A stretch of DNA of 64,000 bases from positions 248,001-312,000 of the forward strand of contig NZ_JAJJZG010000001.1 in assembly GCF_021028995.1 (NCBI RefSeq), read 5' to 3'. The number at the start of each line of letters is the position of its first letter. The stretch's first letter is position 1. Of the stretch, positions 1 to 64,000 are shown in pieces. The translations under genes and the position numbers were made by a program. The notes below the pieces were generated by a model. It was not told the origin of the DNA, made no database searches, and was given only the letters and a program-made list of their open reading frames with translations. The stretch is from Halobacterium sp. KA-4. Lineage in GTDB: Archaea; Halobacteriota; Halobacteria; Halobacteriales; Halobacteriaceae.

Positions 1-387
1 GACGGCGACCGCGCCGTCGTAGTCGTCGACGGAGTCGCCGGCGACATCCAGCGAGACGTTGAACAGGTTACAGAAGGCCTTCGCGTCGTCGCTGGTGACG
101 TCGTCCTCGGCGAGAATGCGCGCGGTGACGCCCCAATCGTTGCAGAGTTCGCGGAGACCGATGGCGGCCGCGAGCGCGTCGACGCTGGGGTTCTCGGGGA
201 CGACGAGCGCAACGGATTCGAGTCCGGCGATGGTGTCGCGGAGCTGCGCGAAGTGCTGGTCGTCCGGCTCGGCGCGGCGGCGTCGGAGCGCCGCAGTGAC
301 GGCGTACCCGCCGGCACCGCCGACTGCGACGATACCGGCGACGAGCGCGAGCACGGGCGCGGAGACCGTGCCGACCTCGGGGAGCAT
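1..387 (-). CDS. DHH-family phosphoesterase with N-terminal membrane anchor (partial)
   Basis: The 5' part of a gene running off the left edge; 129 codons are visible. Residues about 7-30 form one hydrophobic segment (VLALVAGIVAVGGAGGYAV) followed by an Arg-rich stop-transfer stretch. From residue 50 the sequence reads ALVVPENPSVDALAAAIGL, which matches the first motif of DHH phosphoesterases (RecJ/NrnA-like, usually HPNPDxDAxxSA). The next stretch, ARILAEDDVTSDDAKAFCNLF, fits the same fold. The substrate cannot be decided without the C-terminus; a nucleotide or oligonucleotide phosphodiester is usual for the family. The start at 387 lies about 25 nt below an ACTTAAC-type TATA box at 410-418 (reverse strand), consistent with a leaderless mRNA. 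Confidence 0.7.
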   Translation of the reverse strand, partial: MLPEVGTVSAPVLALVAGIVAVGGAGGYAVTAALRRRRAEPDDQHFAQLRDTIAGLESVALVVPENPSVDALAAAIGLRELCNDWGVTARILAEDDVTSDDAKAFCNLFNVSLDVAGDSVDDYDGAVAV

Positions 388-447
388 TACGCCGAGAGTC
401 CACGTGAATCGTTAAGTATGTTGTCCCGCTGGGTCCGTGGGAGCCGG

Positions 448-576
448 TCAGTGGGTGGCGTCCGTCGCGCTCGTGGTGGCCGCTCGGTCGTCCTCGTCGT
501 CGCTGTCCGCGGACTGGAAGTTCGTCGGAACGACGGTGACGTGGTGAACGCCGAAGTCGGAGTGACTGGCAGCCAT
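448..576 (-). CDS. 42-aa acidic micro-protein, function unknown
   Basis: Too short for usual gene callers. It starts MAASHSDFGVHHVTVVPTNF and ends in a very acidic, Thr-rich tail, the composition of a haloarchaeal protein rather than of an antisense frame. An AT-rich box (AAATAATTA at 605-613) sits 29-37 nt upstream of the ATG, where a leaderless haloarchaeal transcript would place its TATA element. It has no Cys and no membrane segment. It lies alone between the DHH phosphoesterase and ppa, all on the minus strand. No known family recognised. Confidence 0.5.
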   Translation of the reverse strand: MAASHSDFGVHHVTVVPTNFQSADSDDEDDRAATTSATDATH

Positions 577-604
577 TACACTCACTCGTACGGCTCACCC
601 CCAG

Positions 605-613
605 AAATAATTA
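605..613 (-). promoter_or_regulatory. TATA-like box of the 42-aa micro-protein
   Basis: AAATAATTA in otherwise GC-rich DNA, 29-37 nt before the ATG at 576 on the minus strand. Position and composition fit an archaeal TATA element. Confidence 0.45.
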
Positions 614-711
614 CCCATGCGCATAACACATCGGCGCAGCGGCGCGTGATTCCTCGTGGTTATGGCCGCCGCTGGTCGGCGTGAAAACGGAGAGAGTCGG
701 GGGTCGCGGCG

Positions 712-1245
712 TTACGCGAAGTTCTCGTCGTAGAGGTCCTGCGCGTGCTCGATGGCGTCCTTGGCCGCCTGCGCGCCCTCAAAGCCGAGCGTCTCGACCT
801 CCTTGCCGGCTTCCAGATTCTTGTACGTCTCGAAGAACTCCTCGATTTCGTCGAGTTGCTGCTGGGGGATGTCCTCGAGGTCGTCGATGTGGTCGTAGCG
901 GGGGTCCTCGTCGGGCACCGCGATGACCTTGTCGTCCTTCTCGCCGTCGTCGTCCATCCGCATCAGCGCGACCGGGCGCGCCTCGATGACGCAGCCGGGG
1001 AACGTCTGGTCCTCGACGAGCACGAGCACGTCGAAGGGGTCCTCGTCGTCGTAGTACGACTGCGGGAGGAAGCCGTAGTCCGAGGGGTAGTGGACGTTGC
1101 TGTGGAGCACGCGGTCCAGCACCACGCCCGGGATGTCCTTGTCGTACTCGTACTTGTTGCGCTCGCCTTTCAGGCACTCGACGACCGCGTAAATCACGTC
1201 GGGTGCGTCCGGTCCGGTCTCGAGGTCTTCCCAGAGGTTCGCCAT
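712..1245 (-). CDS. ppa: Inorganic pyrophosphatase (family I)
   Basis: Soluble Mg-dependent hydrolase of pyrophosphate, which pulls nucleotide polymerisation and aminoacylation forward. The 177-aa protein has the family I signature: the KYEYDKD segment near residues 31-37, YPSDYGFLPQ near 52-61, and the DEDPFDVLVL core with the metal-binding aspartates near 66-75. Length matches archaeal family members. The ATG at 1245 begins MANLWEDLETG; an upstream in-frame extension to 1317 is basic and promoter-like, so I reject it. It is divergent from the RosR-type regulator across 222 bp. From memory the same pair (VNG0259G/VNG0258H) is adjacent in H. salinarum. Confidence 0.95.
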   Translation of the reverse strand: MANLWEDLETGPDAPDVIYAVVECLKGERNKYEYDKDIPGVVLDRVLHSNVHYPSDYGFLPQSYYDDEDPFDVLVLVEDQTFPGCVIEARPVALMRMDDDGEKDDKVIAVPDEDPRYDHIDDLEDIPQQQLDEIEEFFETYKNLEAGKEVETLGFEGAQAAKDAIEHAQDLYDENFA

Positions 1246-1467
1246 GGCGCACGGTGTTTGTCGGGCGGAAATAGGCTTTTCCATCCCGGTACGAAGGGGT
1301 GTGGTATGGTAAAGCATGTCTCGAACGTACGGTCGTTCAGGGTCGATGGACCCCCCGAAAACGGCTGCCTTTCAACGTTTTCACCGAAGAAAATTGCGCG
1401 AATCACTCGTTAGGCCGGAAAATGCCACCTCGCAGAAGTTAAATAGCCAGATGCCTTTCGGTCAGCT

Positions 1468-1818
1468 ATGTCAGAGGCACAACCTGCTGCACGTACGGAC
1501 GTGCGCGACCTGACTGCGTTCCAGAAGAACATCCTCACCGTACTCGCCGAGGAGGCGCGCTACGGTCTCGCCATCAAGCGCGAACTCGAAGACTACTACG
1601 GTCAGGAAGTCAACCACGGCCGACTCTACCCGAACCTCGACGACCTCGTCAACAAGGGGCTCGTCGAGAAGTCGGAACTCGACAAGCGAACGAACCAGTA
1701 CGAGCTCACCGACGACGGCTTCGACGCCGTCCTCGACGACCTCGAGTGGACGCTCTCGAAGTTCCTCACCGACGAGGACCGCAAGGAGCAGGTTCGCGAC
1801 ATCGTCGCCGAGAACTAA
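1468..1818 (+). CDS. rosR: PadR-family winged-helix regulator, RosR orthologue
   Basis: A 116-aa PadR-type DNA-binding protein. Residues 15-90 form the winged helix: LTAFQKNILTVLAEE helix, the GLAIKRELEDYY helix, and the recognition/wing region HGRLYPNLDDLVNKGLVEK. A short C-terminal helix would make the dimer. RosR in H. salinarum is a global regulator of the reactive-oxygen response. I assign the name from the family match plus remembered synteny (ppa, rosR, rnhA-operon gene, rnhA, tfbG), so the regulon here is inferred. TATA-like GTTAAATAG at about 1438-1446 lies 22-30 nt above the ATG, so translation is probably leaderless. Confidence 0.8.
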   Translation: MSEAQPAARTDVRDLTAFQKNILTVLAEEARYGLAIKRELEDYYGQEVNHGRLYPNLDDLVNKGLVEKSELDKRTNQYELTDDGFDAVLDDLEWTLSKFLTDEDRKEQVRDIVAEN

Positions 1819-1873
1819 CGGTTCTCCAGCGCTACAACTTTTCACACTCGAGGGCCCGTAGCGGCAGCGCCGC

Positions 1874-2458
1874 CTACTGTTCGGGTGCAGCGTCGGACGC
1901 AGACGCCGAGTCGTCGCGCTCGTCGTCGGCTGCGACCTCGAAAATCAGCGCCAGGGACTCCTCGACGCGTTCCTGCTGTTCGTCGGTCGGCCACGCGTTC
2001 CGCGGGAAGTACTCCGCAAGGAACTCCTCGCGCTCGCGGTCGTCGGCCGTGTCCATCGAGCGCGCGTAGTAGTTGTTCATGAATTCGGCGAACGCCGCGG
2101 CGTTGTCGCCGTGGACGTCGCCGTGGCGCTCGCGCACGCGCTCGACGAGTTGCTCGTTGCGCGCGGCTGCCTCCTCGTAGTCGCCCTGTTCGCCGGGGCC
2201 GGACAGCGACACCTCGGCCGCGCGGTCGGTGTCCTCGACGTCGTCCAACTGGACGCGGCCGTCGTCGCCGAGCCACTCGCCGGGGTAACAGACGAGCGTG
2301 TCGTCGCGCTCGCGCAGGCGCGGGACGAACCCGTGTTCGGCGAGCAGGCTCTCGCGGCGGTCGCGGTACGCTTCGGCCGCGGCGTCGTCGACCGCGTCGC
2401 GGGCGAGGCGAGTGAGGCGTTCCGCTTCGTCGACTACGTCGTCGGGGAGGTCAGTCAT
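1874..2458 (-). CDS. rnhA-operon protein, haloarchaeal, function unknown
   Basis: 194-aa acidic, helical, soluble protein starting MTDLPDDVVDEAERLTRLAR. It contains conserved-looking blocks HGFVPRLRERDDTLVCYPGEW (about 40-60) and FAEFMNNYYARSMDTA near 130-145, and a low-complexity Asp/Ser/Ala tail. No catalytic motif is evident. Its start overlaps the rnhA stop by 8 nt, so the two are cotranscribed and probably translationally coupled. I recall haloarchaeal annotations calling it an rnhA operon protein (DUF7108), but no function follows from sequence. Confidence 0.8.
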   Translation of the reverse strand: MTDLPDDVVDEAERLTRLARDAVDDAAAEAYRDRRESLLAEHGFVPRLRERDDTLVCYPGEWLGDDGRVQLDDVEDTDRAAEVSLSGPGEQGDYEEAAARNEQLVERVRERHGDVHGDNAAAFAEFMNNYYARSMDTADDREREEFLAEYFPRNAWPTDEQQERVEESLALIFEVAADDERDDSASASDAAPEQ

Positions 2459-3047
2459 CGTCGAGGGCTTCGTTGGCTAGCTCGTCGGCGCGGTCGTTTA
2501 CCTCTCTCGGAATGTGGGTCAGCGACCACTCCTCGAACCGTTCGAGCAGTTCCCGGGCGCGGACGCGCTTCTCCCGGAGTTCGGGGTCGTTGGTGTCCCA
2601 CGCGCCCTTGACCTGCTTCTCGACGAGCTGGGAGTCTCCGCGAATCTCGATTTCGTCGAACCCGAAGTCGGCGGCGGCTTCGAGCACGGCGAGCAGCGCC
2701 TCGTACTCGGCCTGGTTGTTGGTCGCGCGGCCGATGCGTTCACTACCCTCCGCGACGATGCCGTCACCGGAGACCAACACCCAGCCGACGGCGGCGGGGC
2801 CGGGGTTGCCGCGGCTCGCGCCGTCGAAGTACGCGTGGACGCGGCCGCCGCGGTCCGGTTCGACGACGGCGGTGATGTCCGTGGGGTTGCTGCCTTGGAC
2901 GACGAGTTTGTCGTCGTAGGCGACGGCGTGGGCGTCCCCGAGGTCGGCGTGCCAGCGCTCGTACTCGGAGTTCCCCTCGCTGAACGACGCGCCCGCTGCG
3001 TCGAGTCGTTCGCGCGCGTCGTCGACGTCACACTCTACGACGGGCAT
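2451..3047 (-). CDS. rnhA: Ribonuclease HI (type 1, archaeal)
   Basis: Cleaves RNA in RNA-DNA hybrids, including primer and R-loop RNA. The 198-aa protein has a roughly 65-residue N-terminal extension, then a complete RNase H fold. Its carboxylates are D75 (YFDGASRGNPG), E114 (TNNQAEYEAL), D138 (IRGDSQLV) and D188 (VNDRADELANEA). The extension is typical of haloarchaeal members; the H. salinarum enzyme VNG0255C was, as I recall, the first archaeal type 1 RNase H characterised. It lies upstream of and overlaps the 194-aa operon partner by 8 nt. It is divergent from tfb. Confidence 0.95.
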   Translation of the reverse strand: MPVVECDVDDARERLDAAGASFSEGNSEYERWHADLGDAHAVAYDDKLVVQGSNPTDITAVVEPDRGGRVHAYFDGASRGNPGPAAVGWVLVSGDGIVAEGSERIGRATNNQAEYEALLAVLEAAADFGFDEIEIRGDSQLVEKQVKGAWDTNDPELREKRVRARELLERFEEWSLTHIPREVNDRADELANEALDDD

Positions 3048-3190
3048 TAAGGCGAAGTCACCCCGCCTCCCGTATATGGGTTACTATCCCAGAACGCGCG
3101 TTCGAGCGGGTCTCGGCGGCGTTAACGTGGGTTTCACGCCGTCTCGCGCCGGTCTTGTGTCGTCTGTGAGAGGTTCCAAACCGCCAACGG

Positions 3191-3222
3191 ATTTAAACGT
3201 TTGCGAAACGCTAATATAAAAA
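3191..3222 (+). promoter_or_regulatory. AT-rich core promoter of tfb
   Basis: ATTTAAACG (3191-3199) and CTAATATAAAAA (3211-3222) precede the tfb ATG at 3227. The first box lies 28-36 nt upstream and fits a TATA element; the second is at the expected initiation region. Confidence 0.5.
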
Positions 3223-3226
3223 TGCG

Positions 3227-4189
3227 ATGACACGGTCCACTCGCCAGCGGGAGCGAGAAACGGCGACAGAGCAGGAGGAGTCCGAGGAGGGCGTACGGGA
3301 GTGCCCGGAGTGCGGCTCTGACAACCTCGTGAAGAGCTCGGACCGCGCGGAGCTGGTCTGCAACGACTGTGGTCTGGTCGTCGAGGAGGAGCAGATCGAC
3401 CCCGGTCCGGAATGGCGCGCGTTCAACCACCAGGAACGACAGGAGAAGTCGCGGGTCGGTGCCCCCACCACGCAGACGATGCACGACAAGGGCCTGACCA
3501 CGACCATCGACTGGAAAGACAAGGACGCCTACGGGCGTTCCATCTCGTCGAAGAAGCGCTCGCAGATGCACCGCCTGCGGAAGTGGCAGGAGCGCATCCG
3601 CACGAAGGACGCCGGCGAGCGCAACCTCCAGTTCGCGCTGTCGGAAATCGACCGCATGGCCTCCGCGCTCGGCGTGCCGCGCTCGGTGCGCGAGGTCGCG
3701 TCGGTCATCTACCGCCGTGCGCTCAAAGAGGATCTCATCCGCGGCCGCTCCATCGAGGGCGTCGCGACGAGCGCGCTGTACGCGGCCTGTCGGAAGGAGG
3801 GCATCCCCCGGAGTCTCGAAGAGATTTCGGAGGTGTCCCGGGTCGAGCGCAAGGAGATCGGTCGCACGTATCGCTACATCTCCCAGGAGCTCGGACTAGA
3901 GATGAAGCCCGTCGACCCGAAGAAGTACGTGCCCCGGTTCTGCTCGGAACTCGAACTCTCCGAGGAAGTCCAGGCGAAAGCCAACGAGATTATCGAGACG
4001 ACTGCCGAGAAGGGACTGCTCTCGGGCAAGTCCCCGACCGGCTACGCGGCGGCCGCAATCTACGCCGCGTCCCTGCTCTGCAACGAGAAGAAGACCCAGC
4101 GCGAGGTCGCGGACGTCGCGCAGGTGACGGAAGTCACCATCCGGAACCGCTACCAGGAGCAGATCGAGGCGATGGGCATCCACAGCTAG
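3227..4189 (+). CDS. tfbG: Transcription initiation factor TFB
   Basis: Recruits RNA polymerase to TBP-bound promoters. The 320-aa protein has an N-terminal zinc ribbon (C26/C29 and C45/C48: CPEC...CNDCG), a B-finger/linker region ([20 protein letters not shown]), and two cyclin-like repeats from about residues 120-215 and 216-310. The second repeat ends in a BRE-recognition helix-turn-helix ([20 protein letters not shown]). All domains are intact. Haloarchaea carry many TFB paralogues; the neighbouring rnhA and rosR genes suggest the TfbG position of H. salinarum, so the paralogue letter is by synteny only. Confidence 0.9.
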
Positions 4190-4292
4190 GCTGTCCCGCC
4201 TCCGGTTCCGTTCTCACCCTCTCCAGCAGCGCCGCTGCCGGCAGTCCACCCGCATCGAAGGGGTTTTGCCCTGGCCATTTTAATGGGGGCAC

Positions 4293-4997
4293 ATGACTAC
4301 CCCGTGGGACGACTGGGACCACGTGCTCAAGGTGGACCCGGACAAGTCGCTGGCCGACGGCGACACGTTCGACGACGTCTGCCAGACGGGCACCGACGCC
4401 ATCGAAATCGGCGGCACGATGGACGTGACGACCGAGAAGATGCGGCGGGTCATCGACGCCTGCCGGAAACACGACGTACCGCTCTACCAGGAACCGTCCA
4501 ATCCTGCGGTCGTCGTCGAGGACGACGCCCTCGACGGCTACCTCGTGCCGGTCGTGTTGAACGCCGGCGACCCGTTCTGGATTACGGGCGCGCACAAGGA
4601 GTGGGTCCGCATCGGCGACCTCGACTGGGAGCGCACCGCTACCGAGGCGTACGTCGTGTTGAACGACGAGGCGAGCGTCGCCGAGTACACGGACGCCGAC
4701 TGTGACCTCGACGCCGACGAGGTGGCGGCGTACGCGGAGGTCGCCGAGAAGATGCTCGGCCAGGACATCGTCTACGTCGAGTACTCCGGCATGCTCGGCG
4801 ACCCCGACGTCGTCGGCGCCGCCCGCGACGCGCTCGACGACGCGACGCTGTTCTACGGCGGCGGCATCCGCGACTACGACGCCGCCTACGAGATGGGCGA
4901 GCGCGCGGACACCATCGTCGTCGGCGACCTGCTCCACGACGAAGGCGTGGACGCCGTCACGGAGACGGTGCGCGGCGTCAACGACGCCCACGAGTAA
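4293..4997 (+). CDS. Geranylgeranylglyceryl phosphate synthase (GGGPS/PcrB family)
   Basis: Makes the first ether bond of archaeal lipids by joining geranylgeranyl diphosphate to sn-glycerol-1-phosphate. The 234-aa TIM barrel starts [18 protein letters not shown] and has the phosphate-binding C-terminal strands [30 protein letters not shown] and [12 protein letters not shown], plus the early [13 protein letters not shown] segment. Size fits family members. The start lies directly after a promoter-like run ending CCATTTTAATGGGGGC at about 4275-4290. It is followed by aspS after an 82-nt gap in the same direction. Confidence 0.9.
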
Positions 4998-5079
4998 CGA
5001 CGCTCGTCCCCCGACACAGCCGGGTTCGGCCACGCCGGAAATGACGGCGTTTAAGGCCGGTCCACGTGAATCGGGTGGT

Positions 5080-6384
5080 ATGAAGGACCGAACGTTCACA
5101 GCGGACGCCGAACCCGGCGACCACGCGACGGTCGCAGGCTGGGTGCACGAAGTCCGCGACCTCGGCGGCATCGCGTTCCTCATCCTCCGCGACAAGACCG
5201 GCAAGATTCAGGTCAAATTCGAGAAGGACAAGATGGACGACGAGCTCGTGGAGACGGGCATCAACGTCCAGCGCGAGTCCGTCGTCCAGGTTACCGGCGA
5301 CGTCGAGGAGGAAGAGCGCGCGCCGACGGGCGTCGAGGTCACGCCCGACTCCATCGAAGTGATGGCGGAAGCCGACCCCCAGCTCCCGCTGGACCCCTCC
5401 GGGAAGGTCGACGCCGACCTCTCGACGCGGCTCGACAACCGCACGCTGGACGCCCGCAAGCCCGAGACGAAGGCCATCTTCGAGATTCGCGCGGAAGTGC
5501 TGCGCGCGGTCCGGGAGTACTTCCGGAGCGTCGGCTCGACGGAGATTAACACGCCGAAAATCGTCGCCACCGGCACGGAGGGCGGCACAGAGCTGTTCCC
5601 CGTGACGTACTTCGGCCAGGAGGCGTTCATGAACCAGAGCCCGCAGCTGTTCAAGCAGCTGATGGTGGGCTCCGGGCTCGAACGCGTCTTCGAGGTCGGC
5701 CCCATCTTCCGCGCGGAAGAGCACAACACCCCGCGCCACCTCAACGAGGCGACGATGATCGACTTCGAGTCCGCGTTCATCGACCACGAAGAGGCGATGG
5801 ACGTCTGCGAGGGCACGCTGCAGGCGGCCTACTCCGCGGTCGAGGAGAACTGCCAGGAGGAACTCGAAGCGCTCGGCCTCGCCGAGGAGTTCGAGGCACC
5901 CTCCGGCGACTTCCCGCGGCTCACCTACGAGGAAGCCATCGAACGCATCAACGCCACCGGCGAACTCGACGAGCAGCTCGTCTGGGGCGACGACCTCCCC
6001 ACGGAGGGCGAGAAGGCGCTCGGCGACGACGTCGGCGGGCACTACTTCGTCACCGACTGGCCCAGCGAAATCAAGCCGTTCTACATCCAGGACTACGACG
6101 ACGACCCCGAACTCTCGAAGGGCTTTGACCTGATGCACCCGCGCATGGAATTGGTGTCGGGCGGCCAGCGTGAGCACCGCTACGACGCGCTCGTCGAGGG
6201 CTTCAAGCAGCAGGGTCTGGACCCCGACCAGTTCGAGTACTACACGAAGATGTTCAAGTACGGCATGCCGCCCCACGCGGGGTGGGCGTACGGCGTCGAG
6301 CGCCTCGTGATGACGATGCTCGACCTCGACAACATCCGGGAGGCTGTGCTCTTCCCGCGAGACCGCCAACGCCTGAGTCCCTAA
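5080..6384 (+). CDS. aspS: Aspartyl-tRNA synthetase (archaeal/eukaryal type)
   Basis: Charges tRNA-Asp, and in many archaea tRNA-Asn as well, with aspartate. The 434-aa class II enzyme has an N-terminal OB-fold anticodon domain (about 15-105), then a catalytic domain with motif 2 ([20 protein letters not shown]) and motif 3 ([13 protein letters not shown]). There is no bacterial GAD insertion. The start at 5080 gives [18 protein letters not shown], the usual archaeal N-terminus; the longer frame upstream only shadows the GGGPS gene. Its last codons overlap the stop of the convergent PIN gene by 4 nt. Confidence 0.95.
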
Positions 6385-6899
6385 TCGCCGGCTGCGTCGT
6401 CGATTAACTCGAACGCTTTTTCGCGGAGTTCCCCGGTCATGTGCAAGCCGTGGCTGTCGATTTCTCGAATCAACGATTTGGCGTTCTCCGGGTCCATTCC
6501 CTCGTGAACCGCGCGAACGACGACGCCGACAGTTCCGGTGACCGTCGCGCCGAGTCCCTCCGCGACCGCACGGACGCGGCGGTCGTCGGAGACGACGGCG
6601 ACAGAACGGTCCTCGGCGTGGTGGGAGCGCACGCCAGCGACGAGTTCGGCGTCACCGTGAACGCGCTCGTCACCAAGCAGGCGCTGCGCGTCCGCGGTGA
6701 ACTCGTCGGAGACACTGTCGGTGACCTGCTGGGAGTCGAGGAACGTCGAGACGTTCGTCCTCGCCGGCTCGGTCGTCACCTCGTCGATGACGGTCTCCGG
6801 AACCAGAACGTCGCCATCGAAGTTCGCCAAGAGGTCGACGCGGCCGACGCTCCCGAGCGCGATGAGCGTGGTCGCGTCGACGAGCACGACGTCGCTCAT
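6381..6899 (-). CDS. PIN-domain (DUF3368-like) putative toxin nuclease
   Basis: 172-aa PIN-like protein. Acidic residues characteristic of the fold are visible: D8 in [12 protein letters not shown], the glutamate in [11 protein letters not shown], the aspartate of HGDAELVAG and the pair in [12 protein letters not shown]. Such proteins are metal-dependent RNases and commonly act as VapC-like toxins. Its ATG overlaps the end of the upstream UPF0175 gene by 4 nt, the coupling expected of a toxin-antitoxin pair. Its stop codon is embedded in the aspS stop region (6381-6384) on the other strand. Toxicity is inferred, not shown. Confidence 0.8.
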
Positions 6900-7198
6900 A
6901 CGTCGAGCGCGGCGTCGGCGTCCGATTCGAGGTCATCGGGCGAGAGTTGGGTGGTGAGGTTGTGTTCGCGCGCGATTTCCAGCCACTCGCCGAGGCTGAC
7001 GTCCGCGATGCGGGCGGCCTCGTTGACGGAGACGTCGCCGGACTGGTAGCGCTCGACGGCGACGCGCACGCGGAGGTCGTGGAGACCCTCCGAGAGCGCC
7101 TTCCGGATGGTAGCGCTCTTGTCCTCGCCGAGCAGGTCGGCGACTTCGGCGAGGGCTTCTTCCTCGTCGTCGGGGATACGGGCGCTAATCGAGGGCAT
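6896..7198 (-). CDS. UPF0175-family putative antitoxin
   Basis: 100-aa protein beginning MPSISARIPDDEEEALAEVA, with a ribbon-helix-helix-like N-terminus and a UPF0175 helix-turn-helix (SVNEAARIADVSLGEWLEIA near 65-85). UPF0175 members are paired with PIN/DUF3368 genes across archaea, and here the pair overlaps by 4 nt. It probably binds both the PIN protein and its own promoter. The start at 7198 is preferred over an in-frame ATG at 7225: the short N-terminus is the common one, and GTATACGTCGTACTTAG upstream (about 7199-7215) is promoter-like. Confidence 0.8.
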   Translation of the reverse strand: MPSISARIPDDEEEALAEVADLLGEDKSATIRKALSEGLHDLRVRVAVERYQSGDVSVNEAARIADVSLGEWLEIAREHNLTTQLSPDDLESDADAALDV

Positions 7199-7287
7199 GT
7201 ATACGTCGTACTTAGGCGTAAACACACTTGAACGTTCGCGTGCCGATACTGCAACACTTAATCCGCGCGACCCCCGACTCCGAGAGG

Positions 7288-8124
7288 ATGAGCGACGGCG
7301 ACGCGGCGACGGCGTTCGCGCCCGGCCACGTGACGGGATTCTTCAGCGTGGAGCGCACCGAGAGCCCCGAACGCACGGGGTCGAGGGGTGCGGGCATCAC
7401 GCTCTCGGAGGGCGTGACGACGCGCGTCGAACCCAGCGATGAAACGCGGGTGCGCTTGAACGGCCGCGAGATTGCCGTCGAGAGCGTGACGCGCGTGCTG
7501 GACGCGCTCGACGCGACGGCGACGGTGTCCGCGGAGACGTCGCTGCCGCTGGGCGCGGGGTTCGGCGTCTCCGGCGCGATGGCGCTCGGCACCGCGCTCG
7601 CCGCGAACAGCGCCTTCGACGCGGGACTCTCCGAGAACGACCTCGTGACGGTCGCGCACGCCGCGGAAGTCGAAGCCGGAACTGGACTCGGGGACGTGGT
7701 GGCGCAAGCCCGCGGCGGCGTCCCGATTCGCGTGGAACCCGGCGCACCCGCGCACGGCCGCCTCGACGGCGTGCCGGACGCGGGCCGCGTGGAGTACGTC
7801 TCCTTCGGCGGGCTCTCGACGAGCAACGTCATCGGCGGCGACACGGCGACGCTGTCAGCGGCGGGCGAAGACGCGCTCGCGTCCCTCCGCGAGCACCCGA
7901 CGCTCCCGCGGTTCATGGCGCTCTCGCGGGAGTTCTCCCAGGAGGCAGACCTCCTCGACGGGGAGGTCGAAGCGGCCGTCGACGCGGTCGCGGACGCGGG
8001 CGGCGAGGCCGCGATGGCGATGCTCGGGCGGACGGTGTTCGCGCTCGGGACGGGGTTGTCCGACGCCGGCTACGACCCCGAGGTGTGTCGCGTGCATCCG
8101 GCGGGCGCGACGCTGGACATCTGA
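7288..8124 (+). CDS. Pantoate kinase (GHMP superfamily)
   Basis: Phosphorylates pantoate to 4-phosphopantoate, the first half of the archaeal route that replaces bacterial PanC/PanK in CoA synthesis. The 278-aa protein has the GHMP ATP motif PLGAGFGVSGAMALGTAL near 85-105, an N-terminal FAPGHVTGFF block, and C-terminal GHMP strands (GRTVFALG...AGATLDI). The start at 7288 (MSDGDAATAF) is chosen over 7228 because the longer form reads through a promoter-like region. The gene for the next pathway enzyme follows 74 nt downstream, which supports the assignment. Confidence 0.9.
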   Translation: MSDGDAATAFAPGHVTGFFSVERTESPERTGSRGAGITLSEGVTTRVEPSDETRVRLNGREIAVESVTRVLDALDATATVSAETSLPLGAGFGVSGAMALGTALAANSAFDAGLSENDLVTVAHAAEVEAGTGLGDVVAQARGGVPIRVEPGAPAHGRLDGVPDAGRVEYVSFGGLSTSNVIGGDTATLSAAGEDALASLREHPTLPRFMALSREFSQEADLLDGEVEAAVDAVADAGGEAAMAMLGRTVFALGTGLSDAGYDPEVCRVHPAGATLDI

Positions 8125-8198
8125 GCGGGCGAGCCGGACGAGTCGCAGCATCGACCCGCAAGCGGACGGTTTTTGCGCGACGGGGCGCCAGAGACAGT

Positions 8199-8942
8199 AT
8201 GGCCGAGATTCCCGCCGACCACCCGCGCCACGACTCGCTGGTGACCCGCCACCGCATCGAGGCGGGGGTCGAGAAGGGCATCACGTCGAAGCAGGGGCTG
8301 GTCGCGCAGGGCCGCGGGGAGGCGTTCGACTACTTGCTCGGCGAGGAGACGATTCCGTCCGCGAACGACGCCGAGCGCGCGGCTGCCGCGTACCTCCTGC
8401 TCGCCGAGCATCCGGTGCTGTCGGTGAACGGGAACGTCGCGGCACTCGTGCCCGGGGAGGTCGTCGCGCTCGCGGAGGTCGTCGGCGCCGACGTCGAGGT
8501 GAACCTCTTCAACCGCACCGAAGAGCGGATGGAAGCCATCGCCGAACACCTCCGCGAACACGGCGCGAAGGACGTGAAGGGGCTACAGGCGGACGCGCGG
8601 ATTCCGGGGCTCGAACACGAGCGCGCGAAGGTGGACCGCGACGGCATCTACGACGCCGACGTGGTGCTCGTGCCCCTCGAGGACGGCGACCGCGCGGAGG
8701 CGCTGGCGGCGATGGGGAAGACGGAACTCGTCATCGACCTGAACCCGATGTCGCGGTCCGCGCAGAGCGCCGCCGTGCCCATCGTGGACAACATCATCCG
8801 CGCGCTGCCGTCGATTACCGAGCACGCCCGCACGCTCCGCGACGCCTCCCGCGAGGAACTGGAAGAAATCGTCGCGGGGTTCGACCGAGAGGCGGCGTTG
8901 GAGGCGTCAGAGCGGCGGATTCGGGACGGCGACCTCGACTGA
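8199..8942 (+). CDS. 4-phosphopantoate--beta-alanine ligase (phosphopantothenate synthetase)
   Basis: Joins 4-phosphopantoate to beta-alanine with ATP, completing the archaeal phosphopantothenate branch started by the preceding kinase. The 247-aa protein shows the family blocks HPRHDSLVTRHRIEAGVEKG at the N-terminus, LLGEETIPSANDAERAAAAY, LSVNGNVAALVPGE, and DLNPMSRSAQSAAVPIVDNI near the C-terminus. Length and order match archaeal PPS. ATG at 8199 follows an AT-containing stretch (GGTTTTTGCG). The 74-nt spacing from pantoate kinase suggests either one operon or its own weak promoter. Confidence 0.92.
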   Translation: MAEIPADHPRHDSLVTRHRIEAGVEKGITSKQGLVAQGRGEAFDYLLGEETIPSANDAERAAAAYLLLAEHPVLSVNGNVAALVPGEVVALAEVVGADVEVNLFNRTEERMEAIAEHLREHGAKDVKGLQADARIPGLEHERAKVDRDGIYDADVVLVPLEDGDRAEALAAMGKTELVIDLNPMSRSAQSAAVPIVDNIIRALPSITEHARTLRDASREELEEIVAGFDREAALEASERRIRDGDLD

Positions 8943-8974
8943 GCGCTCGGTCGGTCCCGATACCTTTTTAATTC

Positions 8975-8990
8975 TTTAGGTCGGCCTAAA
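8975..8990 (+). promoter_or_regulatory. DtxR/Idr-like palindromic operator between TATA and start
   Basis: TTTAGG-TCGG-CCTAAA is a perfect 6-bp inverted repeat with a 4-bp centre, the spacing of the DtxR/IdeR half-site pattern TTAGG-N4-CCTAA. It lies just below a T-rich TATA-like run (8962-8973) and ends 5 nt before an ATG at 8996. A bound repressor would cover the transcription start. Halobacterium has DtxR homologues (Idr1, Idr2, SirR), so iron- or manganese-dependent repression is the natural inference. Confidence 0.6.
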
Positions 8991-8995
8991 AAAAC

Positions 8996-9043
8996 ATGTG
9001 CGAGCGACCGACTCTAGACGACGCCGACGGGAGGGGAGCGTGA
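8996..9043 (+). CDS. 15-codon leader ORF coupled to the 254-aa gene
   Basis: ATG at 8996 opens a tiny ORF reading MCERPTLDDADGRGA, and its TGA overlaps the next gene's ATG as TGATG (9041-9045). The TATA-like run at 8962-8973 is 23-34 nt above this ATG, so a leaderless transcript would begin here. Ribosomes would then reach the main gene by termination-reinitiation. It may be purely a leader rather than a functional peptide. Confidence 0.45.
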   Translation: MCERPTLDDADGRGA

Positions 9044-9807
9044 TGGGCGACGACCTCCGAACGATGCGCGAGCGACTCGACGCCCTGGCCAGCGAGGACG
9101 GCCGCTTCTACGTCGCCTGCGCGCGCACCGGCGAACGCCCGTTCCCGGTCGGTGGCCTGCGGTTCGCGGACCGCGAAACGGCCGCCGACGCCGTCGAGTT
9201 GGCCCGCGCGTACCGCGGAACGCTGGAGCGCTACGACCCGCGGGCGCCACACTACGACCTCGTCGTCCACGAGCAGACCAACCCCGTGCCGCCGGCGGAC
9301 GCGCCGTCGCTGCCGGACGCCTGCCACGACGTCACCGGCGCGGTGTTCGAGGCACTGAGCGGGGCCGGCCACCGCGACGCCGAGCGCACGATTCTGGACG
9401 CGTACTTCGCCGCCGCGGAAGCCACCACCGACCCCGACGACCTCTGCGTCGTCCTGCTGCGGTGCACGGCGCGCACGCTCGACGAGGAACTCACCGCTCA
9501 GGAGCAGGCAGACGTCCTCGCGGACGCCGCGCGCCGGGCCGACATCGCCGAGGACGCGGCCAGCGTCGGCGACGCGCTGGCGACGGTCGCGGGCGCGGAC
9601 CTCGCGGACGCGCTCGCGGAGACGACGCACGGCTGGCGGTTCGACCCGACAGTCCGGGTCGTCGACGCCGCCGTCACGCTCCCCGCAGCCATCGCCGTGC
9701 TGGCGGTGCAACCGGACGCAGAACCAGTCTTTGACCGCGCTGGTGAGGGCGTCCGCGCGCGGCTCGACGGCGGACCCACCGGATTGGCAACCGCTCCCTT
9801 ACAGTAG
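9043..9807 (+). CDS. Haloarchaeal protein of unknown function, possibly metal-regulated
   Basis: 254-aa acidic, mostly helical soluble protein. The N-terminus (MGDDLRTMRERLDALASEDG, then FYVACARTGERPFPVGGLRF) recalls haloarchaeal DUF7551/DUF7552 proteins; the C-terminal 150 residues are Ala-rich helices with no catalytic motif I recognise. It sits behind a DtxR-like palindrome and a coupled 15-codon leader ORF, so expression may respond to iron or manganese. Its stop overlaps the convergent thiN-type gene by 9 nt. Confidence 0.75.
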   Translation: MGDDLRTMRERLDALASEDGRFYVACARTGERPFPVGGLRFADRETAADAVELARAYRGTLERYDPRAPHYDLVVHEQTNPVPPADAPSLPDACHDVTGAVFEALSGAGHRDAERTILDAYFAAAEATTDPDDLCVVLLRCTARTLDEELTAQEQADVLADAARRADIAEDAASVGDALATVAGADLADALAETTHGWRFDPTVRVVDAAVTLPAAIAVLAVQPDAEPVFDRAGEGVRARLDGGPTGLATAPLQ

Positions 9808-10701
9808 TTCGCGCGCCATCTCGGCGGCCGCAGGCGCGCTGTCCGCGAGCAAGTAAACGATTGGCTCGACGCCGAAGCCGCCGGTCTGGTAGAGCACGTC
9901 CGCCTCCGGGTGGTCCGCGACGACGGGCCGGAGCGCCTCCGAGGTCGCTTCGCCTTCTGGGTCGAACTCGACGGTTTCGTAGCCGAGGTCCTCCAGTTCG
10001 TCGACGATGCCCGGGTCGTAGTGGACGTTCAGACACGCGCGAGCGTCGCTGCCCGCGTCGCGCGTGGCGAGCAGGATGGACGCGACGTGGACGCTAACGC
10101 CGAACTCGGGGTCGGCGGGAATCTCCGTGCGCCCCATCACGTCCAGAATCCGGCCGGGGACGCCCGCCACGTCCTCGACGCCGTCGGCGTCGGGCGTGCA
10201 CTCCACGAGGTTCGAGCCGACCGCGGGGATGAGCGTCGCGAACCCGCTGGCGTGTTCGAGGATGCGGACGCCGCGGCGCACCGACGAGAGCACGCGCTCG
10301 CGGACGCGCACCTCGCTCTCGGGGTCGTGGACGCGGAAGTCCCCCTCGTACTCCGCGAGTTCGGGCATCGCCTCCTCGTGGAGTTCCGCGACGACGTCGC
10401 CGCGCGCGGACAGCCGCCGAATCAGCACCTCTGCTTCGACGAGTGCCTGCACCTGTGACATGTCGCCGCTCGCGAGCCCCTCGCCGACGCGCTCGACCGT
10501 CTCGCGGACGCGCTCGTCGTCGGCGACTTCACCGTTGACCGTGACCTCGCCGTGGGCGTACTTCGAGACCGCGGACTGGCTGACACCGAGCAGTTCCGCG
10601 ACCTCGTGCTGGGTGAGTCCGCGCTCGCGGAGGTCCGCGGCGAGCAGCGAGCGGAACGTCGGGAGGAACTCCTCGACGACGACCTCCTCGAGGAACTTCA
10701 T
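9799..10701 (-). CDS. HTH-ThiN protein (thiamine regulator, ThiR-like)
   Basis: 300-aa protein with an N-terminal Cro/XRE-type helix-turn-helix ([20 protein letters not shown] near residues 28-48) and a C-terminal ThiN domain from about 125, including [20 protein letters not shown], and [20 protein letters not shown]. ThiN is the archaeal thiamine-phosphate synthase; HTH-fused forms act as regulators of thiamine biosynthesis that sense thiamine phosphate. I cannot tell from sequence whether this copy keeps catalysis. Its start overlaps the dcd stop by 4 nt, so the two are cotranscribed. Confidence 0.85.
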
Positions 10702-11285
10702 TGGTCGCCACCGAATTCGCGGTCGCCGCGGATGCGGCTGGCCTGCGGGCCGTCCTGGTCCTGGTACTTCGAGCCGCGCTCCTCGCCGTACGGCCGCTCG
10801 GCGGGGCTAGAGAGTTTCGTGAATACGAGCTGGCTGATGCGCATGTCCGGCGTGAGCGCGACCGGGACCTTCCCGAGGTTCGAGAGCTCGAGCGTGACTT
10901 TCCCCTCGAAGCCGGGGTCGATGAAGCCCGCTGTAGCGTGGACGACCACGGCGAGTCGACCGAGCGACGACCGGCCTTCGACTTGCGCGACGAGGTCCGG
11001 CGGCACCTCCACGCGCTCTTTCGTGGTGCCGAGCACGAAGTCGCCGGGGTGGAGGATGAACTCGTCGCCGTCCTCCACGACGGTCTCGGTGACGTAGTCC
11101 TCGACTTCCTCTTCTCTGTTGGGGTGGATGCAGGGGACGTTCGCGCGCTCGAACTCCAGGAAGCGCCGGCCGAGTCGGACGTCGACGCTCGCGGGCTGGA
11201 CCTGGAGGTCGATGTCGTCGAGCGGTTCGACGACGAGGTCGCCCTCCTGCAGCCGCGAGAGGATGTCCCGGTCGGAGAGTATCAT
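10698..11285 (-). CDS. dcd: dCTP deaminase
   Basis: Deaminates dCTP to dUTP on the way to dTTP. The 195-aa trimeric-type protein carries the conserved core [19 protein letters not shown] and [14 protein letters not shown] (catalytic glutamate in LELSN), plus [12 protein letters not shown] at the N-terminus and a C-terminal tail with [16 protein letters not shown] that closes over the active site. Length is standard for archaea. It is the first gene of a two-gene operon with the HTH-ThiN protein (4-nt overlap). Confidence 0.95.
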
Positions 11286-11318
11286 ACTGGGTCGTGAACC
11301 CCGGAGCGCCTAAAGGTT

Positions 11319-11933
11319 TCAGAACAGGCTGAGCAGCCAGCCGCCGTACGCGACGACAGCCGCGACCACGAGCGCGCTGCCTTCGTCGGCGTCGAATTCG
11401 ACGTACAGCCCCTCGGTGTAGATGTACGTCTGCCAGCCGGCGACGACGAACGTGAACGCGCCGCGGAGGAGGCCGGTCGAGCGGAACGTCGACCGGAACT
11501 GCCGGGCGAACGTTTCTGAGGTGTCGAAGGAGGCGGACTGGAGCACGAACGCGAGCACGGCGAACGCGAACACTGTGTTGAGAATCGACGGGACGGTCCC
11601 CCAGCCGGCGACCGCGAGCGTCTCGCGGAACGTCCCTTCGTGGCCGATGACGGCGCGCGCGAGCAGGTGGAGGATGCCCGCGACGATGACCCAGCCGACG
11701 AAGAACAGGACGACGATGCCGACGATTTCCGCGGAGAGCAGACTCCACACCTCGCTGGCTGCGTCGCCGTGGCCGGCCCGTCGGACGCGACGCACGAACA
11801 GTGCGGCGAACCCGTAGAGGGCGGCTGCGAGCACGAGCGCGGCGACGCCGACCGCAGCGACGGCTGGCCGCAGGTCGAAGCCGCGTTCCTCGAAGTACCG
11901 GCGCGGTCTGGAGAGCGGAGTGCGCGGGGCCAT
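11319..11933 (-). CDS. Yip1-family multi-pass membrane protein
   Basis: 204-aa membrane protein with about five hydrophobic segments: [37 protein letters not shown], a segment around [19 protein letters not shown], a weaker segment around [13 protein letters not shown], and [19 protein letters not shown] at the end. The arrangement matches the Yip1 domain, of unclear role in archaea. The start at 11933 ([14 protein letters not shown]) is preferred; the longer frame to 12050 overlaps the divergent pth2 gene and is basic. It stands alone between dcd and pth2. Confidence 0.8.
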
Positions 11934-12018
11934 GTCCCGGCCTGCCGGCGGAATCGGCAAATGTCTGTCGGCGCCACGAGTAGCCAACACTTTGCCCGCG
12001 CCGCCCCTACGCCGTTGC

Positions 12019-12357
12019 ATGAAGCAGGTCATCGCCGCCCGAACGGACATCGGGATGGGGAAGGGGAAGCTCGCGGTGCAGGTCGCGCACGCCTCCCTGA
12101 AAGCCTACGAGTACGCCGACGATCGGGCCCAACGACAGTGGAAACAGCAGGGCCAGACCAAGGTCGTCGTGAAGGCCAGCAGCGAGCGCGAACTCTACCA
12201 GATTGCGGAGGAAGCGAAAGCCAAGGGGCTGCCGTCCGCGGTCATCGAGGACGCCGGCCGCACCCAGTTGGAGCCAGGGACGCCGACGGCGGTCGCGGTC
12301 GGTCCGGCTGCCGACGCCGACGTGGACGAAATCACCGGCGACCTCTCGCTGTTCTGA
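12019..12357 (+). CDS. pth2: Peptidyl-tRNA hydrolase (Pth2 type)
   Basis: Releases peptides from prematurely dropped peptidyl-tRNA. The 112-aa protein is a complete Pth2: [21 protein letters not shown] with the catalytic-site lysines, [12 protein letters not shown], the [20 protein letters not shown] strand-helix, [20 protein letters not shown] and a final [19 protein letters not shown]. It ends in tandem in-frame stops TGA-TAA, the last A of which starts the truD ATG. The two form an operon. Confidence 0.95.
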
Positions 12358-12359
12358 TA

Positions 12360-13664
12360 ATGCGGGACGTTCACGAATTGGAACGCGCGGTCGGCATGTG
12401 GTACTACGCCAGCGACAGCGACGGCACCGGCGGCCGCCTCCGCGAGTCGCCGTCGGACTTCCGCGTCACCGAAATCGAGGACTTCGACACGCAGCCCGTC
12501 GACGCGGACCAGGCGGACTACCCGTGGCTCGTGTTGCGCGTGACGCTGACGTCGTGGGACACCAACGACTTCGCCCGCGAATTCGCGAACCGCCTCGGAA
12601 TGAGTCGCGAGCGCGTGACGTGGGCGGGGACGAAGGACCGCCACGCCGTCACCACCCAGTTGTTCGCCGTCCGCGACGTCGAGCCCAAGGACGTGCCCGA
12701 GATTTCGGACGCGGGCATCGACGTCGTGGGTCGGGCGGGCCGCGGCCTCCAATTCGGCGACCTCGCGGGTAACGAGTTCCGCGTCGTCGTTCGCGACCCC
12801 GACAACCCCGAGCAGGCCGACGCCGTCACCGCGGACCTCGCGGCGTTCGGCAGCGGCGAGCCCGGCGTCCCGAACTTCTTCGGCCAGCAGCGCTTCGGCA
12901 GCAAGCGCCCCATCACGCACGAGGTCGGGCTCGCCATCCTCCGCGACGACTGGGAGGGCGCGGCGATGGCGTACCTCGGCGCGCCCAGCGAGTACGAGCC
13001 CAAAGACAGCCAGCGCGCCCGCCGGTTCGTCGAGGACACCCGTGACTGGGAGGCCGCCTTAGAGGAGTTCCCGAACCGGCTGCGCTACGAGCGCACGATG
13101 CTGCACGAATTGGCGGACGGCGGGAGTTTCCGGGACGCCGTCGAGACGTTCCCGTCGAACCTCCAGCGGCTGTTCGTCCACGCCGCCCAATCGTACGCGT
13201 TCAACCGCATGCTCTCCGAGCGCATGGAGCGCGGGCTGCCGTTCCACGAGCCCGTCGAGGGCGACGTCGTCTGGTTCGCCGAATCGGACGCGCCCGAGGG
13301 CGTCGCCCGCCCGGATTCGAGCCGCCAGCAGCGCGTCACCGCCGACCGCGTGGACGTGATTGCACGCCACTGCGCGCGGGGCCGGGCGTTCGTCACCGCG
13401 CCGCTCGTCGGCACCGACATCGAACTCGCCGAGGGTGAACCCGGCGAAATCGAGCGCGCTGTCCTCGGCGAACTCGACCTAGAACCCGGGGACTTCGACC
13501 TCCCCGGCGAGTTCGACTCCGCGGGGACGCGGCGCGCAGTCCTGCTCCGCCCCGACCTCGGTGTCGAACGCGACCCCCTAACCTTCGACTTCGCGCTCCC
13601 CTCCGGGAGCTACGCGACGGTCGTCCTGCGCGAGTACCTGAAGACGGACCCGACGGACCTCTGA
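12360..13664 (+). CDS. truD: tRNA pseudouridine synthase D
   Basis: Isomerises a specific uridine (position 13 in the model enzyme) in tRNA. The 434-aa archaeal TruD has the catalytic aspartate D93 in [13 protein letters not shown], the conserved N-terminal FRVTEIEDF, the NFFGQQRFG motif that begins the TRUD insertion domain, and a C-terminal [16 protein letters not shown] block that completes the catalytic fold. The ATG overlaps the second stop codon of pth2 by one base, so translation is likely coupled. Confidence 0.95.
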
Positions 13665-13678
13665 CGGGCGACCCCGTA

Positions 13679-14005
13679 TCAGACGGCCGCGTCTGCGCCG
13701 CTGTCGGCCGCGAGCACGACGGCAGCGACGACCAGGAGGCCGGCGACGGGGAAGACGTACAGCCAGAGTGCGGCCTGCCAGAAGCCCAGGAGAAACAGGG
13801 CGCACGCGCCGCTGGCAGCCACGAACGCCCGTTCCGATACCACCCCGGCAGCACCCGCGATTGCGCTCGCGCCGAGCGCCGCGAACAACGCCAACCGTGC
13901 CGAGGTGTAGCCGGGCTGGCCGAGGTACCAGCCTAACACACCGAGGAACGCGGCGACCACGAGGACGGTCAGCCCGCGAACGGCGGCCGTTGTGGAGGGC
14001 GTCAT
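13679..14005 (-). CDS. Small multi-pass membrane protein, function unknown
   Basis: 108 aa with four predicted hydrophobic segments: VRGLTVLVVAAFLGVLGWYL, LALFAALGASAIAGAAGVV, AFVAASGACALFLLGFW and ALWLYVFPVAGLLVVAAVVL. No charged motif suggests a function. An ATG at 14005 is used; a GTG one codon earlier is possible. Convergent with truD and divergent from the DUF2103 gene. Confidence 0.7.
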   Translation of the reverse strand: MTPSTTAAVRGLTVLVVAAFLGVLGWYLGQPGYTSARLALFAALGASAIAGAAGVVSERAFVAASGACALFLLGFWQAALWLYVFPVAGLLVVAAVVLAADSGADAAV

Positions 14006-14115
14006 CACGCCGAAGCGTACTGCCGGCTCGCGGAAAGTACCACCGCCGGCGCGACAGTACGGCCGCGACCGCGCGAAACACCGGGCTTTTGCGCGCCGGC
14101 ACCGTTCTCCGGGAC

Positions 14116-14838
14116 ATGGACTGTCGGCGGTGTGGCACGCCCCTGCGCAAGCCGGGCGACTACTGCCTGGTCTGTGACACCGCCAACTGCGACGCGGTCG
14201 TCGCCGCCTGCGACCGCGACCACGCGACGCTCACGTTCCTCGACGACGAGGAAGTTGTCGGCCAGACCGACATCGCCACCGTCCCCGAGGAGGGCGGCGA
14301 GACCGGCGTCGTCGAACTACGGAACTTCGCCGGCCGCATCGCCGACGAAATCCGGCGCAAGCGTCCCGAGGACGTCTTCGTCGCGGGCGACCACGACGTG
14401 ATTCGCGCGGTGCGCGCGGACCTCCACTACGAGGTCTACCGCGTCCCCCGCGAGAACCCCGTCGAGTCGGTGGTCGAGCGCCGCGGCGACCGCTCGCTCG
14501 ACGTCGTCGACGAACCCGCCCGCGAGAAAATCGGCGGCCGCCACTCCACGCTCATCGGGAACCGCGACGGCCAGCGCGCGATTCGCACCGTCGCCGACCA
14601 CCCGAACGTCAAGAAGGTCATCCCGGGCCCCATCGACGCCGGCGGCTCCGGCTCCCGGACGGGCGTCCGCGCGAAGGTCACGCGCGCCGACGACAACGGC
14701 AACCTCCGCCTCCTGGTGCGAGACGGCTCCAGCGTTCAGGAGAACCGCGTCGTGACGACCGCGATGAACCGCGACACCGGCGAACGCGTCCGCGCGGACC
14801 TCAACGACGCGCTCGCCGAAGAAGAACTACGGGACTGA
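14116..14838 (+). CDS. DUF2103 predicted metal-binding protein
   Basis: 240-aa protein of the archaeal COG4031/DUF2103 family. It opens with a zinc ribbon-like MDCRRCGTPLRKPGDYCLVC (C3, C6 and C17, C20). Then comes a family-specific domain, with the recognisable block HPNVKKVIPGPIDAGGSGSR near 165-185 and SVQENRVVTTAMNRDTGERV near the end. The family is conserved but uncharacterised; the zinc ribbon and basic patches fit a nucleic-acid role, which is inference. Confidence 0.85.
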   Translation: MDCRRCGTPLRKPGDYCLVCDTANCDAVVAACDRDHATLTFLDDEEVVGQTDIATVPEEGGETGVVELRNFAGRIADEIRRKRPEDVFVAGDHDVIRAVRADLHYEVYRVPRENPVESVVERRGDRSLDVVDEPAREKIGGRHSTLIGNRDGQRAIRTVADHPNVKKVIPGPIDAGGSGSRTGVRAKVTRADDNGNLRLLVRDGSSVQENRVVTTAMNRDTGERVRADLNDALAEEELRD

Positions 14839-14844
14839 AGTCGC

Positions 14845-15005
14845 GCGATAACGTGGTCTCGCGCTACCCAGGCACGCTGCTCACGCATCGCTGCGCTCCG
14901 CGTTCGCATTAACGTGCCCACGCGTTGCTCGGGCACGCAGCTCACGGCTCACTTCGTTCGCCGTTCGCGGTAACGTGGTCTCGCTGCGCTCGACCACGCA
15001 ACGTA
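14845..15005. repeat. Intergenic direct and inverted short repeats (haloarchaeal type)
   Basis: No gene. The stretch repeats TAACGTGGTCTCGC (14850 and 14972 regions), GCCCACGCGTTGCTCGGGCACGC and CTCACTTCGTTCGCCGTTCGC-type units with clear inverted arms (GTGCCC/GGGCAC). It precedes the eL43 promoter. Such GC-skewed CGTTCGC/GCGAACG units are common between haloarchaeal genes, and they may form hairpins or terminate upstream transcripts. Confidence 0.45.
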
Positions 15006-15041
15006 GCGTTTATGTGCGCCCCGACGGTAGAAGCGTTCACT

Positions 15042-15362
15042 ATGGCTAAGAAGGGCTCCACGGGGAGCGCCGGCCGATTCGGCGCGCGCTACGGCCGCGT
15101 CTCTCGGCGTCGCGTCTCCGAAATCGAGGACGAGATGAACGAGAAACACGCCTGCCCGGACTGCGGTTCCGAAGCCGTCTCCCGACAGGGGACCGGCATC
15201 TGGCAGTGCTCGAAGTGCGACTACAAGTACGCCGGCGGCGCGTACAAGCCCGAGACGCCGGGCGGACGCACCGTCAGCCGCTCCATCCGCGCGGCGCTCG
15301 GCGAGGGCGAGGGCGAAGCGGACGTCGAAGCCGAGGCCGACGTCGAAGCCGTCGAGGAGTAA
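15042..15362 (+). CDS. rpl37ae: Ribosomal protein eL43 (L37Ae)
   Basis: 106-aa large-subunit protein. [20 protein letters not shown] is the archaeal N-terminus, and a C4 zinc ribbon follows (CPDCGS...CSKCDY). The acidic C-terminal tail (repeats of [11 protein letters not shown]) is a haloarchaeal addition. A TATA-like GTTTATGTG at 15007-15015 lies 27-35 nt upstream. First gene of a compact cluster with rpo12, pcc1, pfdB and a DUF3194 gene. Confidence 0.97.
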
Positions 15363-15364
15363 GC

Positions 15365-15499
15365 ATGGCGTACAAGTGCTCCCGCTGTAAGCGCGACGTC
15401 GAACTCGACGAGTACGGCGGGGTTCGGTGCCCGTACTGTGGGCACCGCGTCCTCCTCAAAGAGCGGAGCCGCGACATCAAGGAAGTCGAAGTCCGATAA
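15365..15499 (+). CDS. rpo12: RNA polymerase subunit Rpo12 (RpoP)
   Basis: 44-aa zinc-ribbon subunit of archaeal RNA polymerase, the Rpb12 homologue, which helps hold the Rpo3/Rpo10 assembly platform. Zinc ligands are in [21 protein letters not shown]. Only 2 nt separate it from eL43, so they are cotranscribed; this gene order is widespread in archaea. Confidence 0.95.
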
Positions 15500-15505
15500 C
15501 GGCCG

Positions 15506-15763
15506 GTGGACCACTCCACGGAACTGGTTTTCGAGTACGGTTCTTCCGCGGTCGCTCGCACCGTCGAGCGTAGCGTCGCGGTCGAAGCCGGCGACATCGA
15601 GGGCGACCGTAGCGAGGCGGCCGTCCGGCGCGAGGACGCGACCGTCACGGTCACCGTCGACGCAGCGGACCTGACCGCGCTGCGCGCCGGGAACAACACG
15701 TGGCTGACGCTCGTTGAGGTCACCGAGCGCGTGGCGGACGCTGCCGGCGGCGAGCGGCGCTGA
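15506..15763 (+). CDS. pcc1: KEOPS complex subunit Pcc1
   Basis: 85-aa dimerising subunit of KEOPS, which with Kae1, Bud32 and Cgi121 makes t6A37 on ANN-decoding tRNAs. The fold is visible as two beta strands (LVFEYGSSAVARTVERSV; DATVTVTVDAADLTALRAGN) and a helix (WLTLVEVTERVADAA). Start is a GTG at 15506, six nt after the rpo12 stop; no ATG gives a full-length domain. Position in this operon is typical. Confidence 0.9.
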   Translation: MDHSTELVFEYGSSAVARTVERSVAVEAGDIEGDRSEAAVRREDATVTVTVDAADLTALRAGNNTWLTLVEVTERVADAAGGERR

Positions 15764-15849
15764 GTCACCCGAAGTCCGGTTCCTGAAGCGCGTCGGCCTC
15801 GCGGCACGTAATACGGGGGTTTTTCTGTCGGGCGCGCCTCCCCAGACGT

Positions 15850-16230
15850 ATGCAGGGCAATCTGCCGCCGGAAGCACAGGAGAAGCTCGAGCAGCTACAG
15901 GACCTTCAGGAGAAAGCGCAGACGGTCGCGGCCCAGAAGCAGCAGGCCGAGACCCAGCTCACCGAGGCCCAGACCGCCCTCGACGCCCTCGACGACATCG
16001 AGGAGGACGCGACGATGTACCGCGAGGTCGGCGAACTCCTCGTGGAGACGGACTACGACGACGCCGCCGACGACCTCGAAGAGAAGGTCGACAACCTCGA
16101 AGTCCGCGTCGAGACCCTCTCGAAGCAGGAGGAGCGCGTGCAGGAGCAGTTCGAGGAACTCCAGGAGGAGCTCCAGGAGATGCTCGGCGGTGCCGGCGGC
16201 GGCGGTCCGATGGGCGGCCCGAGCGCGTAA
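15850..16230 (+). CDS. pfdB: Prefoldin subunit beta
   Basis: 126-aa chaperone subunit that with prefoldin alpha forms a jellyfish-shaped hexamer delivering unfolded proteins to the thermosome. Two long coiled-coil helices (about 5-45 and 75-115, rich in [12 protein letters not shown] and [11 protein letters not shown]-like heptads) flank the beta-hairpin [20 protein letters not shown]. The Gly-rich [11 protein letters not shown] tail is common in archaea. It is 86 nt below pcc1 with its own weak TTTTTCTG box near 15820. Confidence 0.95.
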
Positions 16231-16233
16231 CTG

Positions 16234-16485
16234 ATGACTGACGAGGAGCCGTCCGACGAGGAAGTCGTCGAGACCGCGGCCGAGGCCGCCGAAGGCCTCG
16301 TGTTCTCGCGGCTCGCGACCGGTGACGTCGACGACCTCGACATCACCGTCACGTTCGAGGATGGCGTACTCGACGTGGACGTCTACGTCCACGCGCCGGA
16401 CGCCGACGCCGACGTCGACCAGGTCGCGGAGGACGCCGCGCTCGCTGCGCGCGCTGCCGTCGACGACCTGTTCGCGGACGAGTAA
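16234..16485 (+). CDS. DUF3194 family protein
   Basis: 83-aa very acidic protein. It consists of an N-terminal helix (VVETAAEAAEGLVFSRL), a central beta segment (DLDITVTFEDGVLDVDVYVH) and a C-terminal helix. This architecture and its place 3 nt after prefoldin beta identify it as archaeal DUF3194. The function is unknown; constant linkage to prefoldin and RNAP genes suggests a translation or folding role. Confidence 0.88.
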   Translation: MTDEEPSDEEVVETAAEAAEGLVFSRLATGDVDDLDITVTFEDGVLDVDVYVHAPDADADVDQVAEDAALAARAAVDDLFADE

Positions 16486-16551
16486 CCGTTCTCGCTCGTT
16501 CGTTCTACTGTCCGATGCGTAGCGCCAGCCGTCGCGATTGCGCGACGGTGG

Positions 16552-18417
16552 CTACGTCAGGAAGAAGATGAGGATACTGATGGCGACGGTGGCGAGCACG
16601 GCGAGCGCGACAATCACGCCGCCCATCGCGATGACAGCGTTGGCGTGGCTGGCGAGCGTCTCCGTGCGGTCGTTGCCGAAGACGGTGACCTCGGCGCGCT
16701 CGCTGGCCATGCCGGCTTCGACGGGTTCGAGGTCGGCGACGGCCTCGGCAGTGAGGTCCGTGACGAGGTCGACGAGTTCGTCCCAGTCGATGCTCGCGCC
16801 GACCTGGTTCGTGGACTCGACGGTGTTGACGATGTGGGTGTCCGTGGTCATGATTTCCGCGTGGTCGACGCCGTCGAGCGCGTCGATGAGTTCCTCGCGG
16901 AGCCCGGGTTCCATGTTGTTCCCGTCGACGAGCACGTACGCCGTGCGGTCGCCGCCCGTATCGAGGACGGCGACGCGGACGCCAAGCGGGCCGATGCCGT
17001 CCTCGGGCCGCCACGCCGTGCGGTCCCACGCGACGCCGAGTTCGAGGCTGTCCTCGTCGGCGTCCCGGAGGCTGCGCGCGGTCTCGCCGGCGGCCTGAAT
17101 CATGTCGAACGAGCGCTTGCTCCCGGGGTAGACGTGCCCGAGGTCGTCGCCGCCGAGCCCGTTGTTGCAGTTGTGGGCGTCCGCCAGCAGGACGTCGTCC
17201 ATGCCCTCGACGCGGGCTTCGGCGGTCGCGGAGAGGCCGACCGCGAACTCGACGTCGTCGGCGAATTCGGGGGAGAACGTGGAGACGAGGAGCGCGTCGT
17301 CGCCGAACGCCTGCCCGAGGAGCTTCGCGTCGCCCTCCTGGACGCGCACCGCGGGTGTCGCGCGGTCGCAGTAGTCGATGGACGCGTGGGCGCGCTCGGC
17401 GGCGTCGATGAGCGTGTCGACTTCGCGCTCCGTGACGAGGTTGAAGTCGTGGCCGGCGGTGGCGTGGGGCGGGAACGCCAGCCCGGTCGCTGACTCGGCG
17501 ACGCGCTGTGGGAGGTTCCCGCCGCCGATTTCCCCCATCGGCCCGGGGTGAATCATCGGCAACACGAACCGCGCTTTCTCCTCGCCGTCGTCGGCGTTCC
17601 GGAACGCCAGCACCGTTACGGGGACGACCGCTTCCTCGCCAATCTGCTCGAAGAAATCCTCCAGTTCGCGGGTGCCCTCGGCGATGTGACCGATGAATCC
17701 GCTGACGAAGTCGAGGACACTGACGCCGAGGCTGCGCTTCCACGGGCGGTCGATGGCGAGGACGAGCCCGTAGGCTGCGACCCCGTACAGCGCGGTCAGC
17801 AACACCAGCAGCACGAAGTCCCGGGGCGAGAACGCGTACTGAATCTCCGGCGGTGCCTCGGCGGGGCGGGAGAGGTAGGCGTTCACGAGGCGCCCGCCCG
17901 TGGTGAGGTAGTTCATCGTGCCGCTGTAGACGAACAACAGCAGACCCGCAGTCAGCGTCTGGATGCTCGCGGGAATCGCGGCGACCAGCGGTGAGTCCCG
18001 GGAGACCGCCAGCACCACGAGGAACCGAATCGCGAACACGAGCCCGAGCGCCGCGACGAGTGCGTCGAAGACGAAGTTCTGCCCGAACCGGCCGGTAATC
18101 GTGGCGACGACGCCCGCGGCCACGAGCACGACGACGACCACGACCTCGCAGGCGAACGCCAAAAGCGACGACCGGCTGTACGTGAGTTGGCCGCCGAAGT
18201 AGCGGTCGACCGGGGTGGTCGCGAGGCTCGCGACGACCGTCGGCACGCCGATGAAGAACACGCCCTGCCAGGCGTCCTCGAGCACGTACTGGCTGTCGAA
18301 GGCCGCGATGCCGGCCAGCGCCGCGATGACCAGCGAGAGCGCGACGCTCGTGTACCACTGGGGCGCGCGGAAGATGTACTTCGAGAGGCCCGCGAGTTCG
18401 CCCTGCGTCTCCGTCAT
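16552..18417 (-). CDS. DUF2070 family membrane protein
   Basis: 621-aa protein with about six membrane segments in residues 20-230 (for example VALSLVIAALAGIAAF, LLAFACEVVVVVVLVAAGVV, FVLLVLLTALYGVAAYGLVL). A soluble domain of about 330 residues follows, and a final TM helix (AVIAMGGVIVALAVLATVAI). The soluble part has metal- or phosphate-binding-like blocks: MIHPGPMGEIGGGNLP, DAHNCNNGLGGDD and TTDTHIVNT. This is the archaeal DUF2070 architecture; the reaction is unknown. A start at 18417 gives MTETQGELAGLSKYIF; the longer frame overlaps guaAa. Confidence 0.9.
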   Translation of the reverse strand: MTETQGELAGLSKYIFRAPQWYTSVALSLVIAALAGIAAFDSQYVLEDAWQGVFFIGVPTVVASLATTPVDRYFGGQLTYSRSSLLAFACEVVVVVVLVAAGVVATITGRFGQNFVFDALVAALGLVFAIRFLVVLAVSRDSPLVAAIPASIQTLTAGLLLFVYSGTMNYLTTGGRLVNAYLSRPAEAPPEIQYAFSPRDFVLLVLLTALYGVAAYGLVLAIDRPWKRSLGVSVLDFVSGFIGHIAEGTRELEDFFEQIGEEAVVPVTVLAFRNADDGEEKARFVLPMIHPGPMGEIGGGNLPQRVAESATGLAFPPHATAGHDFNLVTEREVDTLIDAAERAHASIDYCDRATPAVRVQEGDAKLLGQAFGDDALLVSTFSPEFADDVEFAVGLSATAEARVEGMDDVLLADAHNCNNGLGGDDLGHVYPGSKRSFDMIQAAGETARSLRDADEDSLELGVAWDRTAWRPEDGIGPLGVRVAVLDTGGDRTAYVLVDGNNMEPGLREELIDALDGVDHAEIMTTDTHIVNTVESTNQVGASIDWDELVDLVTDLTAEAVADLEPVEAGMASERAEVTVFGNDRTETLASHANAVIAMGGVIVALAVLATVAISILIFFLT

Positions 18418-18421
18418 GGGC

Positions 18422-18973
18422 CTACTCGCAGACGTCGACGAAGTTCTCGAAGACCGCTTCGCCCTCCTCGGTGTGCGCGACCTCGGGGTGCCACTGGACG
18501 CCGTAGAGGTCGCGGTCGGTGTCCGAGATTGCTTCGACGTCGCAGATGTCGCTGCGGGCGGTTCGCGTGAACCCCTCGGGGACGTCGACGACTTCGTCGG
18601 CGTGGCTCGCCCAGACGCGGGTCTCGGGCGCGAGCGACCCGACGAGCGGGTCGTCCTCGTCGAGAATCTCGACGTCGACGTCGGCGTAGCCGCCGTAGTC
18701 GCCGGACTCGACGGAGCCACCGAGTTCCGTGGCGATGAGCTGCATGCCGAGACAGATGCCGAAGACCGGAATGTCGAGGTCGAGGTAGTCGGGGCAGTTC
18801 CCGACGTCGTCCATGTCGGGGCCGCCGGAGAGCACGAGGCCGTCGGCGTCGATGTCCGCCGGCGGCGTCGTGTTGTCGACGGTCTCGGTCTCCACCCCGT
18901 CCATGTCCCGGAGCACCCGGTGCTCCAGGTGGGTGAACTGACCGTGGTTGTCGACGACGAGGATGCGTGTCAT
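18422..18973 (-). CDS. guaAA: GMP synthase subunit A (glutamine amidotransferase)
   Basis: Glutaminase subunit that feeds ammonia to a separate ATP-pyrophosphatase subunit converting XMP to GMP; archaea often split GuaA in two. The 183-aa class I amidotransferase has the nucleophile C74 (FGICLGMQL), and the H162/E164 pair (QWHPE). The SGGPDMDDVGNCPDYLDLDI segment is the subunit-A signature. The ATP-binding subunit is not in this window. The DUF2070 gene starts 4 nt downstream, giving an operon. Confidence 0.93.
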   Translation of the reverse strand: MTRILVVDNHGQFTHLEHRVLRDMDGVETETVDNTTPPADIDADGLVLSGGPDMDDVGNCPDYLDLDIPVFGICLGMQLIATELGGSVESGDYGGYADVDVEILDEDDPLVGSLAPETRVWASHADEVVDVPEGFTRTARSDICDVEAISDTDRDLYGVQWHPEVAHTEEGEAVFENFVDVCE

Positions 18974-19019
18974 TAGGGCGGGCTACACGATTCGCGACTA
19001 AAAACCCACTCGTTCGGAG

Positions 19020-19457
19020 TTACAGCGCCGACGGGTCGAAGCGCCGGTTCTCCCGGTCCCACGCCGAGCGGTCGCGTTCTTCGCGCGTGTCGACGTACGC
19101 TTCGAGGCCGTTGCCCGCGGGGTCCGAGAAGTACAGCGCCTTGCTGATGCCGTGGTCGACGGGCGTAGAGGGGACGCCGCGCTCGCAGAGTTCGTCGTAG
19201 ACGTCACCCAGGTTCTCCTCGGAGTCGACTTCGATTGCGGCGTGGTAGAGGCCGACGCCGCGGCCGGCGTCCGAGGCGTCCGCGCCGACGGCTTGCAGTG
19301 CGACGTCGTGGTGGTGGTCGCCCCACGAGAGGAACGCGAACCGTCCCTCAGTCTCCGTGATTTCGAGGTCGAAGACGTCCTCGTAGAACGCGACGGCGCG
19401 CTCGAGGTCGCGGACCTTGAGGTGGACGTGGCCGAGGTGGAACGGCGTGTCGTTCAT
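19020..19457 (-). CDS. VOC-family (glyoxalase/extradiol dioxygenase-like) protein
   Basis: 145-aa protein with two beta-alpha-beta-beta-beta modules. The N-terminal half reads HLGHVHLKVRDLERAVAFYE, and the C-terminal half GLYHAAIEVDSEENLGDVYD then YFSDPAGNGLEAYVDTREER. Candidate metal ligands are the early His of HVHLKV, the His of YHAAIEV and the Glu of GLEAYVD, as in glyoxalase I and catechol 2,3-dioxygenase families. Substrate is not predictable. It stands alone, in the same direction as guaAA. Confidence 0.85.
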   Translation of the reverse strand: MNDTPFHLGHVHLKVRDLERAVAFYEDVFDLEITETEGRFAFLSWGDHHHDVALQAVGADASDAGRGVGLYHAAIEVDSEENLGDVYDELCERGVPSTPVDHGISKALYFSDPAGNGLEAYVDTREERDRSAWDRENRRFDPSAL

Positions 19458-19505
19458 ACCAGACGTTTAGCGCGCGGACAGTTAGCCGTCGGGGTCGGAA
19501 CAGTG

Positions 19506-20018
19506 CTACTCGTCGTAGCGGTCGGCCGCGGTGTCGAAGGAGAGTTCGGACTGCTCCTCGCTGCGCCGGCCCTCCGCGGTCGCGATGGCCTCGGGGTCGG
19601 GGCTGGCGTCGTCGTCGATGCACGCCCACGAGTCGTGGACTTTCGCGTGACACCACCGGCAGAGGAAGATGGTGATTTCGTGGCCGACGTCCTCCTCGTC
19701 GTCGTACGCGAGGTGGTGCTCCTCGAGGAGCGGGCGCTCGTCGTCGTGGGCCTGCCGGCGCTCTTCGAGCCCGCAACGCGCGCACTCGCGGTCGCGCTGG
19801 CGGCACCGGTAGTGGGGACAGTCATTCCACTCCCAGTCGCCGTCCGCGACCGGACACCGGAAGTCGTCCGCGCGGCGCTCGGCGGCGAACTCGGGGTCGT
19901 GTTGGCCGTGCTCGAAAGCGTACCGGCACTTCCCGTCGTCGGTCGCGTAGTCGCAGACGCCGGCGTGGTCGTAGGGGTCGTCGACCCCGACGGCGGTCCC
20001 GGTCGGCGTCTTCTTCAC
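19506..20018 (-). CDS. Cys/His-rich HNH-like haloarchaeal protein
   Basis: 170-aa protein with three Cys/His clusters: CDYATDDGKCRYAFEHGQH (about 20-40), CPHYRCRQRDRECARCG (about 70-90), and a C-terminal segment LLEEHHLAYDDEEDVGHE followed by FLCRWCHAKVHDSW. The last block has the His-His and CxxC-HAKVH pattern of HNH/McrA-type zinc-binding nucleases, so it could cut DNA. The catalytic pattern is degenerate enough that a non-enzymatic zinc protein is equally possible. The start is a GTG at 20018; the upstream frame is basic noise. Confidence 0.7.
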   Translation of the reverse strand: MKKTPTGTAVGVDDPYDHAGVCDYATDDGKCRYAFEHGQHDPEFAAERRADDFRCPVADGDWEWNDCPHYRCRQRDRECARCGLEERRQAHDDERPLLEEHHLAYDDEEDVGHEITIFLCRWCHAKVHDSWACIDDDASPDPEAIATAEGRRSEEQSELSFDTAADRYDE

Positions 20019-20077
20019 GCCCCGGCGTAGCGACCGGACGGGGTAACGCTTTTCGCTGCCCGCCGCCGACTCCGGGT

Positions 20078-20425
20078 GTGCACCTCCGCCACGAGCGCGA
20101 CGGCGACGCGCGGACGCTCGCGACCGACGTCGACGTCGCCGACTCGCTGTTCGCGCAGACCCGCGGGCTGATGTTCCGGCGGTCGATTCCCGACGACTAC
20201 GCGCTCGTCTTCGACTTCGACGGCGCCGCCAGCCGCGATGTCCACATGCTGTTCGTGCCGTTCGACCTCGACGCCGTCTGGGTGGAGGACGAGGAAGTCC
20301 AGCGCGTCGAACGCCTCTCGGCGTGGACGGGGCGCGGCGAGGCGCGCTGCGACACGCTCGTCGAACTTCCGGCGGGCGCGGCCGACGACGTGCGCGTCGG
20401 CGACCGCGTCTACCTCGCGGACTGA
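20078..20425 (+). CDS. DUF192 family protein
   Basis: 115-aa single-domain beta-rich protein of the DUF192 family. Diagnostic pieces are DSLFAQTRGLMFRRSIPDDY, the MLFVPFDLDAVWVEDEEV strand, and the DTLVELPAGAADDVRVGDRV close. The usual GLMFR motif is intact. There is no signal peptide, unlike many bacterial members. Start is a GTG at 20078. It is divergent from the HNH-like gene and followed by the palindromes that precede leuA/cimA. Confidence 0.88.
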   Translation: MHLRHERDGDARTLATDVDVADSLFAQTRGLMFRRSIPDDYALVFDFDGAASRDVHMLFVPFDLDAVWVEDEEVQRVERLSAWTGRGEARCDTLVELPAGAADDVRVGDRVYLAD

Positions 20426-20466
20426 CAGGCAACATCTGTCAGACCCCACACCTTCAAACGTGTGTG
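20422..20466 (+). promoter_or_regulatory. Two palindromes around the leuA/cimA core promoter
   Basis: CTGACAG-N7-CTGTCAG (20422-20428 and 20436-20442) overlaps the DUF192 stop. CCACAC-CTTCAAAC-GTGTGTGG (about 20446-20466) surrounds the TATA-like TTCAAAC, about 30 nt above the ATG at 20488. The second palindrome is placed to act as an operator; the first could be operator or terminator hairpin. An end-product-responsive regulator is plausible but unnamed. Confidence 0.45.
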
Positions 20467-20487
20467 GCACGCTACGACATACACACC

Positions 20488-22072
20488 ATGTCGGACCACA
20501 CCGGCACGGAGGATAGAGTAAGTCGCCTCACGGCGGCTGGCCGAGAAATTCTCCGGCACTAGTTTCCCTGCCGCTCTCGACGGCGGCGCACCCGACGTAC
20601 AGTTCCTCGACACCACGCTGCGCGACGGCGAACAAGCCCCCGGCATCTCGTTGTCCGCCGACCAGAAGGCGACCATCGCGCGCAAACTCGACGACACCGG
20701 CGTCTCCGTCGTCGAAGCCGGCAGCGCGTGCACGAGCGCCGGCGAGCGCGAGACGATTCGCCGCGTCACCGGCCTCGACCTGGACGCGACGGTCACGAGC
20801 TTCTGTCGCGGCATCCAGCGCGACGTCGACCTCGCGCTCGACTGCGACGTCGACGGCGTGAACCTCGTCGTCCCCGCCAGCGACCGCCACGTCGAAGAGA
20901 AGGTCGGCACCAGCCGCGAGAGCGTCCTCGACACGACCCGCGAACTCGTGGAGTACGCGACCGACCACGGCCTCTGGGTCGAAGTCATCGGCGAGGACGG
21001 CTCGCGCGCCGACGACGCGTTCCTCGCAGAGCTCGCCGAGACGACGGCTGACGCCGGCGCGGACCGCTTCTGCGTCGCGGACACCGTCGGCCACGCCAGC
21101 CCCGAGCGCGTCTACGAACTCGTGGACGCGGTCGCCGACTACGGCCCGGTGAGCGTCCACACCCACGACGACCTCGGGCTCGCCGTCACGGATGCGCTCG
21201 CGGGCGTTTCCGCAGGTGCGGACCTCGTCCACGCTACCGTCAACGGCGTCGGCGAGCGTGCCGGCAACGTCGCGCTCGAAGAGGTCGCAGTCGCGCTCTG
21301 GCACTGCTACGGCATCGAACCGCTGGACACAGAGCGCCTCTACGACCTCGCGTCCACCGTCGCGGAGGCCACGGGCGTCCCGCTCCCGCCGAACAAGGCC
21401 GTCTCCGGCGAGAACGCGTTCGCTCACGAGTCCGGCATCCACACCGACGGCACGCTCAAGGACGACCGCATGTACGAGCCGTATTCCCCGGAGGCGGTCG
21501 GCCGCGAGCGCCGCCTCGTCCTCGGGAAGCACGCCGGCCGCGCGGGCGTCCGCGCCGCCCTCGCCGAACACGACGTCGAAGTCTCCGACGACGAACTGGC
21601 CGAAGTCGTCGAGCGCGTGAACGAACTCGGTGAGCGCGGCAAGCGCGTCACCGACGCCGACCTGCTCGCCGTCGCCGAGGACGTCCAAGGCGGCGACCGC
21701 AACCGCCGCGTCGAAGTGCTCGACCTCACCGCGGCCAGCGGCGGCGGCACCCCCACCGCGTCCGTCCGCTTGCGCGTGGACGACGAGGAGCACAGCGCCG
21801 CCGGCACCGGCAGCGGCCCCGTCGACGCCGCCATCGCCGCCGTTCGCCACGCACTCGGCGACGTCACCTTCCACCTCGAAGAGTACCACGTCGACGCCAT
21901 CACCGGCGGGACTGACGCCGTCGTCACCGTCCACGTCACCGTCTCGCGCGGCGACCGCACGGTCACCGTCGACGCCAGCGACAGCGACATCACCGCCGCC
22001 AGCGTCAACGCCGTCGTCGAAGCTCTCGACCGCCTCCTCCCCGAGAAAGAGACCGCGACGGCCGCGGACTGA
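20488..22072 (+). CDS. leuA: 2-isopropylmalate / (R)-citramalate synthase (LeuA/CimA family), frame-disrupted near the N-terminus
   Basis: Condenses acetyl-CoA with a 2-oxo acid at the head of leucine or isoleucine synthesis. The main frame (from 20522) encodes the catalytic TIM barrel, with the metal/substrate motif FLDTTLRDGEQAPG (about 20603-20644), SVHTHDDLGLAV, GVGERAGN and HESGIHTDGTL, then a LeuA allosteric domain (SGGGTPTASVRLRV; YHVDAITGGTDAVVTVHV). That frame has no ATG, GTG or TTG between its upstream stop (20519-20521) and DTTLRDGE; the TTG at 20651 would delete the catalytic motif. The ATG at 20488 opens a different frame (MSDHTGTEDRVSRLTAAG) that stops at 20562. Removing one base near 20535-20545 fuses both into a normal N-terminus. 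So: a sequencing error, a real mutation, or a +1 shift. Confidence 0.8.
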
Positions 22073-22109
22073 CGGACGCTCCGCTGGTTTTCGCAGCCGG
22101 CACGTAGCC

Positions 22110-22240
22110 GCCTTCGCTCATACGGGGCGGGACTGAAAGGGGCGGCGCGGTCGGCAGTCGAGACGACGCAAGCACTGGACTGAACGAGCGTAGCGAGTGA
22201 AGGAAGCGCGCAGCGAGTCGTAGACGCCGAGCGCGCCGGG
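22110..22240. repeat. Intergenic haloarchaeal repeat (GGGACTGAAAGGGG element with GAGCGTAGCGAGTGA units)
   Basis: No gene between leuA/cimA and the tRNA. The stretch contains GGGCGGGACTGAAAGGGGC, GACGACGCAAGCACTGGACTGAACG, then AACGAGCGTAGCGAGTGAAGG and GCGCGCAGCGAGTCG. This ordered set recurs between genes in many haloarchaeal genomes as I recall; here there is one copy. Its role is unknown. Confidence 0.4.
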
Positions 22241-22332
22241 GCTTTCGAGGACACGTCGAACTCGCCTGAAGCAGAACGGTCGCGTCACGCCTCGCGACAG
22301 TACAGTCGCTCGGCGGTGACAGTTTAGAGAAG

Positions 22333-22417
22333 CGCCGAGGAGGAGATTTGAACTCCTGAGTCCGTGAGGACAGTTGCTCTCGAAGCAACCGCCTTGGCCA
22401 GGCTAGGCTACCTCGGC
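22333..22417 (-). tRNA. tRNA-Ser (anticodon CGA)
   Basis: 85-nt class II tRNA. Acceptor arms are GCCGAGG and CCTCGGC, discriminator G. The anticodon arm is GTTGC-TTCGAGA-GCAAC with anticodon CGA reading UCG, the long variable arm is GTCC-TCAC-GGAC, and the T arm is AGGAG-TTCAAAT-CTCCT. CCA is not encoded. Long variable arm plus CGA makes it serine. Confidence 0.95.
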
Positions 22418-22518
22418 TCGTTTGGAGGAACGCCGTTGTCGGATTTAGGGATTACGGTTGGCGGGAGCGAGGTCGTGTCAACCGATACCACTAAACGCAA
22501 CGGACTGAACGAACGCCT

Positions 22519-23487
22519 ATGGACGTCACTGCTGCGAGTGACGAATGCGACGCCGTCCTGAGCGAAGTCGAGCGCGCGGTCGTGACCGACCGCGAGTTCC
22601 TCGAAACGGTCCTCGTCGGGTTCCTAGCCGACGGCCACGTCCTCCTCGAAGACGTTCCGGGAACAGGGAAGACGCTGACGGCGCGCAGCGTCGCGACCGC
22701 GCTCGGACTGGAGTTCAGCCGCATCCAGTTCACGCCGGACTTGCTGCCGGCGGACGTGCTGGGGACGCACGTGTTCAACGAGAAGTCCCGGGAGTTCGAG
22801 TTCCAACCCGGCCCCATCTTCGCGAACGTGCTGCTGGCTGACGAAATCAACCGCGCACCGCCGAAAACACAGGCCGCGCTCCTCGAAGCGATGGAGGAGG
22901 GGCAAGCGACTATCGACGGGGAGACGATGGAGCTGCCGGAGCCGTTCTTCGTTATTGCGACCCAGAATCCCGTCGAGCAGGAGGGGACGTTCCCGCTCCC
23001 CGAGGCGCAGATGGACCGGTTCGTCGCGAAGGCGGGCATCGGCTACCCGGACGAGGCTGGCGAACTGGAACTGCTCCGGCGCCGCGCGGGGCGATTCTCG
23101 CGCAGTCCGACCGTCGAGTCGGTCCTCGACGCCGAGCGCGTGCAGGCGGTGCGGGCGGTCGCCGAGGACGTGCGCGTGGACGACGACCTCCTGCAGTACG
23201 TCGTGTCGGTGGCGCGGGAGACGCGCGAGGACCGGCGCGTCGAGGTGGGCGTGAGTCCGCGCGGCACCCAGCGGCTGTTCGAGACGGCACGGGCACGCGC
23301 GGTGCTCCGCGGCCGGGAGTACGTCGTTCCGGAGGACGTGAAGCGGCTGGCGCCGAACGTGCTCGCGCACCGGCTCGTGTTGACGCCGGACGCCGCCGTC
23401 GAGAACACGGACAAGCGCGAGGTCGTCGGCGACGTGCTCGACTCGGTGCCGGTGCCGACCGTCGAGACTCAGTCGCCGAGCACGTAG
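22519..23487 (+). CDS. MoxR-type AAA+ ATPase
   Basis: 322-aa MoxR ATPase, thought to work as a chaperone or remodeller with von Willebrand/DUF58 partners. Visible motifs: Walker A VPGTGKT (46-52), Walker B VLLADEINRAPPKTQAALLE near 101-120, sensor 1 PFFVIATQNPVEQEG and the arginine-rich lid (SPRGTQRLFETARARAVL). It faces a minus-strand operon with DUF58 and DUF4129 genes, its usual partners, and overlaps the last of them by 19 nt tail to tail. Usually MoxR leads the same operon, so this convergent layout is unusual. Confidence 0.92.
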   Translation: MDVTAASDECDAVLSEVERAVVTDREFLETVLVGFLADGHVLLEDVPGTGKTLTARSVATALGLEFSRIQFTPDLLPADVLGTHVFNEKSREFEFQPGPIFANVLLADEINRAPPKTQAALLEAMEEGQATIDGETMELPEPFFVIATQNPVEQEGTFPLPEAQMDRFVAKAGIGYPDEAGELELLRRRAGRFSRSPTVESVLDAERVQAVRAVAEDVRVDDDLLQYVVSVARETREDRRVEVGVSPRGTQRLFETARARAVLRGREYVVPEDVKRLAPNVLAHRLVLTPDAAVENTDKREVVGDVLDSVPVPTVETQSPST

Positions 23488-23966
23488 GCGAGGAAGACGG
23501 CCGCGAACAGCAACGCAATCAGGCCGGTCACGGGGAGGCTCGTCGGTCCGAACTGGTAGATGCCGAACCCGAGAGCAGCGGCCAGGGACGCGACCGCGAC
23601 GCTCCCGGCGGTGTGGACGGCGACGGACTGCGCGACGGCCGCGTCCGCGCCGACGTCGACGCCGAGCGTGACGGCGTGTTCGCCGGTGTCGTAGGCGACG
23701 AGTGCGGCGACGCCCGCAATCAGTGTGAGTGCGGTCGGGAGACCAGTAGCGGCGGCGACGGCGACGCCGAGGAACGCGAGCGTGCCGCCGAGCGTGACGT
23801 ACGACCGGGTCGCGCTGCGGGCACCGAAGACGACCGCCGCGGCCCCCGGGCCAGCGAGCACGAGGCCGGCCGTCGAGCCCACCGCGACCGGGAGCACGAC
23901 GAGCGCGGCGGCGACGGCGACGCCGAGGAACGCGAGCGTGGGCGGGCGCGCGTCGAACTCGCTCAC
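23469..23966 (-). CDS. Membrane protein of the MoxR/DUF58 operon
   Basis: 165-aa protein with about six hydrophobic segments and almost no charged residues between them (for example PPTLAFLGVAVAAALVVLPV, LVLAGPGAAAVVFGA, LPVTGLIALLFAAVFLAYVL). I recall such proteins as DUF7519 in haloarchaeal DUF58 operons. Start is a GTG at 23966 overlapping the DUF58 stop (GTGA). Its 3' end runs 19 nt into the MoxR gene on the other strand. Confidence 0.75.
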   Translation of the reverse strand: MSEFDARPPTLAFLGVAVAAALVVLPVAVGSTAGLVLAGPGAAAVVFGARSATRSYVTLGGTLAFLGVAVAAATGLPTALTLIAGVAALVAYDTGEHAVTLGVDVGADAAVAQSVAVHTAGSVAVASLAAALGFGIYQFGPTSLPVTGLIALLFAAVFLAYVLGD

Positions 23967-25315
23967 TGCGACCACCCCCGGCTGGCGGTAGCGACAGCGA
24001 CCGGGAACGAGGCCTCGGCGGACCAGTCGACGACGCGGACGCCCGCGCGGCGCAGCGACCGAATTCGGGTGGCGCGCTCGATGCGCGCGACCTGCTGGCC
24101 GAGCGTGTCGGAGCCGGTGACGTCCGGCGAGACAACCGTCACCGGGCTGCCGCCGGCTTCGAGGCGGCGGACGTACTCGGCGGCGTTGTCGTCGGCCAGC
24201 GGCGAGCAGAACACTACCTGCGCGTCCGCGGGCAGGTGCTTGCGGAGGCGGCGGAACACGAGCGCGCCGAGGAATCGTCGGTCCGGGGCGAGCGCGGCGA
24301 ACCCCCGGCCGCGGGCGAGCGCGTCCCGGAGGCGGACGCAGTGGTCGCGGCCCGTTCCGGGCGCGAGCCACTCCCAGTGCGGGCCGAACGCAGCGACGCC
24401 CACGCGGTCGCCGGCGTCGAGCAGCGCTGACGCGACCCCGCCCGCGGCTTCGACGCCGTACTCGACGGCGACGTGTGCGGCGTCGCGGGCGTCCACGACG
24501 GCGACGACGGTGGCGGCGCGCTCCTCGCGGTACTGCACCGTCGAGAGTTCGCCGGTGCGCGCGAGCCGGTGCCAGTCCACGCGCGAGAGCGGGTCGCCGG
24601 GCCGGTACTCGCGGGTCGCGTGGAACTCCACGCCCGACCCGCCCTGCGAGGTGGGGACGCGGCCGACGCGCTGGACCGTCTGCTCGCGCAGCGGGAACGA
24701 CGCCAACTCGGGGAGTTCGGGGACTGACGCCACGCTCGACGTCGTGGGAATCGTGGCTTCTGTCTCGCGGGCGCCGCTGAGGTCGCGCGCACGGACGTGC
24801 ATCGAGTCGAAGTCGTGCTGGCCGCGGTGCATCTCGACGGTGTACCGGAGCGTCGCCGACTTCCCCGAGCGGAGCGCGGTCGCGAGCCGCGGCGACCCGT
24901 CGACGACTTCGACGCCCGCGGGCACGTCGTCGACGACGCGGAGGTCCGGGAGGAACGCGCCGTCGTTGCTGACCGACAGCATCACGTCGACCTCGTCGCC
25001 GGGCTCGGGGTCGTCAGCGTGAATCGTCCGCTCGACGCCCAGCGACGGCGATGGCGCCGCGAACAGCTCGCCGTAGGCGGCGTACGCCACACCGAGCACG
25101 GCGAGCAGGAGCGCGGCGGGCGACGACGACGCGATGCCGGCTGCGGCCGCGAGCAGGGAGAGCGCAGTGACGCCCCGCCACCGGTTCGTCTCGCGCGTGG
25201 TCACGCCCGTGAGCGTCGTGCCGATTCCGTCGGCGTCCGAATCGGCGTCAGGCTCGCCGTCCGCCTCGGCTGTCGTCTCCGCTTCCGCCGTGGTGGTCGT
25301 GCTCACGTCAGTCAC
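23963..25315 (-). CDS. DUF58 domain protein
   Basis: 450 aa: an acidic low-complexity N-terminus, two closely spaced membrane helices (GVTALSLLAAAAGIASSS; ALLLAVLGVAYAAYGEL), an Ig-like extracytoplasmic region, and the DUF58 core. The core reads FHATREYRPGDPLSRVDWHR, then a von Willebrand A-like AATVVAVVDARDAAHVAVEY and the closing ASALLDAGDRVGVAAFG. DUF58 proteins pair with MoxR ATPases. It overlaps the upstream 191-aa gene by 8 nt and the downstream one by 4 nt. Confidence 0.9.
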   Translation of the reverse strand: MTDVSTTTTAEAETTAEADGEPDADSDADGIGTTLTGVTTRETNRWRGVTALSLLAAAAGIASSSPAALLLAVLGVAYAAYGELFAAPSPSLGVERTIHADDPEPGDEVDVMLSVSNDGAFLPDLRVVDDVPAGVEVVDGSPRLATALRSGKSATLRYTVEMHRGQHDFDSMHVRARDLSGARETEATIPTTSSVASVPELPELASFPLREQTVQRVGRVPTSQGGSGVEFHATREYRPGDPLSRVDWHRLARTGELSTVQYREERAATVVAVVDARDAAHVAVEYGVEAAGGVASALLDAGDRVGVAAFGPHWEWLAPGTGRDHCVRLRDALARGRGFAALAPDRRFLGALVFRRLRKHLPADAQVVFCSPLADDNAAEYVRRLEAGGSPVTVVSPDVTGSDTLGQQVARIERATRIRSLRRAGVRVVDWSAEASFPVAVATASRGWSQ

Positions 25316-25883
25316 CTCCGGCGTCGACGCCCGAGCGGCATTCCAATTCGGCGAGCGCGTGCCGGACTTCGCGCTCGTGGGTCGACTCGATGCCCGCGAA
25401 TGAGGCTACGAGGTGCTGTGCGGCCGGGTTGACGTCCTCGGAGAACAGCGCGGCGGCGGTGCGGTCGTCGGTCCACGTGCCGTCGTCGAGGCGGCGGTGG
25501 GCCTCGTCCTCGGACCAACCCTCGGCGTCCGACAGCACGCGCACAGCGAGCAGACGCAGGCGCTCCCGGAGGCGAGTGTCGACGCTCGATGTGCCGTTCC
25601 GCGGGCCGACAGCGAGCTCCGTGTCGATTTCCGCGCCAGGTCGTGGCGGCTCATAGCGACCCTCTAGGCCGGACGCGCGCACGACCGCTTCGTCTGGGTC
25701 GCGGAAGTCCACCTTCTTGCGGGCGGCGTGTGTCGCGAGTGCGAACACGACTGCGAGCGCGGCGACGACGACGCGCGGCACGTCCGGCAGCCGCAGCGTG
25801 GTCGCAATCGAGGGGATGGCGGCGACGGCGACACCGAGCGCGGTGAACGCGAAGCCGAGCACGAGCAGGACGCGCCGCAGCAC
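25308..25883 (-). CDS. Two-helix membrane protein of the DUF58 operon
   Basis: 191 aa: two N-terminal membrane helices (VLLVLGFAFTALGVAVAAI; VVVAALAVVFALATHAA), then a soluble acidic helical domain. It resembles the haloarchaeal DUF7269 proteins that lie between DUF4129 and DUF58 genes. The stop/start arrangement is tight: its ATG codon at 25883 shares a base with the DUF4129 stop, and its end overlaps DUF58 by 8 nt. Confidence 0.75.
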   Translation of the reverse strand: MLRRVLLVLGFAFTALGVAVAAIPSIATTLRLPDVPRVVVAALAVVFALATHAARKKVDFRDPDEAVVRASGLEGRYEPPRPGAEIDTELAVGPRNGTSSVDTRLRERLRLLAVRVLSDAEGWSEDEAHRRLDDGTWTDDRTAAALFSEDVNPAAQHLVASFAGIESTHEREVRHALAELECRSGVDAGGD

Positions 25884-26833
25884 TACGCGTCACCCCCGTA
25901 GGAGGCTTCGATGGCCCGGAGCGCGTCGACCGCGCGCTGCTCGCGGTCCGCGGTGACCTCGGCGCCGCCGTACCGAATCGACCGGAAGAGGTCCGTGAGT
26001 TCGTCGACGTGCTCGCGGGCCATCCCGGCGTCGCTGGCGGCGGCCGCGAACTCCGCGGGCGTGCTGGCCTCGGGGTTGGCGACGTCGAGGTGGTCGGTCA
26101 TCTCCCGCCACGCGCGGTACACCTCGTTCTCGACGTCCGCGTCCGCGGCGATGCGGTCGGCGGCCTCGCCGGCGACGCTCCCGAGCGCGCCGAGCGTCTC
26201 GTCGTCGGCCGCGGGCGCTGGTTCGGGGACGGGCTCGCGCACGGGTGGTTCGTCGTCGCCGGTCGCGCGGAACGCCACGGCGCCGAGCAGGACGGCGATT
26301 GCGAGCAATCCGAGGAGTACAGTCGGCGGCGAGAACAGCAGTTCACTCCCCGCGCTGCCGCCGGTCTCGCCGCCCGCGGAGGGCCCGTACGCGAGGTCGC
26401 GAAGGATGCCGCCACCCGTACGGTCGTCGGGCATCTCGCCGCTACAGTTCGTGAGCAACAGCAGGGCCGGGAACAGCACCGTCGACGTGACGAAGACGAC
26501 GATGAACGCGGGCGCGATGCCGTCCCGCCAGTACGCGACGAGGCCGAGAGCGAGGGCGAACCCGAGGATTGCGAAGCCAGCGGCCGGCGTCGCGAGCACG
26601 GGTACGCACACCGGTTCGAGGCGGAACATTTCCTCGCCGTCGGCGGGTTCCGGGTTGTCGAGCCCGTCGCCACCGTCGCCGGACTGGGCGGCGGTGCCAC
26701 TGGAGTCGGGTCCAGAGCCACCGATGCCGCTGCCGCCGGCTGGCTGCTGGGGGTTCGCGAGCGTCGCGGCCGCCAGCGAGACCGCGAGCACGCAGAGGAG
26801 GGCTACCAGGAGGGCGCGTCGGTTGCGGACCAC
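25883..26833 (-). CDS. DUF4129 domain membrane protein
   Basis: 316 aa. It has an N-terminal signal-like helix (LLVALLCVLAVSLAAATLA), a Gly/Ser-rich exposed linker, three TM helices (FAILGFALALGLVAYW; FIVVFVTSTVLFPALLLLT; TVLLGLLAIAVLLGAVAF), and a cytoplasmic DUF4129 tail with EVYRAWREMTDHLDVANPEA, PAEFAAAASDAGMAREHVDE and LTDLFRSIRYGGAEV. That tail is the one fused to transglutaminases in bacteria; no transglutaminase lies here. First gene of the operon, with a CCTATACTG box about 25-33 nt upstream of 26833. Confidence 0.85.
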   Translation of the reverse strand: MVRNRRALLVALLCVLAVSLAAATLANPQQPAGGSGIGGSGPDSSGTAAQSGDGGDGLDNPEPADGEEMFRLEPVCVPVLATPAAGFAILGFALALGLVAYWRDGIAPAFIVVFVTSTVLFPALLLLTNCSGEMPDDRTGGGILRDLAYGPSAGGETGGSAGSELLFSPPTVLLGLLAIAVLLGAVAFRATGDDEPPVREPVPEPAPAADDETLGALGSVAGEAADRIAADADVENEVYRAWREMTDHLDVANPEASTPAEFAAAASDAGMAREHVDELTDLFRSIRYGGAEVTADREQRAVDALRAIEASYGGDA

Positions 26834-26912
26834 TGCCGGCGTTTACGATGTTGACAGTATAGGTCTTGCGAACAGTTCACTCACCCCACCAGGTTCGATA
26901 CTATTCGTGAAG

Positions 26913-26922
26913 TTTTAAATTA
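26913..26922 (+). promoter_or_regulatory. Strong TATA box pointing into a truncated ORF
   Basis: TTTTAAATTA in an AT-rich island (CGTGAAGTTTTAAATTAAG), centred 27 nt above the ATG at 26945. It is among the best archaeal core promoters in the window by composition and spacing, yet no intact gene follows it. Confidence 0.55.
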
Positions 26923-26944
26923 AGTAACGAACCGATTACTCGTA

Positions 26945-27016
26945 ATGTCCGTGCTCGCCGACTACGCCGACCCGTCGCCGGTTCCGCCGGACGACCCGGA
27001 CGCGACGGCGAACGCC
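26945..27016 (+). pseudogene. Head of a truncated haloarchaeal gene
   Basis: Behind a well-placed TATA box, ATG at 26945 reads MSVLADYADPSPVPPDDPDA, an acidic haloarchaeal N-terminus. After about 24 codons, exactly where the convergent receiver/HalX-like gene ends (27017), composition turns basic and Arg-rich, the mark of an antisense frame, although it stays open to 27454. The simplest reading is a gene whose body was replaced at a recombination junction. A genuine short fusion protein cannot be excluded. Confidence 0.4.
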
Positions 27017-27487
27017 TCAACCATCCTCGTCCCCCGGGCGGAGCGCGGCGGCAAACGCCTCGCGGTCATCGGGCAGCGACGCGAACTCCTCGTCGGCGGT
27101 ACGGCGGCGCTCGCGAACGTCCTCGTCCGGCCGGCCGAGCGCGCGCTCGCGGCACGCCTCGTAGAGGTCCGATACCGAGCGCCGATAGGAGGCGATGTGG
27201 CGGGCGCGCTCGACGGCGGCACGGACGGACCCCTCACAGGACGATGCACACGCGACGTCGGCGTCGAGCGCCGTCGTCCCGATAGCAACGATGGCCGCGT
27301 CGGTGGTCGAACGAACCGTATTCACGACGGCAGCGGGGTCGGCAACCGTGGCTGCATCCACGACGACGACGTCGGGATCGTCGCGAGCGACGACGTCGCG
27401 GACTGCCGCAGCGTCGACGGTCACCACGTCGTCCGGCAGCACGTCCGCGAGTGACAGCCGGATCCCGTCCGCGACTAGATGTGTCAC
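27017..27487 (-). CDS. Small receiver-like/HalX-like protein
   Basis: 156 aa. The N-terminal half resembles a response-regulator receiver: VLPDDVVTVDAAAVRDVVAR, then DPDVVVVDAATVADPAAVVN, where the first D after VVVV aligns with the phospho-acceptor. The following TDAAIVAIGTT has G in place of the usual T/S. The C-terminal SYRRSVSDLYEACRERALGR with a following acidic helix resembles a HalX domain. The receiver is shorter than normal, so signalling by phosphorylation is uncertain. The GTG at 27487 lies 26-35 nt below AAAATATTTT (27513-27522), which decides the start and implies a leaderless mRNA. Confidence 0.6.
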   Translation of the reverse strand: MTHLVADGIRLSLADVLPDDVVTVDAAAVRDVVARDDPDVVVVDAATVADPAAVVNTVRSTTDAAIVAIGTTALDADVACASSCEGSVRAAVERARHIASYRRSVSDLYEACRERALGRPDEDVRERRRTADEEFASLPDDREAFAAALRPGDEDG

Positions 27488-27512
27488 GTACGGTGTTTCC
27501 GCGTTGTCCGGC

Positions 27513-27522
27513 AAAATATTTT
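27513..27522 (-). promoter_or_regulatory. TATA box of the receiver/HalX-like gene
   Basis: AAAATATTTT, 26-35 nt upstream of the GTG at 27487 on the minus strand. It fixes the start of this gene by leaderless spacing. Confidence 0.6.
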
Positions 27523-27668
27523 CGGGGACACTGTCGAAAATTCCGCCTCGATTGTGTGTGAATTTCCCAACCGGAGCAGTCGAAGGAGTAGCTGTCACTG
27601 TAAGTGATTCTGCAGCGGCTGAGAACACGACGCCGTACTTATGTGTCTTCTGTGAAACGTCCGCGTGT

Positions 27669-27857
27669 ATGCGACACGAAGCGTGTGTCATCTGTGGGGG
27701 CTGGGCAGTCTTCCTCACCACGTTCGCCCTGACAGCCCTCGTCACGCCAGTGCGGAGCGTATTCGTCCCATCGCTCCTCAGTGTCGCGTCGGTCCTCCTC
27801 GCGACACCGGTCATCCACACGGGCCTGCGTGCACGCGAGGCGGCGAGTGCGAACTGA
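27669..27857 (+). CDS. 62-aa two-helix membrane micro-protein with CxxC
   Basis: Reads MRHEACVICGGWAVFLTTFA, then two hydrophobic segments (residues about 12-28 and 32-50: VFVPSLLSVASVLLATPVIH) and a short tail. The CVIC pair just before the first helix could bind metal or sit at a redox site. A TACTTAT box (27635-27641) is 28-34 nt above the ATG. It is divergent from the receiver/HalX-like gene over 180 bp, so the two may be a unit. No family recognised. Confidence 0.5.
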   Translation: MRHEACVICGGWAVFLTTFALTALVTPVRSVFVPSLLSVASVLLATPVIHTGLRAREAASAN

Positions 27858-27912
27858 TAGCGCGACTACGTCTAGTGTCGCGTAAACGGCCACGAATCGA
27901 CCGCAGAGAAAG

Positions 27913-27986
27913 TCCGCCCTCCCCGATTTGAACGGGGGACAAGTCGATCTACAGTCGACTGCTCTACCAGTCTGAGCTAAGGGCGG
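27913..27986 (-). tRNA. tRNA-Tyr (anticodon GUA)
   Basis: 74 nt. Acceptor CCGCCCT/AGGGCGG with discriminator A, D arm TTAGCTCAGACTGGTAGAGC, anticodon arm GTCGA-CTGTAGA-TCGAC (GUA), and T arm CCCCG-TTCAAAT-CGGGG. No intron is visible and CCA is not encoded. Confidence 0.95.
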
Positions 27987-28106
27987 ATGCACTCTTGCGT
28001 ACGCCGTGGTTCGGATTTAAGGGTTACCATTCGGAAACGGACGACGCGCGTCAGACGCATGAGGTGGGTTGAAGTCCCCGGCGGTATTACGTACTACCGA
28101 ACGGGC

Positions 28107-28625
28107 ATGTCGAAGATTACCTTCCGCGCGGACGATGACCTCGTGGACGCCGTCGACGACCTCGACGAGTCCAAGAGCGAGGTCATGCGCGCGGCGCTGC
28201 GGGCGTACCTCGACGGCGACGCGTCCGACGCAGACGACAGCATCGACGACGTCGTCGCAGAGCGCGTCGACGAACTCGTCGAGCGGCGACTCGCCCCACG
28301 AACCCGCGAGCGCGACGTAAACGTACGAATTACGGTCGATACCGCCGAGGGGCTGCGCGCGGAGCCACGGCGCGACGACCAGCGTGCGCCAGGTCGTGAA
28401 CCGGCACGCGGCGAGAGTCGCGGGCGGGCAGCGGACCGCAGCCGCGAGCAGAGCTGCGCGCAGTGTGGCGAGTCGCTGTCCGACGACCACGTGTTCTGTC
28501 CGAACTGTGGGGAGAAGGCGACCCACCGCGTGTTCTGCGAGTGCGGCGACGAGGTGCGAGCGGACTGGTCGTTCTGTCCGCACTGCGGGCGGCGGACCGC
28601 GTCGGCGGACGCGCTCGACCGGTAA
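28107..28625 (+). CDS. cdrL: CdrL-type regulator: ribbon-helix-helix plus zinc ribbons
   Basis: 172 aa: N-terminal ribbon-helix-helix (MSKITFRADDDLVDAVDDLD, then SEVMRAALRAYLDG), a charged linker, and a C-terminal zinc-ribbon region with CAQCG, CPNCG, CECG and CPHCG (from about residue 112). In H. salinarum the long cell-division regulator CdrL (VNG0195H) lies just upstream of cdrS-ftsZ2 and regulates it. Position here, directly before cdrS and ftsZ2, supports orthology. The heptamer repeats between it and cdrS are candidate binding sites. Confidence 0.85.
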   Translation: MSKITFRADDDLVDAVDDLDESKSEVMRAALRAYLDGDASDADDSIDDVVAERVDELVERRLAPRTRERDVNVRITVDTAEGLRAEPRRDDQRAPGREPARGESRGRAADRSREQSCAQCGESLSDDHVFCPNCGEKATHRVFCECGDEVRADWSFCPHCGRRTASADALDR

Positions 28626-28647
28626 GACGCTCGTTTACATCCGCCGT

Positions 28648-28657
28648 TAATTATATA
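28648..28657 (+). promoter_or_regulatory. TATA-like box upstream of cdrS
   Basis: TAATTATATA lies in an AT-rich island after the cdrL stop. Initiation about 25 nt downstream would give a roughly 120-nt 5' leader containing the heptamer repeats before cdrS. Confidence 0.45.
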
Positions 28658-28683
28658 CGTTGTGACGCTGTGGGTAGTGGTAC

Positions 28684-28780
28684 GTAAGACGGTTGTCTTA
28701 CACAGAATCGCACGACAGCGCGGGATTATGACCTGCCAAACGATTCTGTAAGACACGGACGGAACCAAACGCCGTCTTAC
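28684..28780 (+). promoter_or_regulatory. GTAAGAC/GTCTTAC heptamer repeats upstream of cdrS-ftsZ2
   Basis: Four copies of one heptamer as two inverted pairs. GTAAGAC-N4-GTCTTAC (28684-28701) is a tight palindrome; GTAAGAC (28748-28754) and GTCTTAC (28774-28780) form a wider pair. All lie between the TATA-like box and the cdrS ATG at 28801. Ribbon-helix-helix dimers bind short paired sites of this kind, so CdrL and/or CdrS are the obvious candidates. Confidence 0.6.
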
Positions 28781-28800
28781 CACAACGGGGATACCAAAAT

Positions 28801-28968
28801 ATGGAGCGTGTGACACTCCGCATTCCGAAACAGCAGATCGACGAGGTCGAACAGATGGTCGAACGGGGTAAGTTCCCGAATCGTAGCGAGGCGATTCGGT
28901 CGGCGGTCCGTGAGATGATAGACGAACAAACCGAACAGACCAGCACGAACAGCTGGGCGAAGGTGTAA
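28801..28968 (+). CDS. cdrS: CdrS cell-division regulator (short ribbon-helix-helix protein)
   Basis: 55 aa and easily missed by gene callers. [20 protein letters not shown] gives the ribbon strand and first helix, [16 protein letters not shown] the second helix, followed by a short polar tail. In haloarchaea CdrS is a master transcriptional regulator of cell division, essential or nearly so, and is cotranscribed with ftsZ2. Here ftsZ2 starts 2 nt after its stop. GGGG at 28786-28789 could serve as a ribosome-binding site. Confidence 0.9.
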
Positions 28969-28970
28969 CG

Positions 28971-30161
28971 ATGCAGGACATCGTTCAGGACGCCCTCGAC
29001 AACGCCGAAGCCGAACAGCGCGAGATGGACGCCAGCGGCGACGGCGACGAATTCGGCGACCCGCGAATCGTCATCGTGGGCGCGGGCGGCGCGGGCAACA
29101 ACACCGTCAACCGGCTGTACAACATCGGTGTCGAAGGCGCGGACACGGTCGCCATCAACACCGACAAACAGCACCTCAAGATGATCGAGGCCGACACGAA
29201 GATTCTCGTCGGGAAGTCCCTGACGAACGGCCTCGGCGCGGGTGGCGACCCCTCGATGGGCGAGCGCGCCACCGAGATGGCCCAGGGCACAATCAAAGAG
29301 GTACTCGGCGACGCGGACCTCGTGTTCGTGACCGCCGGCATGGGTGGCGGTACCGGTACGGGCGCCGCACCCGTCGTCTCGAAAATCGCCAAAGAACAGG
29401 GCGCAATCGTCGTCGGCATGGTGTCGACGCCGTTCAACGTCGAGCGCGCTCGGACGGTCAAGGCCGAAGAGGGCCTGGAAAAGCTCCGCGAAGAAGCGGA
29501 CTCCATCATCGTCCTCGACAACAACCGGCTGCTCGACTACGTGCCCAACCTCCCAATCGGGAAGGCGTTTTCCGTGATGGACCAGATTATCGCGGAGACC
29601 GTCAAGGGCATCAGCGAGACGATTACCCAGCCGAGTCTCATCAACCTGGACTACGCCGACATGACCGCCATCATGAACCAGGGCGGCGTCGCGGTGATGC
29701 TCGTCGGCGAGACCCAGGACAAGAACAAGACCAACGAAGTGGTCAAGGACGCGATGAACCACCCGCTGCTGGACGTCGACTACCGCGGCGCGAGCGGTGG
29801 TCTCGTCCACATCACGGGTGGCCCCGACCTCACGCTGAAAGAGGCCGAGGGTATCGCGGACAACATCACCGAGCGGCTGGACGCGAGCGCGAACGTCATC
29901 TGGGGCGCGCGCATCCAGGAGAACTACAAGGGGAAGGTCCGCGTCATGGCCATCATGACCGGCGTGCAGTCCGCGCAGGTGCTCGGACCGAGCACGCAGA
30001 AGCAGGCGGACAAGTCCCGGCAGGAGCTCAAGGACGTCGACGCCGACGCGAAGCAGCGCGCCGTCGACGAGGGTGCCGGCACGACCAACGAGTTCGGCGC
30101 TCACTCCGACGGCGGCACGGAAGAGGTCGAGAAGAACAACGGCCTCGACGTCATCCGGTAA
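28971..30161 (+). CDS. ftsZ2: Cell division protein FtsZ2
   Basis: 396-aa tubulin-like GTPase. The nucleotide-binding start is [12 protein letters not shown] (about 33-44), the tubulin signature [10 protein letters not shown] lies near 125-135, and the catalytic T7 loop is [10 protein letters not shown]. The C-terminal domain and a polar acidic tail ending NNGLDVIR complete it. In haloarchaea FtsZ2 controls constriction of the ring set up by FtsZ1. The coupling to cdrS (2-nt gap) identifies this as the FtsZ2 paralogue. Confidence 0.95.
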
Positions 30162-30215
30162 CCTCCCGGTTCTTTTGCGGTCGTCAGCGACCCCGGATCC
30201 GCGGGTGTCGCACGT

Positions 30216-31178
30216 TTACACTGCGTTCACGGCGTCGACCAGCGCGCACTTCCGACACTGGTCGCGCGTCGTCGGCGCGCCACACTCCTCGCACTCGCCC
30301 ACGTCCTCGTCCTCGTCGCTGTACTGGTCGGCCGCGAGCCCCGCGAGCTCCTCGTAGCCAGCCATAATCGAGTGACGCGTGCCCGGATGGTTCTCCTCTA
30401 ACTTCAGCAGCAGGTCCTGAATCTCGCCGCGGAACGCCTCGCTGGAGTGCGGACACTCCGCCATGTGAACTGGCAGGTCCCGAAGTTGCGCGTACAGCGC
30501 GACCTCCTTTTCCGGGACGTCGCGGAGTGGCTTCGCGCGCGGAATCATGTCCTCCTTGGGCGTACGCTCGTCGAACGGGCCGAGGCTGGCGTCGAAGTGT
30601 TTGGCGACCTGCTCGACGTTCCCCTCGAAGATATTCATCAGCGCGGTCTCGGCCTCGTCGTCGAGGTTGTGCCCGGTGAGGAGTTTGTCCGCGTCGTACT
30701 CCTCGGCGTACTTCGCGAGGAGGTCCCGGCGGAACACCCCGCAGTACGCGCAGGGTGCCATGTCCAGGGGGTCGTCGTCGACGACGTCGTCCATCTCGAC
30801 GTCGAACTCGTCGGCGTACGTGACGACCTCGTGGCGGATGTCGCGGTCCGCGGTGAGTTCCTCGCAGGCCGCGAGGCTCTCGTCGCGGTAGCCCTCGATG
30901 CCCTCGTGGATGGTGAGCGCGACCATCTCGATGCGCGGGTCCTCCGCGAATGTCTCCGAGAGGATGTCCGTGAGAACGACGCTGTCCTTCCCGCCGGAGA
31001 GTCCGATGACCCACGTTTCGGGGTCCTCGGGCGTCGCGTCGTCGGGCAGCATGTCGTCCTCGCGGATGCGCCGCCGCACCCGACGTTCGACGCTCTCGAA
31101 GAGGTGACCCTCGCAGAGGTGCGCGCCGGAGTACGCCGCGTGCATCACGGCCTCGCGGTCGCACTTGGTGCAATCCAT
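30216..31178 (-). CDS. ncsA: tRNA 2-thiolation protein NcsA
   Basis: 320-aa ATP-pyrophosphatase that activates the wobble uridine for 2-thiolation in Lys, Glu and Gln tRNAs; in haloarchaea it uses sulfur from the ubiquitin-like SAMP2. The P-loop is IGLSGGKDSVVL (61-66 core). Zinc-binding pairs sit at the N-terminus (CTKC...C) and in CEECGAPTTRDQCRKC at the end. PCAYCGVFRR and LLTGHNLDDEAETALMNIF carry the catalytic cysteine region. Start MDCTKCDREA at 31178 is preferred over 31187. It is convergent with ftsZ2, as I recall for Haloferax. Confidence 0.92.
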   Translation of the reverse strand: MDCTKCDREAVMHAAYSGAHLCEGHLFESVERRVRRRIREDDMLPDDATPEDPETWVIGLSGGKDSVVLTDILSETFAEDPRIEMVALTIHEGIEGYRDESLAACEELTADRDIRHEVVTYADEFDVEMDDVVDDDPLDMAPCAYCGVFRRDLLAKYAEEYDADKLLTGHNLDDEAETALMNIFEGNVEQVAKHFDASLGPFDERTPKEDMIPRAKPLRDVPEKEVALYAQLRDLPVHMAECPHSSEAFRGEIQDLLLKLEENHPGTRHSIMAGYEELAGLAADQYSDEDEDVGECEECGAPTTRDQCRKCALVDAVNAV

Positions 31179-31323
31179 TACGTACACGTTGGCAGCGCCG
31201 GCGTTTCACCGTTACGTCTCGACGAACCACCGCGACTGGTAAACCTCGTTTCGGGATAACAAATCGGTGGCTGCGCGAGAATCTCGGGCACAGAATCGGT
31301 CGCGAAAAAGCGCGAGCGGTGAG

Positions 31324-31701
31324 TCAGCCCGCGAATTCGGAACTCGCGGCGCGGTCGGCAGCGTCGCGAGCGTCGTGGACGTCGTAGAGCACGTCGGCGG
31401 GGTCGACGTCACCACGCCGGAGCGCTTTGAGCAACGCCGAGCGCTCGTCGGTGTCGAGTTCGTCGATGGTGTCGACGCGTCGCGCCACGTCCTCAACGGC
31501 CATGTCCGTCGGCTCGAAGCGCTCGCCGTCCGGCTTCAGTTCCTCGGCGGCCCCCACAGCGTCGAGCGTGTTCAACTCGCGTTCCGCGACGCCGATGGAG
31601 ACGGCCGCACGGGTCGTGATTTCGTCCGTCGGCGGTGCCTCGTCGGTCTCGTCGGCGAGTTCGCGGAGCGCTGCGAGCACGCGGAAAGTCTGGTCGCCCA
31701 T
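31324..31701 (-). CDS. Haloarchaeal helical protein, function unknown
   Basis: 125-aa acidic protein starting MGDQTFRVLAALRELADETD, with a likely winged-helix or helix-rich fold: AAVSIGVAERELNTLDAVGA is followed by GERFEPTDMAVEDVARRVDT. No Cys, no membrane segment and no catalytic motif. It stands alone on the minus strand. I do not recognise a family. Confidence 0.65.
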   Translation of the reverse strand: MGDQTFRVLAALRELADETDEAPPTDEITTRAAVSIGVAERELNTLDAVGAAEELKPDGERFEPTDMAVEDVARRVDTIDELDTDERSALLKALRRGDVDPADVLYDVHDARDAADRAASSEFAG

Positions 31702-31769
31702 GTGTAGATGCGGTGGTGGGTGGCGCTTGACCGTTGTGGCCAGCGCGGCCGTCGACAGCCGGCCGCGTT

Positions 31770-31860
31770 AGGCGAACGCGGAGCGCAGCGATGCGTGAGC
31801 AGCGTGCCCGAGCGAAGCGACCCGCGAGCGGCCGTCTACCGACGACGTCACTACGAGCAA
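31770..31860. repeat. Intergenic GCGAACGCGGAGCGCAGCGATG-type element
   Basis: No gene between 31702 and 31896. The core reads TTAGGCGAACGCGGAGCGC, then AGCGATGCGTGAGCAGCG, and CCGAGCGAAGCGACCCGCGAG. It uses the same vocabulary as the repeat at 14845-15005 in opposite orientation, so these are copies of a dispersed intergenic unit. Confidence 0.4.
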
Positions 31861-31896
31861 CCCAATCAATCGCGAAAATTCAGAGAACAGCCGCCG

Positions 31897-33282
31897 TTAC
31901 GCCTGATCGTACTTCTCGGCGTGGAACCAGTCGACGAGCGTGCCGGTGGCTTCCTTCTCGACGCCGTGGGGGACGTAGACGAACGGGATGGGGCGGTCGA
32001 ACGCGCGCTCGCCGTAGAGCCCCCAGTCGCCGACCGAGCGGGTGGTGCCGCCGTACGCGATGGGGATGTCTTCGAGGTCCTGTGGCTCGTACTCGGGGAC
32101 GTAGGACTGTTCGACCCAGACCTCGTGGTCGGGGACGCCGAGTTCGGCGGCGAGGTCGGCTTCGAGGCGGTCAGCGTGGGCGACCAGCCAGTCGCTGAAC
32201 GCGTCCAAGTCCGCGTCGACGCGGTCGGCGTACGCGATGCGGTGTTTCCAGCAGGTCTCGGGGAAGCGGCGCGCGCGGAAGCGGTCGTAGAGCGCTGCGA
32301 GCGTGGAGTCGGGGTGCTCGCTGGCGGCGACGCGCAGGCGCTCCATGAGCGTGTTGTCGTCGATTTCGTCGTCGAGGATGCGGTCGGCGGTGACTGGCGG
32401 TTCCTCCGCGAGCGCGGCGAGTTCGTCGAGGAGTTCGCTGAGGAGCACGTGGGCGTAGACGGACTTGTGGTGCTGAGTCACCCACATGTACACCGCGATG
32501 CGGCCTTCGAGGTAGTTGCCGATGGTCGAGAGGGCCTTGTCCGAGAGCGCGAGTCCTTCCTCCGGATGGGCCGTGTAGGAGCCGACCATCCGGTCGGTGT
32601 CGAAACTGAGCACGTCCGCGCCGGTCATCTGGTTGTCCCGCGTGATGTAGTCGAGGCGATCGACGTCGATGGGGGAGTGCAGAATCTGGGCGGCGACGCC
32701 GTGCTGCCAGCGGCCGCCGCGCTCGTACTCGAGGCTGTACCCGAGGATGTGCGCGCAGACGTCGTGGGGGTCGACACCCATCTCGTGGAGGCCGTCGGCG
32801 AACTCCTCGAGGACGATGAGACAGCCCAGGAGTTCGTGCGCGGACGCCTCCCGAATCGGCGCGTCGCCGACGCCAGCGTCGTCGAACGCCTCGCGGAGCC
32901 CGCGCTCGGCGAGTCGGTCTTGGAGGTCGTCAGTGTCGATGAAGCGCTCGCCCAGGTGTGAGAACGGCGGGTGGCCGACGTCGTGGAGTAGTGCGGCGCA
33001 CTCGAGCGTGCGCTGGATGTCGTCGAGTTCCGCGGTGGTGGCGTCGCGGTAGAAGTACGACTGTTCGCGGAGGTTCTCGAAAACCGTGCGCGCGAGGTGG
33101 TAGACGCCCAGGGAGTGCTCGAAGCGCGTGTGGTTCGCGCCCGGGTAGACGAGGTAGGTCGCCGAGAGCTGGCGGACGTGGCGGAGGCGCTGAAACGCAC
33201 GGTTGTCGAGGACGTTGTCGACGAGCGGCTGGTCGAGTTCGACGTAGCCGTGGACGGGGTCTTTGATTTGCGTGGCTGGCAT
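31897..33282 (-). CDS. HD-domain phosphohydrolase (dGTPase-like)
   Basis: 461-aa protein starting MPATQIKDPVHGYVELDQPL. HD-fold metal ligands are seen in NHTRFEHSLGVYHLAR, CAALLHDVGHPPFSHLGER (the HD pair) and SPIDVDRLDYITRD. This is the SAMHD1/YdhJ-like architecture of dNTP triphosphohydrolases or related nucleotide phosphatases. The C-terminal 150 residues, with EQSYVPEYEPQDLEDIPIAY, are typical of archaeal members. Substrate is inferred from the family only. Confidence 0.88.
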   Translation of the reverse strand: MPATQIKDPVHGYVELDQPLVDNVLDNRAFQRLRHVRQLSATYLVYPGANHTRFEHSLGVYHLARTVFENLREQSYFYRDATTAELDDIQRTLECAALLHDVGHPPFSHLGERFIDTDDLQDRLAERGLREAFDDAGVGDAPIREASAHELLGCLIVLEEFADGLHEMGVDPHDVCAHILGYSLEYERGGRWQHGVAAQILHSPIDVDRLDYITRDNQMTGADVLSFDTDRMVGSYTAHPEEGLALSDKALSTIGNYLEGRIAVYMWVTQHHKSVYAHVLLSELLDELAALAEEPPVTADRILDDEIDDNTLMERLRVAASEHPDSTLAALYDRFRARRFPETCWKHRIAYADRVDADLDAFSDWLVAHADRLEADLAAELGVPDHEVWVEQSYVPEYEPQDLEDIPIAYGGTTRSVGDWGLYGERAFDRPIPFVYVPHGVEKEATGTLVDWFHAEKYDQA

Positions 33283-33415
33283 GGTGAATCGTCGGTCCGA
33301 GCGGACCGACCCGAATTACCCGCTCTAGGAGCTCGGCGGGGGTCGGTCTTTCGATTCGCGGCGTCGGTGGGCGCGTGCGGAACCGTTTTCGGCGTTCGCG
33401 GGCTACGAGCAGTCG

Positions 33416-34063
33416 ATGGACAGAGCTGCCGCCGTCGACCGGGTGGAGGAGCTCGTCGACACCGTCGCGAGCGAGGAGATGCCGGTCCCCGTGCGCGAAA
33501 TCTGGGTGTACGGCGACGTCGCGCTCGGCCTCGACCCCGTCGAGCGCCTGGACGTCTACCTCACGAAGGACATCCTCATGCGCGGCGACGACGCCGACCG
33601 CGCCGGGGAGTTCAAGCGCGAGTACGGCGTGAAGGGCGTCGGGAAGACCGTGCGCGCCTCGTGGGCCGACGACCACCCCGAGTACCTGCGCGCGAACGAG
33701 AGCGGCCACGTCGCGCCCGAGAGATGTCTCGCCGCACACCTCCTCGACGACGACGAGCCGATTCACCTCGAAGTGTGTAACGCGGGCTTCGAGGACAACG
33801 TCACTCAGCGCCTCGAAGGCGCGAGAGCGACCGAGACCTACGAGAACGTCCTCGACCCGCGCGGCGTCTGCCTATGGGCCGACGGCGAGCGTAGCGACGA
33901 CGCCTTCCAGAAACTCCGCGACGGCGAACTCGTGTTCCCCACGCTCGCGGGTGCACTGGAGATGCTCGGTGCCGACGAGGAAGAAGCCGAAGTCGCCGCC
34001 GACGCCGTCGAAACCCGCCGCGAGCGGGCCGAGGGCGCGACCGTTCGCGGCGACGTAGTTTGA
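33416..34063 (+). CDS. Haloarchaeal conserved protein (DUF7095-like)
   Basis: 215-aa acidic protein. Notable blocks are REIWVYGDVALGLDPVERLD (about 28-47), VYLTKDILMRGDDADRAGEF, SGHVAPERCLAAHLL and CNAGFEDNVTQRLEGARA. The WVYGDVALGLDPVERLDVYL segment loosely recalls a nucleotidyltransferase or sugar-nucleotide domain, but no complete active site is visible. I recall it as DUF7095 in haloarchaeal annotation. Divergent from the HD hydrolase. Confidence 0.75.
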   Translation: MDRAAAVDRVEELVDTVASEEMPVPVREIWVYGDVALGLDPVERLDVYLTKDILMRGDDADRAGEFKREYGVKGVGKTVRASWADDHPEYLRANESGHVAPERCLAAHLLDDDEPIHLEVCNAGFEDNVTQRLEGARATETYENVLDPRGVCLWADGERSDDAFQKLRDGELVFPTLAGALEMLGADEEEAEVAADAVETRRERAEGATVRGDVV

Positions 34064-34194
34064 AGTGCGAAGCCGGGACCAACCGGGCGCGTGACCTGAC
34101 GACTCGCCGGCTGGGGGAGGTGGGAGCGCGGCAGTCCCAGCCGGACGCGATGCCGCCTGTCAGCCCCGAGCCTGAGGCAAGTTGCCGGTAGCGA

Positions 34195-35289
34195 TTACTC
34201 GTCTTCGAAGCCGTCTTCGAATTCGAACGTCCCGTCGCGCTGGACGATTTCGCCGTCGACCTCGATGAACGAATCCTCGCTCATGTCCACGATCAGGTCC
34301 ACGTGCGTCGCGGACTCGTTGAACGGCTGGTCGTCGGGGACACACTCCGCGATGGCGCCGCCGACGGCCATGTGGACGGTGTCGCCCATCTTCTCGTCGA
34401 AGAGCATGTTGTAGGTGAACCGGTCGATGTCCCGGTTCATCCCAATGCCCAATTCCCCGAGGCGGCGAGCTCCCTCGTCCGTTTCGAGAATGCCTTCGAG
34501 CGCGGCTTCGTTCTGCCCTGCAGCGAAGTCCACGACCTCGCCGTCCTCGAACTGCAGCCACGCGTCCGCGATTTCCTTGCCCTGCCGGATGAGCGGCTTG
34601 TCGAACAGCACCTCGCCGTCGACACTGTCCGGCACGGGGCACGTGAACACCTCGCCCGCGGGCATGTTCTTCGTGCCCCAGTCGTTGGCCGCGTCCATCC
34701 CCGCGACACTCATCGTGACGTCGGTCGTGTCGCCGGAGACGATGCGGACTTCGTCGGCGGGGCCGAGAATCTCGACCATCTGGGCCTGAAACTCGCGCTG
34801 TTCGTCCCAGTCCTTGTTGATTGCGTCGTAGACGAAGTTCTCGTAGGCTTCCGTGCTCATCTCGGCCTTCTGCGCGCCCGCGTCCGTCGGGTGCTGGGTG
34901 ATGACCCAGCGCTTGCCCAGTCGCTCTTCGAGAATCGGGCCGTTCGCGCGGCTCGCAGCCTGCGACTTCTCCGGGGGCACGTCGCTGGTCTCGAAGGCGT
35001 TCCCGTCACCCCCAATCAGGAAGACGACGTCGGTCTCCTCCATCGCGGCGAGGTCGTGGGCTTTCGTCTCGTAGTCGTCGACGTCCATCGCTCGGTTGTA
35101 CGCGCGCGCAGCGCGAGCGTGTCCCCACTGCGTGGTCGGTCGCGCGCCGACCTCGCCGAGTTTCTCGTACAGCGCGACGACGAGGGCTTCGGCTTCCTTC
35201 GACGCGCGCACCAGCACCATGTCCCCAGGCTGGACGTCGGTACAGTCCTCGACGAGAATCTCGGCGTGGCGGCGGGCTCTGTCGTCCAT
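34195..35289 (-). CDS. M29-family aminopeptidase
   Basis: 364-aa metallo-aminopeptidase of the thermophilic M29 type. The N-terminal domain (ILVEDCTDVQPGDMVLVRAS) is followed by the C-terminal metal site: a glutamate before GELGIGMNRDIDRFTYN, then LFDEKMGDTVHMAVGGA and THVDLIVDM, with the conserved EK...H and HxD ligands. It would trim N-terminal residues in peptide turnover; the cofactor is usually Co or Zn. Start at 35289 (MDDRARRHAEILVED) matches the common N-terminus; 35340 reads through the promoter. Confidence 0.9.
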   Translation of the reverse strand: MDDRARRHAEILVEDCTDVQPGDMVLVRASKEAEALVVALYEKLGEVGARPTTQWGHARAARAYNRAMDVDDYETKAHDLAAMEETDVVFLIGGDGNAFETSDVPPEKSQAASRANGPILEERLGKRWVITQHPTDAGAQKAEMSTEAYENFVYDAINKDWDEQREFQAQMVEILGPADEVRIVSGDTTDVTMSVAGMDAANDWGTKNMPAGEVFTCPVPDSVDGEVLFDKPLIRQGKEIADAWLQFEDGEVVDFAAGQNEAALEGILETDEGARRLGELGIGMNRDIDRFTYNMLFDEKMGDTVHMAVGGAIAECVPDDQPFNESATHVDLIVDMSEDSFIEVDGEIVQRDGTFEFEDGFEDE

Positions 35290-35356
35290 ACCGCGAAGTC
35301 GACCCGGACGCGAATAAACTCCGGAGGAGCGGAAAACCACCGCAGTTCGTGGGCGA

Positions 35357-36151
35357 TTACTCGGGAACGCGCCCGACGGTCACGTAGAACGGCACGGTCT
35401 CGACGCGCTCGTAGTCGTCCTCGCGCATCTGCGCGACGACCTCGCGGCCCATCTCACGCCATTCCGCGCGCAGCGCGTCGTAGGCGTCCGAGGAGAGCCC
35501 ACCGGCGGCGAGCGTCGGTTGCTGTTCGGCGAGCCGTTCGCCGGTCGCCTTCCGTGCAGCGGCTTCGAGCGCGGCTTCGCCGTACGGCGGCTGGATGGCC
35601 TGCACGTGCTCGTACTGCGTCGTCGAGACGTCGACGAGTCCTGCTTCCTCGAAGCAGTCCGCGGCGTCCGCACCGAGCGAAACGTTCGTCTCCACGCCCT
35701 CGATGTACGCATCGCGGGCGCGCGCTGCGAGCGGCGGTTCGCTCGCGACCGTCGACTCCACGGTGACGGCGGCGTTGTTCGGTTCGACGGCCGCCACGAG
35801 GTCCGAGGACACGCGCGAGAACTCCCGGACAGCGGCGACGGGGTCCGGGAGGTTGATGAGCAGTGCCTGGCACGCGACGAGGTCGCAGACGTCGTCGCGG
35901 AACGGCAGCCGCGTCGCGTCCCCGACGAGGCGCTCGTCGGCGTCGACGTGCCGGAGGAGGTCGGTGTCCGCGTCGAGTGCGAGCACGTCGGCGTCGGACT
36001 CCTCGCGGAACACGCCCGTGAGTTCCCCCGTGCCGCAGCCGACGTCGAGAATCCGCTCCCGGCTGGACAACTCCAGCGCGTCCAACGCCTCGCGCTCGGC
36101 CGACATCCCGGGGCGCGTCTCCTCGAGGTAGTCGGCGCTGAATCGGCGCAC
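35357..36151 (-). CDS. Class I SAM-dependent methyltransferase
   Basis: 264 aa. SAM-binding motif I is ERILDVGCGTGELTGVF, the acidic post-I residue is in VLALDADTDLL, and motif IV is CDLVACQALLINLPDP. Downstream, the VAAVEPNNAAVTVES strand and a variable C-terminus do not identify the substrate. A GTG at 36151 (RRFSADYLEETRPGMSAE) gives the N-terminus usual for this haloarchaeal group; a TTG at 36178 is the alternative. Confidence 0.85.
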   Translation of the reverse strand: MRRFSADYLEETRPGMSAEREALDALELSSRERILDVGCGTGELTGVFREESDADVLALDADTDLLRHVDADERLVGDATRLPFRDDVCDLVACQALLINLPDPVAAVREFSRVSSDLVAAVEPNNAAVTVESTVASEPPLAARARDAYIEGVETNVSLGADAADCFEEAGLVDVSTTQYEHVQAIQPPYGEAALEAAARKATGERLAEQQPTLAAGGLSSDAYDALRAEWREMGREVVAQMREDDYERVETVPFYVTVGRVPE

Positions 36152-36260
36152 ATCCCCACTGAAAACCGGGGTCGGCAAAAGCAGCGGGGTCCGAACGCTG
36201 GCTGTCTACTCGCCTCGCAGTTCACGGCTCCCGTCGGTCGCCGTTCACGGTCCCGAGAAT

Positions 36261-37091
36261 CTACGATTCTCGCAGCTCCCGTACCTTCTGGATGTTCCAC
36301 TCGAAGCCGCGCCCGTCCTCGTGCGGCGTCTCCAGCACGAGCGGAACGTCGGTGATGGCGTCGTGGTTGACGAACGCGTCCATCCCCTCCTCGCCGATGA
36401 GCCCTTCGCCGATGTGCGCGTGTTCGTCCTTGTTCGTGCCGCAGTCGTGTTTCGAGTCGTTGAGGTGGACGCAGTGGAGGTGTTCGAAGCCGACGACGTC
36501 GTCGAACTCCGCGAGCGTCTCCGCGACGGCGTCGGCCGTCGAGAGGTCGTAGCCCGCGGCGAACGCGTGCGCGGTGTCGACGCAGACGCCGAGGTCGTGG
36601 GCCGACTCGTCGAGAACGTACGCGAGGTGGTCGAAGTCGTCGCCGAGCTTCGTGCCCGAGCCCGCGTCGCTCTCCACGAGCACGGTGACGCCGTCGGGGA
36701 TGTCAAGTTCGTCGAGCGCGCTGACGGCGTTGTCCAGGCCCTGCTGGACGCCCGCGCCGGTGTGCGCGCCGAGGTGGACGTTGACGTACTCGATACCGAG
36801 TTTGTCGGCGGCGTCGACCTCCTTCTGCATGCTGTCGACGGACTTCTCGCGGAGGTCGTCTTTGGGCGTGCAGAGGTTCACGAGGTACGACGAGTGGATG
36901 ACCCACGGGCCGTCGAGGTGTTCGTCGGTTCCCTCCCGGAACGCAGCGGCTTCGTCGTCGCCGACGTTCGGGTCCTGCCAGACTTGCGGCGAGTGCGTGA
37001 AAATCTGTCCGCAGTTCCCGCCGACGTCCAGTTCGTTCTCGACGGCGTTGTCGACGCCGCCCGCGATAGAGACGTGTGCACCTACTCGCAT
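36261..37091 (-). CDS. nfo: Endonuclease IV (AP endonuclease)
   Basis: Cuts 5' of abasic sites in base-excision repair. The 276-aa TIM barrel has [20 protein letters not shown], the zinc ligands in [10 protein letters not shown] and [14 protein letters not shown], and [56 protein letters not shown] and the closing VLETPHED. All three AP_endonuc_2 signature blocks are present. It lies beside other repair genes but in its own transcription unit. Confidence 0.95.
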
Positions 37092-37170
37092 ACGCTGTCG
37101 TTCGCCGCGGGGGGCAAAGAGGCTTCGAACCGTCGCAACACCTTTGCCGACCGAGCGCGCTCGTGACGGT

Positions 37171-37704
37171 ATGACCTCGGGGGACGCGCTCGACGTAGGT
37201 GACGAGGTGCCCGACGTGGCGGCACCGCTGGTCCATCCCGACGACAGCGTCGAGGAGACGCCCCTGTCGGAGCTCTACGTAGACCGACCGGTGCTCGTCG
37301 TCTTCTACACGAACGACTTCAGCCCGGACTGCGTGAGCGAGTGGTGTTCGTTCCGCGACTACGGCTGGTTCACGTCCACCGAGGACGTGCGCGTCGTCGG
37401 CTCGAGCAAGTCCCGCGTGCCGACTCACCGGCGGTTCATCGACTACCTCGACATCGACTTCCCGCTGTACGCCGACACCGACCTCGACGTCTCGGACGCG
37501 TTCGGCGTCACGTACCGCGCGCTGAAGCTGTTGCCGCGGGCGAAGCGCTCGGTGTTCCTCGTGGACACCGACGGCGTCGTTCAGTACCGCTGGATTGGCG
37601 AACACCCACTCGACCCGACGCGCGACCAGCCGCCGCTGGGCGAGATTCGGGAAGCCGTCGAGGAACACGTCGGCGGCGAGCCGGAGACGTTCGGGTTCAG
37701 CTAA
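37171..37704 (+). CDS. Redoxin/peroxiredoxin-like protein
   Basis: 177-aa thioredoxin-fold protein of the AhpC/TSA-redoxin group. It begins [16 protein letters not shown] and continues with [20 protein letters not shown], with two cysteines five residues apart (DCVSEWC). Then [40 protein letters not shown] and [20 protein letters not shown]. This is the peroxiredoxin Q-like pattern, so peroxide reduction is likely. Its stop overlaps the convergent lipoate-ligase gene by 4 nt. Confidence 0.85.
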
Positions 37705-38501
37705 GCAGTCCGCTCCCGCGTCCAGTCGTCGGTCGCGTACTTCTCCTCGGCGAGCTCACGCGCCGCTTCGACTTCGTCGTCGGTCCACTCGCCGACGCGC
37801 GCGTCACACCACTCCGCGAGCGCGTCCTCCAGCGCAGAGACGGCGTCGTCGCGGCTGATTCCGGCCTCCTCGTGGATGCTCGTCACGCGCTCGCGGAACC
37901 GCTCGGCGTCGATGCCGGGGTCGGCGAACACGCCGAGGTGGGCGTCGGGTGCCAGGGCGAACGACAGCGACCCGTGCTGGATGACCGCGTCCCGGGTGCG
38001 GTACTGGGCGTTCCCACTGATTTTCCGGCCGTCGACCGCGATGTCGTGGGCGGGGTGGAGCGCGCGCAGGTAGCACGCGGGCTCGTGAATCGCGGGGTGT
38101 TTCTCGGGGACGAAATCGGCGTCGACGCCCATCGCGTGGAACGCCGACAGAATCGGCTCGCAGAGCACCTCGTAGCAGTCCATCAAGTCACCGGGGAGTT
38201 CGTCGGCGGGCGCGACGATGCTGTAGGAGATGTCCGAGAAGTCGTCGTGGTAGATGCCGCCGCCGCCGGTCTGCCGGCGCGTCACGGAGATTCCCTCGCG
38301 CTCGGCGAAGTCCCAGTCGACGGAGTCCGCGTCCTGCCGGTACCCCATCGAGAGCGTCGACGGCGACCACTGATACGTGCGGACCGTTCGCGGGCCGCCA
38401 TTTGCGGCGGTCTCCGCAGCGACCTCCTCTAGTGCCATCTGCATCGGCCCGTCGCGGGCCTCCTCCGGAATCAGCCGCCACTCGCGGTCGGCCAGCGTCA
38501 T
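37701..38501 (-). CDS. Lipoate--protein ligase / octanoyltransferase-family protein
   Basis: 266-aa BPL/LplA-fold protein. Diagnostic pieces are RTYQWSPSTLSMGYRQDADS, SVTRRQTGGGGIYHDDFSDI with the lipoyl-AMP-binding RRxxGGG motif, and DGRKISGNAQYRTRDAVIQHG with the catalytic lysine motif, followed by GSLSFALAPD. The C-terminal accessory domain is short. It either ligates lipoate or transfers octanoyl groups to lipoyl proteins such as E2 or GcvH; the sequence does not decide. Confidence 0.88.
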   Translation of the reverse strand: MTLADREWRLIPEEARDGPMQMALEEVAAETAANGGPRTVRTYQWSPSTLSMGYRQDADSVDWDFAEREGISVTRRQTGGGGIYHDDFSDISYSIVAPADELPGDLMDCYEVLCEPILSAFHAMGVDADFVPEKHPAIHEPACYLRALHPAHDIAVDGRKISGNAQYRTRDAVIQHGSLSFALAPDAHLGVFADPGIDAERFRERVTSIHEEAGISRDDAVSALEDALAEWCDARVGEWTDDEVEAARELAEEKYATDDWTRERTA

Positions 38502-38851
38502 ACCACGCGGTTCGCGGCCACCGACAAAAAGCCGTGCGTCTGCGGTTCCGCTCGGCTGCGTCCATCGAGCGCGCCGAGCGGCGCGGCAATCTGTGGCCGG
38601 ACTGGAGGCACGATCGACCGCAACATCCTGTTTCTATATCGTGGCATGGGATTTATCGAGTGTATAGTCGCATTTTCGTAGAACAGATAATATCGGCCAG
38701 AGACAGCCACAGCGTCGCCAAATTGCTGGTTTCTATCAAAATCCAAGCGGGACCGCCCACGCTACCACGTCGATTGCTCCTGCGGCGCGGATTTCACGCC
38801 GTCGCCACGCGCCGCGTAGCTTTTACCCGCCGGTCCGCTAGATTCGCGTGA
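38502..38851. other. 350-bp intergenic region without a clear gene
   Basis: An 82-codon minus frame (38498-38746) has basic, non-haloarchaeal composition and no promoter, so I treat it as noise. An AT-rich island at about 38625-38755 (TTTCTATATCGTGG, GATAATATCGGCC, TTTCTATCAAAATCC) stands out from the surroundings. GTAGCTTTTACCCGC at about 38815-38829 is the likely core promoter of rio2. Confidence 0.4.
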
Positions 38852-39754
38852 ATGGTTCGGAACGTCGCCGCCGAGATGGCGGACCTCGACCCGGAGGACT
38901 TCCACCTGCTCTCCGGGGTCGAACACGGGATGCGGTTCTCCGAGTGGGTCAGCCGCGAGAAGCTCCCGGAGTTCTCCCGACTGACACAGGAGGAGGTCGA
39001 CTACCGGCTGGACCGCATGCTCGACCTGGAGTTCCTCGAACGGAAGACCATCCAGTACGAGGGCGTCCAGCTCACGTTCGCGGGCTACGACGCGCTCGCG
39101 TTGCACGCGTTCGCCGAACGCGACACCGTCGAGGGCTTCGGCTCGCCGCTCGGCGTCGGTAAGGAGAGCGACGTCTACGAGGTGCAGTCGTTCCGCCCGA
39201 TGGCGCTGAAGTTCCACCGCGAAGGCTACACCCAATTCCGGGAGGTCCACCGCGGCCGCGACTACACCAGCGACAAGGAGCACACGTCCTGGCAGTACAC
39301 CGCGCGGAAGGCGGCCGAACGCGAATACGACGCGCTGGAGACGCTGTACCCGGACGTGAATGTCCCGCGGCCGGTTGACCAGAACCGCCACGCCATCGTG
39401 ATGGAGCGCATCGACGGCGTGGAACTCTCGCGCGCGGAACTAGAGCCCGAGCAGGCCAGCGGCGTCCTCGATTTGGTGCTCCGGGAGATGGCGACCGCCT
39501 ACGACGCGGGTTACGTGCACGCGGACATCAGCGAGTACAACGTCTTCGTCAGCGAGGACGGCGTGACGCTGTTCGACTGGCCGCAAGCCACCCCGAGCGA
39601 CCACGAGAACGCCCGCGAACTGCTGGCCCGCGACGTGGGGAACATCGTCGGCTACTTCCAGCAGAAGTACCCCAGCGACGTCCCCGACGTCGACGAGTCG
39701 GCGATTGCAGACGCAGTCGCGAGCGGTTCGTTCGGCTCAGTCACCGAATTCTAA
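38852..39754 (+). CDS. rio2: RIO2-type serine/threonine kinase
   Basis: 300-aa atypical kinase/ATPase for small-subunit ribosome maturation. The N-terminal winged helix (about 1-90: MADLDPEDFHLLSGVEHGMR, TQEEVDYRLDRMLDL) distinguishes RIO2 from RIO1. The kinase domain has the flexible P-loop GVGKESDVYEV (101-111), VMERIDGVELSRAEL, the catalytic HADISEYN near 223-230 and the metal-binding LFDWPQA. The start ATG at 38852 lies just below a TTTTACCCGC box. Confidence 0.95.
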   Translation: MVRNVAAEMADLDPEDFHLLSGVEHGMRFSEWVSREKLPEFSRLTQEEVDYRLDRMLDLEFLERKTIQYEGVQLTFAGYDALALHAFAERDTVEGFGSPLGVGKESDVYEVQSFRPMALKFHREGYTQFREVHRGRDYTSDKEHTSWQYTARKAAEREYDALETLYPDVNVPRPVDQNRHAIVMERIDGVELSRAELEPEQASGVLDLVLREMATAYDAGYVHADISEYNVFVSEDGVTLFDWPQATPSDHENARELLARDVGNIVGYFQQKYPSDVPDVDESAIADAVASGSFGSVTEF

Positions 39755-39973
39755 CGCGTTCGCGTTTCTCGCACACAAATTCCGTAGCGGCTGCACTCTC
39801 GCGTTCACTCGAATAAATCTCATTCTGCGATATAGAATGTTCGTACGATCCCGGTCGCTACAGCAGTGAGGAGACAAAAGCGGCGCTCCGGCCCAGACGT
39901 GTTCGGTATCTAACCCGACACCCTACTGTATTTATACGACGGCGCGGAAGTGAAGGCCGAACTGCAATCGGTC

Positions 39974-41356
39974 ATGGGCACACACCCGATTCGTCCCCGT
40001 CGTCGCCGCGCTCGTGTTGGTCGCCGCCGTACTCGCAGGTGTCGCGCCAGTCGCCGCGAGCACGCAGGCGTCCGCGTCAGTCGGAGACTACACCGTGACG
40101 CGAGGTGGGACGGTCAACATCAACGTCGGGCACTCCGGGCCTGCGAACCTCACCATCTCGGGGGGAGGCTTCGAGGTGCTGGTCGGGCTCGGCGACTACG
40201 CGGCGTTCGTCGTCGACGAGAACGAGAGCGGGTACGGCGCGCCGTTCGACGGCGACGTGTCCGTCCAAGCGTTAGCCAGCGAGGGTTCGAGATGCGCATC
40301 GAGGAACTCGACCCGGAGCCGAACACGAAAGCCGAGACGTACACCGCCGAGGACCAGCGCGTGGCCGCCCAGTTCGGTGACGGTGACGGCCAGTTCGCCG
40401 TACTCTGGGACACCAGTAGCGTCGACCTCGGCACGGGCTCGAACCACACCTACGGATTCGAACTCACCGTCGACGAGACGAAGAACCCCCCGTTCTCGGA
40501 GAACCAGACGCTGCTCACGGAGCGCGTGACGCTCGTGGAGCCGTCGGTGAGCATCAGCGCCGACCCCGGCTACACGCTCGCGCCGTGGGACGGCGACCAG
40601 ATGCAGATTTCGGGGGAGGCGAACCTCCTCCCGGGGACGACGCTGAACGTGCGCGCGCTCCACGAGGACGGGACCCCGCCGCGGCTCTGGCAGTCCGACG
40701 TCGGGGTCTCCGGGGACGGAACGTTCGGGGCGACGTTCGACTTCTCGAACCCCGACCGGCCGGCGGAGTTCCCCCTGTGGGTGCAGAACTACGAGGAGCA
40801 GACCCGGACGACAGTCCGGCTGACTGCTGCGAGAGCGTCGATACTGTTCCCCTCACAGGTAGTCAAGAACGACACGGTGACCGTCGAGCGCGTGACGCTC
40901 TCCAGGGGCGGGTTCCTCCGATTGATCGTGGACAACGAGGCGCTCGGCACCTCAGGGTCGCTCTCACAGATGACCAACGGCAGCGTCGACATCCCGCTGA
41001 ATACGTCGTTGGACGGTCCGACGAACGTGACCGCGACCGCAATCGTGGACGCGAACGGGAACGGGGAGCTGGACGCTGACGATCCCGCGTACGAGGCGTC
41101 GGGGTCGCCAGTCGCTGGGACCGCAGTCATCGAGCCGGAGACGGCCACGGAGCCGAACAACACGACCGCGACGCAGACCGCAGCGCCGACCTCCATGGAG
41201 GTGACGCTGCACGTGAACGACGCGGAGCCAATCGCGCCAGTCGCGAACAACAACAACTCGTCGGGCGGGTTCGTGCCGCTATCGCCCGTGACCACCCTCG
41301 TCGCGGTCGTCGCCGCGCTGCTGTTGGCGGCGCGCCGCGGACCCGACCGTTTATGA
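39974..41356 (+). pseudogene. Secreted/surface protein with signal peptide and C-terminal anchor, two frameshifts
   Basis: ATG at 39974 is followed within a few codons by a frame change into the signal peptide FVPVVAALVLVAAVLAGVAP (about 39990-40050) and 75 residues of beta-rich exoprotein (DYTVTRGGTVNINVGHSG). A second change near 40285 (after VQALASEG) returns to the first frame at FEMRIEELDPEPNTKAETYT. That frame then runs on as a 350-residue Ig-like surface protein, with N-glycosylation-type NxT sites, a Thr/Asn-rich linker and a C-terminal helix (VTTLVAVVAALLLAARRG). Net frame is preserved: one base too many, then one too few. Either the gene is decaying or the assembly has two indels. 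It resembles BGTF/S-layer-like proteins but lacks a clear PGF motif. Confidence 0.7.
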
Positions 41357-41394
41357 GGGGGCGCCGTGGTGATTACGATACACCTGGGGACTGC

Positions 41395-41436
41395 ATGACG
41401 GGACAGAGTACGCGTCCGACCGGGAGGGCCGCGTGA
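41395..41436 (+). CDS. 13-codon leader ORF coupled to the nuclease-like gene
   Basis: ATG at 41395 reads MTGQSTRPTGRAA and stops at TGA (41434-41436), whose last base starts the next gene's ATG. GATTACGATA at about 41371-41380 lies 15-24 nt above the ATG, slightly close for a TATA element. Same layout as the leader ORF at 8996-9043. Confidence 0.35.
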   Translation: MTGQSTRPTGRAA

Positions 41437-42407
41437 TGTTCGACGAGATGGCGGCGTCGGAGTTCCCGCACTTCCTCGCTGCGTTCTGGGAGGAGAAGGG
41501 ATGGTCGACGTCGGTCACGGAGAACGACGACGGCACGTACCTCGTCGGCGGCGACAAGGACAATGGCAAGCGCGGGCTCATCGGCGTCCGGCCGGACACC
41601 GACACGGAAATCGGCGCCTCCGAGGTCGAGGACTTCGCGGCGTTCTGCGACAAGAAGGGCGTCGACGTGCGCGTGATGGCGACCCGCGGCCGGTTCACGA
41701 CCGGCGCGCGGAGCGCCGCGGACGCGGGCAACGTCCACCTCCTCGACCCGAACGAACTCGCGTCGTCGGTCCGCGAGGAGGGTGCCGAGGGCCTCGTCGA
41801 ACAGTACACCGGGAGCGACGACGGGTCGCTGCTCGACAACGTGCCGAGCCCGCCGGGCGGCGTGCCCAGCGGCATCCCAGTCGTTCCAATTGTAGTGGCA
41901 GTGGTGGTGATTCTGGCGGCCGTGTTCGCTGGCGGGACCGTCCTGAGCTTCGTGCCGTTCGTCGGCGGCGGTGGCGGTGGCGACGCGGGCCCGTCGTTCA
42001 CGGCGTTCTCGATGGCGGCCGGGGAGAATACTACAGCGACCGCGGAGTGGGACGCTCGCGTACAGGACGAAATCCAGACCGCGAACAACACCTACCAGCC
42101 GAACGACGGGGAGACGTTCGTCGTCGTCCAGTTGAACGTGACTGCAGGCGACTCGCAGGTCGTGGTGCGGAACCCGAACTTCGCGCTGTCGGTGAACGGG
42201 ACGAACTACGGCCACCAGCGCTTCGAGAACGCTAGCCAGCAGTTCCGCCAGAAACTGTCGGCAGTAACGGCCGCGCCCGGCGAGTCCGGGCGCATGCTCG
42301 TCGTGTTCTCGGTGCCCGAGGACTTCGACGGCGCGACGCTCGTCGAACGGCCGGACGGCCCCGGGCTGCGCTTCGAGCGCGCCGACCTGACCTTCGACGT
42401 CGAGTGA
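41436..42407 (+). CDS. Mrr-like nuclease domain fused to a TM helix and DUF4352-like exodomain
   Basis: 323 aa in three parts. Residues 1-125 resemble an Mrr_cat/restriction-endonuclease fold (FPHFLAAFWEEKGWSTSVTE; KRGLIGVRPDTDTEIGASEV; FAAFCDKKGVDVRVMATRGR), though the catalytic D...ExK is not obvious. Residues about 140-175 form a long hydrophobic segment (VVPIVVAVVVILAAVFAGGT). The rest, beginning after a Gly run, is a DUF4352-like immunoglobulin-fold domain (ETFVVVQLNVTAGDSQVVVR). The nuclease-like part would be cytoplasmic and the DUF4352 part outside. ATG at 41436 overlaps the leader ORF stop; a GTG one codon earlier is possible. Confidence 0.75.
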   Translation: MFDEMAASEFPHFLAAFWEEKGWSTSVTENDDGTYLVGGDKDNGKRGLIGVRPDTDTEIGASEVEDFAAFCDKKGVDVRVMATRGRFTTGARSAADAGNVHLLDPNELASSVREEGAEGLVEQYTGSDDGSLLDNVPSPPGGVPSGIPVVPIVVAVVVILAAVFAGGTVLSFVPFVGGGGGGDAGPSFTAFSMAAGENTTATAEWDARVQDEIQTANNTYQPNDGETFVVVQLNVTAGDSQVVVRNPNFALSVNGTNYGHQRFENASQQFRQKLSAVTAAPGESGRMLVVFSVPEDFDGATLVERPDGPGLRFERADLTFDVE

Positions 42408-42566
42408 CCGCGGGGATTCGAAGTTCTTAACCCCCGCCACGACGAAACTCGGGTAACTCGCTGGCGAGCGGGCTCCAGCGGGCTCCTGACGGGAGTCAGG
42501 ACGGAATGTGACCGGCGAGGTCCACAGACCCAACCGGTTGAACCACCCAACGCCCGCGGACAACAC

Positions 42567-43157
42567 ATGACACGAAGCTTCTACTCCCACATCAAGGAAG
42601 CCTGGCGGGACCCCGACGACGGGAAGCTCGCCGAGCTCCAGTGGCAGCGCAAGCAGGACTGGCGCAAACAGGGCGCTATCGTCCGCGTCGACCACCCGAC
42701 CCGCCTCGACAAGGCCCGCGAACTCGGCTACAAGGCCAAGCAGGGCGTCGTCGTGGCGCGCGTCAGCGTCCGGAAGGGTACCGCCCGGAAGTCCCGGTTC
42801 AAGGCTGGGCGCCGCACGAAGCGGCAGGGCGTCAACCGCATCGGTCGCGCGAAGAACCTCCAGAGCATCGCCGAGGAGCGTGCGTCGAAGAAGTACGTCA
42901 ACCTCCGCGTGCTGAACTCCTACTGGGTCGGCGAGGACGGCTCGCAGAAGTGGTTCGAAGTGATTCTCCTGGACCCCGAGCACGGCGCAATCGAGAACGA
43001 CGACGACCTCAACTGGATCTGCGACGAGAGCCAGCAGGGTCGCGTCTTCCACGGGAAGACGAGCGCCGGGCAGCGCGCCCGCGGCCTCCAGAACCGTGGC
43101 AAGGGCACCGAGCACCTGCGCCCGAGCACGAACGCCGGCAAGCGCCGGAAGTCGTAA
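42567..43157 (+). CDS. rpl15e: Ribosomal protein eL15
   Basis: 196-aa large-subunit protein. MTRSFYSHIKEAWRDPDDGK is the archaeal N-terminus; RVDHPTRLDKARELGYKAKQ, KGTARKSRFKAGRRTKRQGV, LRVLNSYWVGEDGSQKWFEV and the basic GLQNRGKGTEHLRPSTNAGK tail complete the family. It is basic for a haloarchaeal protein because it contacts 23S rRNA. Stands alone with about 160 bp upstream. Confidence 0.97.
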   Translation: MTRSFYSHIKEAWRDPDDGKLAELQWQRKQDWRKQGAIVRVDHPTRLDKARELGYKAKQGVVVARVSVRKGTARKSRFKAGRRTKRQGVNRIGRAKNLQSIAEERASKKYVNLRVLNSYWVGEDGSQKWFEVILLDPEHGAIENDDDLNWICDESQQGRVFHGKTSAGQRARGLQNRGKGTEHLRPSTNAGKRRKS

Positions 43158-43202
43158 CGCCCCACTTCCTCCGTTCTTTCTCGCCGCTCAGCGGCAGCGC
43201 CG

Positions 43203-43721
43203 TCAGTCCTCCTCGAGGAGTTCCTGCTCGATGTCCGGGCTACCGCCGGTCGCGCCGGCGAGCCGGCGCGTAATCACGTCGAAGAACGTGACCAGCGGCC
43301 ACAGCGCGAGCGCGACGTACTTCAGGGGCCGCGCGGTGGTCAGCGCCCACGACTCGGCGTTCGCCAGCCCCCACGACTTGGGGAGAATTTCCCCGCAGAC
43401 GAGCACGAGCGAGGTGGCGATCAGCGTCGTCCCGACGACCGCGAGTTCGGGCGGGAGGTAGGTCACGAGCAGCACGGTGAGGATGCTGGAGACGGCGATG
43501 TTGACGACGTTGTTGCCGACGAGAATCGTCACGAGCAGCCGGTGTGGGTCGTCGCGGAGCCGCTTCAACTCGGGGCCGCGTTCGTCGCCGGCGGCGAGGT
43601 CGGCGATGCGTTCGTCAGTCAGCGAGAACAGCGCGATTTCCGTGCTGGAGAAGTACGCCGACACCGCCAGCAGGACGGCGACCGCGGCCAGTGATACGAG
43701 CACAGAGAGGTCGAGTGGCAT
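43203..43721 (-). CDS. DUF21 (CNNM) membrane protein lacking CBS and CorC domains
   Basis: 172 aa with four membrane helices in the DUF21 arrangement: LVSLAAVAVLLAVSAYFSST, LVTILVGNNVVNIAVSSILT, LAVVGTTLIATSLVLVCGEI and LKYVALALWPLVTFFDVITR. The signatures SAYFSSTEIALFSL and GEILPKSWGLANAESWAL are intact. Most relatives continue into CBS and CorC_HlyC domains; here the chain ends at EQELLEED, so this is a stand-alone transmembrane module. Metal (Mg or Co) transport is inferred from the family. Confidence 0.85.
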   Translation of the reverse strand: MPLDLSVLVSLAAVAVLLAVSAYFSSTEIALFSLTDERIADLAAGDERGPELKRLRDDPHRLLVTILVGNNVVNIAVSSILTVLLVTYLPPELAVVGTTLIATSLVLVCGEILPKSWGLANAESWALTTARPLKYVALALWPLVTFFDVITRRLAGATGGSPDIEQELLEED

Positions 43722-43769
43722 GGAACCAGCGAGGGCTACCAGCCACTAAGGCGTTGGTGGCTGCCTCGC

Positions 43770-45509
43770 CTACTCGGACCACTCGGCGTCGGCGAGCGTG
43801 CGCTGGACGGCTTCCTCGCCGACGGCGCGCGCGAGCGTCTCGTAGCCGGCGCGCTCGGCGCGGTCGCCGGCGTCGGCGACGAGCCGGGAGACGATGAACT
43901 CCGGCGTGGACTTCCCGACGGTGCCGAAGCGCGGCTGGTAGTCCACGAGCAGGTCGAGGTCCTGGCTGAGGCCTTCGGCGAAGATGCCGTCGGTCCGCGC
44001 GACGTCGGGGAGCGGTTCGAGGTCGTCCGCGAGGTGCGTGACGAACACGCCCAGCGCCTGCTCGTCGACGGTGAGCGTGACGAGGCCGTGGAGGAGGTCG
44101 GCGGCGCTCCCGGGTTCGGTGATGGCTTCGAACTCGTCGACGAGCATGAGCGTGCGGTCGCCCTCGGTGAGCGGCGGGACGACGGAGTTCAGCGTCGCCT
44201 CCAGCACGCCCGCGTTGAACGACGCGTGGCGGCGGTGGAAGACGATTGCGTCGACGGGGCCGAGTTCGGCGCGGTCCGCGGGCACCGGCAGCCCCATCGC
44301 GGCGAGCACGGCGACCTGGCAGAGCGTCTCCAGCAGCGTCGTCTTCCCGCCGGAGTTCGCGCCCGTGAGCACGGTGACGCGGTCGCCGTTCGGCGGGTCC
44401 AGTGAGTGGTCGCCGACCGCGTACGTCACGGGCTGGACGTCCCCGCCGTCCGCCGCGAGCGAGAGGTTGCGCGCGTTCTCGACGGCGATGGCGTCCGCGT
44501 CGACGAAGTCGGGGCGCGTGAGGTCGTGGGCTTCCGCGAATCGCGCCAGCGAGACGTCGACCGCGAGATCGCTGACAGCGGCCACCGCGGCGTCGACCTC
44601 CTCGCGGGCGTTCGAGATGGCTCCGCGGAGTTCCGCCGCAACCTCGTTCTCGCGGTCCTGTTCGTCCTCGCGCACGTCGTCGGCGAGCGCGCGCAGCGTC
44701 GTGCTCACGAAGTCCGCGGCGTCGGCGGCGTCCGCGGCCATCGCGTTCCGGACGCGGCGCGGTTCGACGCCGGCCTCGCTGGCGACGTACTGGACGAACG
44801 CCTCGCGGAACTCGTCGGTGCCCTCGACGCCCTGCGAGCGCACGTCTTCGAGCACGTCGAAGGTGTCGCGTTCGAGGCGTTCGAGGTCGCTGGCGCGCTC
44901 GTGGAGCCGGTCGAGTTTCGCGTCCGCGCCGGCCGCAACGCCGTCACCAGTGAGGTGGCGGAGCGCTTCCGCGGCGTCTTCGAGCGCGTCGCGGTCGAGC
45001 GTTGTGACCGCCGCGAACACGCCGGAGTCGTCGCTGACGCCGTTCTGCAGGGCGAGCGCAGTCTCGACCGCCGCGCGCTGCGTGTCGCCCGCGTCGTCGT
45101 GGCCGTCGAACGTGTCGAGAACGGCTTGCTTGGCCTCGCCGTCGAGACCCGCCCACGTCTCGCGAGCGGCCTCCACGTCGTCGAGGCGCTCGCGCATCGC
45201 GTCGCGGTCGGTCAGCGGCGTCCGCACGCGAATCCGGTCCGCGGCGCCGGGCGTGACGGCGTAGTCGGCGGCGAGCGCGACCAGTTCCTTGTAGACGGCG
45301 CGGGCGTCGTCGGTCGCGAGCGCGTCCATCCCCTCGCCGCCGTTCGCGCGCCGCAGGATGCGCGTCGCGCGGCCCCGCGAGATGCCGGCGTCGACGAGCG
45401 CGCGGACGTTCGCGGACTCGATGGCGTCAACGGCGTCGGGGACGCCGAGTTCGGTCTCCAGTTTGTCGGCGGTCTTCGGGCCGACCCCCCAGTACTCCTC
45501 TAATCGCAT
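43770..45509 (-). CDS. MutS-related ATPase with N-terminal helix-hairpin-helix (MutS5/MutS2-like)
   Basis: 579 aa. The N-terminus WGVGPKTADKLETELGVPDA is a helix-hairpin-helix DNA-binding unit. A helical lever/clamp region occupies about 90-370. The MutS-V ATPase follows: Walker A VLTGANSGGKTTLLETLCQV, then FHRRHASFNAGVLEATLNSV, Walker B TLMLVDEFEAITEPGSAADL and FVTHLADDL. The mismatch-reading N-terminal domain of MutS1 is missing, so it probably acts on branched or recombining DNA rather than mismatches. No Smr nuclease domain is present. Confidence 0.88.
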   Translation of the reverse strand: MRLEEYWGVGPKTADKLETELGVPDAVDAIESANVRALVDAGISRGRATRILRRANGGEGMDALATDDARAVYKELVALAADYAVTPGAADRIRVRTPLTDRDAMRERLDDVEAARETWAGLDGEAKQAVLDTFDGHDDAGDTQRAAVETALALQNGVSDDSGVFAAVTTLDRDALEDAAEALRHLTGDGVAAGADAKLDRLHERASDLERLERDTFDVLEDVRSQGVEGTDEFREAFVQYVASEAGVEPRRVRNAMAADAADAADFVSTTLRALADDVREDEQDRENEVAAELRGAISNAREEVDAAVAAVSDLAVDVSLARFAEAHDLTRPDFVDADAIAVENARNLSLAADGGDVQPVTYAVGDHSLDPPNGDRVTVLTGANSGGKTTLLETLCQVAVLAAMGLPVPADRAELGPVDAIVFHRRHASFNAGVLEATLNSVVPPLTEGDRTLMLVDEFEAITEPGSAADLLHGLVTLTVDEQALGVFVTHLADDLEPLPDVARTDGIFAEGLSQDLDLLVDYQPRFGTVGKSTPEFIVSRLVADAGDRAERAGYETLARAVGEEAVQRTLADAEWSE

Positions 45510-45541
45510 ACCTGCGAGTGGGCGACCACGTGGGTAAAGCG

Positions 45542-46528
45542 TTACGTGGATTCCGACGCCCGCCCAGCGAGCAACGCACGGACCGCGGCGTCGTCGGGGA
45601 GCGCAGTCGTCCCGCCAGTCTCGGTGGTCGTGAGCGCAGCCGTCGCGTTCGCGTAGCGGAGCACATCATCGAGCGCGTCAGCGTTCATTCCGGGTTCGTA
45701 CGCCGCGAGCGCGCCAGCCGTGAACGCGTCGCCCGCGCCCGTCGTGTCCACGACGTCCACGTCGAAGGCGGGTTCAGAGCGCGTAACGCGCTCGCCGTCC
45801 AGCAGGTCGGCGACGACGGTCGCACCGTCGCCGCCGCGGGTGAGGAATACCGTCTCCGGGCCGTAGTCGAGCAATTCAGCGGCGGCTGCTTCGGGGTCGC
45901 TGCGGGCACGCTCGCCGAGGCCGAGCGGCCGGAGGTCGTCGGGACTACAGAATAGGAGGTCTACGAGGGCGAGCGCATCACGAATTGCGTCTCCGGCGGC
46001 TTCCGGGTCGTCCCAGAGGTCGGGCCGCGTGTTCGGGTCGAGCGAGACGAGACAGTTCGCGTCGCGGGCGCGTTCCAGTAAGTCGAGCGTGGCGTCGCGG
46101 CCCGCGTCGTTCGTGAGCGCGACGCCCCCGACGTGGACGCAGTCGAAGCGCGGGAGTGTGCTGTCGGGGACAGTTCCAGTCTCGAACGCGAGCGTGGCGG
46201 TGTCGGCTTCGTAGAAGGTGAACGAGCGGTCGCCGTCGGGCGTCGGGCTGACGACCGCGAGCGCGGTTGCGGCGTCGCCAGTGACGACGAACTCCCCGTC
46301 GAGGCCGTGGTCGGCGAGCACGTCGCGAAGGTACGCGCCGAACGCATCGTCGCCGAGGCGCGTCCAGAATTCGGGCGGGCTGTCGAGGCGCGCGAGGCCG
46401 GTGGCGACGTTCGCTGGCGCGCCGCCCGCGCGGTAAACGAAGCCGTCGACGGTCGCGAGGTCGCCGGGACCGGACGGGAACAGGTCGACGAGCGTCTCCC
46501 CGGCCACGAGGATTCGGTCGGTACGCAC
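45542..46528 (-). CDS. PfkB-family carbohydrate kinase
   Basis: 328-aa ribokinase-fold sugar kinase. It starts RTDRILVAGETLVDLFPSG; other signatures are VYRAGGAPANVATGLARLDS and the C-terminal catalytic motif VDTTGAGDAFTAGALAAYEP with the GAGD anion hole. The substrate may be fructose, another hexose or a ketosugar; no neighbour decides. Start is a GTG at 46528 at the usual position. A second PfkB kinase (61006) is more clearly a KDG kinase. Confidence 0.85.
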   Translation of the reverse strand: MRTDRILVAGETLVDLFPSGPGDLATVDGFVYRAGGAPANVATGLARLDSPPEFWTRLGDDAFGAYLRDVLADHGLDGEFVVTGDAATALAVVSPTPDGDRSFTFYEADTATLAFETGTVPDSTLPRFDCVHVGGVALTNDAGRDATLDLLERARDANCLVSLDPNTRPDLWDDPEAAGDAIRDALALVDLLFCSPDDLRPLGLGERARSDPEAAAAELLDYGPETVFLTRGGDGATVVADLLDGERVTRSEPAFDVDVVDTTGAGDAFTAGALAAYEPGMNADALDDVLRYANATAALTTTETGGTTALPDDAAVRALLAGRASEST

Positions 46529-46642
46529 ACCGCCGTCGACGCGCCACCGGCACTTAGTCTTCGCCGAGTACGCTTGAGGGCAGTGCCGGTTCTGGCTGGA
46601 GACCGACGCGTTATTTCCCGCCGGTCTGCGAATCCGGAAGCG

Positions 46643-47074
46643 ATGAGCTTCGACATCACCGCCGCCCGAGTCGTCCACGTCGTCTTCGGCGCGGCGTGGA
46701 CCGGGAGCACGCTCGCCGTCGCGCTGTTCGTCGTCCCCGCCGCCCGCCGCGGCGTGCTCGACGCCGCGCCCGTCGAGTGGATTGCCGACCGCTTCACGAA
46801 ACTCAGCGTCGTCAGCGTCCTCGCGATGCTGTTGACCGGCGGCCACCTCGCCGGCAACCTCTACACGTTCGAGGCGCTCGCGGGTTCCTCGCGCGGCCAC
46901 CTCGTCGTAGGGATGACCGGCCTCTGGCTGGTGCTGGCGGGACTCGCACACGTCGCGACGAGTCGCCTTACCGCCGGCCACGACGTCGAATCCGCGGCCG
47001 ACGACGCGAAACCGTGGTTCGGTGCCGCGGCCGTCGTGAGCGTCGCGCTCCTCGTGCTCGCCGGCCTGCTCTGA
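46643..47074 (+). CDS. Four-helix membrane protein, CopD-like
   Basis: 143 aa with four membrane segments: ARVVHVVFGAAWTGSTLAVA, KLSVVSVLAMLLTGGHLAGN, LVVGMTGLWLVLAGLAHVAT and FGAAAVVSVALLVLAGLL. The His of VVHVVFGAAWTG and that of TGGHLAGNLY sit at the membrane face, as in CopD/heme-binding four-helix proteins, so metal or heme binding is possible. It lies between the PfkB kinase (divergent) and mutS1A (same direction, 59 nt). Confidence 0.75.
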   Translation: MSFDITAARVVHVVFGAAWTGSTLAVALFVVPAARRGVLDAAPVEWIADRFTKLSVVSVLAMLLTGGHLAGNLYTFEALAGSSRGHLVVGMTGLWLVLAGLAHVATSRLTAGHDVESAADDAKPWFGAAAVVSVALLVLAGLL

Positions 47075-47133
47075 GGCGCGCGAGGGGCCGTTGACCGACG
47101 AGCATAACAGCCGCCACCCCGTTGCCTTCGTGC

Positions 47134-49707
47134 ATGGACGCGGCGCTCGGGCCACCCGACCAGATGGCCGAGAACGAGAGCGACCTCACGCCGATGATGA
47201 GCCAGTACTTCGAGCTCACGCGGCGCTACGAGGACGCGCTCGTGCTCTTCCAGGTCGGAGACTTCTACGAACTCTTCTGCGACGCGGCGGAGGCCGCCGC
47301 CCGCATCTGCGAGATTACGCTGACCGCACGCGAGGACTCGACCGGAAAATACCCGATGGCGGGCGTACCCATCGACAACGCGGAGCCGTACATCGACGAC
47401 CTGCTGAACGCGGGCTACCGGGTCGCGGTCGCCGACCAGGTCGAGGACCCCGACGAGGTCACGGGGGTCGTCGAGCGGGCAGTGACGCGGGTCGTCACGC
47501 CGGGGACGCTGACCGAGGACGAACTGCTCGCGGGCGACGACAACAACTTCGTCGCGACGGTCGCAGCCGCAGAAAGTGGTGGGTTCGGCCTCGCGCTGCT
47601 GGACGTTTCGACCGGCGACTTCTACGCGACGAGCCTCCCGAACGCGGCGCGCGTGCGGGACGAACTCGGACGGTTCGCGCCCGCCGAGCTCGTCACTGGA
47701 CCAGGTGTAGCGGCCGACCGCTTCGACGACGGGACGTTCGTCGCGGAGTACGACGACGCGGCGTTCGACGGCGAGCGCGCCAGCAGGACCGTGGAGGCGT
47801 ACTTCGGGAGCGTGGACGCGCTCGCTGGCGACGCCGAGGTCGCGGCGTGTGGCGCGCTCCTCGACTACGCCGAGTACACGCGCGGTGGCGAGGACGGCGA
47901 CCGATTGGACTACTTGAATCACCTGACGCGGTACGACCCTCGCGAGTACTTGCAGATGGACGCGGTGGCGCTGCGTAGTCTGGAGGTGTTCGAGCAGCGC
48001 AGTGTCCACGGCGCGGAAGGCACCGCGCTCGTGGACGTGCTCGACGAGACGGCGTGCGCGCTCGGCCGGCGGACGCTGACGGACTGGCTGCGCCGGCCGC
48101 TGACGGACCCCGAGGACATCGAGGCGCGCCACGAGGCCGTGGGCGAACTGCTCGCGGACCCCCTGACGCGCGAGGAACTCCACGAGCACCTGCGGGACGT
48201 CTACGACGTCGAACGGCTGATTTCGCGCGTGTCTCGGGGGCGCGCGAACGCCCGGGACCTGCGCGCGCTGAAGGACACTCTCGACGTAGTGCCCGAGATT
48301 CGGGGGCTGCTGGCGGACGCAGATAGCGAGAAACTCCGCGAGTTGCGCGCGAGCCTCGACGACCTCCCGGAGATTCGGGACCTGCTCTCGCGGGCCATCG
48401 TCCCGGACCCGCCCCAGGAACTCACGGAGGGCGGCGTCATCCGGGACGGCTACGACGAGACGCTGGACGACCTCCGGGAGACCGAGCGCTCGGGGAAGCG
48501 CTGGATAGACGAGTTGGAGCAACAGGAGCGCGAGCGTACGGGCGTCGACTCGCTGAAGGTCGGCCACAACGCGGTCCACGGCTACTACATCGAGGTGACG
48601 AACCCGAACCTCGACGCCGTCCCCGACAATTACCATCGCCGACAGACGCTGAAGAACTCCGAGCGGTTCGTCACGCCCGAATTGAAGGAGCGCGAGGACG
48701 ACATCGTGCGCGCCGAACAGCGCTCCCAGGACCTCGAATACGACCTGTTCCGCGAGGTCCGCAGCCGGGTCGCGGAGGAGGCCGAGCGCGTGCAGGCGAC
48801 GGCAGCGGCGGTCGCGGCCGTGGACGCGCTGGCGTCGTTCGCGACAGTCGCTGCGAGCCACGACTACGCGCGCCCCGAGATGGGTGGCGACGGCATCCAC
48901 GTCGAGGGCGGCCGTCACCCAGTCGTGGAGCGCACGGAGGCCGGGTTCGTGCCCAACGACACAAATCTCACGCCCGAGAGGCGGGTCGCGGTCATCACGG
49001 GGCCGAACATGAGCGGGAAGTCGACGTACATGCGCCAGGTCGCGCTAATCTCGCTGCTCGCGCAGGCCGGGAGCTTCGTCCCTGCGGAGCGTGCACGCCT
49101 CCGGGTCGTCGACCGCATCTTCACCCGCGTTGGCGCCAGCGACGACATCGCGGGCGGGCGCTCGACGTTCATGGTGGAGATGACCGAACTCGCCTCAATT
49201 CTGCGCGCGGCCACCGAGGACTCGCTGGTCCTGCTGGACGAGGTCGGCCGCGGCACCTCCACCACGGACGGCCTCGCCATCGCGCGCGCCGTCACCGAGT
49301 ACGTCCACGACGAACTCGGCGCGACGACGCTGTTCGCGACGCACCACCACGAACTCACGGCGGACGCCGACCGTCTCGCCGACGCCGTGAATCTCCACTT
49401 CGGCGCGACCCGGAGCGAGGAGGGGGTGACGTTCCAGCACGAAGTGCGGGAGGGGCCGGCGACCGCTTCGTACGGCATCGAGGTCGCGCAGACCGCGGGC
49501 GTGCCGGAAACGGTCGTCGAGCGCGCTCGCGAGTTCCTCGACGCGGCAGACGTGAGCGAGGAGCAGACGGAGTCGAGTGCGACAGGAGTAAATGGGAACA
49601 CCAACGAGTCGGTCGTCGAAGCCGCGCTCCGGGACGTGAACGTCGCGGAACTCACACCCGTGGAGGCGTTGAACGTGCTGAACGACCTGAAGCGCGACCT
49701 CGACTGA
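47134..49707 (+). CDS. mutS: DNA mismatch repair protein MutS (MutS1, copy A)
   Basis: Recognises mispairs and small loops. The 857-aa protein has the mismatch-binding domain with the GDFYE motif ([18 protein letters not shown] near 38-55), followed by connector, lever and clamp domains. The ATPase has Walker [37 protein letters not shown], Walker [21 protein letters not shown] and [11 protein letters not shown]. The phenylalanine that stacks on the mismatch is present. ATG at 47134 is used rather than a TTG at 47122. Its stop is immediately followed by the stop of nucS on the other strand (0-nt gap). Confidence 0.95.
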
Positions 49708-50409
49708 CTACTCGACGAGCGAAAAGGAGAGCCCGTTCTCCGCGAGCAGGCGACGAGTCTTCTCGGTGATTTCTGGGGCGACGAGCACGCCGCGGACGTC
49801 GGCGTCGGCGTGGAGGTCGCGGCGGAGCGCGTTCACGTATCGCTCCAGTTGCGACGCCGCCGACGGGCCGACGCGGCGGGCCTTGAGTTCGACGACGACC
49901 ACGGCGCCGTCGCGGCCGCGGCCGTAGACGTCCACGGGGCCGGCGGGTGTCTCGCGTTCCGTGCTGCGCGGCTGGAAGCCGGGTTCGACGAGGTCGGGGT
50001 TGGCGAGCACGCGCTCCTTGAGGTCGGACTCGGTGCCGGAGACCTCTGCGTCGGCGTCCGCAGGGTCGAACGCCGCGGCGTGGTGGACAGCGTCGAACTG
50101 GACGGTGAGCGCGTCCGCGGCGTCGCCGTCGCCACAGCGGAGTTCGAGCGTTCCCTGATTCGCTTCGACGGCGACGCTGCCGCCGGTCGCCCACGCGTCG
50201 GGGTCGCGGCCGGTCGCGCCGTGGACGAGCACGGTGTCGTCGGGCTTGCAGAGGACGCTCCGGACACCCGCGGAGAGGCTGCGCTCGGCGCGCCCCTCGA
50301 ATTCGGTCGCGCACTCGCCGACGAGCGAGACTGCGAGGCCGTCGCTGCGGGCGTCCGCGGCGAAGGCAGCGGCGCGGTCGGCGTCGGGGGTCGAGAGCGC
50401 GCGGGTCAC
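49708..50409 (-). CDS. nucS: Mismatch-specific/structure-specific endonuclease NucS (EndoMS)
   Basis: 233 aa. The N-terminal half is a DNA-binding beta domain with VLVHGATGRDPDAWATGGSV; the C-terminal half is a PD-(D/E)xK nuclease with the core GPVDVYGRGRDGAVVVVELK, where the D of VDVY and E/K of VELK are the metal ligands. Partners PCNA and mismatched DNA are known for archaeal and actinobacterial NucS/EndoMS, which cuts both strands at certain mismatches. Usually seen in genomes lacking MutS/MutL; here it sits tail to tail with mutS1A. Confidence 0.92.
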   Translation of the reverse strand: MTRALSTPDADRAAAFAADARSDGLAVSLVGECATEFEGRAERSLSAGVRSVLCKPDDTVLVHGATGRDPDAWATGGSVAVEANQGTLELRCGDGDAADALTVQFDAVHHAAAFDPADADAEVSGTESDLKERVLANPDLVEPGFQPRSTERETPAGPVDVYGRGRDGAVVVVELKARRVGPSAASQLERYVNALRRDLHADADVRGVLVAPEITEKTRRLLAENGLSFSLVE

Positions 50410-50463
50410 GCCTCCGGGTACGCGGTGGACGGGAAAAAGCGCGCGGATGCGGCGACCCGCGGG

Positions 50464-51240
50464 CTACCGGATGCCGGGCGAGGGCGGGCGCTCGCGCTTG
50501 TGCGTGGAGGACTCGTAGTGCTCGACGAACTCCGCGACCGTCTCGCGGGCCTCGCCGGTGGCCTCGCCGGTCTCCTCGATGGTACGGTCCTCGTCGACGT
50601 ACGCGTGCAGAATCGGGTCGATGACCTCGTAGGGTTCGCCGAGTTCGCCGGGGTCGGTCTGTCCCTCCCAGAGTTCCGCCGTGGGCGTCTTCGCGACGAT
50701 GTCCTCGCTGACGCCGACCTCCTGAGCGAGGTCGTAGGCCTCGGTCTTGTAGACGTCCGCGAGCGGCGCGACGTCGGCAGCGCCGTCACCGTACTTCGTG
50801 AAGTAACCCAGGAGGAGTTCCGAGCGGTTGTTCGGGCCGACGACGAGCGCGTCGTCGTCGTTGGCGGCCTGGTAGAGCAGGACCATCCGGACGCGCGCCT
50901 GAACGTTCCCCACAGTAGTCTTCGAGAGGTCCTCGCGGGCGGCGGTGACGTCGTCGACGATGGGCTGGATGTCGGTCTCGCGGTAGTCCACACCCAGGCG
51001 CTCGCAGACCGCCCGGGCGTCCTCGACGTTCTCGGGGTCGCTGGGGTCCGCGGGCAGCAGGAGGCCGGTAACGCGCTCGGGGCCGACGGCGTCCGCGAGG
51101 AGGTGCGTGGCGAGCACGGAGTCGAGCCCGCCGCTGACGCCGACGACGTAGCCGTCCGCGGGCGTGGCGTCGAGGTAGCTCGCGAGGAACGACCGAATCT
51201 CGTCGGCGGCGGTCGCGAGGTCGAGGTCGAAGTCAGTCAC
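50464..51240 (-). CDS. nadE: NAD+ synthetase
   Basis: 258-aa ammonia-dependent enzyme (no glutaminase domain) that amidates nicotinic acid adenine dinucleotide. The PP-loop is GVSGGLDSVLATHLLADAVG (SGGLDS at 36-41); TTVGNVQARVRMVLLYQAAN, GPNNRSELLLGYFTKYGDGA and AKTPTAELWEGQTDP are family blocks. The GTG at 51240 gives the normal N-terminus (TDFDLDLATAADEIRS); TTG at 51267 is less likely. nadM-like gene precedes it by 38 nt in the same direction, so the two last NAD-pathway steps are probably cotranscribed. Confidence 0.93.
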   Translation of the reverse strand: MTDFDLDLATAADEIRSFLASYLDATPADGYVVGVSGGLDSVLATHLLADAVGPERVTGLLLPADPSDPENVEDARAVCERLGVDYRETDIQPIVDDVTAAREDLSKTTVGNVQARVRMVLLYQAANDDDALVVGPNNRSELLLGYFTKYGDGAADVAPLADVYKTEAYDLAQEVGVSEDIVAKTPTAELWEGQTDPGELGEPYEVIDPILHAYVDEDRTIEETGEATGEARETVAEFVEHYESSTHKRERPPSPGIR

Positions 51241-51278
51241 GGACGAACGCGCGGCCGCCACCGGCAAAAAGCACGTGG

Positions 51279-51830
51279 CTACTCGGCGTTCTCACCGGCC
51301 TCGACGATGACGGGCGCGTACGTCGCGACGCGGTCCTCGCAGCAGTCCGGTACGAGGTCTCGCCACGGCTCGCCCTCGCGGATGCGACGGCGGATTTCGG
51401 TGCCGGAGTAGCGGCCGGGCTCGTGCATACGCTGGGCTTCGACGCGCGCGTCGGTGTACTCGCGGACGATGTCGGCGACCGTCTCGTTGCCCGTGATGAC
51501 GACGTCCGCGTCCGTGCGCGCGACGAGGCGCTGCCCCCAGTCGGGGTAGCCGGCTTCGCCACGGTCCTCGTCGCAGACGCGCACGAGGTCGAGGTCCGGG
51601 AAGCACTCGCGAACGACGTGTTCGCGTTCGGCGGCAGTGAGCGGATTTCGCGGCGTCCGGGCTTTCTGCGGGCTGCCGATGGCGACGACGAGGTCGTACT
51701 CGCGGAGGAATCGGCGGACCGTCCGGTAGTGGCCGACGTGGAACGGCTGGAAGCGACCGGGGAACGCTGCGCGTTCGGGCACGAGAAGCGCTACCGACGG
51801 CGACGACTTGGGTGCTTGGGCTGGACGCAT
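51279..51830 (-). CDS. nadM: Nicotinamide/nicotinate-nucleotide adenylyltransferase (NadM type)
   Basis: 184-aa nucleotidyltransferase. AAFPGRFQPFHVGHYRTVRR holds the HxGH site (H31-G33-H34), VVAIGSPQKARTPRNPLTAA and ITGNETVADIVREYTDARVE follow, and GRYSGTEIRRRIREGEPW is the C-terminal ISSTxxR-like motif. It adenylates NMN or NaMN. The pairing with nadE favours this over the related FAD synthetase-type enzymes. ATG at 51830 fits a promoter-like run (TGGTTTTTCG) directly upstream. Confidence 0.85.
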   Translation of the reverse strand: MRPAQAPKSSPSVALLVPERAAFPGRFQPFHVGHYRTVRRFLREYDLVVAIGSPQKARTPRNPLTAAEREHVVRECFPDLDLVRVCDEDRGEAGYPDWGQRLVARTDADVVITGNETVADIVREYTDARVEAQRMHEPGRYSGTEIRRRIREGEPWRDLVPDCCEDRVATYAPVIVEAGENAE

Positions 51831-52035
51831 CGAAAAACCACGCTGGCCGGCGGTCCCGGCCAGCAGCGAGCGTGGAGCACTCGCCATCGGTTGCGTCAGA
51901 CCACTGCGGGCTGGTCGTCGCGGCCGACCCGCTACGAGGGGACACCAGCCTCGCACGTGGACGGTGCTGGCGGACGACAGAAGACGTTTCGCCGAACATC
52001 TTCTCCGCGGAGTGCACGCCGACGACCCGCTCTCG

Positions 52036-52080
52036 CTTTAAGTATCTCTGGCGACAAGGGATAGATACGAAGAACTTCTC
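52036..52080 (+). repeat. 45-bp promoter-like element, copy 1
   Basis: Starts CTTTAAGTATCTCTGGCGAC, then AAGGGATAGATACGAAG, and ends GAAG-AA-CTTCTC. TTTAAGTA looks like a TATA box; the segment 20-30 nt below (GGGATAGATACGAA) resembles the start region of haloarchaeal rRNA promoters as I recall it. Downstream, GCTACG-CTC-CGTAGC (52086-52100) can form a hairpin. Copy 2 follows 117 nt later. No annotated gene starts between them. Confidence 0.65.
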
Positions 52081-52152
52081 AGCGTGCTACGCTCCGTAGC
52101 CACGGTGCCGTCGTTCGCGTGAACGGTCGTCGGTGTGACGAACGCGAATGTT

Positions 52153-52197
52153 CTTTAAGTGCTTCTGGCGACAAGGGATAGATACGAAGGACTTCTC
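52153..52197 (+). repeat. 45-bp promoter-like element, copy 2
   Basis: Same 45 bp without indels; differs from copy 1 in the bases just after TTTAAGT (GCTT) and in the centre of GAAG-GA-CTTC. It lies about 104 nt above the dsbA-like ATG at 52301 and is the nearest promoter-like element to it. The preceding spacer carries TTCGCGT/ACGCGAA inverted arms. Confidence 0.65.
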
Positions 52198-52300
52198 AGA
52201 GACACCGACTGCAGAGCCGGTGGCTCGTCGGTCGTCGTGGCTCCAGCGGGAACCCCCGCCAGCAGGGACCTTTTCGGCGTGCGCGTCCTACCGAGTAGCG

Positions 52301-52927
52301 ATGAGCGACGCCGACGAAATCACGGTGTACTCCGACTACGTCTGCCCGTTCTGCTACCTCGGGCGGCAGTCGCTGTCGGAGTACCAGGCAGAGCGCGAGG
52401 AACCCCTCGACATCGACTGGCAGCCCTTCGACCTGCGCGCGCAGAAGCGCGGGCCGGACGGCGAAATCGACCACGACGTCGACGACGGCAAGGACGACGA
52501 GTACTTCGAGAAGGCCCGCGAGAACGTCCAGCGCCTCAAAGAGGAGTACGGCGCCGACGAGATGCAGATGGACTTCTCCCGCGAGGTCGACTCGCTGGAC
52601 GCCCAGGCCGCGTCGCTGTACGTCAGCGACGAGTACCCCGAGCAGTGGCTGGACTTCGACGTCGCCATCTTCGAGGCGCTCTGGGAGGAGGGCCGCGACA
52701 TCGGCGACCTCGACGTACTGGTCGACATCGCCGAGGACGTCGGCCTCAACCCCGAGGAGATTCGGGAGGTCGTCGAGAGCGAGCAGTACCACGACGAACT
52801 CCGCGCGGAGTTCCGCGAGGCCCAAGAGCACGGCGTCACCGGCGTCCCGACGTTCGCGTACGACGGCTACGGCGCGCGCGGCGCCGTCCCGCCGTCCCAG
52901 CTCCGCCGCCTCGTCGAAGGGACGTAA
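52301..52927 (+). CDS. DsbA-family oxidoreductase (FrnE-like)
   Basis: 208-aa thioredoxin-fold protein with a helical insertion. EITVYSDYVCPFCYLGRQSL carries the C15-P-F-C18 redox site, the insertion spans about 60-150, and HGVTGVPTFAYDGYGARGAV has the cis-proline TGVPT. No signal peptide, so it is cytosolic, as in FrnE-type disulfide isomerases linked to stress tolerance. Flanked on each side by two copies of the 45-bp element, so it may be driven by the upstream pair. Confidence 0.9.
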   Translation: MSDADEITVYSDYVCPFCYLGRQSLSEYQAEREEPLDIDWQPFDLRAQKRGPDGEIDHDVDDGKDDEYFEKARENVQRLKEEYGADEMQMDFSREVDSLDAQAASLYVSDEYPEQWLDFDVAIFEALWEEGRDIGDLDVLVDIAEDVGLNPEEIREVVESEQYHDELRAEFREAQEHGVTGVPTFAYDGYGARGAVPPSQLRRLVEGT

Positions 52928-52967
52928 GCGCGGTTCGGCGGACTGCGACTGGCCGACACGCAACTTT

Positions 52968-53012
52968 CTTTAAGTGCCTCTGGCGACAAGGGATAGATAT
53001 GAAGAGCTTCTC
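52968..53012 (+). repeat. 45-bp promoter-like element, copy 3
   Basis: Same 45 bp; TTTAAGTGCC variant, GATATGAAG instead of GATACGAAG, and GAAG-AG-CTTC. It begins 41 nt after the dsbA-like stop. The following GTTACG-TCT-CGTAGC can pair through G-U like the hairpin after copy 1. The distance to copy 1 is 932 bp. Confidence 0.65.
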
Positions 53013-53086
53013 AGCGTGTTACGTCTCGTAGCCGCGGCGCTGTCGATAGCGAGCAACCGCCGAGCGTCGTTCGAAGTGCGGTTCCG

Positions 53087-53131
53087 CTTTAAGTATCTCT
53101 GGCGACAAGGGATAGATACGAAGGACTTCTC
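53087..53131 (+). repeat. 45-bp promoter-like element, copy 4
   Basis: Same 45 bp as copy 1 except one base (GAAG-GA-CTTC). It is 119 nt after copy 3 and about 73 nt above the ATG at 53204. A separate TTTAAA box (53173-53178) lies between this copy and the RNAP epsilon start. Confidence 0.65.
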
Positions 53132-53172
53132 GGGGAGTTACGTTCCACAGCCACAGCGCCGCCAGCCGAGAG

Positions 53173-53178
53173 TTTAAA
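53173..53178 (+). promoter_or_regulatory. TATA box of the RNAP epsilon gene
   Basis: TTTAAA in GAGAGTTTAAACCGTG, 26-31 nt above the ATG at 53204, matching leaderless spacing. Confidence 0.55.
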
Positions 53179-53203
53179 CCGTGCGAGGCCACAGGTACCG
53201 GTA

Positions 53204-53923
53204 ATGAGTGCTGACGGCGGCGACCGGATTCGCTGGGAGACGCGCGACGAGCGCCGCGTCGAACACCGACCGGGCTCGGGCGCGCTCTCGCGGGCGGAAG
53301 CCCAGCGCGACACCACGGTCCGCAAGTGGGGCGTCGTCTCCCCGAGCGCGACCGTCATCGGGCGCGCCGAATCCCCCGAAGCCGACCTCTCGGAGAGCAT
53401 CCGGCGGCTCCACGAGGAGCGCCACACTGCGACCGAGGGACACAGCCGCCGCACCCACCACCTCGACCGCCTGCGGACGACACAAGCGCTCTGCAACGCC
53501 ATCGACGTGACGCCGTGGCAGCGCGACGTCGCGCTCGGCGTGATGGGCGACATCGACCTCACTGAGTTCGGCAGCCAGCGCGCCATCGAGAAGGTCGCGC
53601 TCGTGGTCATCCGTCACGTCGTCGACGTCGACCGCCGCCAGTACTTCGGCCTCGACGACCTCGACGCGAACGAGCTCTCCCAGGAGCGCATGAACGACCT
53701 CTACGAACGCTACCGCAGCCACGACATCACCGACGAGCCGGCGTTCGCGGAGCTCGCGGAACGCTACGGTCTCGACAAGACGAGCCTGAACCGGCTGCGT
53801 CGCGTGCTCAAAGCACAGTTACCCGACGGGCTGCCGGCGTTCGGCCGGAACCCGAACCGCGACCCCCACCTCCCGGACGTCACCGAGCGCGACGTCCCCG
53901 ACGAAGTGCCCAGCGACGACTAG
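53204..53923 (+). CDS. RNA polymerase subunit epsilon (haloarchaeal)
   Basis: 239 aa. After a charged N-terminus, VRKWGVVSPSATVIGRAESP begins the conserved part, then RLRTTQALCNAIDVTPWQRD, LGVMGDIDLTEFGSQRAIEK, VALVVIRHVVDVDRRQYFGL and ERYGLDKTSLNRLRRVLKAQ. It is helical and TFB-cyclin-like in feel. From memory this is the protein annotated as RNA polymerase epsilon in Halobacterium, a loosely associated, poorly understood subunit. The assignment rests on family resemblance alone. It ends 1 nt before the stop of the convergent thioredoxin. Confidence 0.75.
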   Translation: MSADGGDRIRWETRDERRVEHRPGSGALSRAEAQRDTTVRKWGVVSPSATVIGRAESPEADLSESIRRLHEERHTATEGHSRRTHHLDRLRTTQALCNAIDVTPWQRDVALGVMGDIDLTEFGSQRAIEKVALVVIRHVVDVDRRQYFGLDDLDANELSQERMNDLYERYRSHDITDEPAFAELAERYGLDKTSLNRLRRVLKAQLPDGLPAFGRNPNRDPHLPDVTERDVPDEVPSDD

Positions 53924-53924
53924 G

Positions 53925-54272
53925 TCAGTCGAGGTGTTCGTCGAGGAATTCCTCGATGTCGTCGCCGCCCTGGAATCCCTCGGCGAGCCGCGCGACTTCT
54001 TTGCCGTCTTCGACGAGAACGAGCGTCGGCGCGCTCCGCACGTCCCACTCGTCGACCAGCGAGATGTCGTTGCCGGGGTTGACCATCGCGACCGTGATGC
54101 CCGTGGCTTTGGCTATATTGCCGAGGACTGGCTCGATTGCCTGGCAGAGCGAGCACCCCTTCGTGTAGAAGTCCACGAGTACGCGGTCGTGGGTGGCGAG
54201 GACGTCGGCGAGTTCGTCGCCGTCCGCGACGCGAATCGGTTTCTGTACGTTCTGTTGTGACTCCGTGCTCAT
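53925..54272 (-). CDS. Thioredoxin-fold protein with CSLC site
   Basis: 115 aa. RVLVDFYTKGCSLCQAIEPV places the redox pair at C40/C43, separated by Ser-Leu instead of the usual Gly-Pro, which would shift its redox potential. VAMVNPGNDISLVDEWDVRS, APTLVLVEDGKEVARLAEGF and a final acidic helix complete the fold; the cis-proline AP is present. A disulfide reductase role is likely. Convergent with RNAP epsilon. Confidence 0.88.
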   Translation of the reverse strand: MSTESQQNVQKPIRVADGDELADVLATHDRVLVDFYTKGCSLCQAIEPVLGNIAKATGITVAMVNPGNDISLVDEWDVRSAPTLVLVEDGKEVARLAEGFQGGDDIEEFLDEHLD

Positions 54273-54344
54273 GTAGAAATGTAGGGTGCGAGCGCGGAAA
54301 AGGACTGCTGCGGGGGCGCGTACCGCCGGCGCCCACGGAACAGG

Positions 54345-55067
54345 TTATTCGAGGTCTTCGAGGTACTCCGTGGTCTCCTCGGTCTGGAGTTCGCGGAACA
54401 GCTCGGAGTCAGCGTCCACGGTGGCGACGCCGACGCCCTCCGCGGAGAGTTCGTCGTCGCGGCCCTCGTTGAGCGCGCGGAGCGCGAGGTCGACGCCCTC
54501 GTCGAGGGAGAGGTCGGTCTCGTACTCGTCTTCGAGGTACTCCTGGATGACCGAGCGGTCCGAGCCGATGGCGACGGCCTTCCACTCGTTGGAGGTCCCG
54601 GATGGGTCCGTCTCGAAGAGGCGGGGTTCGCCGTCGGAGATGCCCGCGACGAGGAGCGCGACGCCGAACGGGCGTGCGCCACCGACCTGCGTGTACTGCT
54701 GGATGTGGTCGGTGACTTCCTTCGTCAGCGTGCGGACGCCGATTGGTTCGTCGTAGCGCACGCGCTCGACCTGAGACTGCTGGCGCGCGAAGTCCACGAG
54801 TTTCCGGGCGTCGGCGACGTGGCCGGCGCTGGCGGCGCCGACGTGGTCGTCGACCTTGTGGAGCTTCTCGACGCTGGAGCCCTCGAGGAGCGGCGAACGG
54901 GTGCGCTTGTCCACGACGAGGACGACGCCGTCCTCGGTGCGGACGCCGATGCTCGCGGTGCCTCGTTTGACCGCTTCCCGCGCGTACTCCACCTGGTAGA
55001 GGCGGCCGTCCGGCGAGAAAATCGTGATACCGCGGTCGTAGGCCTGCTGTTGGTTCTGACCCTGCAT
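54345..55067 (-). CDS. psmA: Proteasome subunit alpha
   Basis: 240-aa outer-ring subunit of the 20S proteasome, which gates substrate entry. The N-terminal gate YDRGITIFSPDGRLYQVEYA is the diagnostic alpha signature, followed by REAVKRGTASIGVRTEDGVV, LFETDPSGTSNEWKAVAIGS and a C-terminal helix. Start MQGQNQQQAYDRG at 55067; the longer open frame upstream is antisense to the HypE-like gene. The beta subunit is not in this window. Confidence 0.96.
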   Translation of the reverse strand: MQGQNQQQAYDRGITIFSPDGRLYQVEYAREAVKRGTASIGVRTEDGVVLVVDKRTRSPLLEGSSVEKLHKVDDHVGAASAGHVADARKLVDFARQQSQVERVRYDEPIGVRTLTKEVTDHIQQYTQVGGARPFGVALLVAGISDGEPRLFETDPSGTSNEWKAVAIGSDRSVIQEYLEDEYETDLSLDEGVDLALRALNEGRDDELSAEGVGVATVDADSELFRELQTEETTEYLEDLE

Positions 55068-55184
55068 TGTCTTCGTTGACCAAATGTAAGCCGCGCTCAC
55101 GTAAAGGGCTTTGACTTTCGGCAGGGGGTGCCGAGCAGCGGCAAAACCGCCGGGGTACTTGTGGCGGGGCGGCGAGAAACGAGT

Positions 55185-56213
55185 ATGGACTCCGGGAAGG
55201 CGAGCCGTCGGTTCTTCGAGGAGCACGTCGCCGGGCGGACGGGTGCGGACCGCGAGGACGTCCGGCTCGGCCCGACGTACGGCGCGGACTTCGGCGTCGT
55301 GGACGTCGGCGACCGCGTCGTCGCGATGGCGACCGACCCCGTGTTCGTGCTCCGCGACCTCGGCCTCGAGCGGGCGGCGTGGTTCGCGTTCCACATCTGC
55401 GTCAGCGACGCTGCGCTCTCGGGCCTCCCACCGGCCCACCTCGCGGTGGACTTCAACCTCCCGCCGGGCACGAGCACGGAGACGTTCGACGCCATCTGGG
55501 AGGTCTTCGACCGGGAAGCCGAGAAACTGGGCGCGAGCCTGACGACCGGCCACACGGGCACCTACGAGGGTTGCGCGTTCCCGACGGTCGGCGGCGCGAC
55601 CGCGCTCTCGATTGGCCACCCCGACGACCTCGTGGTGCCGACTGGCGCGCGGCCGGGCGACCGCGTCGTCGTCACGAAAGGCCCCGCAATCGAGTCGACG
55701 GGCGTGCTCGGCGTGCTGTTCGGCGACGACCTCCCGCTCGGCAAAGCCGCGGTCGAGGCTGCGCGCGAGCGCTTCGACGACGTCAGCCCCGTCCGGGACG
55801 CGCTCACCGCGGCGGCCGCCGGTAACGTGACGGCGATGCACGACGCGACCGAGCGCGGGCTCGCGAACGCGTTCCACGAGCTCGCGGCCGCCAGCGGCGT
55901 CTCCCTGTCAGTCGAGCGCGACCGCGTCCCCGTGCTCCCGGGCGTGCGCGAGGTCTGCGAGTACTTCGACATCGACCCGTGGACGACCTCCAGCGAGGGG
56001 ACCGTGGTTGCGACCGTCGCACCAGAGGACGTGGACGCGGTGCTGACGGCGCTCGAAAGCGAGGGTATTCCGGCCGCGGAAGTCGGGTCAGTTGGGGAGA
56101 GAACACCGGACGGCGAGCGCGTCACCGTCGACGGCTCCCCGCTCCCGGAACCCGAATCCGACCCGCTATGGGGTGCCTACGAGACCGGGCGCGAGCGATT
56201 CGGGAGCGAGTGA
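55185..56213 (+). CDS. AIR synthase-related protein (HypE/ThiL/PurM superfamily)
   Basis: 342 aa. The ATP-binding N-terminal domain reads LGPTYGADFGVVDVGDRVVA, MATDPVFVLRDLGLERAAWF, and the C-terminal domain has TGHTGTYEGCAFPTVGGATA, TKGPAIESTGVLGVLFGDDL and GNVTAMHDATERGLANAFHE. This is the HypE-like group seen in archaea with no hydrogenase; the conserved C-terminal cysteine tail of true HypE is absent. Its substrate is unknown. Divergent from psmA. Confidence 0.85.
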   Translation: MDSGKASRRFFEEHVAGRTGADREDVRLGPTYGADFGVVDVGDRVVAMATDPVFVLRDLGLERAAWFAFHICVSDAALSGLPPAHLAVDFNLPPGTSTETFDAIWEVFDREAEKLGASLTTGHTGTYEGCAFPTVGGATALSIGHPDDLVVPTGARPGDRVVVTKGPAIESTGVLGVLFGDDLPLGKAAVEAARERFDDVSPVRDALTAAAAGNVTAMHDATERGLANAFHELAAASGVSLSVERDRVPVLPGVREVCEYFDIDPWTTSSEGTVVATVAPEDVDAVLTALESEGIPAAEVGSVGERTPDGERVTVDGSPLPEPESDPLWGAYETGRERFGSE

Positions 56214-56274
56214 CGCGGCCGAGAGCGAGCGGCGTCCGGAGGGTTCTTTGCGACGCGCGGCCAGCGTTCCGACG

Positions 56275-56304
56275 ATGCGAGCGAGGAACCAGCCATGGGC
56301 ATAG
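56275..56304 (+). CDS. Possible 9-codon leader ORF overlapping the mutS1B start
   Basis: ATG at 56275 reads MRARNQPWA and stops at TAG (56302-56304), seven nt into the mutS1B reading frame, in a different frame. GTTCTTTG at 56243-56250 is 25-32 nt above it. This could be a leaderless leader that delivers ribosomes to the mutS start at 56295. The weak promoter and short length keep confidence low. Confidence 0.25.
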   Translation: MRARNQPWA

Positions 56305-58931
56305 TCGAGGAGTTCCTCGACCTGAAAGACGAGACCGACGCCGATCTGCTCGCGATGCAGGTCGGGGACTTCTACGAGTTCTTCGCGGAGGACGCGCGCA
56401 CGGTCGCGGACGTCCTCGACCTGCAGGTCTCCGAGAAGTCCGCGCACGGGTCGTCGTACCCGATGGCGGGCGTGCCCGTCGACGACCTGACGCCGTACGT
56501 CGCGACGCTAGTCGAGCGCGGCTACCGCGTCGCCATCGCCGACCAAGTCGAGGACGGCGCCGACGACATCGAGCGCGAAATCACCCGGGTCGCCACGCCC
56601 GGGACGTTCGTGGACGTAACTGGCGCGGACGCCCGCTACCTCGCGGCGGTCGTCCGCGACGAGACGTGGGGGTTGGCGTTCGTGGACGTGACGACGGGCC
56701 AGTTCCACGTCGCGGACGCCGAGACGGAGACGGACGTGCTGACGGAACTTCACCGGTTCAGCCCTGAGGAAGTACTGCCCGGCCCCGAGTTGCGGGGCGA
56801 CGACGACTTCCTCGGCGCGCTCCGCGAGCGCGCGGACGCGACGCTGACGCTGCACGAGGCGTCGGCGTTCGCGCCCGGGAAGGCCGCCCACAGCGTGCGC
56901 AAGCAGTTCGGCGACGGCGCGCTCGACAGCCTCGGCGTCGACAGCGACAGCCCGGCAGCGCGAGCAGCGGGCGCAGCCATCGACTACGTGGCGGCGACGG
57001 ACGCGGGCGTGCTGGCGTCGCTGACGCGCCTCCAGCCCTATCGTGCGGACGACCACGTCGAACTGGACGCGACGACCCAGCGCAACCTCGAACTGACGGC
57101 GACGATGGGCGGCGACGGCGACGGGTCGCTGTTCGCCACGCTCGACCACACGGTATCCGCTGCTGGCGGTCGACGTCTGCAAGCGTGGTTGACCCGCCCA
57201 CTCCGAGACCGCGCGGAACTGGCGCGCCGGCAGGCCGCCGTGGGCGCGCTCGCGGACGCACCGCTCGCGCGTGACGGGCTCCGGGACGTGCTCGGCGACG
57301 TCTACGACCTCGAACGCCTCGCGAGCCGGGCGGCTGGCGGGCGGGCCGACGCGACGGACCTGCTCCGAATCCGGGAGACGCTTGCGGCGCTACCCGAGGC
57401 CGTGGACGCGCTCGAGTCCGACCCCGACCTCGCGGACTCGCCCGTGACGGAGGTGTTGGAGGGCGTGGACCGCGAGGCGGCCGCCGGGGTGCGCGCCGAA
57501 CTGGACGCCGCGCTCGCCGAGGACCCGCCGAAGACGCTCCGAGAGGGAGGCCTACTTCGCGAAGGGTACGACGACGAACTCGACGAGTTGCTCCAGGAAG
57601 CCCGCGAGCACGAGGAGTGGCTGGACGGGCTGGCGTCCCGCGAGAAGGACCGGCTGGGAATCACGCACCTGCAGGTCGACCGGAACAAAACCGACGGCTA
57701 CTACGTGCAGGTCGGCAAGTCCGAGACCGACGCAGTACCCGAGGCGTACCGCGAGGTGAAGTCCCTGAAGAACTCCACGCGGTACACCACCGAGGAACTC
57801 GAAGAACGGGAGCGGCGGATTCTGCTCGTCGAGGAGGAGCGCGGCGACCTCGAGTACGAGTTGTTCGACGACCTGCGCGAGTGGGTGGGCGGGCACGCCG
57901 AAGCCCTCCAGCGCGTCGGCCGCGCGCTCGCCGAACTGGACGCGCTCGCCAGCCTCGCCGAGCACGCGGCCGCGAACCGGTGGATTCAGCCTGAACTCGT
58001 TGACGGCGACGACCTCGCAATCGAGGGCGGCCGCCACCCCGTCGTCGAGCAGACTACCGAATTCGTGCCGAACGACGCGCGGTTCGGCGACGGGAGACGA
58101 TTCCTCGTCGTCACAGGCCCGAACATGAGCGGGAAGTCGACGTACATGCGGCAGGTCGCCCTAATAGTCCTGCTTGCGCAGGTCGGCAGTTACGTGCCCG
58201 CCGACGCCGCCCGCATCGGCCTCGTGGACGGCATCTACACGCGGGTCGGCGCGCTGGACGAACTCGCGCAGGGGCGCTCGACGTTCATGGTGGAGATGCA
58301 GGAACTCAGCCGCATCCTCCACGCCGCGACCGAGCGCTCGCTCGTAATCCTGGACGAGGTCGGGCGCGGGACCGCGACCTACGACGGCATCTCCATCGCG
58401 TGGGCAGCCACAGAGTATCTGCACAACGAGGTCAGAGCAAAAACCCTGTTCGCGACCCACTACCACGAACTCACGGCGCTCGCGGACCACCTCGCCGACG
58501 TCGCGAACGTCCACGTCGCCGCCGAAGAGCGCGACGGGGACGTGACGTTCCTGCGGACGGTCCGGGACGGCGCGACCGACCGCTCGTATGGCGTCCACGT
58601 CGCGGACCTCGCGGGCGTCCCCGACCCGGTCGTGGACCGCTCGCGAGAGGTGCTGGACCGCCTCCGCGAGGAGAAGGCCGTCGAAGCCCGGGGTTCGGCG
58701 AGCGAACCCGTGCAAGCGGTGTTCGACCTCGATTCCGGCGAGTTCGACGCGGGGAGCGCGGAGGAGCCGTCAGTCGAAACCGAGAGCGCTGCGGACGGCG
58801 GCGAGACAGCGGAACTGGACCCCGAGGCGCGCGAGGTGCTCGACGACCTCCGGGACGTCGACGTCAACGAGACGCCGCCCGTGGAACTGCTCTCGCGCGT
58901 GCAGGAGTGGCAGCGGCGGCTGGACGAGTAG
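56295..58931 (+). CDS. mutS: DNA mismatch repair protein MutS (MutS1, copy B)
   Basis: 878 aa, a second full MutS1. The mismatch domain carries LLAMQVGDFYEFFAEDART and SSYPMAGVPVDDLTPYVATL; the clamp follows, then Walker [40 protein letters not shown], Walker [21 protein letters not shown] and TLFATHYHELT. A 100-residue acidic tail separates the ATPase from a C-terminal helical dimer segment (VDVNETPPVELLSRVQEWQR). mutL follows 40 nt downstream, so this copy is the likely partner of MutL. Confidence 0.95.
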   Translation: MGIVEEFLDLKDETDADLLAMQVGDFYEFFAEDARTVADVLDLQVSEKSAHGSSYPMAGVPVDDLTPYVATLVERGYRVAIADQVEDGADDIEREITRVATPGTFVDVTGADARYLAAVVRDETWGLAFVDVTTGQFHVADAETETDVLTELHRFSPEEVLPGPELRGDDDFLGALRERADATLTLHEASAFAPGKAAHSVRKQFGDGALDSLGVDSDSPAARAAGAAIDYVAATDAGVLASLTRLQPYRADDHVELDATTQRNLELTATMGGDGDGSLFATLDHTVSAAGGRRLQAWLTRPLRDRAELARRQAAVGALADAPLARDGLRDVLGDVYDLERLASRAAGGRADATDLLRIRETLAALPEAVDALESDPDLADSPVTEVLEGVDREAAAGVRAELDAALAEDPPKTLREGGLLREGYDDELDELLQEAREHEEWLDGLASREKDRLGITHLQVDRNKTDGYYVQVGKSETDAVPEAYREVKSLKNSTRYTTEELEERERRILLVEEERGDLEYELFDDLREWVGGHAEALQRVGRALAELDALASLAEHAAANRWIQPELVDGDDLAIEGGRHPVVEQTTEFVPNDARFGDGRRFLVVTGPNMSGKSTYMRQVALIVLLAQVGSYVPADAARIGLVDGIYTRVGALDELAQGRSTFMVEMQELSRILHAATERSLVILDEVGRGTATYDGISIAWAATEYLHNEVRAKTLFATHYHELTALADHLADVANVHVAAEERDGDVTFLRTVRDGATDRSYGVHVADLAGVPDPVVDRSREVLDRLREEKAVEARGSASEPVQAVFDLDSGEFDAGSAEEPSVETESAADGGETAELDPEAREVLDDLRDVDVNETPPVELLSRVQEWQRRLDE

Positions 58932-58971
58932 CAGCGCGGGATTGATACGCGCGGGTCGCCTGCTGGCGAGT

Positions 58972-60981
58972 ATGACTGACGGCGACCGCATCCGGGAGCT
59001 GGACGACGCGACCGTAGCCCAGATTGCGGCGGGCGAGGTCGTCGAGCGGCCCGCGAGCGTGGTGAAGGAGCTCGTGGAGAACAGCCTCGACGCGGACGCC
59101 GCGAGCATCGACGTCACCGTGGAGAGCGGCGGCCGCGACCGAATCGTCGTCGCGGACGACGGCCACGGGATGACCCGGGAGGACCTGCGGGCTGCGGTCC
59201 ACCAGCACACGACGAGCAAACTCAGCGACGCCAGCGAACTGGACGCAGTCGCGACGCTGGGCTTCCGGGGCGAAGCCCTCTACACCATCGGTTCCGTCTC
59301 GCGGATGACGGTGACGACGCGCGCCCGGGACGCGGGCGACTCCGGGTCGACGCTCACCGTCGAACACGGCGATATCGGTGACCTACAGCCGGCTGGACGG
59401 CCGGCCGGGACCACGGTGGAGGTCGCGGACCTGTTCGCGGAGACGCCGGCGCGCCGCAAGTACCTGAAGCGGCCGGCGACGGAATTCGCACACGTCAACC
59501 GCGCGGTGACGCGGTACGCGCTCGCGAACCCGGACGTCGCCGTCTCGCTGACTCACGACGGCCGCGAGGTGTTCGCGACGACCGGCAGCGGGGACGTGCG
59601 GGACGCGGCGCTGTCGGTGTACGGCCGCGAGGTCGCCCAATCGCTCGTCCCAGTGGACGCGACACCCGAGGGACCGGTCGAGCGCGTCCACGGCTACGTC
59701 TCGGAGCCGGAGACGACGCGCTCGACCCGCGAGTACCTCGCGACGTACGTGAACGGGCGCTCGGTCCGCGACTCGGTGCTCCGCGAGGCCGTCCTCGACG
59801 CCTACGGCGGCCAACTCGCCGCAGACCGCTACCCGTTCACGGTGCTGTTCGTGGAGACGGACGGTGTGGATGCCAACGTCCACCCGCGGAAAATGGAAGT
59901 CAGGTTCGAGCAGGAGGACCGCGTGCAAACAGCCGTCGAGGACGCGGTGCGTGACGCACTACTGGACGCCGGCATCGTGCGCTCGCAGGCACCGCGGGGC
60001 GCGTCGAAGCCCGGAGACGCGACGATTTCGCCCGCGAGCGAGCGCGACGAGAGCGAACATTCGGCAGAAGGGACGACGCGCGAGAGCGACACGTCCAGCG
60101 CGGCGGACGTCGCCGTGGAGAGCGCGGAACACCAGAGCCGCGTGACGGACTCGCTGTCGAACAGCGAACCCGAGTCGACCGAGCGGAAGCCGAGCGGAAC
60201 TGAACGGGAGCCGAGCACGAGCGAGCTGACGGGGGACTCGACGACGAGCGAGAGCGAATCCAGCGAGCGTGCGAACACTCGTTCGTCGTTCGACGCGCCG
60301 ACGGAGAACGCGCGACTCACGGAGCCGACGAGCGGGGCCGACGACGAGGACGCGGCGGACGACTTCGACTCGCTGCCGGAGTTGCGCGTGCTCGGCCAGT
60401 TGGCGGAGACGTACGTCGTCGCGGAGACGGACGACGGCCTCGTGCTCGTCGACCAGCACGCGGCCGACGAGCGCGTCCACTACGAACGCCTACAGGAACA
60501 GGTCGGCGGCGCGTCGCAGGCGCTCGTCTCGCCGGTCGAACTGGAGTTGACGGCGGGGGAGGCGGCGGTGTTCGACGCGGCAATCGAGGACTTGCGCGCG
60601 CTCGGGTTCGACGCGGAGCTGTCCGGGCGGACGGCTCGCGTGACGGCGGTGCCAGCAGTGCTGGCAGACGTGCTCGACCCCGAGTTGGCGCGGGACGTGC
60701 TCGCGGACTTCGTGGCGGACGCGGGCGGTGACCCGGTCGCGGACGCCGCGGACGACCTGCTCGCGGACCTCGCGTGTCGGCCGGCGGTGACGGGGAACAC
60801 GTCGCTGACGGAGGGGTCGGTGGTGGCGCTACTGGAGCGACTGGACGGCTGCGAGAACCCGTACGCGTGCCCGCACGGCCGACCGACGCTGATTCGCGTG
60901 GACGCCGACGAGCTCGCCGAGCGCTTCGAACGCGACTACCCCGGGCACGGTGGGCGGCGCCGCGAAGACGGCGGGAACTAA
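58972..60981 (+). CDS. mutL: DNA mismatch repair protein MutL
   Basis: 669 aa. The N-terminal GHKL ATPase reads ATVAQIAAGEVVERPASVVK, DDGHGMTREDLRAAVHQHTT and ATLGFRGEALYTIGSVSRM. A long Ser/Thr/Glu-rich linker lies at about 345-465. The C-terminal domain carries the endonuclease motif DQHAADERVHYE (near 490), ACRPAV and CPHGRPT (near 635). So it is a nicking MutL, as in organisms without MutH. Operon with mutS1B; a KDG kinase follows 24 nt downstream. Confidence 0.95.
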   Translation: MTDGDRIRELDDATVAQIAAGEVVERPASVVKELVENSLDADAASIDVTVESGGRDRIVVADDGHGMTREDLRAAVHQHTTSKLSDASELDAVATLGFRGEALYTIGSVSRMTVTTRARDAGDSGSTLTVEHGDIGDLQPAGRPAGTTVEVADLFAETPARRKYLKRPATEFAHVNRAVTRYALANPDVAVSLTHDGREVFATTGSGDVRDAALSVYGREVAQSLVPVDATPEGPVERVHGYVSEPETTRSTREYLATYVNGRSVRDSVLREAVLDAYGGQLAADRYPFTVLFVETDGVDANVHPRKMEVRFEQEDRVQTAVEDAVRDALLDAGIVRSQAPRGASKPGDATISPASERDESEHSAEGTTRESDTSSAADVAVESAEHQSRVTDSLSNSEPESTERKPSGTEREPSTSELTGDSTTSESESSERANTRSSFDAPTENARLTEPTSGADDEDAADDFDSLPELRVLGQLAETYVVAETDDGLVLVDQHAADERVHYERLQEQVGGASQALVSPVELELTAGEAAVFDAAIEDLRALGFDAELSGRTARVTAVPAVLADVLDPELARDVLADFVADAGGDPVADAADDLLADLACRPAVTGNTSLTEGSVVALLERLDGCENPYACPHGRPTLIRVDADELAERFERDYPGHGGRRREDGGN

Positions 60982-61005
60982 ACCCCGGCCGCCGTACCGC
61001 GGGGT

Positions 61006-61956
61006 ATGGACCTCGTGACGTTCGGCGAGACCCTGCTCCGGCTCTCGCCACCCGGACAGGAGCGACTGGAGCGCGCGACCGAACTGGAGTTCCGCGCAGC
61101 GGGCGCGGAGAGCAACGTCGCGGTGAACGCCGGCCGCCTCGGCGCGGACACCGCGTGGCTGTCGAAACTCCCAGACTCGCCGCTGGGCCGGAAGGTGACG
61201 GCGACGCTGCGCGCGCAGGGCACCGAGCCCGACGTGGCGTGGAGTGAGACCGGGCGGCAGGGCACGTACTACCTCGAACAGGCGGGCGAGCCCCGCGGGA
61301 CGAACGTCGTCTACGACCGCGCGAACGCCGCGGTGACGACCGCGACGCCCGACGAACTCGCGACCGAGCGCGTCGACGCAGCAGAGTACTTCTACACGAG
61401 CGGCATCACGCCCGCGCTCTCGGAGACGCTCGCGGAGACGACCGCCGCGCTGCTTGAGCGCGCGACGGCCTCGGAGACGACGACGGCGCTGGACGTGAAT
61501 TACCGCGCGAAACTCTGGGAACCCGAGGAAGCCCGCGAGGTGCTGGAGACGCTGTTCCCGGACGTGGACGTGCTCATCGCCGCGGAGCGCGACGCACGCC
61601 ACGTGCTCGCCCACGAGGGGAACGCCGGCGAAATCGGGCGCGGGCTGGCAGACGAGTTCGGCTTCGAGACGGTCATCGTGACGCTGGGCGCGGACGGCGC
61701 GCTCGCGGTCCACGACGAGGATGTCTACGAGCAGCCGGCGTTCGAGGCCGACACGTACGACGCGGTCGGCACGGGCGACGCGTTCGTTGGCGGGTTCCTC
61801 GCGCGCCGCATCGAGGGCGGCGACGTGCGTGACGCCCTGGAGTGGGGCGCTGCGACCGCGGCGCTGAAGCGCACGATGCCCGGCGACACCGCGCTGGTCA
61901 CGCGCGAGGAGGTCGAGGGCGTGCTGGCGGGCGGGGGCGCGGCAATCAACCGCTGA
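61006..61956 (+). CDS. kdgK: 2-keto-3-deoxygluconate kinase (PfkB family)
   Basis: Phosphorylates KDG in the semi-phosphorylative Entner-Doudoroff route of haloarchaea. The 316-aa protein starts MDLVTFGETLLRLSPPGQER, has FRAAGAESNVAVNAGRLGAD, NVVYDRANAAVTTATPDELA, the DVNYRAKLWEPEEAREVLE strand and the GAGD-type site AVGTGDAFVGGFLARRIEGG. The LVTFGETLLRLSPP opening and NYRAKLW motif are those of archaeal KDG kinases. It is 24 nt after mutL, likely cotranscribed though functionally unrelated. Confidence 0.88.
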   Translation: MDLVTFGETLLRLSPPGQERLERATELEFRAAGAESNVAVNAGRLGADTAWLSKLPDSPLGRKVTATLRAQGTEPDVAWSETGRQGTYYLEQAGEPRGTNVVYDRANAAVTTATPDELATERVDAAEYFYTSGITPALSETLAETTAALLERATASETTTALDVNYRAKLWEPEEAREVLETLFPDVDVLIAAERDARHVLAHEGNAGEIGRGLADEFGFETVIVTLGADGALAVHDEDVYEQPAFEADTYDAVGTGDAFVGGFLARRIEGGDVRDALEWGAATAALKRTMPGDTALVTREEVEGVLAGGGAAINR

Positions 61957-62067
61957 CGCACGCGGTTCGAACGCTGGCCGGAGGAAACGGTTGTCTGCTT
62001 GTCGGGTAGGCGGGCTAACACGTGGCCCCAAGGCGTTTTTGTCCGACTGCACTCCGATTCGGACGCG

Positions 62068-63300
62068 ATGAAACGAACAGCGACCGCTGCACTGCTGACG
62101 GTGTTGGTCGTCGCGAGCGCCGGAACGACGGCTGCCGCGGCAGCAGCGACCAGTACGCAGGGTAGTGGCGCAGTGTCAGAGGCACAGAGTGGGTCGGCGT
62201 ACGCCGGAACGCACGTGCAGTTCGACGTCCGGCAGAACGCCGTGGCGAACTACCGCGTCGGCGGGGACACCGCCCTCGACAGCGTGAAGGTCCAGTCCGA
62301 GTCCGCCACCGACGGCGGCATCGGCGTGGACGTCGGTGTCGACCTCTCGGCGGTGACGAGCATCGCCGGGAGCGCGCTCTCGATGCAGACGAGCGCGAAC
62401 GCCCAGGCCGAAATCGCCGCCGAAGGGTCGGCGTCGATGACCGCCCACGACAACGACCACGGCATCCTCGTCGTGGAAGCGGGCGGCAACAACCAGGTGG
62501 TCGTGGCGAACGTCTCCGAGGGAGCCACGGCCGAGAGCGAGTCGGACAGCCAGGTCGAGGTGACGACAGCGAACGGCACCCAGGGGACGTTCGTGGTCGT
62601 CGGGAACGGCTCCGTGACCGTCAACGAGGATGGCGACGTCTCCGCGCGGCTCGAAAGCGACTCGCGGCTCGTGTTCCGCGCGTACCCCGAGGAGAAGTCC
62701 AGCGAGGACGAGCAGACCGAGGAGTACATCGCGTCCGGGACGGCGACCGGCGAGGTGTACGTCGAACAGCAGGACGGCGAGATGGTGACTGACACGGTGA
62801 CGTACAGCCAGCAGACGGCTATCGCAGCCGAGCAGGCTGCCGAGGACACCGTTCGCGTGACGGTCAACCGCACCCGCGAGCGCGGGAAAATCGTCGTCAC
62901 GAGCGTCAGTGAGGCCGCAGTAGGGACCGTCTCGAACATCGACGTGACGGTGGACGGCGAGGCTGCCGTCGAAGCGTCCTCCTACAGCGAAGTTGAGGGC
63001 GCAATCGGCGGCGACACCTCGCGGTACATGGTGAAGCAGTCGTCGAGTGCGTCGTCGAAGGCGAAGGTGTACGTCGCGCTCAACCACTTCTCGAAGCGCA
63101 CCATCGAGATGACGGGGAGCGAGACCACCGAGACGACGCAGGGCACGACGAGTGAGACGACGACCGCCGAGACGACGGCCGCAGACACCACCGAGTCCGG
63201 TGGCGACGGCGGCGAAACCGGCGGCGGCGCGCCCGGGTTCGGCCTCGGCACCGCTCTGGTCGCCGTGCTCGGTGCGGCGCTGTACGCGCTCCGGCAGTAG
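62068..63300 (+). CDS. PGF-CTERM-anchored secreted protein, function unknown
   Basis: 410 aa. Sec signal peptide MKRTATAALLTVLVVASAGT followed by an Ala-rich stretch, a beta-rich, Ser/Val/Glu-rich extracellular region (residues about 50-350), a Thr-rich linker (ETTETTQGTTSETTTAETTA), and the archaeosortase signal APGFGLGTALVAVLGAALYA at the C-terminus. ArtA would cleave at PGF and attach a lipid. The Thr linker is a likely O-glycosylation zone. The middle region resembles no family I recognise. Confidence 0.85.
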   Translation: MKRTATAALLTVLVVASAGTTAAAAAATSTQGSGAVSEAQSGSAYAGTHVQFDVRQNAVANYRVGGDTALDSVKVQSESATDGGIGVDVGVDLSAVTSIAGSALSMQTSANAQAEIAAEGSASMTAHDNDHGILVVEAGGNNQVVVANVSEGATAESESDSQVEVTTANGTQGTFVVVGNGSVTVNEDGDVSARLESDSRLVFRAYPEEKSSEDEQTEEYIASGTATGEVYVEQQDGEMVTDTVTYSQQTAIAAEQAAEDTVRVTVNRTRERGKIVVTSVSEAAVGTVSNIDVTVDGEAAVEASSYSEVEGAIGGDTSRYMVKQSSSASSKAKVYVALNHFSKRTIEMTGSETTETTQGTTSETTTAETTAADTTESGGDGGETGGGAPGFGLGTALVAVLGAALYALRQ

Positions 63301-63400
63301 CGACTGCAGCCGACTCTTGAACGTTCTCTCGGCGCGGCCGACGCCGGTGCGCGTCGCTCCGGGCCGAAACCATTTCTCGCGGGCGCACGTCGGCCTAGCT

Positions 63401-64000
63401 ATGACGCGACCGCACGTAGTCGTCGTCGGAGCGTACGGGAGCGCGGGCGTCGCGGCCGCCGAAGTGTTGGCCGAGGCGGACGTGGAACTGACACTCGTCG
63501 ACGACGGCGAACCCGGCGGCGGGCTCTGCATCCTCCGCGGCTGCATGCCCTCGAAGGAGGTGCTGTCGGCAGCCGCGCACCGCTATCAGGCCCGGGACGA
63601 CGACCGGTTGGTCGGGGACGTCCCCGACGTGGATCTGAGCGCAGTGGTCGAGCGAAAGGATGACAACGTGCTCGGGTACGCCGAGCACCGCCGGGGCGCG
63701 GTCCACGACCTCGCGGAGCGCGAGAACGTCACCTTCCACCACGAAACCGCCGACTTCGTCGACGACCGCACGCTGGACGTGGGTGGCGAGCGCATCGAGG
63801 CTGACTACGTCGTGCTCGCGACCGGGTCGACGCTGAACGTCCCAGACCTCCCGGGCATCGACGACGTGGACTGGATGGGCAGCAGGGACGTGCTCGATGC
63901 GACCGAGTTTCCGGACTCCGGGGTGGTGATGGGGTTCGGCTACGTCGGCCTCGAACTCGTCCCGTACCTCACGGAGGCCGCGGGGATGGACATCACCGTC
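63401..64000 (+). CDS. FAD/NAD(P)-dependent disulfide oxidoreductase, dihydrolipoyl dehydrogenase-like (partial)
   Basis: The first 200 codons of a gene that leaves the right edge. TRPHVVVVGAYGSAGVAAAE is the FAD-binding strand-turn-helix (GAYGSAG form), LCILRGCMPSKEVLSAAAHR has the redox pair CxxxxC, DYVVLATGSTLNVPDLPGID is the GG-doublet/ATG region, and GVVMGFGYVGLELVPYLTEA is the NAD-binding motif. Cytosolic flavoprotein. Lipoamide, mercuric or another substrate cannot be chosen without the C-terminus. Confidence 0.85.
   Translation, partial: MTRPHVVVVGAYGSAGVAAAEVLAEADVELTLVDDGEPGGGLCILRGCMPSKEVLSAAAHRYQARDDDRLVGDVPDVDLSAVVERKDDNVLGYAEHRRGAVHDLAERENVTFHHETADFVDDRTLDVGGERIEADYVVLATGSTLNVPDLPGIDDVDWMGSRDVLDATEFPDSGVVMGFGYVGLELVPYLTEAAGMDITV

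Follow-up and report, generated by a model that had tools for sequence, protein, structure and literature searches.

The DNA analysed here, a 64,000-nucleotide stretch of the Halobacterium sp. KA-4 genome (hereafter the window), contains four plus-strand copies of a short element set among three genes. A nadM-like nicotinamide-nucleotide adenylyltransferase gene (51282..51830, minus strand, CTP_transf_like) diverges from element copy 1. On the plus strand are a dsbA-like thioredoxin-fold gene (52301..52927; Pfam DSBA, E 4.9e-36) and rpoeps (53204..53923), which encodes the 239-aa epsilon subunit of DNA-directed RNA polymerase and was named from the RefSeq product names of its plasmid-borne orthologs. 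Four RefSeq proteins called "DNA-directed RNA polymerase subunit epsilon" are 56-61% identical to the window protein across 85-92% of its length, and rpoeps of Halobacterium salinarum (OE_1279R) belongs to the same RefSeq-named family. The gene dsbA separates the two pairs of copies: copies 1 and 2 occupy the interval from nadM to dsbA, and copies 3 and 4 that from dsbA to rpoeps. Separate from the element, rpoeps possesses a proximal TATA box, TTTAAAC (53173..53179, plus strand), lying 31 bp before the ATG as in a leaderless-type promoter. This box, at about -31, is conserved in Halobacterium relatives, and the f8 genomes have a conserved CTTTTTC at a similar position. Also conserved among Halobacterium relatives is CCAGCGGGAACCCCCGCCAGCAGGGACCTTTTC (52243-52275) upstream of dsbA, in which an inverted repeat precedes CTTTTC, probably a TATA-like sequence. 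We found no sigma-70-type promoters or intrinsic terminators in the element region.

The four copies begin with CTTTAAGT at 52036, 52153, 52968, and 53087 and form two tandem pairs with spacings of 117 and 119 bp, exactly as a sequence-only reading of this DNA had described them. Their 20-bp core, TCTGGCGACAAGGGATAGAT, is invariant as that reading had claimed, with four exact matches and no further match in the window at up to three mismatches (chance expectation 0.00); a search of the whole genome (3.34 Mb, 55 contigs) detected these four copies only. Copy 1 (52028..52080, plus strand) consists of upstream bases CGCTCTCGC, a TATA-like TTTAAGTA (52037-52044), a box TCTGGCGACAAG (52047-52058), a start-site motif TAGATACGA (52062-52070), and GAAGAACTTC (52069-52078), and scores 64.8 with the element matrix (E 6.7e-11 with R1, a sequence-only covariance model). 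Copy 2, upstream of dsbA (52145..52197, plus strand; matrix score 69.5, R1 E 1.6e-12), carries TTTAAGTG at 52154-52161, the box at 52164-52175, TAGATACGA at 52179-52187, and GAAGGACTTC at 52186-52195. Between dsbA and rpoeps, copy 3 (52960..53012, plus strand; 62.9, E 1.1e-11) has TTTAAGTG at 52969-52976, the box at 52979-52990, and TAGATATGA at 52994-53002. It is followed by copy 4 (53079..53131, plus strand; 64.8, E 8.7e-11), with TTTAAGTA at 53088-53095, the box at 53098-53109, and TAGATACGA at 53113-53121, and its TATA-like sequence is 116 bp from the rpoeps start codon. Two details of the earlier description need correction. The 45-bp limit given to the repeat is too short for copies 1, 3, and 4, which are 82-85% alike over 84 nt. 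The terminal palindrome GAAG-NN-CTTC has the centers reported for it (AA, GA, AG, GA), but its arms are not fixed within the genus, as the site reads GAGCGGCG or similar in three other Halobacterium genomes (G003, G006, G007).

Across 173 copies, the consensus is TTTAAGT(R), then, about 3 bp later, TCTSGCGAYAAG, and finally TAGATACGA where the start site is expected. The information profile rises at -9..-1, is near-maximal at TTTAAGT (positions 1-7), high at YTCTSGCGAYAAG (10-22) and at TAGATACGA (26-34), weaker at 35-52, and shows nothing outside -9..+52. We took as the layout of a basal promoter a TATA-like box 24-30 bp upstream of a start motif, with BRE-like bases farther upstream, and the element has it: biased bases at -9..-1, TTTAAGT(R) at 1-8, and the start motif at 26-34. 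These features, found throughout the order, make it very probable that the element is a real promoter. The promoters of rRNA in the same genome, CTTAAGT-N22-TGCGAACG in tandem at 133-134 bp, share with the element the TATA-to-start spacing, TTAAGT, a spacer of about 22 nt, a CGAA start motif, and a tandem arrangement (copies about 120-135 bp apart). From the common spacing and CGAA motif, we infer that transcription starts near element positions 31-33. The middle part differs, with TCTSGCGAYAAGGNNTAGA in the element against ATAACGGGCGTT... in the haloarchaeal rRNA promoters (TTAAGTA...TGCGAACG), and on the element matrix the best rRNA promoter scores about -30, compared with 41-73 for element copies. 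The 16S locus is without such an element. The different middle box and the low rRNA promoter scores therefore point to a promoter class separate from that of rRNA.

The element is found well beyond this locus, as the search of haloarchaeal genomes proposed by the sequence-only reading revealed: of 392 Halobacteriales genomes, 180 gave a match to model R1, and all 13 Halobacterium genomes examined have 2-6 copies. A strict pattern matched 121 of the 392 genomes (its reversed control gave no match), but it undercounted drifted copies as a presence test and was replaced by R1. Indeed, a drifted copy such as TTTAAGTGCCTCTGGTCACAAGGTGAAGCTACGA adjoins rpoeps at nearly all inspected loci of the rpoeps genomes that fail the strict pattern. 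A strong rpoeps match, defined as a protein search hit with E < 1e-30, was likewise obtained in 180 of the 392 genomes. Both were present in 176 genomes and neither in 208, with four genomes having the element only and four rpoeps only. Because genomes are not independent, the Fisher p of 3e-101 for this co-occurrence overstates its significance and is best taken as no more than "very strong". Presence and absence both occur inside families f1, f4, f5, f6, f7, and f14, so the association does not reflect a single split of the tree. Among the genomes with the element only, the assembly contig of G010 ends before rpoeps, and the other three (G173, G273, G362) encode a distant epsilon homolog with a copy, TTTAAGTAYTTCTTGCGACAA, 45-50 bp past its stop codon. 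At these loci (L255-L257, L262), from lineages lacking standard rpoeps, the element has a different start motif, and a CCCC..GGGG inverted repeat comes after the element. Of the four genomes with rpoeps only, G284 shows a weak copy some 160-180 bp upstream of the gene. No epsilon appeared outside the Halobacteriales among the matches listed for a 295-genome sample of the phylum.

This tie between the element and the epsilon gene across the order was absent from the sequence-only reading. Among 93 distinct rpoeps genes, 91 have an adjacent copy (no farther than 1 kb on the upstream or 0.6 kb on the downstream side) and 88 a same-strand upstream copy, at a median of 167 bp; the distance from the TATA of these upstream copies to the rpoeps start codon is 108-468 bp. 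In Halorussus and in genus g31, extra copies are found at the 3' side of rpoeps, pointing back. Halococcus dombrowskii and Halorussus vallis have plasmids on which the gene and the element occur together. The latter plasmid (NZ_CP100002.1) carries rpoeps, an array of four tandem copies about 155-162 bp apart (L203, 110091-128753, locus positions 3964-4442), and three more copies beyond it; in the array, a GC-rich inverted repeat comes after each copy, with a T-rich stretch behind it.

If the linked copies were only cis-regulatory DNA of rpoeps, their co-occurrence with the gene would be trivial, and it is only the unlinked copies, with the variants that they share, that argue for a role in trans. 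In g6 and g23, unlinked copies differ at the variable core positions by 3.6-3.7 mismatches from linked copies of their own genus and by 5.7-7.5 from those of other genera; the effect is slight in g31 (4.7 vs. 5.2-5.5). The flanks of unlinked and linked copies are unrelated (24-29% identity). Genus-specific core variants common to both sets of copies despite unrelated flanks suggest one shared trans-acting reader, with ancient duplication as a less likely explanation. Of the genes lying nearest downstream of unlinked copies, 40 share the strand of the copy and 33 are convergent, with no clear preference of the copies for preceding genes. A UbiA-like prenyltransferase of Halorussus, so named by its sequence, is among the recurring sense neighbors. 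In the g31 genomes (L074-L091, L129, L131), dispersed copies from differing gene contexts have in common a tail of about 95 nt with the palindrome GTTAGTAnnnnATACTAAC at its end.

Epsilon was discovered in 1983 as an extra subunit of RNA polymerase; Hbt. salinarum is the sole species in which it is known to co-purify with the polymerase, and a 2021 article still termed its role "enigmatic" (PMC8305020). The polymerase containing epsilon was efficient on native templates and the polymerase without it was not (Madon and Zillig, told in PMC8305020). That article was the only relevant one in our literature search on the motif and rpoeps, and none of the articles consulted tied a promoter element to rpoeps. 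A structure model built from a 74-sequence alignment has a confident helical core, with most core blocks at pLDDT of about 82-96. In structural comparison, residues 77-210 match TFIIB, archaeal TFB, and Brf, and also cyclins, with Z of about 10-11 over some 100 residues, and cyclins fit the model as well as TFIIB does. Foldseek alone gave no match with E below 0.001, and by sequence we found no solved structure of an epsilon relative and no homology to TFB (hhalign probability 0.3%, no TFIIB Pfam match). With a structural match and no sequence link, the fold of one cyclin-like repeat is likely for the predicted model, and kinship with TFB is put forward as a hypothesis. As regards the two cyclin repeats and zinc ribbon, the 239-aa protein has one helical core in the model and an N-terminal tail of low confidence.

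We lean slightly toward the view that the element is a class of promoter used by the polymerase containing epsilon, through which rpoeps would be autoregulated and a few short transcription units driven. The observations taken into account are the repetition, the promoter-like anatomy, the linkage to and co-occurrence with rpoeps, the genus-specific shared variants, and the predicted fold. The element would be a distinct core promoter comprising BRE-like upstream bases, the TTTAAGT TATA, the box TCTSGCGAYAAG at about -20 to -9, and the TAGATACGA start, and the box would be read by the polymerase carrying epsilon. Epsilon, resembling TFIIB and cyclins, may touch DNA just downstream of the TATA, which is also the site of the first cyclin repeat of TFB/TFIIB. 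The four copies of the window would then direct epsilon-dependent tandem transcription into dsbA and toward rpoeps; the latter would amount to autoregulation of rpoeps, in addition to its own leaderless promoter, and from the unlinked copies elsewhere, short units would be transcribed. We give about even chances to epsilon itself being the reader of the element, and this estimate, like those for the promoter identity above and for small RNA genes below, is a judgement and not a computed value. Counting against the epsilon-promoter proposal are the proximal promoter that rpoeps already has, the unclear downstream-gene preference of unlinked copies, the weak g31 signal, and, for epsilon itself, the missing sequence similarity to TFB, the Foldseek result, and the equally good fit of cyclins.

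More tentatively, epsilon could be a dedicated promoter-specificity factor, comparable to a bacterial alternative sigma: a TFB-like reader of TCTSGCGAYAAG with a single cyclin repeat that would control both its own gene and a few short transcripts forming a small regulon, and that would move between haloarchaea together with its promoter. A TFIIB-like factor choosing a subset of promoters has a parallel in the promoters that alternative TFB/TBP paralogs of Halobacterium are believed to select (e.g. PMC2121645). The factor proposed here differs in being epsilon, with one cyclin-like repeat and no TFB sequence match, and the element differs in that its conserved box is downstream of the TATA. 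By following rpoeps across the order, the element provides candidate target sites for epsilon and a lead on its role. Should epsilon read it, promoter choice in archaea would include a sigma-like layer in addition to the TFB and TBP paralogs, and standard archaeal promoter models would be missing a conserved box that follows the TATA.

Several other explanations have to be weighed against epsilon-dependent promoters. The sequence-only reading had taken the copies for rRNA-type growth-rate promoters of dsbA and rpoeps. Alignment with this genome's rRNA promoters bears out the TTAAGT and TRCGAA parts, the spacing, and the tandem arrangement, but not the 22-nt middle, and a growth-rate role finds no support. 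The genomic context is another one, without growth genes, and the distribution tracks rpoeps, not rRNA; we regard this explanation as improbable. Somewhat less so, although still unlikely, is that the copies are operator sites at which a repressor, epsilon or another, binds the box and controls rpoeps and its neighbors, the TATA-like part being incidental and no transcription starting there. The tight conservation of the internal box, the tandem copies, and the closeness of rpoeps would suit an operator, yet the TATA-like and start motifs are conserved as well, at the spacing of rRNA promoters, and the upstream copies lie 108-468 bp from rpoeps and not over its own TATA. A mobile or decayed MITE-like repeat spread by duplication, a case that the sequence-only reading had itself raised, is very unlikely. 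It would agree with the several dispersed copies per genome, some of them plasmid-borne, and with the common tail of 95 nt ending in a palindrome in the single genus g31; elsewhere, conservation ends after about 52 nt, the flanks are only 24-29% identical, and there are no general common ends. Internal spacing is, moreover, fixed order-wide and copies are placed beside rpoeps, and we rejected a mobile element on the basis of these flanks and this placement.

It is also possible, albeit clearly less probable than epsilon-dependent promoters in general, that the family consists of small non-coding RNA genes, with the box as their promoter, a short RNA as the product, and epsilon an optional need; this idea, already put forward in the sequence-only reading, is compatible with the epsilon-promoter proposal. 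Conserved motifs after the start speak for it: 90% of copies have TT[CT]T no more than 27 nt past the core (about 16-29% elsewhere), AGC[CG]RYNGC occurs 20-70 nt after the core in 26% (1-7% elsewhere), and unlinked copies often have no sense gene. The folding of the presumed RNA speaks for it weakly, except in some lineages. Hairpins at the 5' end are more frequent than in shuffled sequences in most lineages, but this excess is absent in Halobacterium itself, and over their first 45-80 nt the sequences do not, overall, fold with lower energy than shuffles (mean z about 0). Searching 51000-54500 against Rfam gave no match up to E 1. Stems beside TTYT are mildly enriched in two genera only, and the AGC..GCT arms are not extended by pairing. 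In g6 the hairpins are strong, and at 6 of their 9 pairs both sides have changed, a count just modestly over controls.

Two further sets of genes were recorded. The genome has 24 TFIIB-repeat matches and about a dozen TFB-like genes, one of them inside the window at about 3600-4200 (G000:C11:251620-252168). Two mutS-like genes, named from sequence, lie within 12 kb (window 47122-49707 and 56295-58931).
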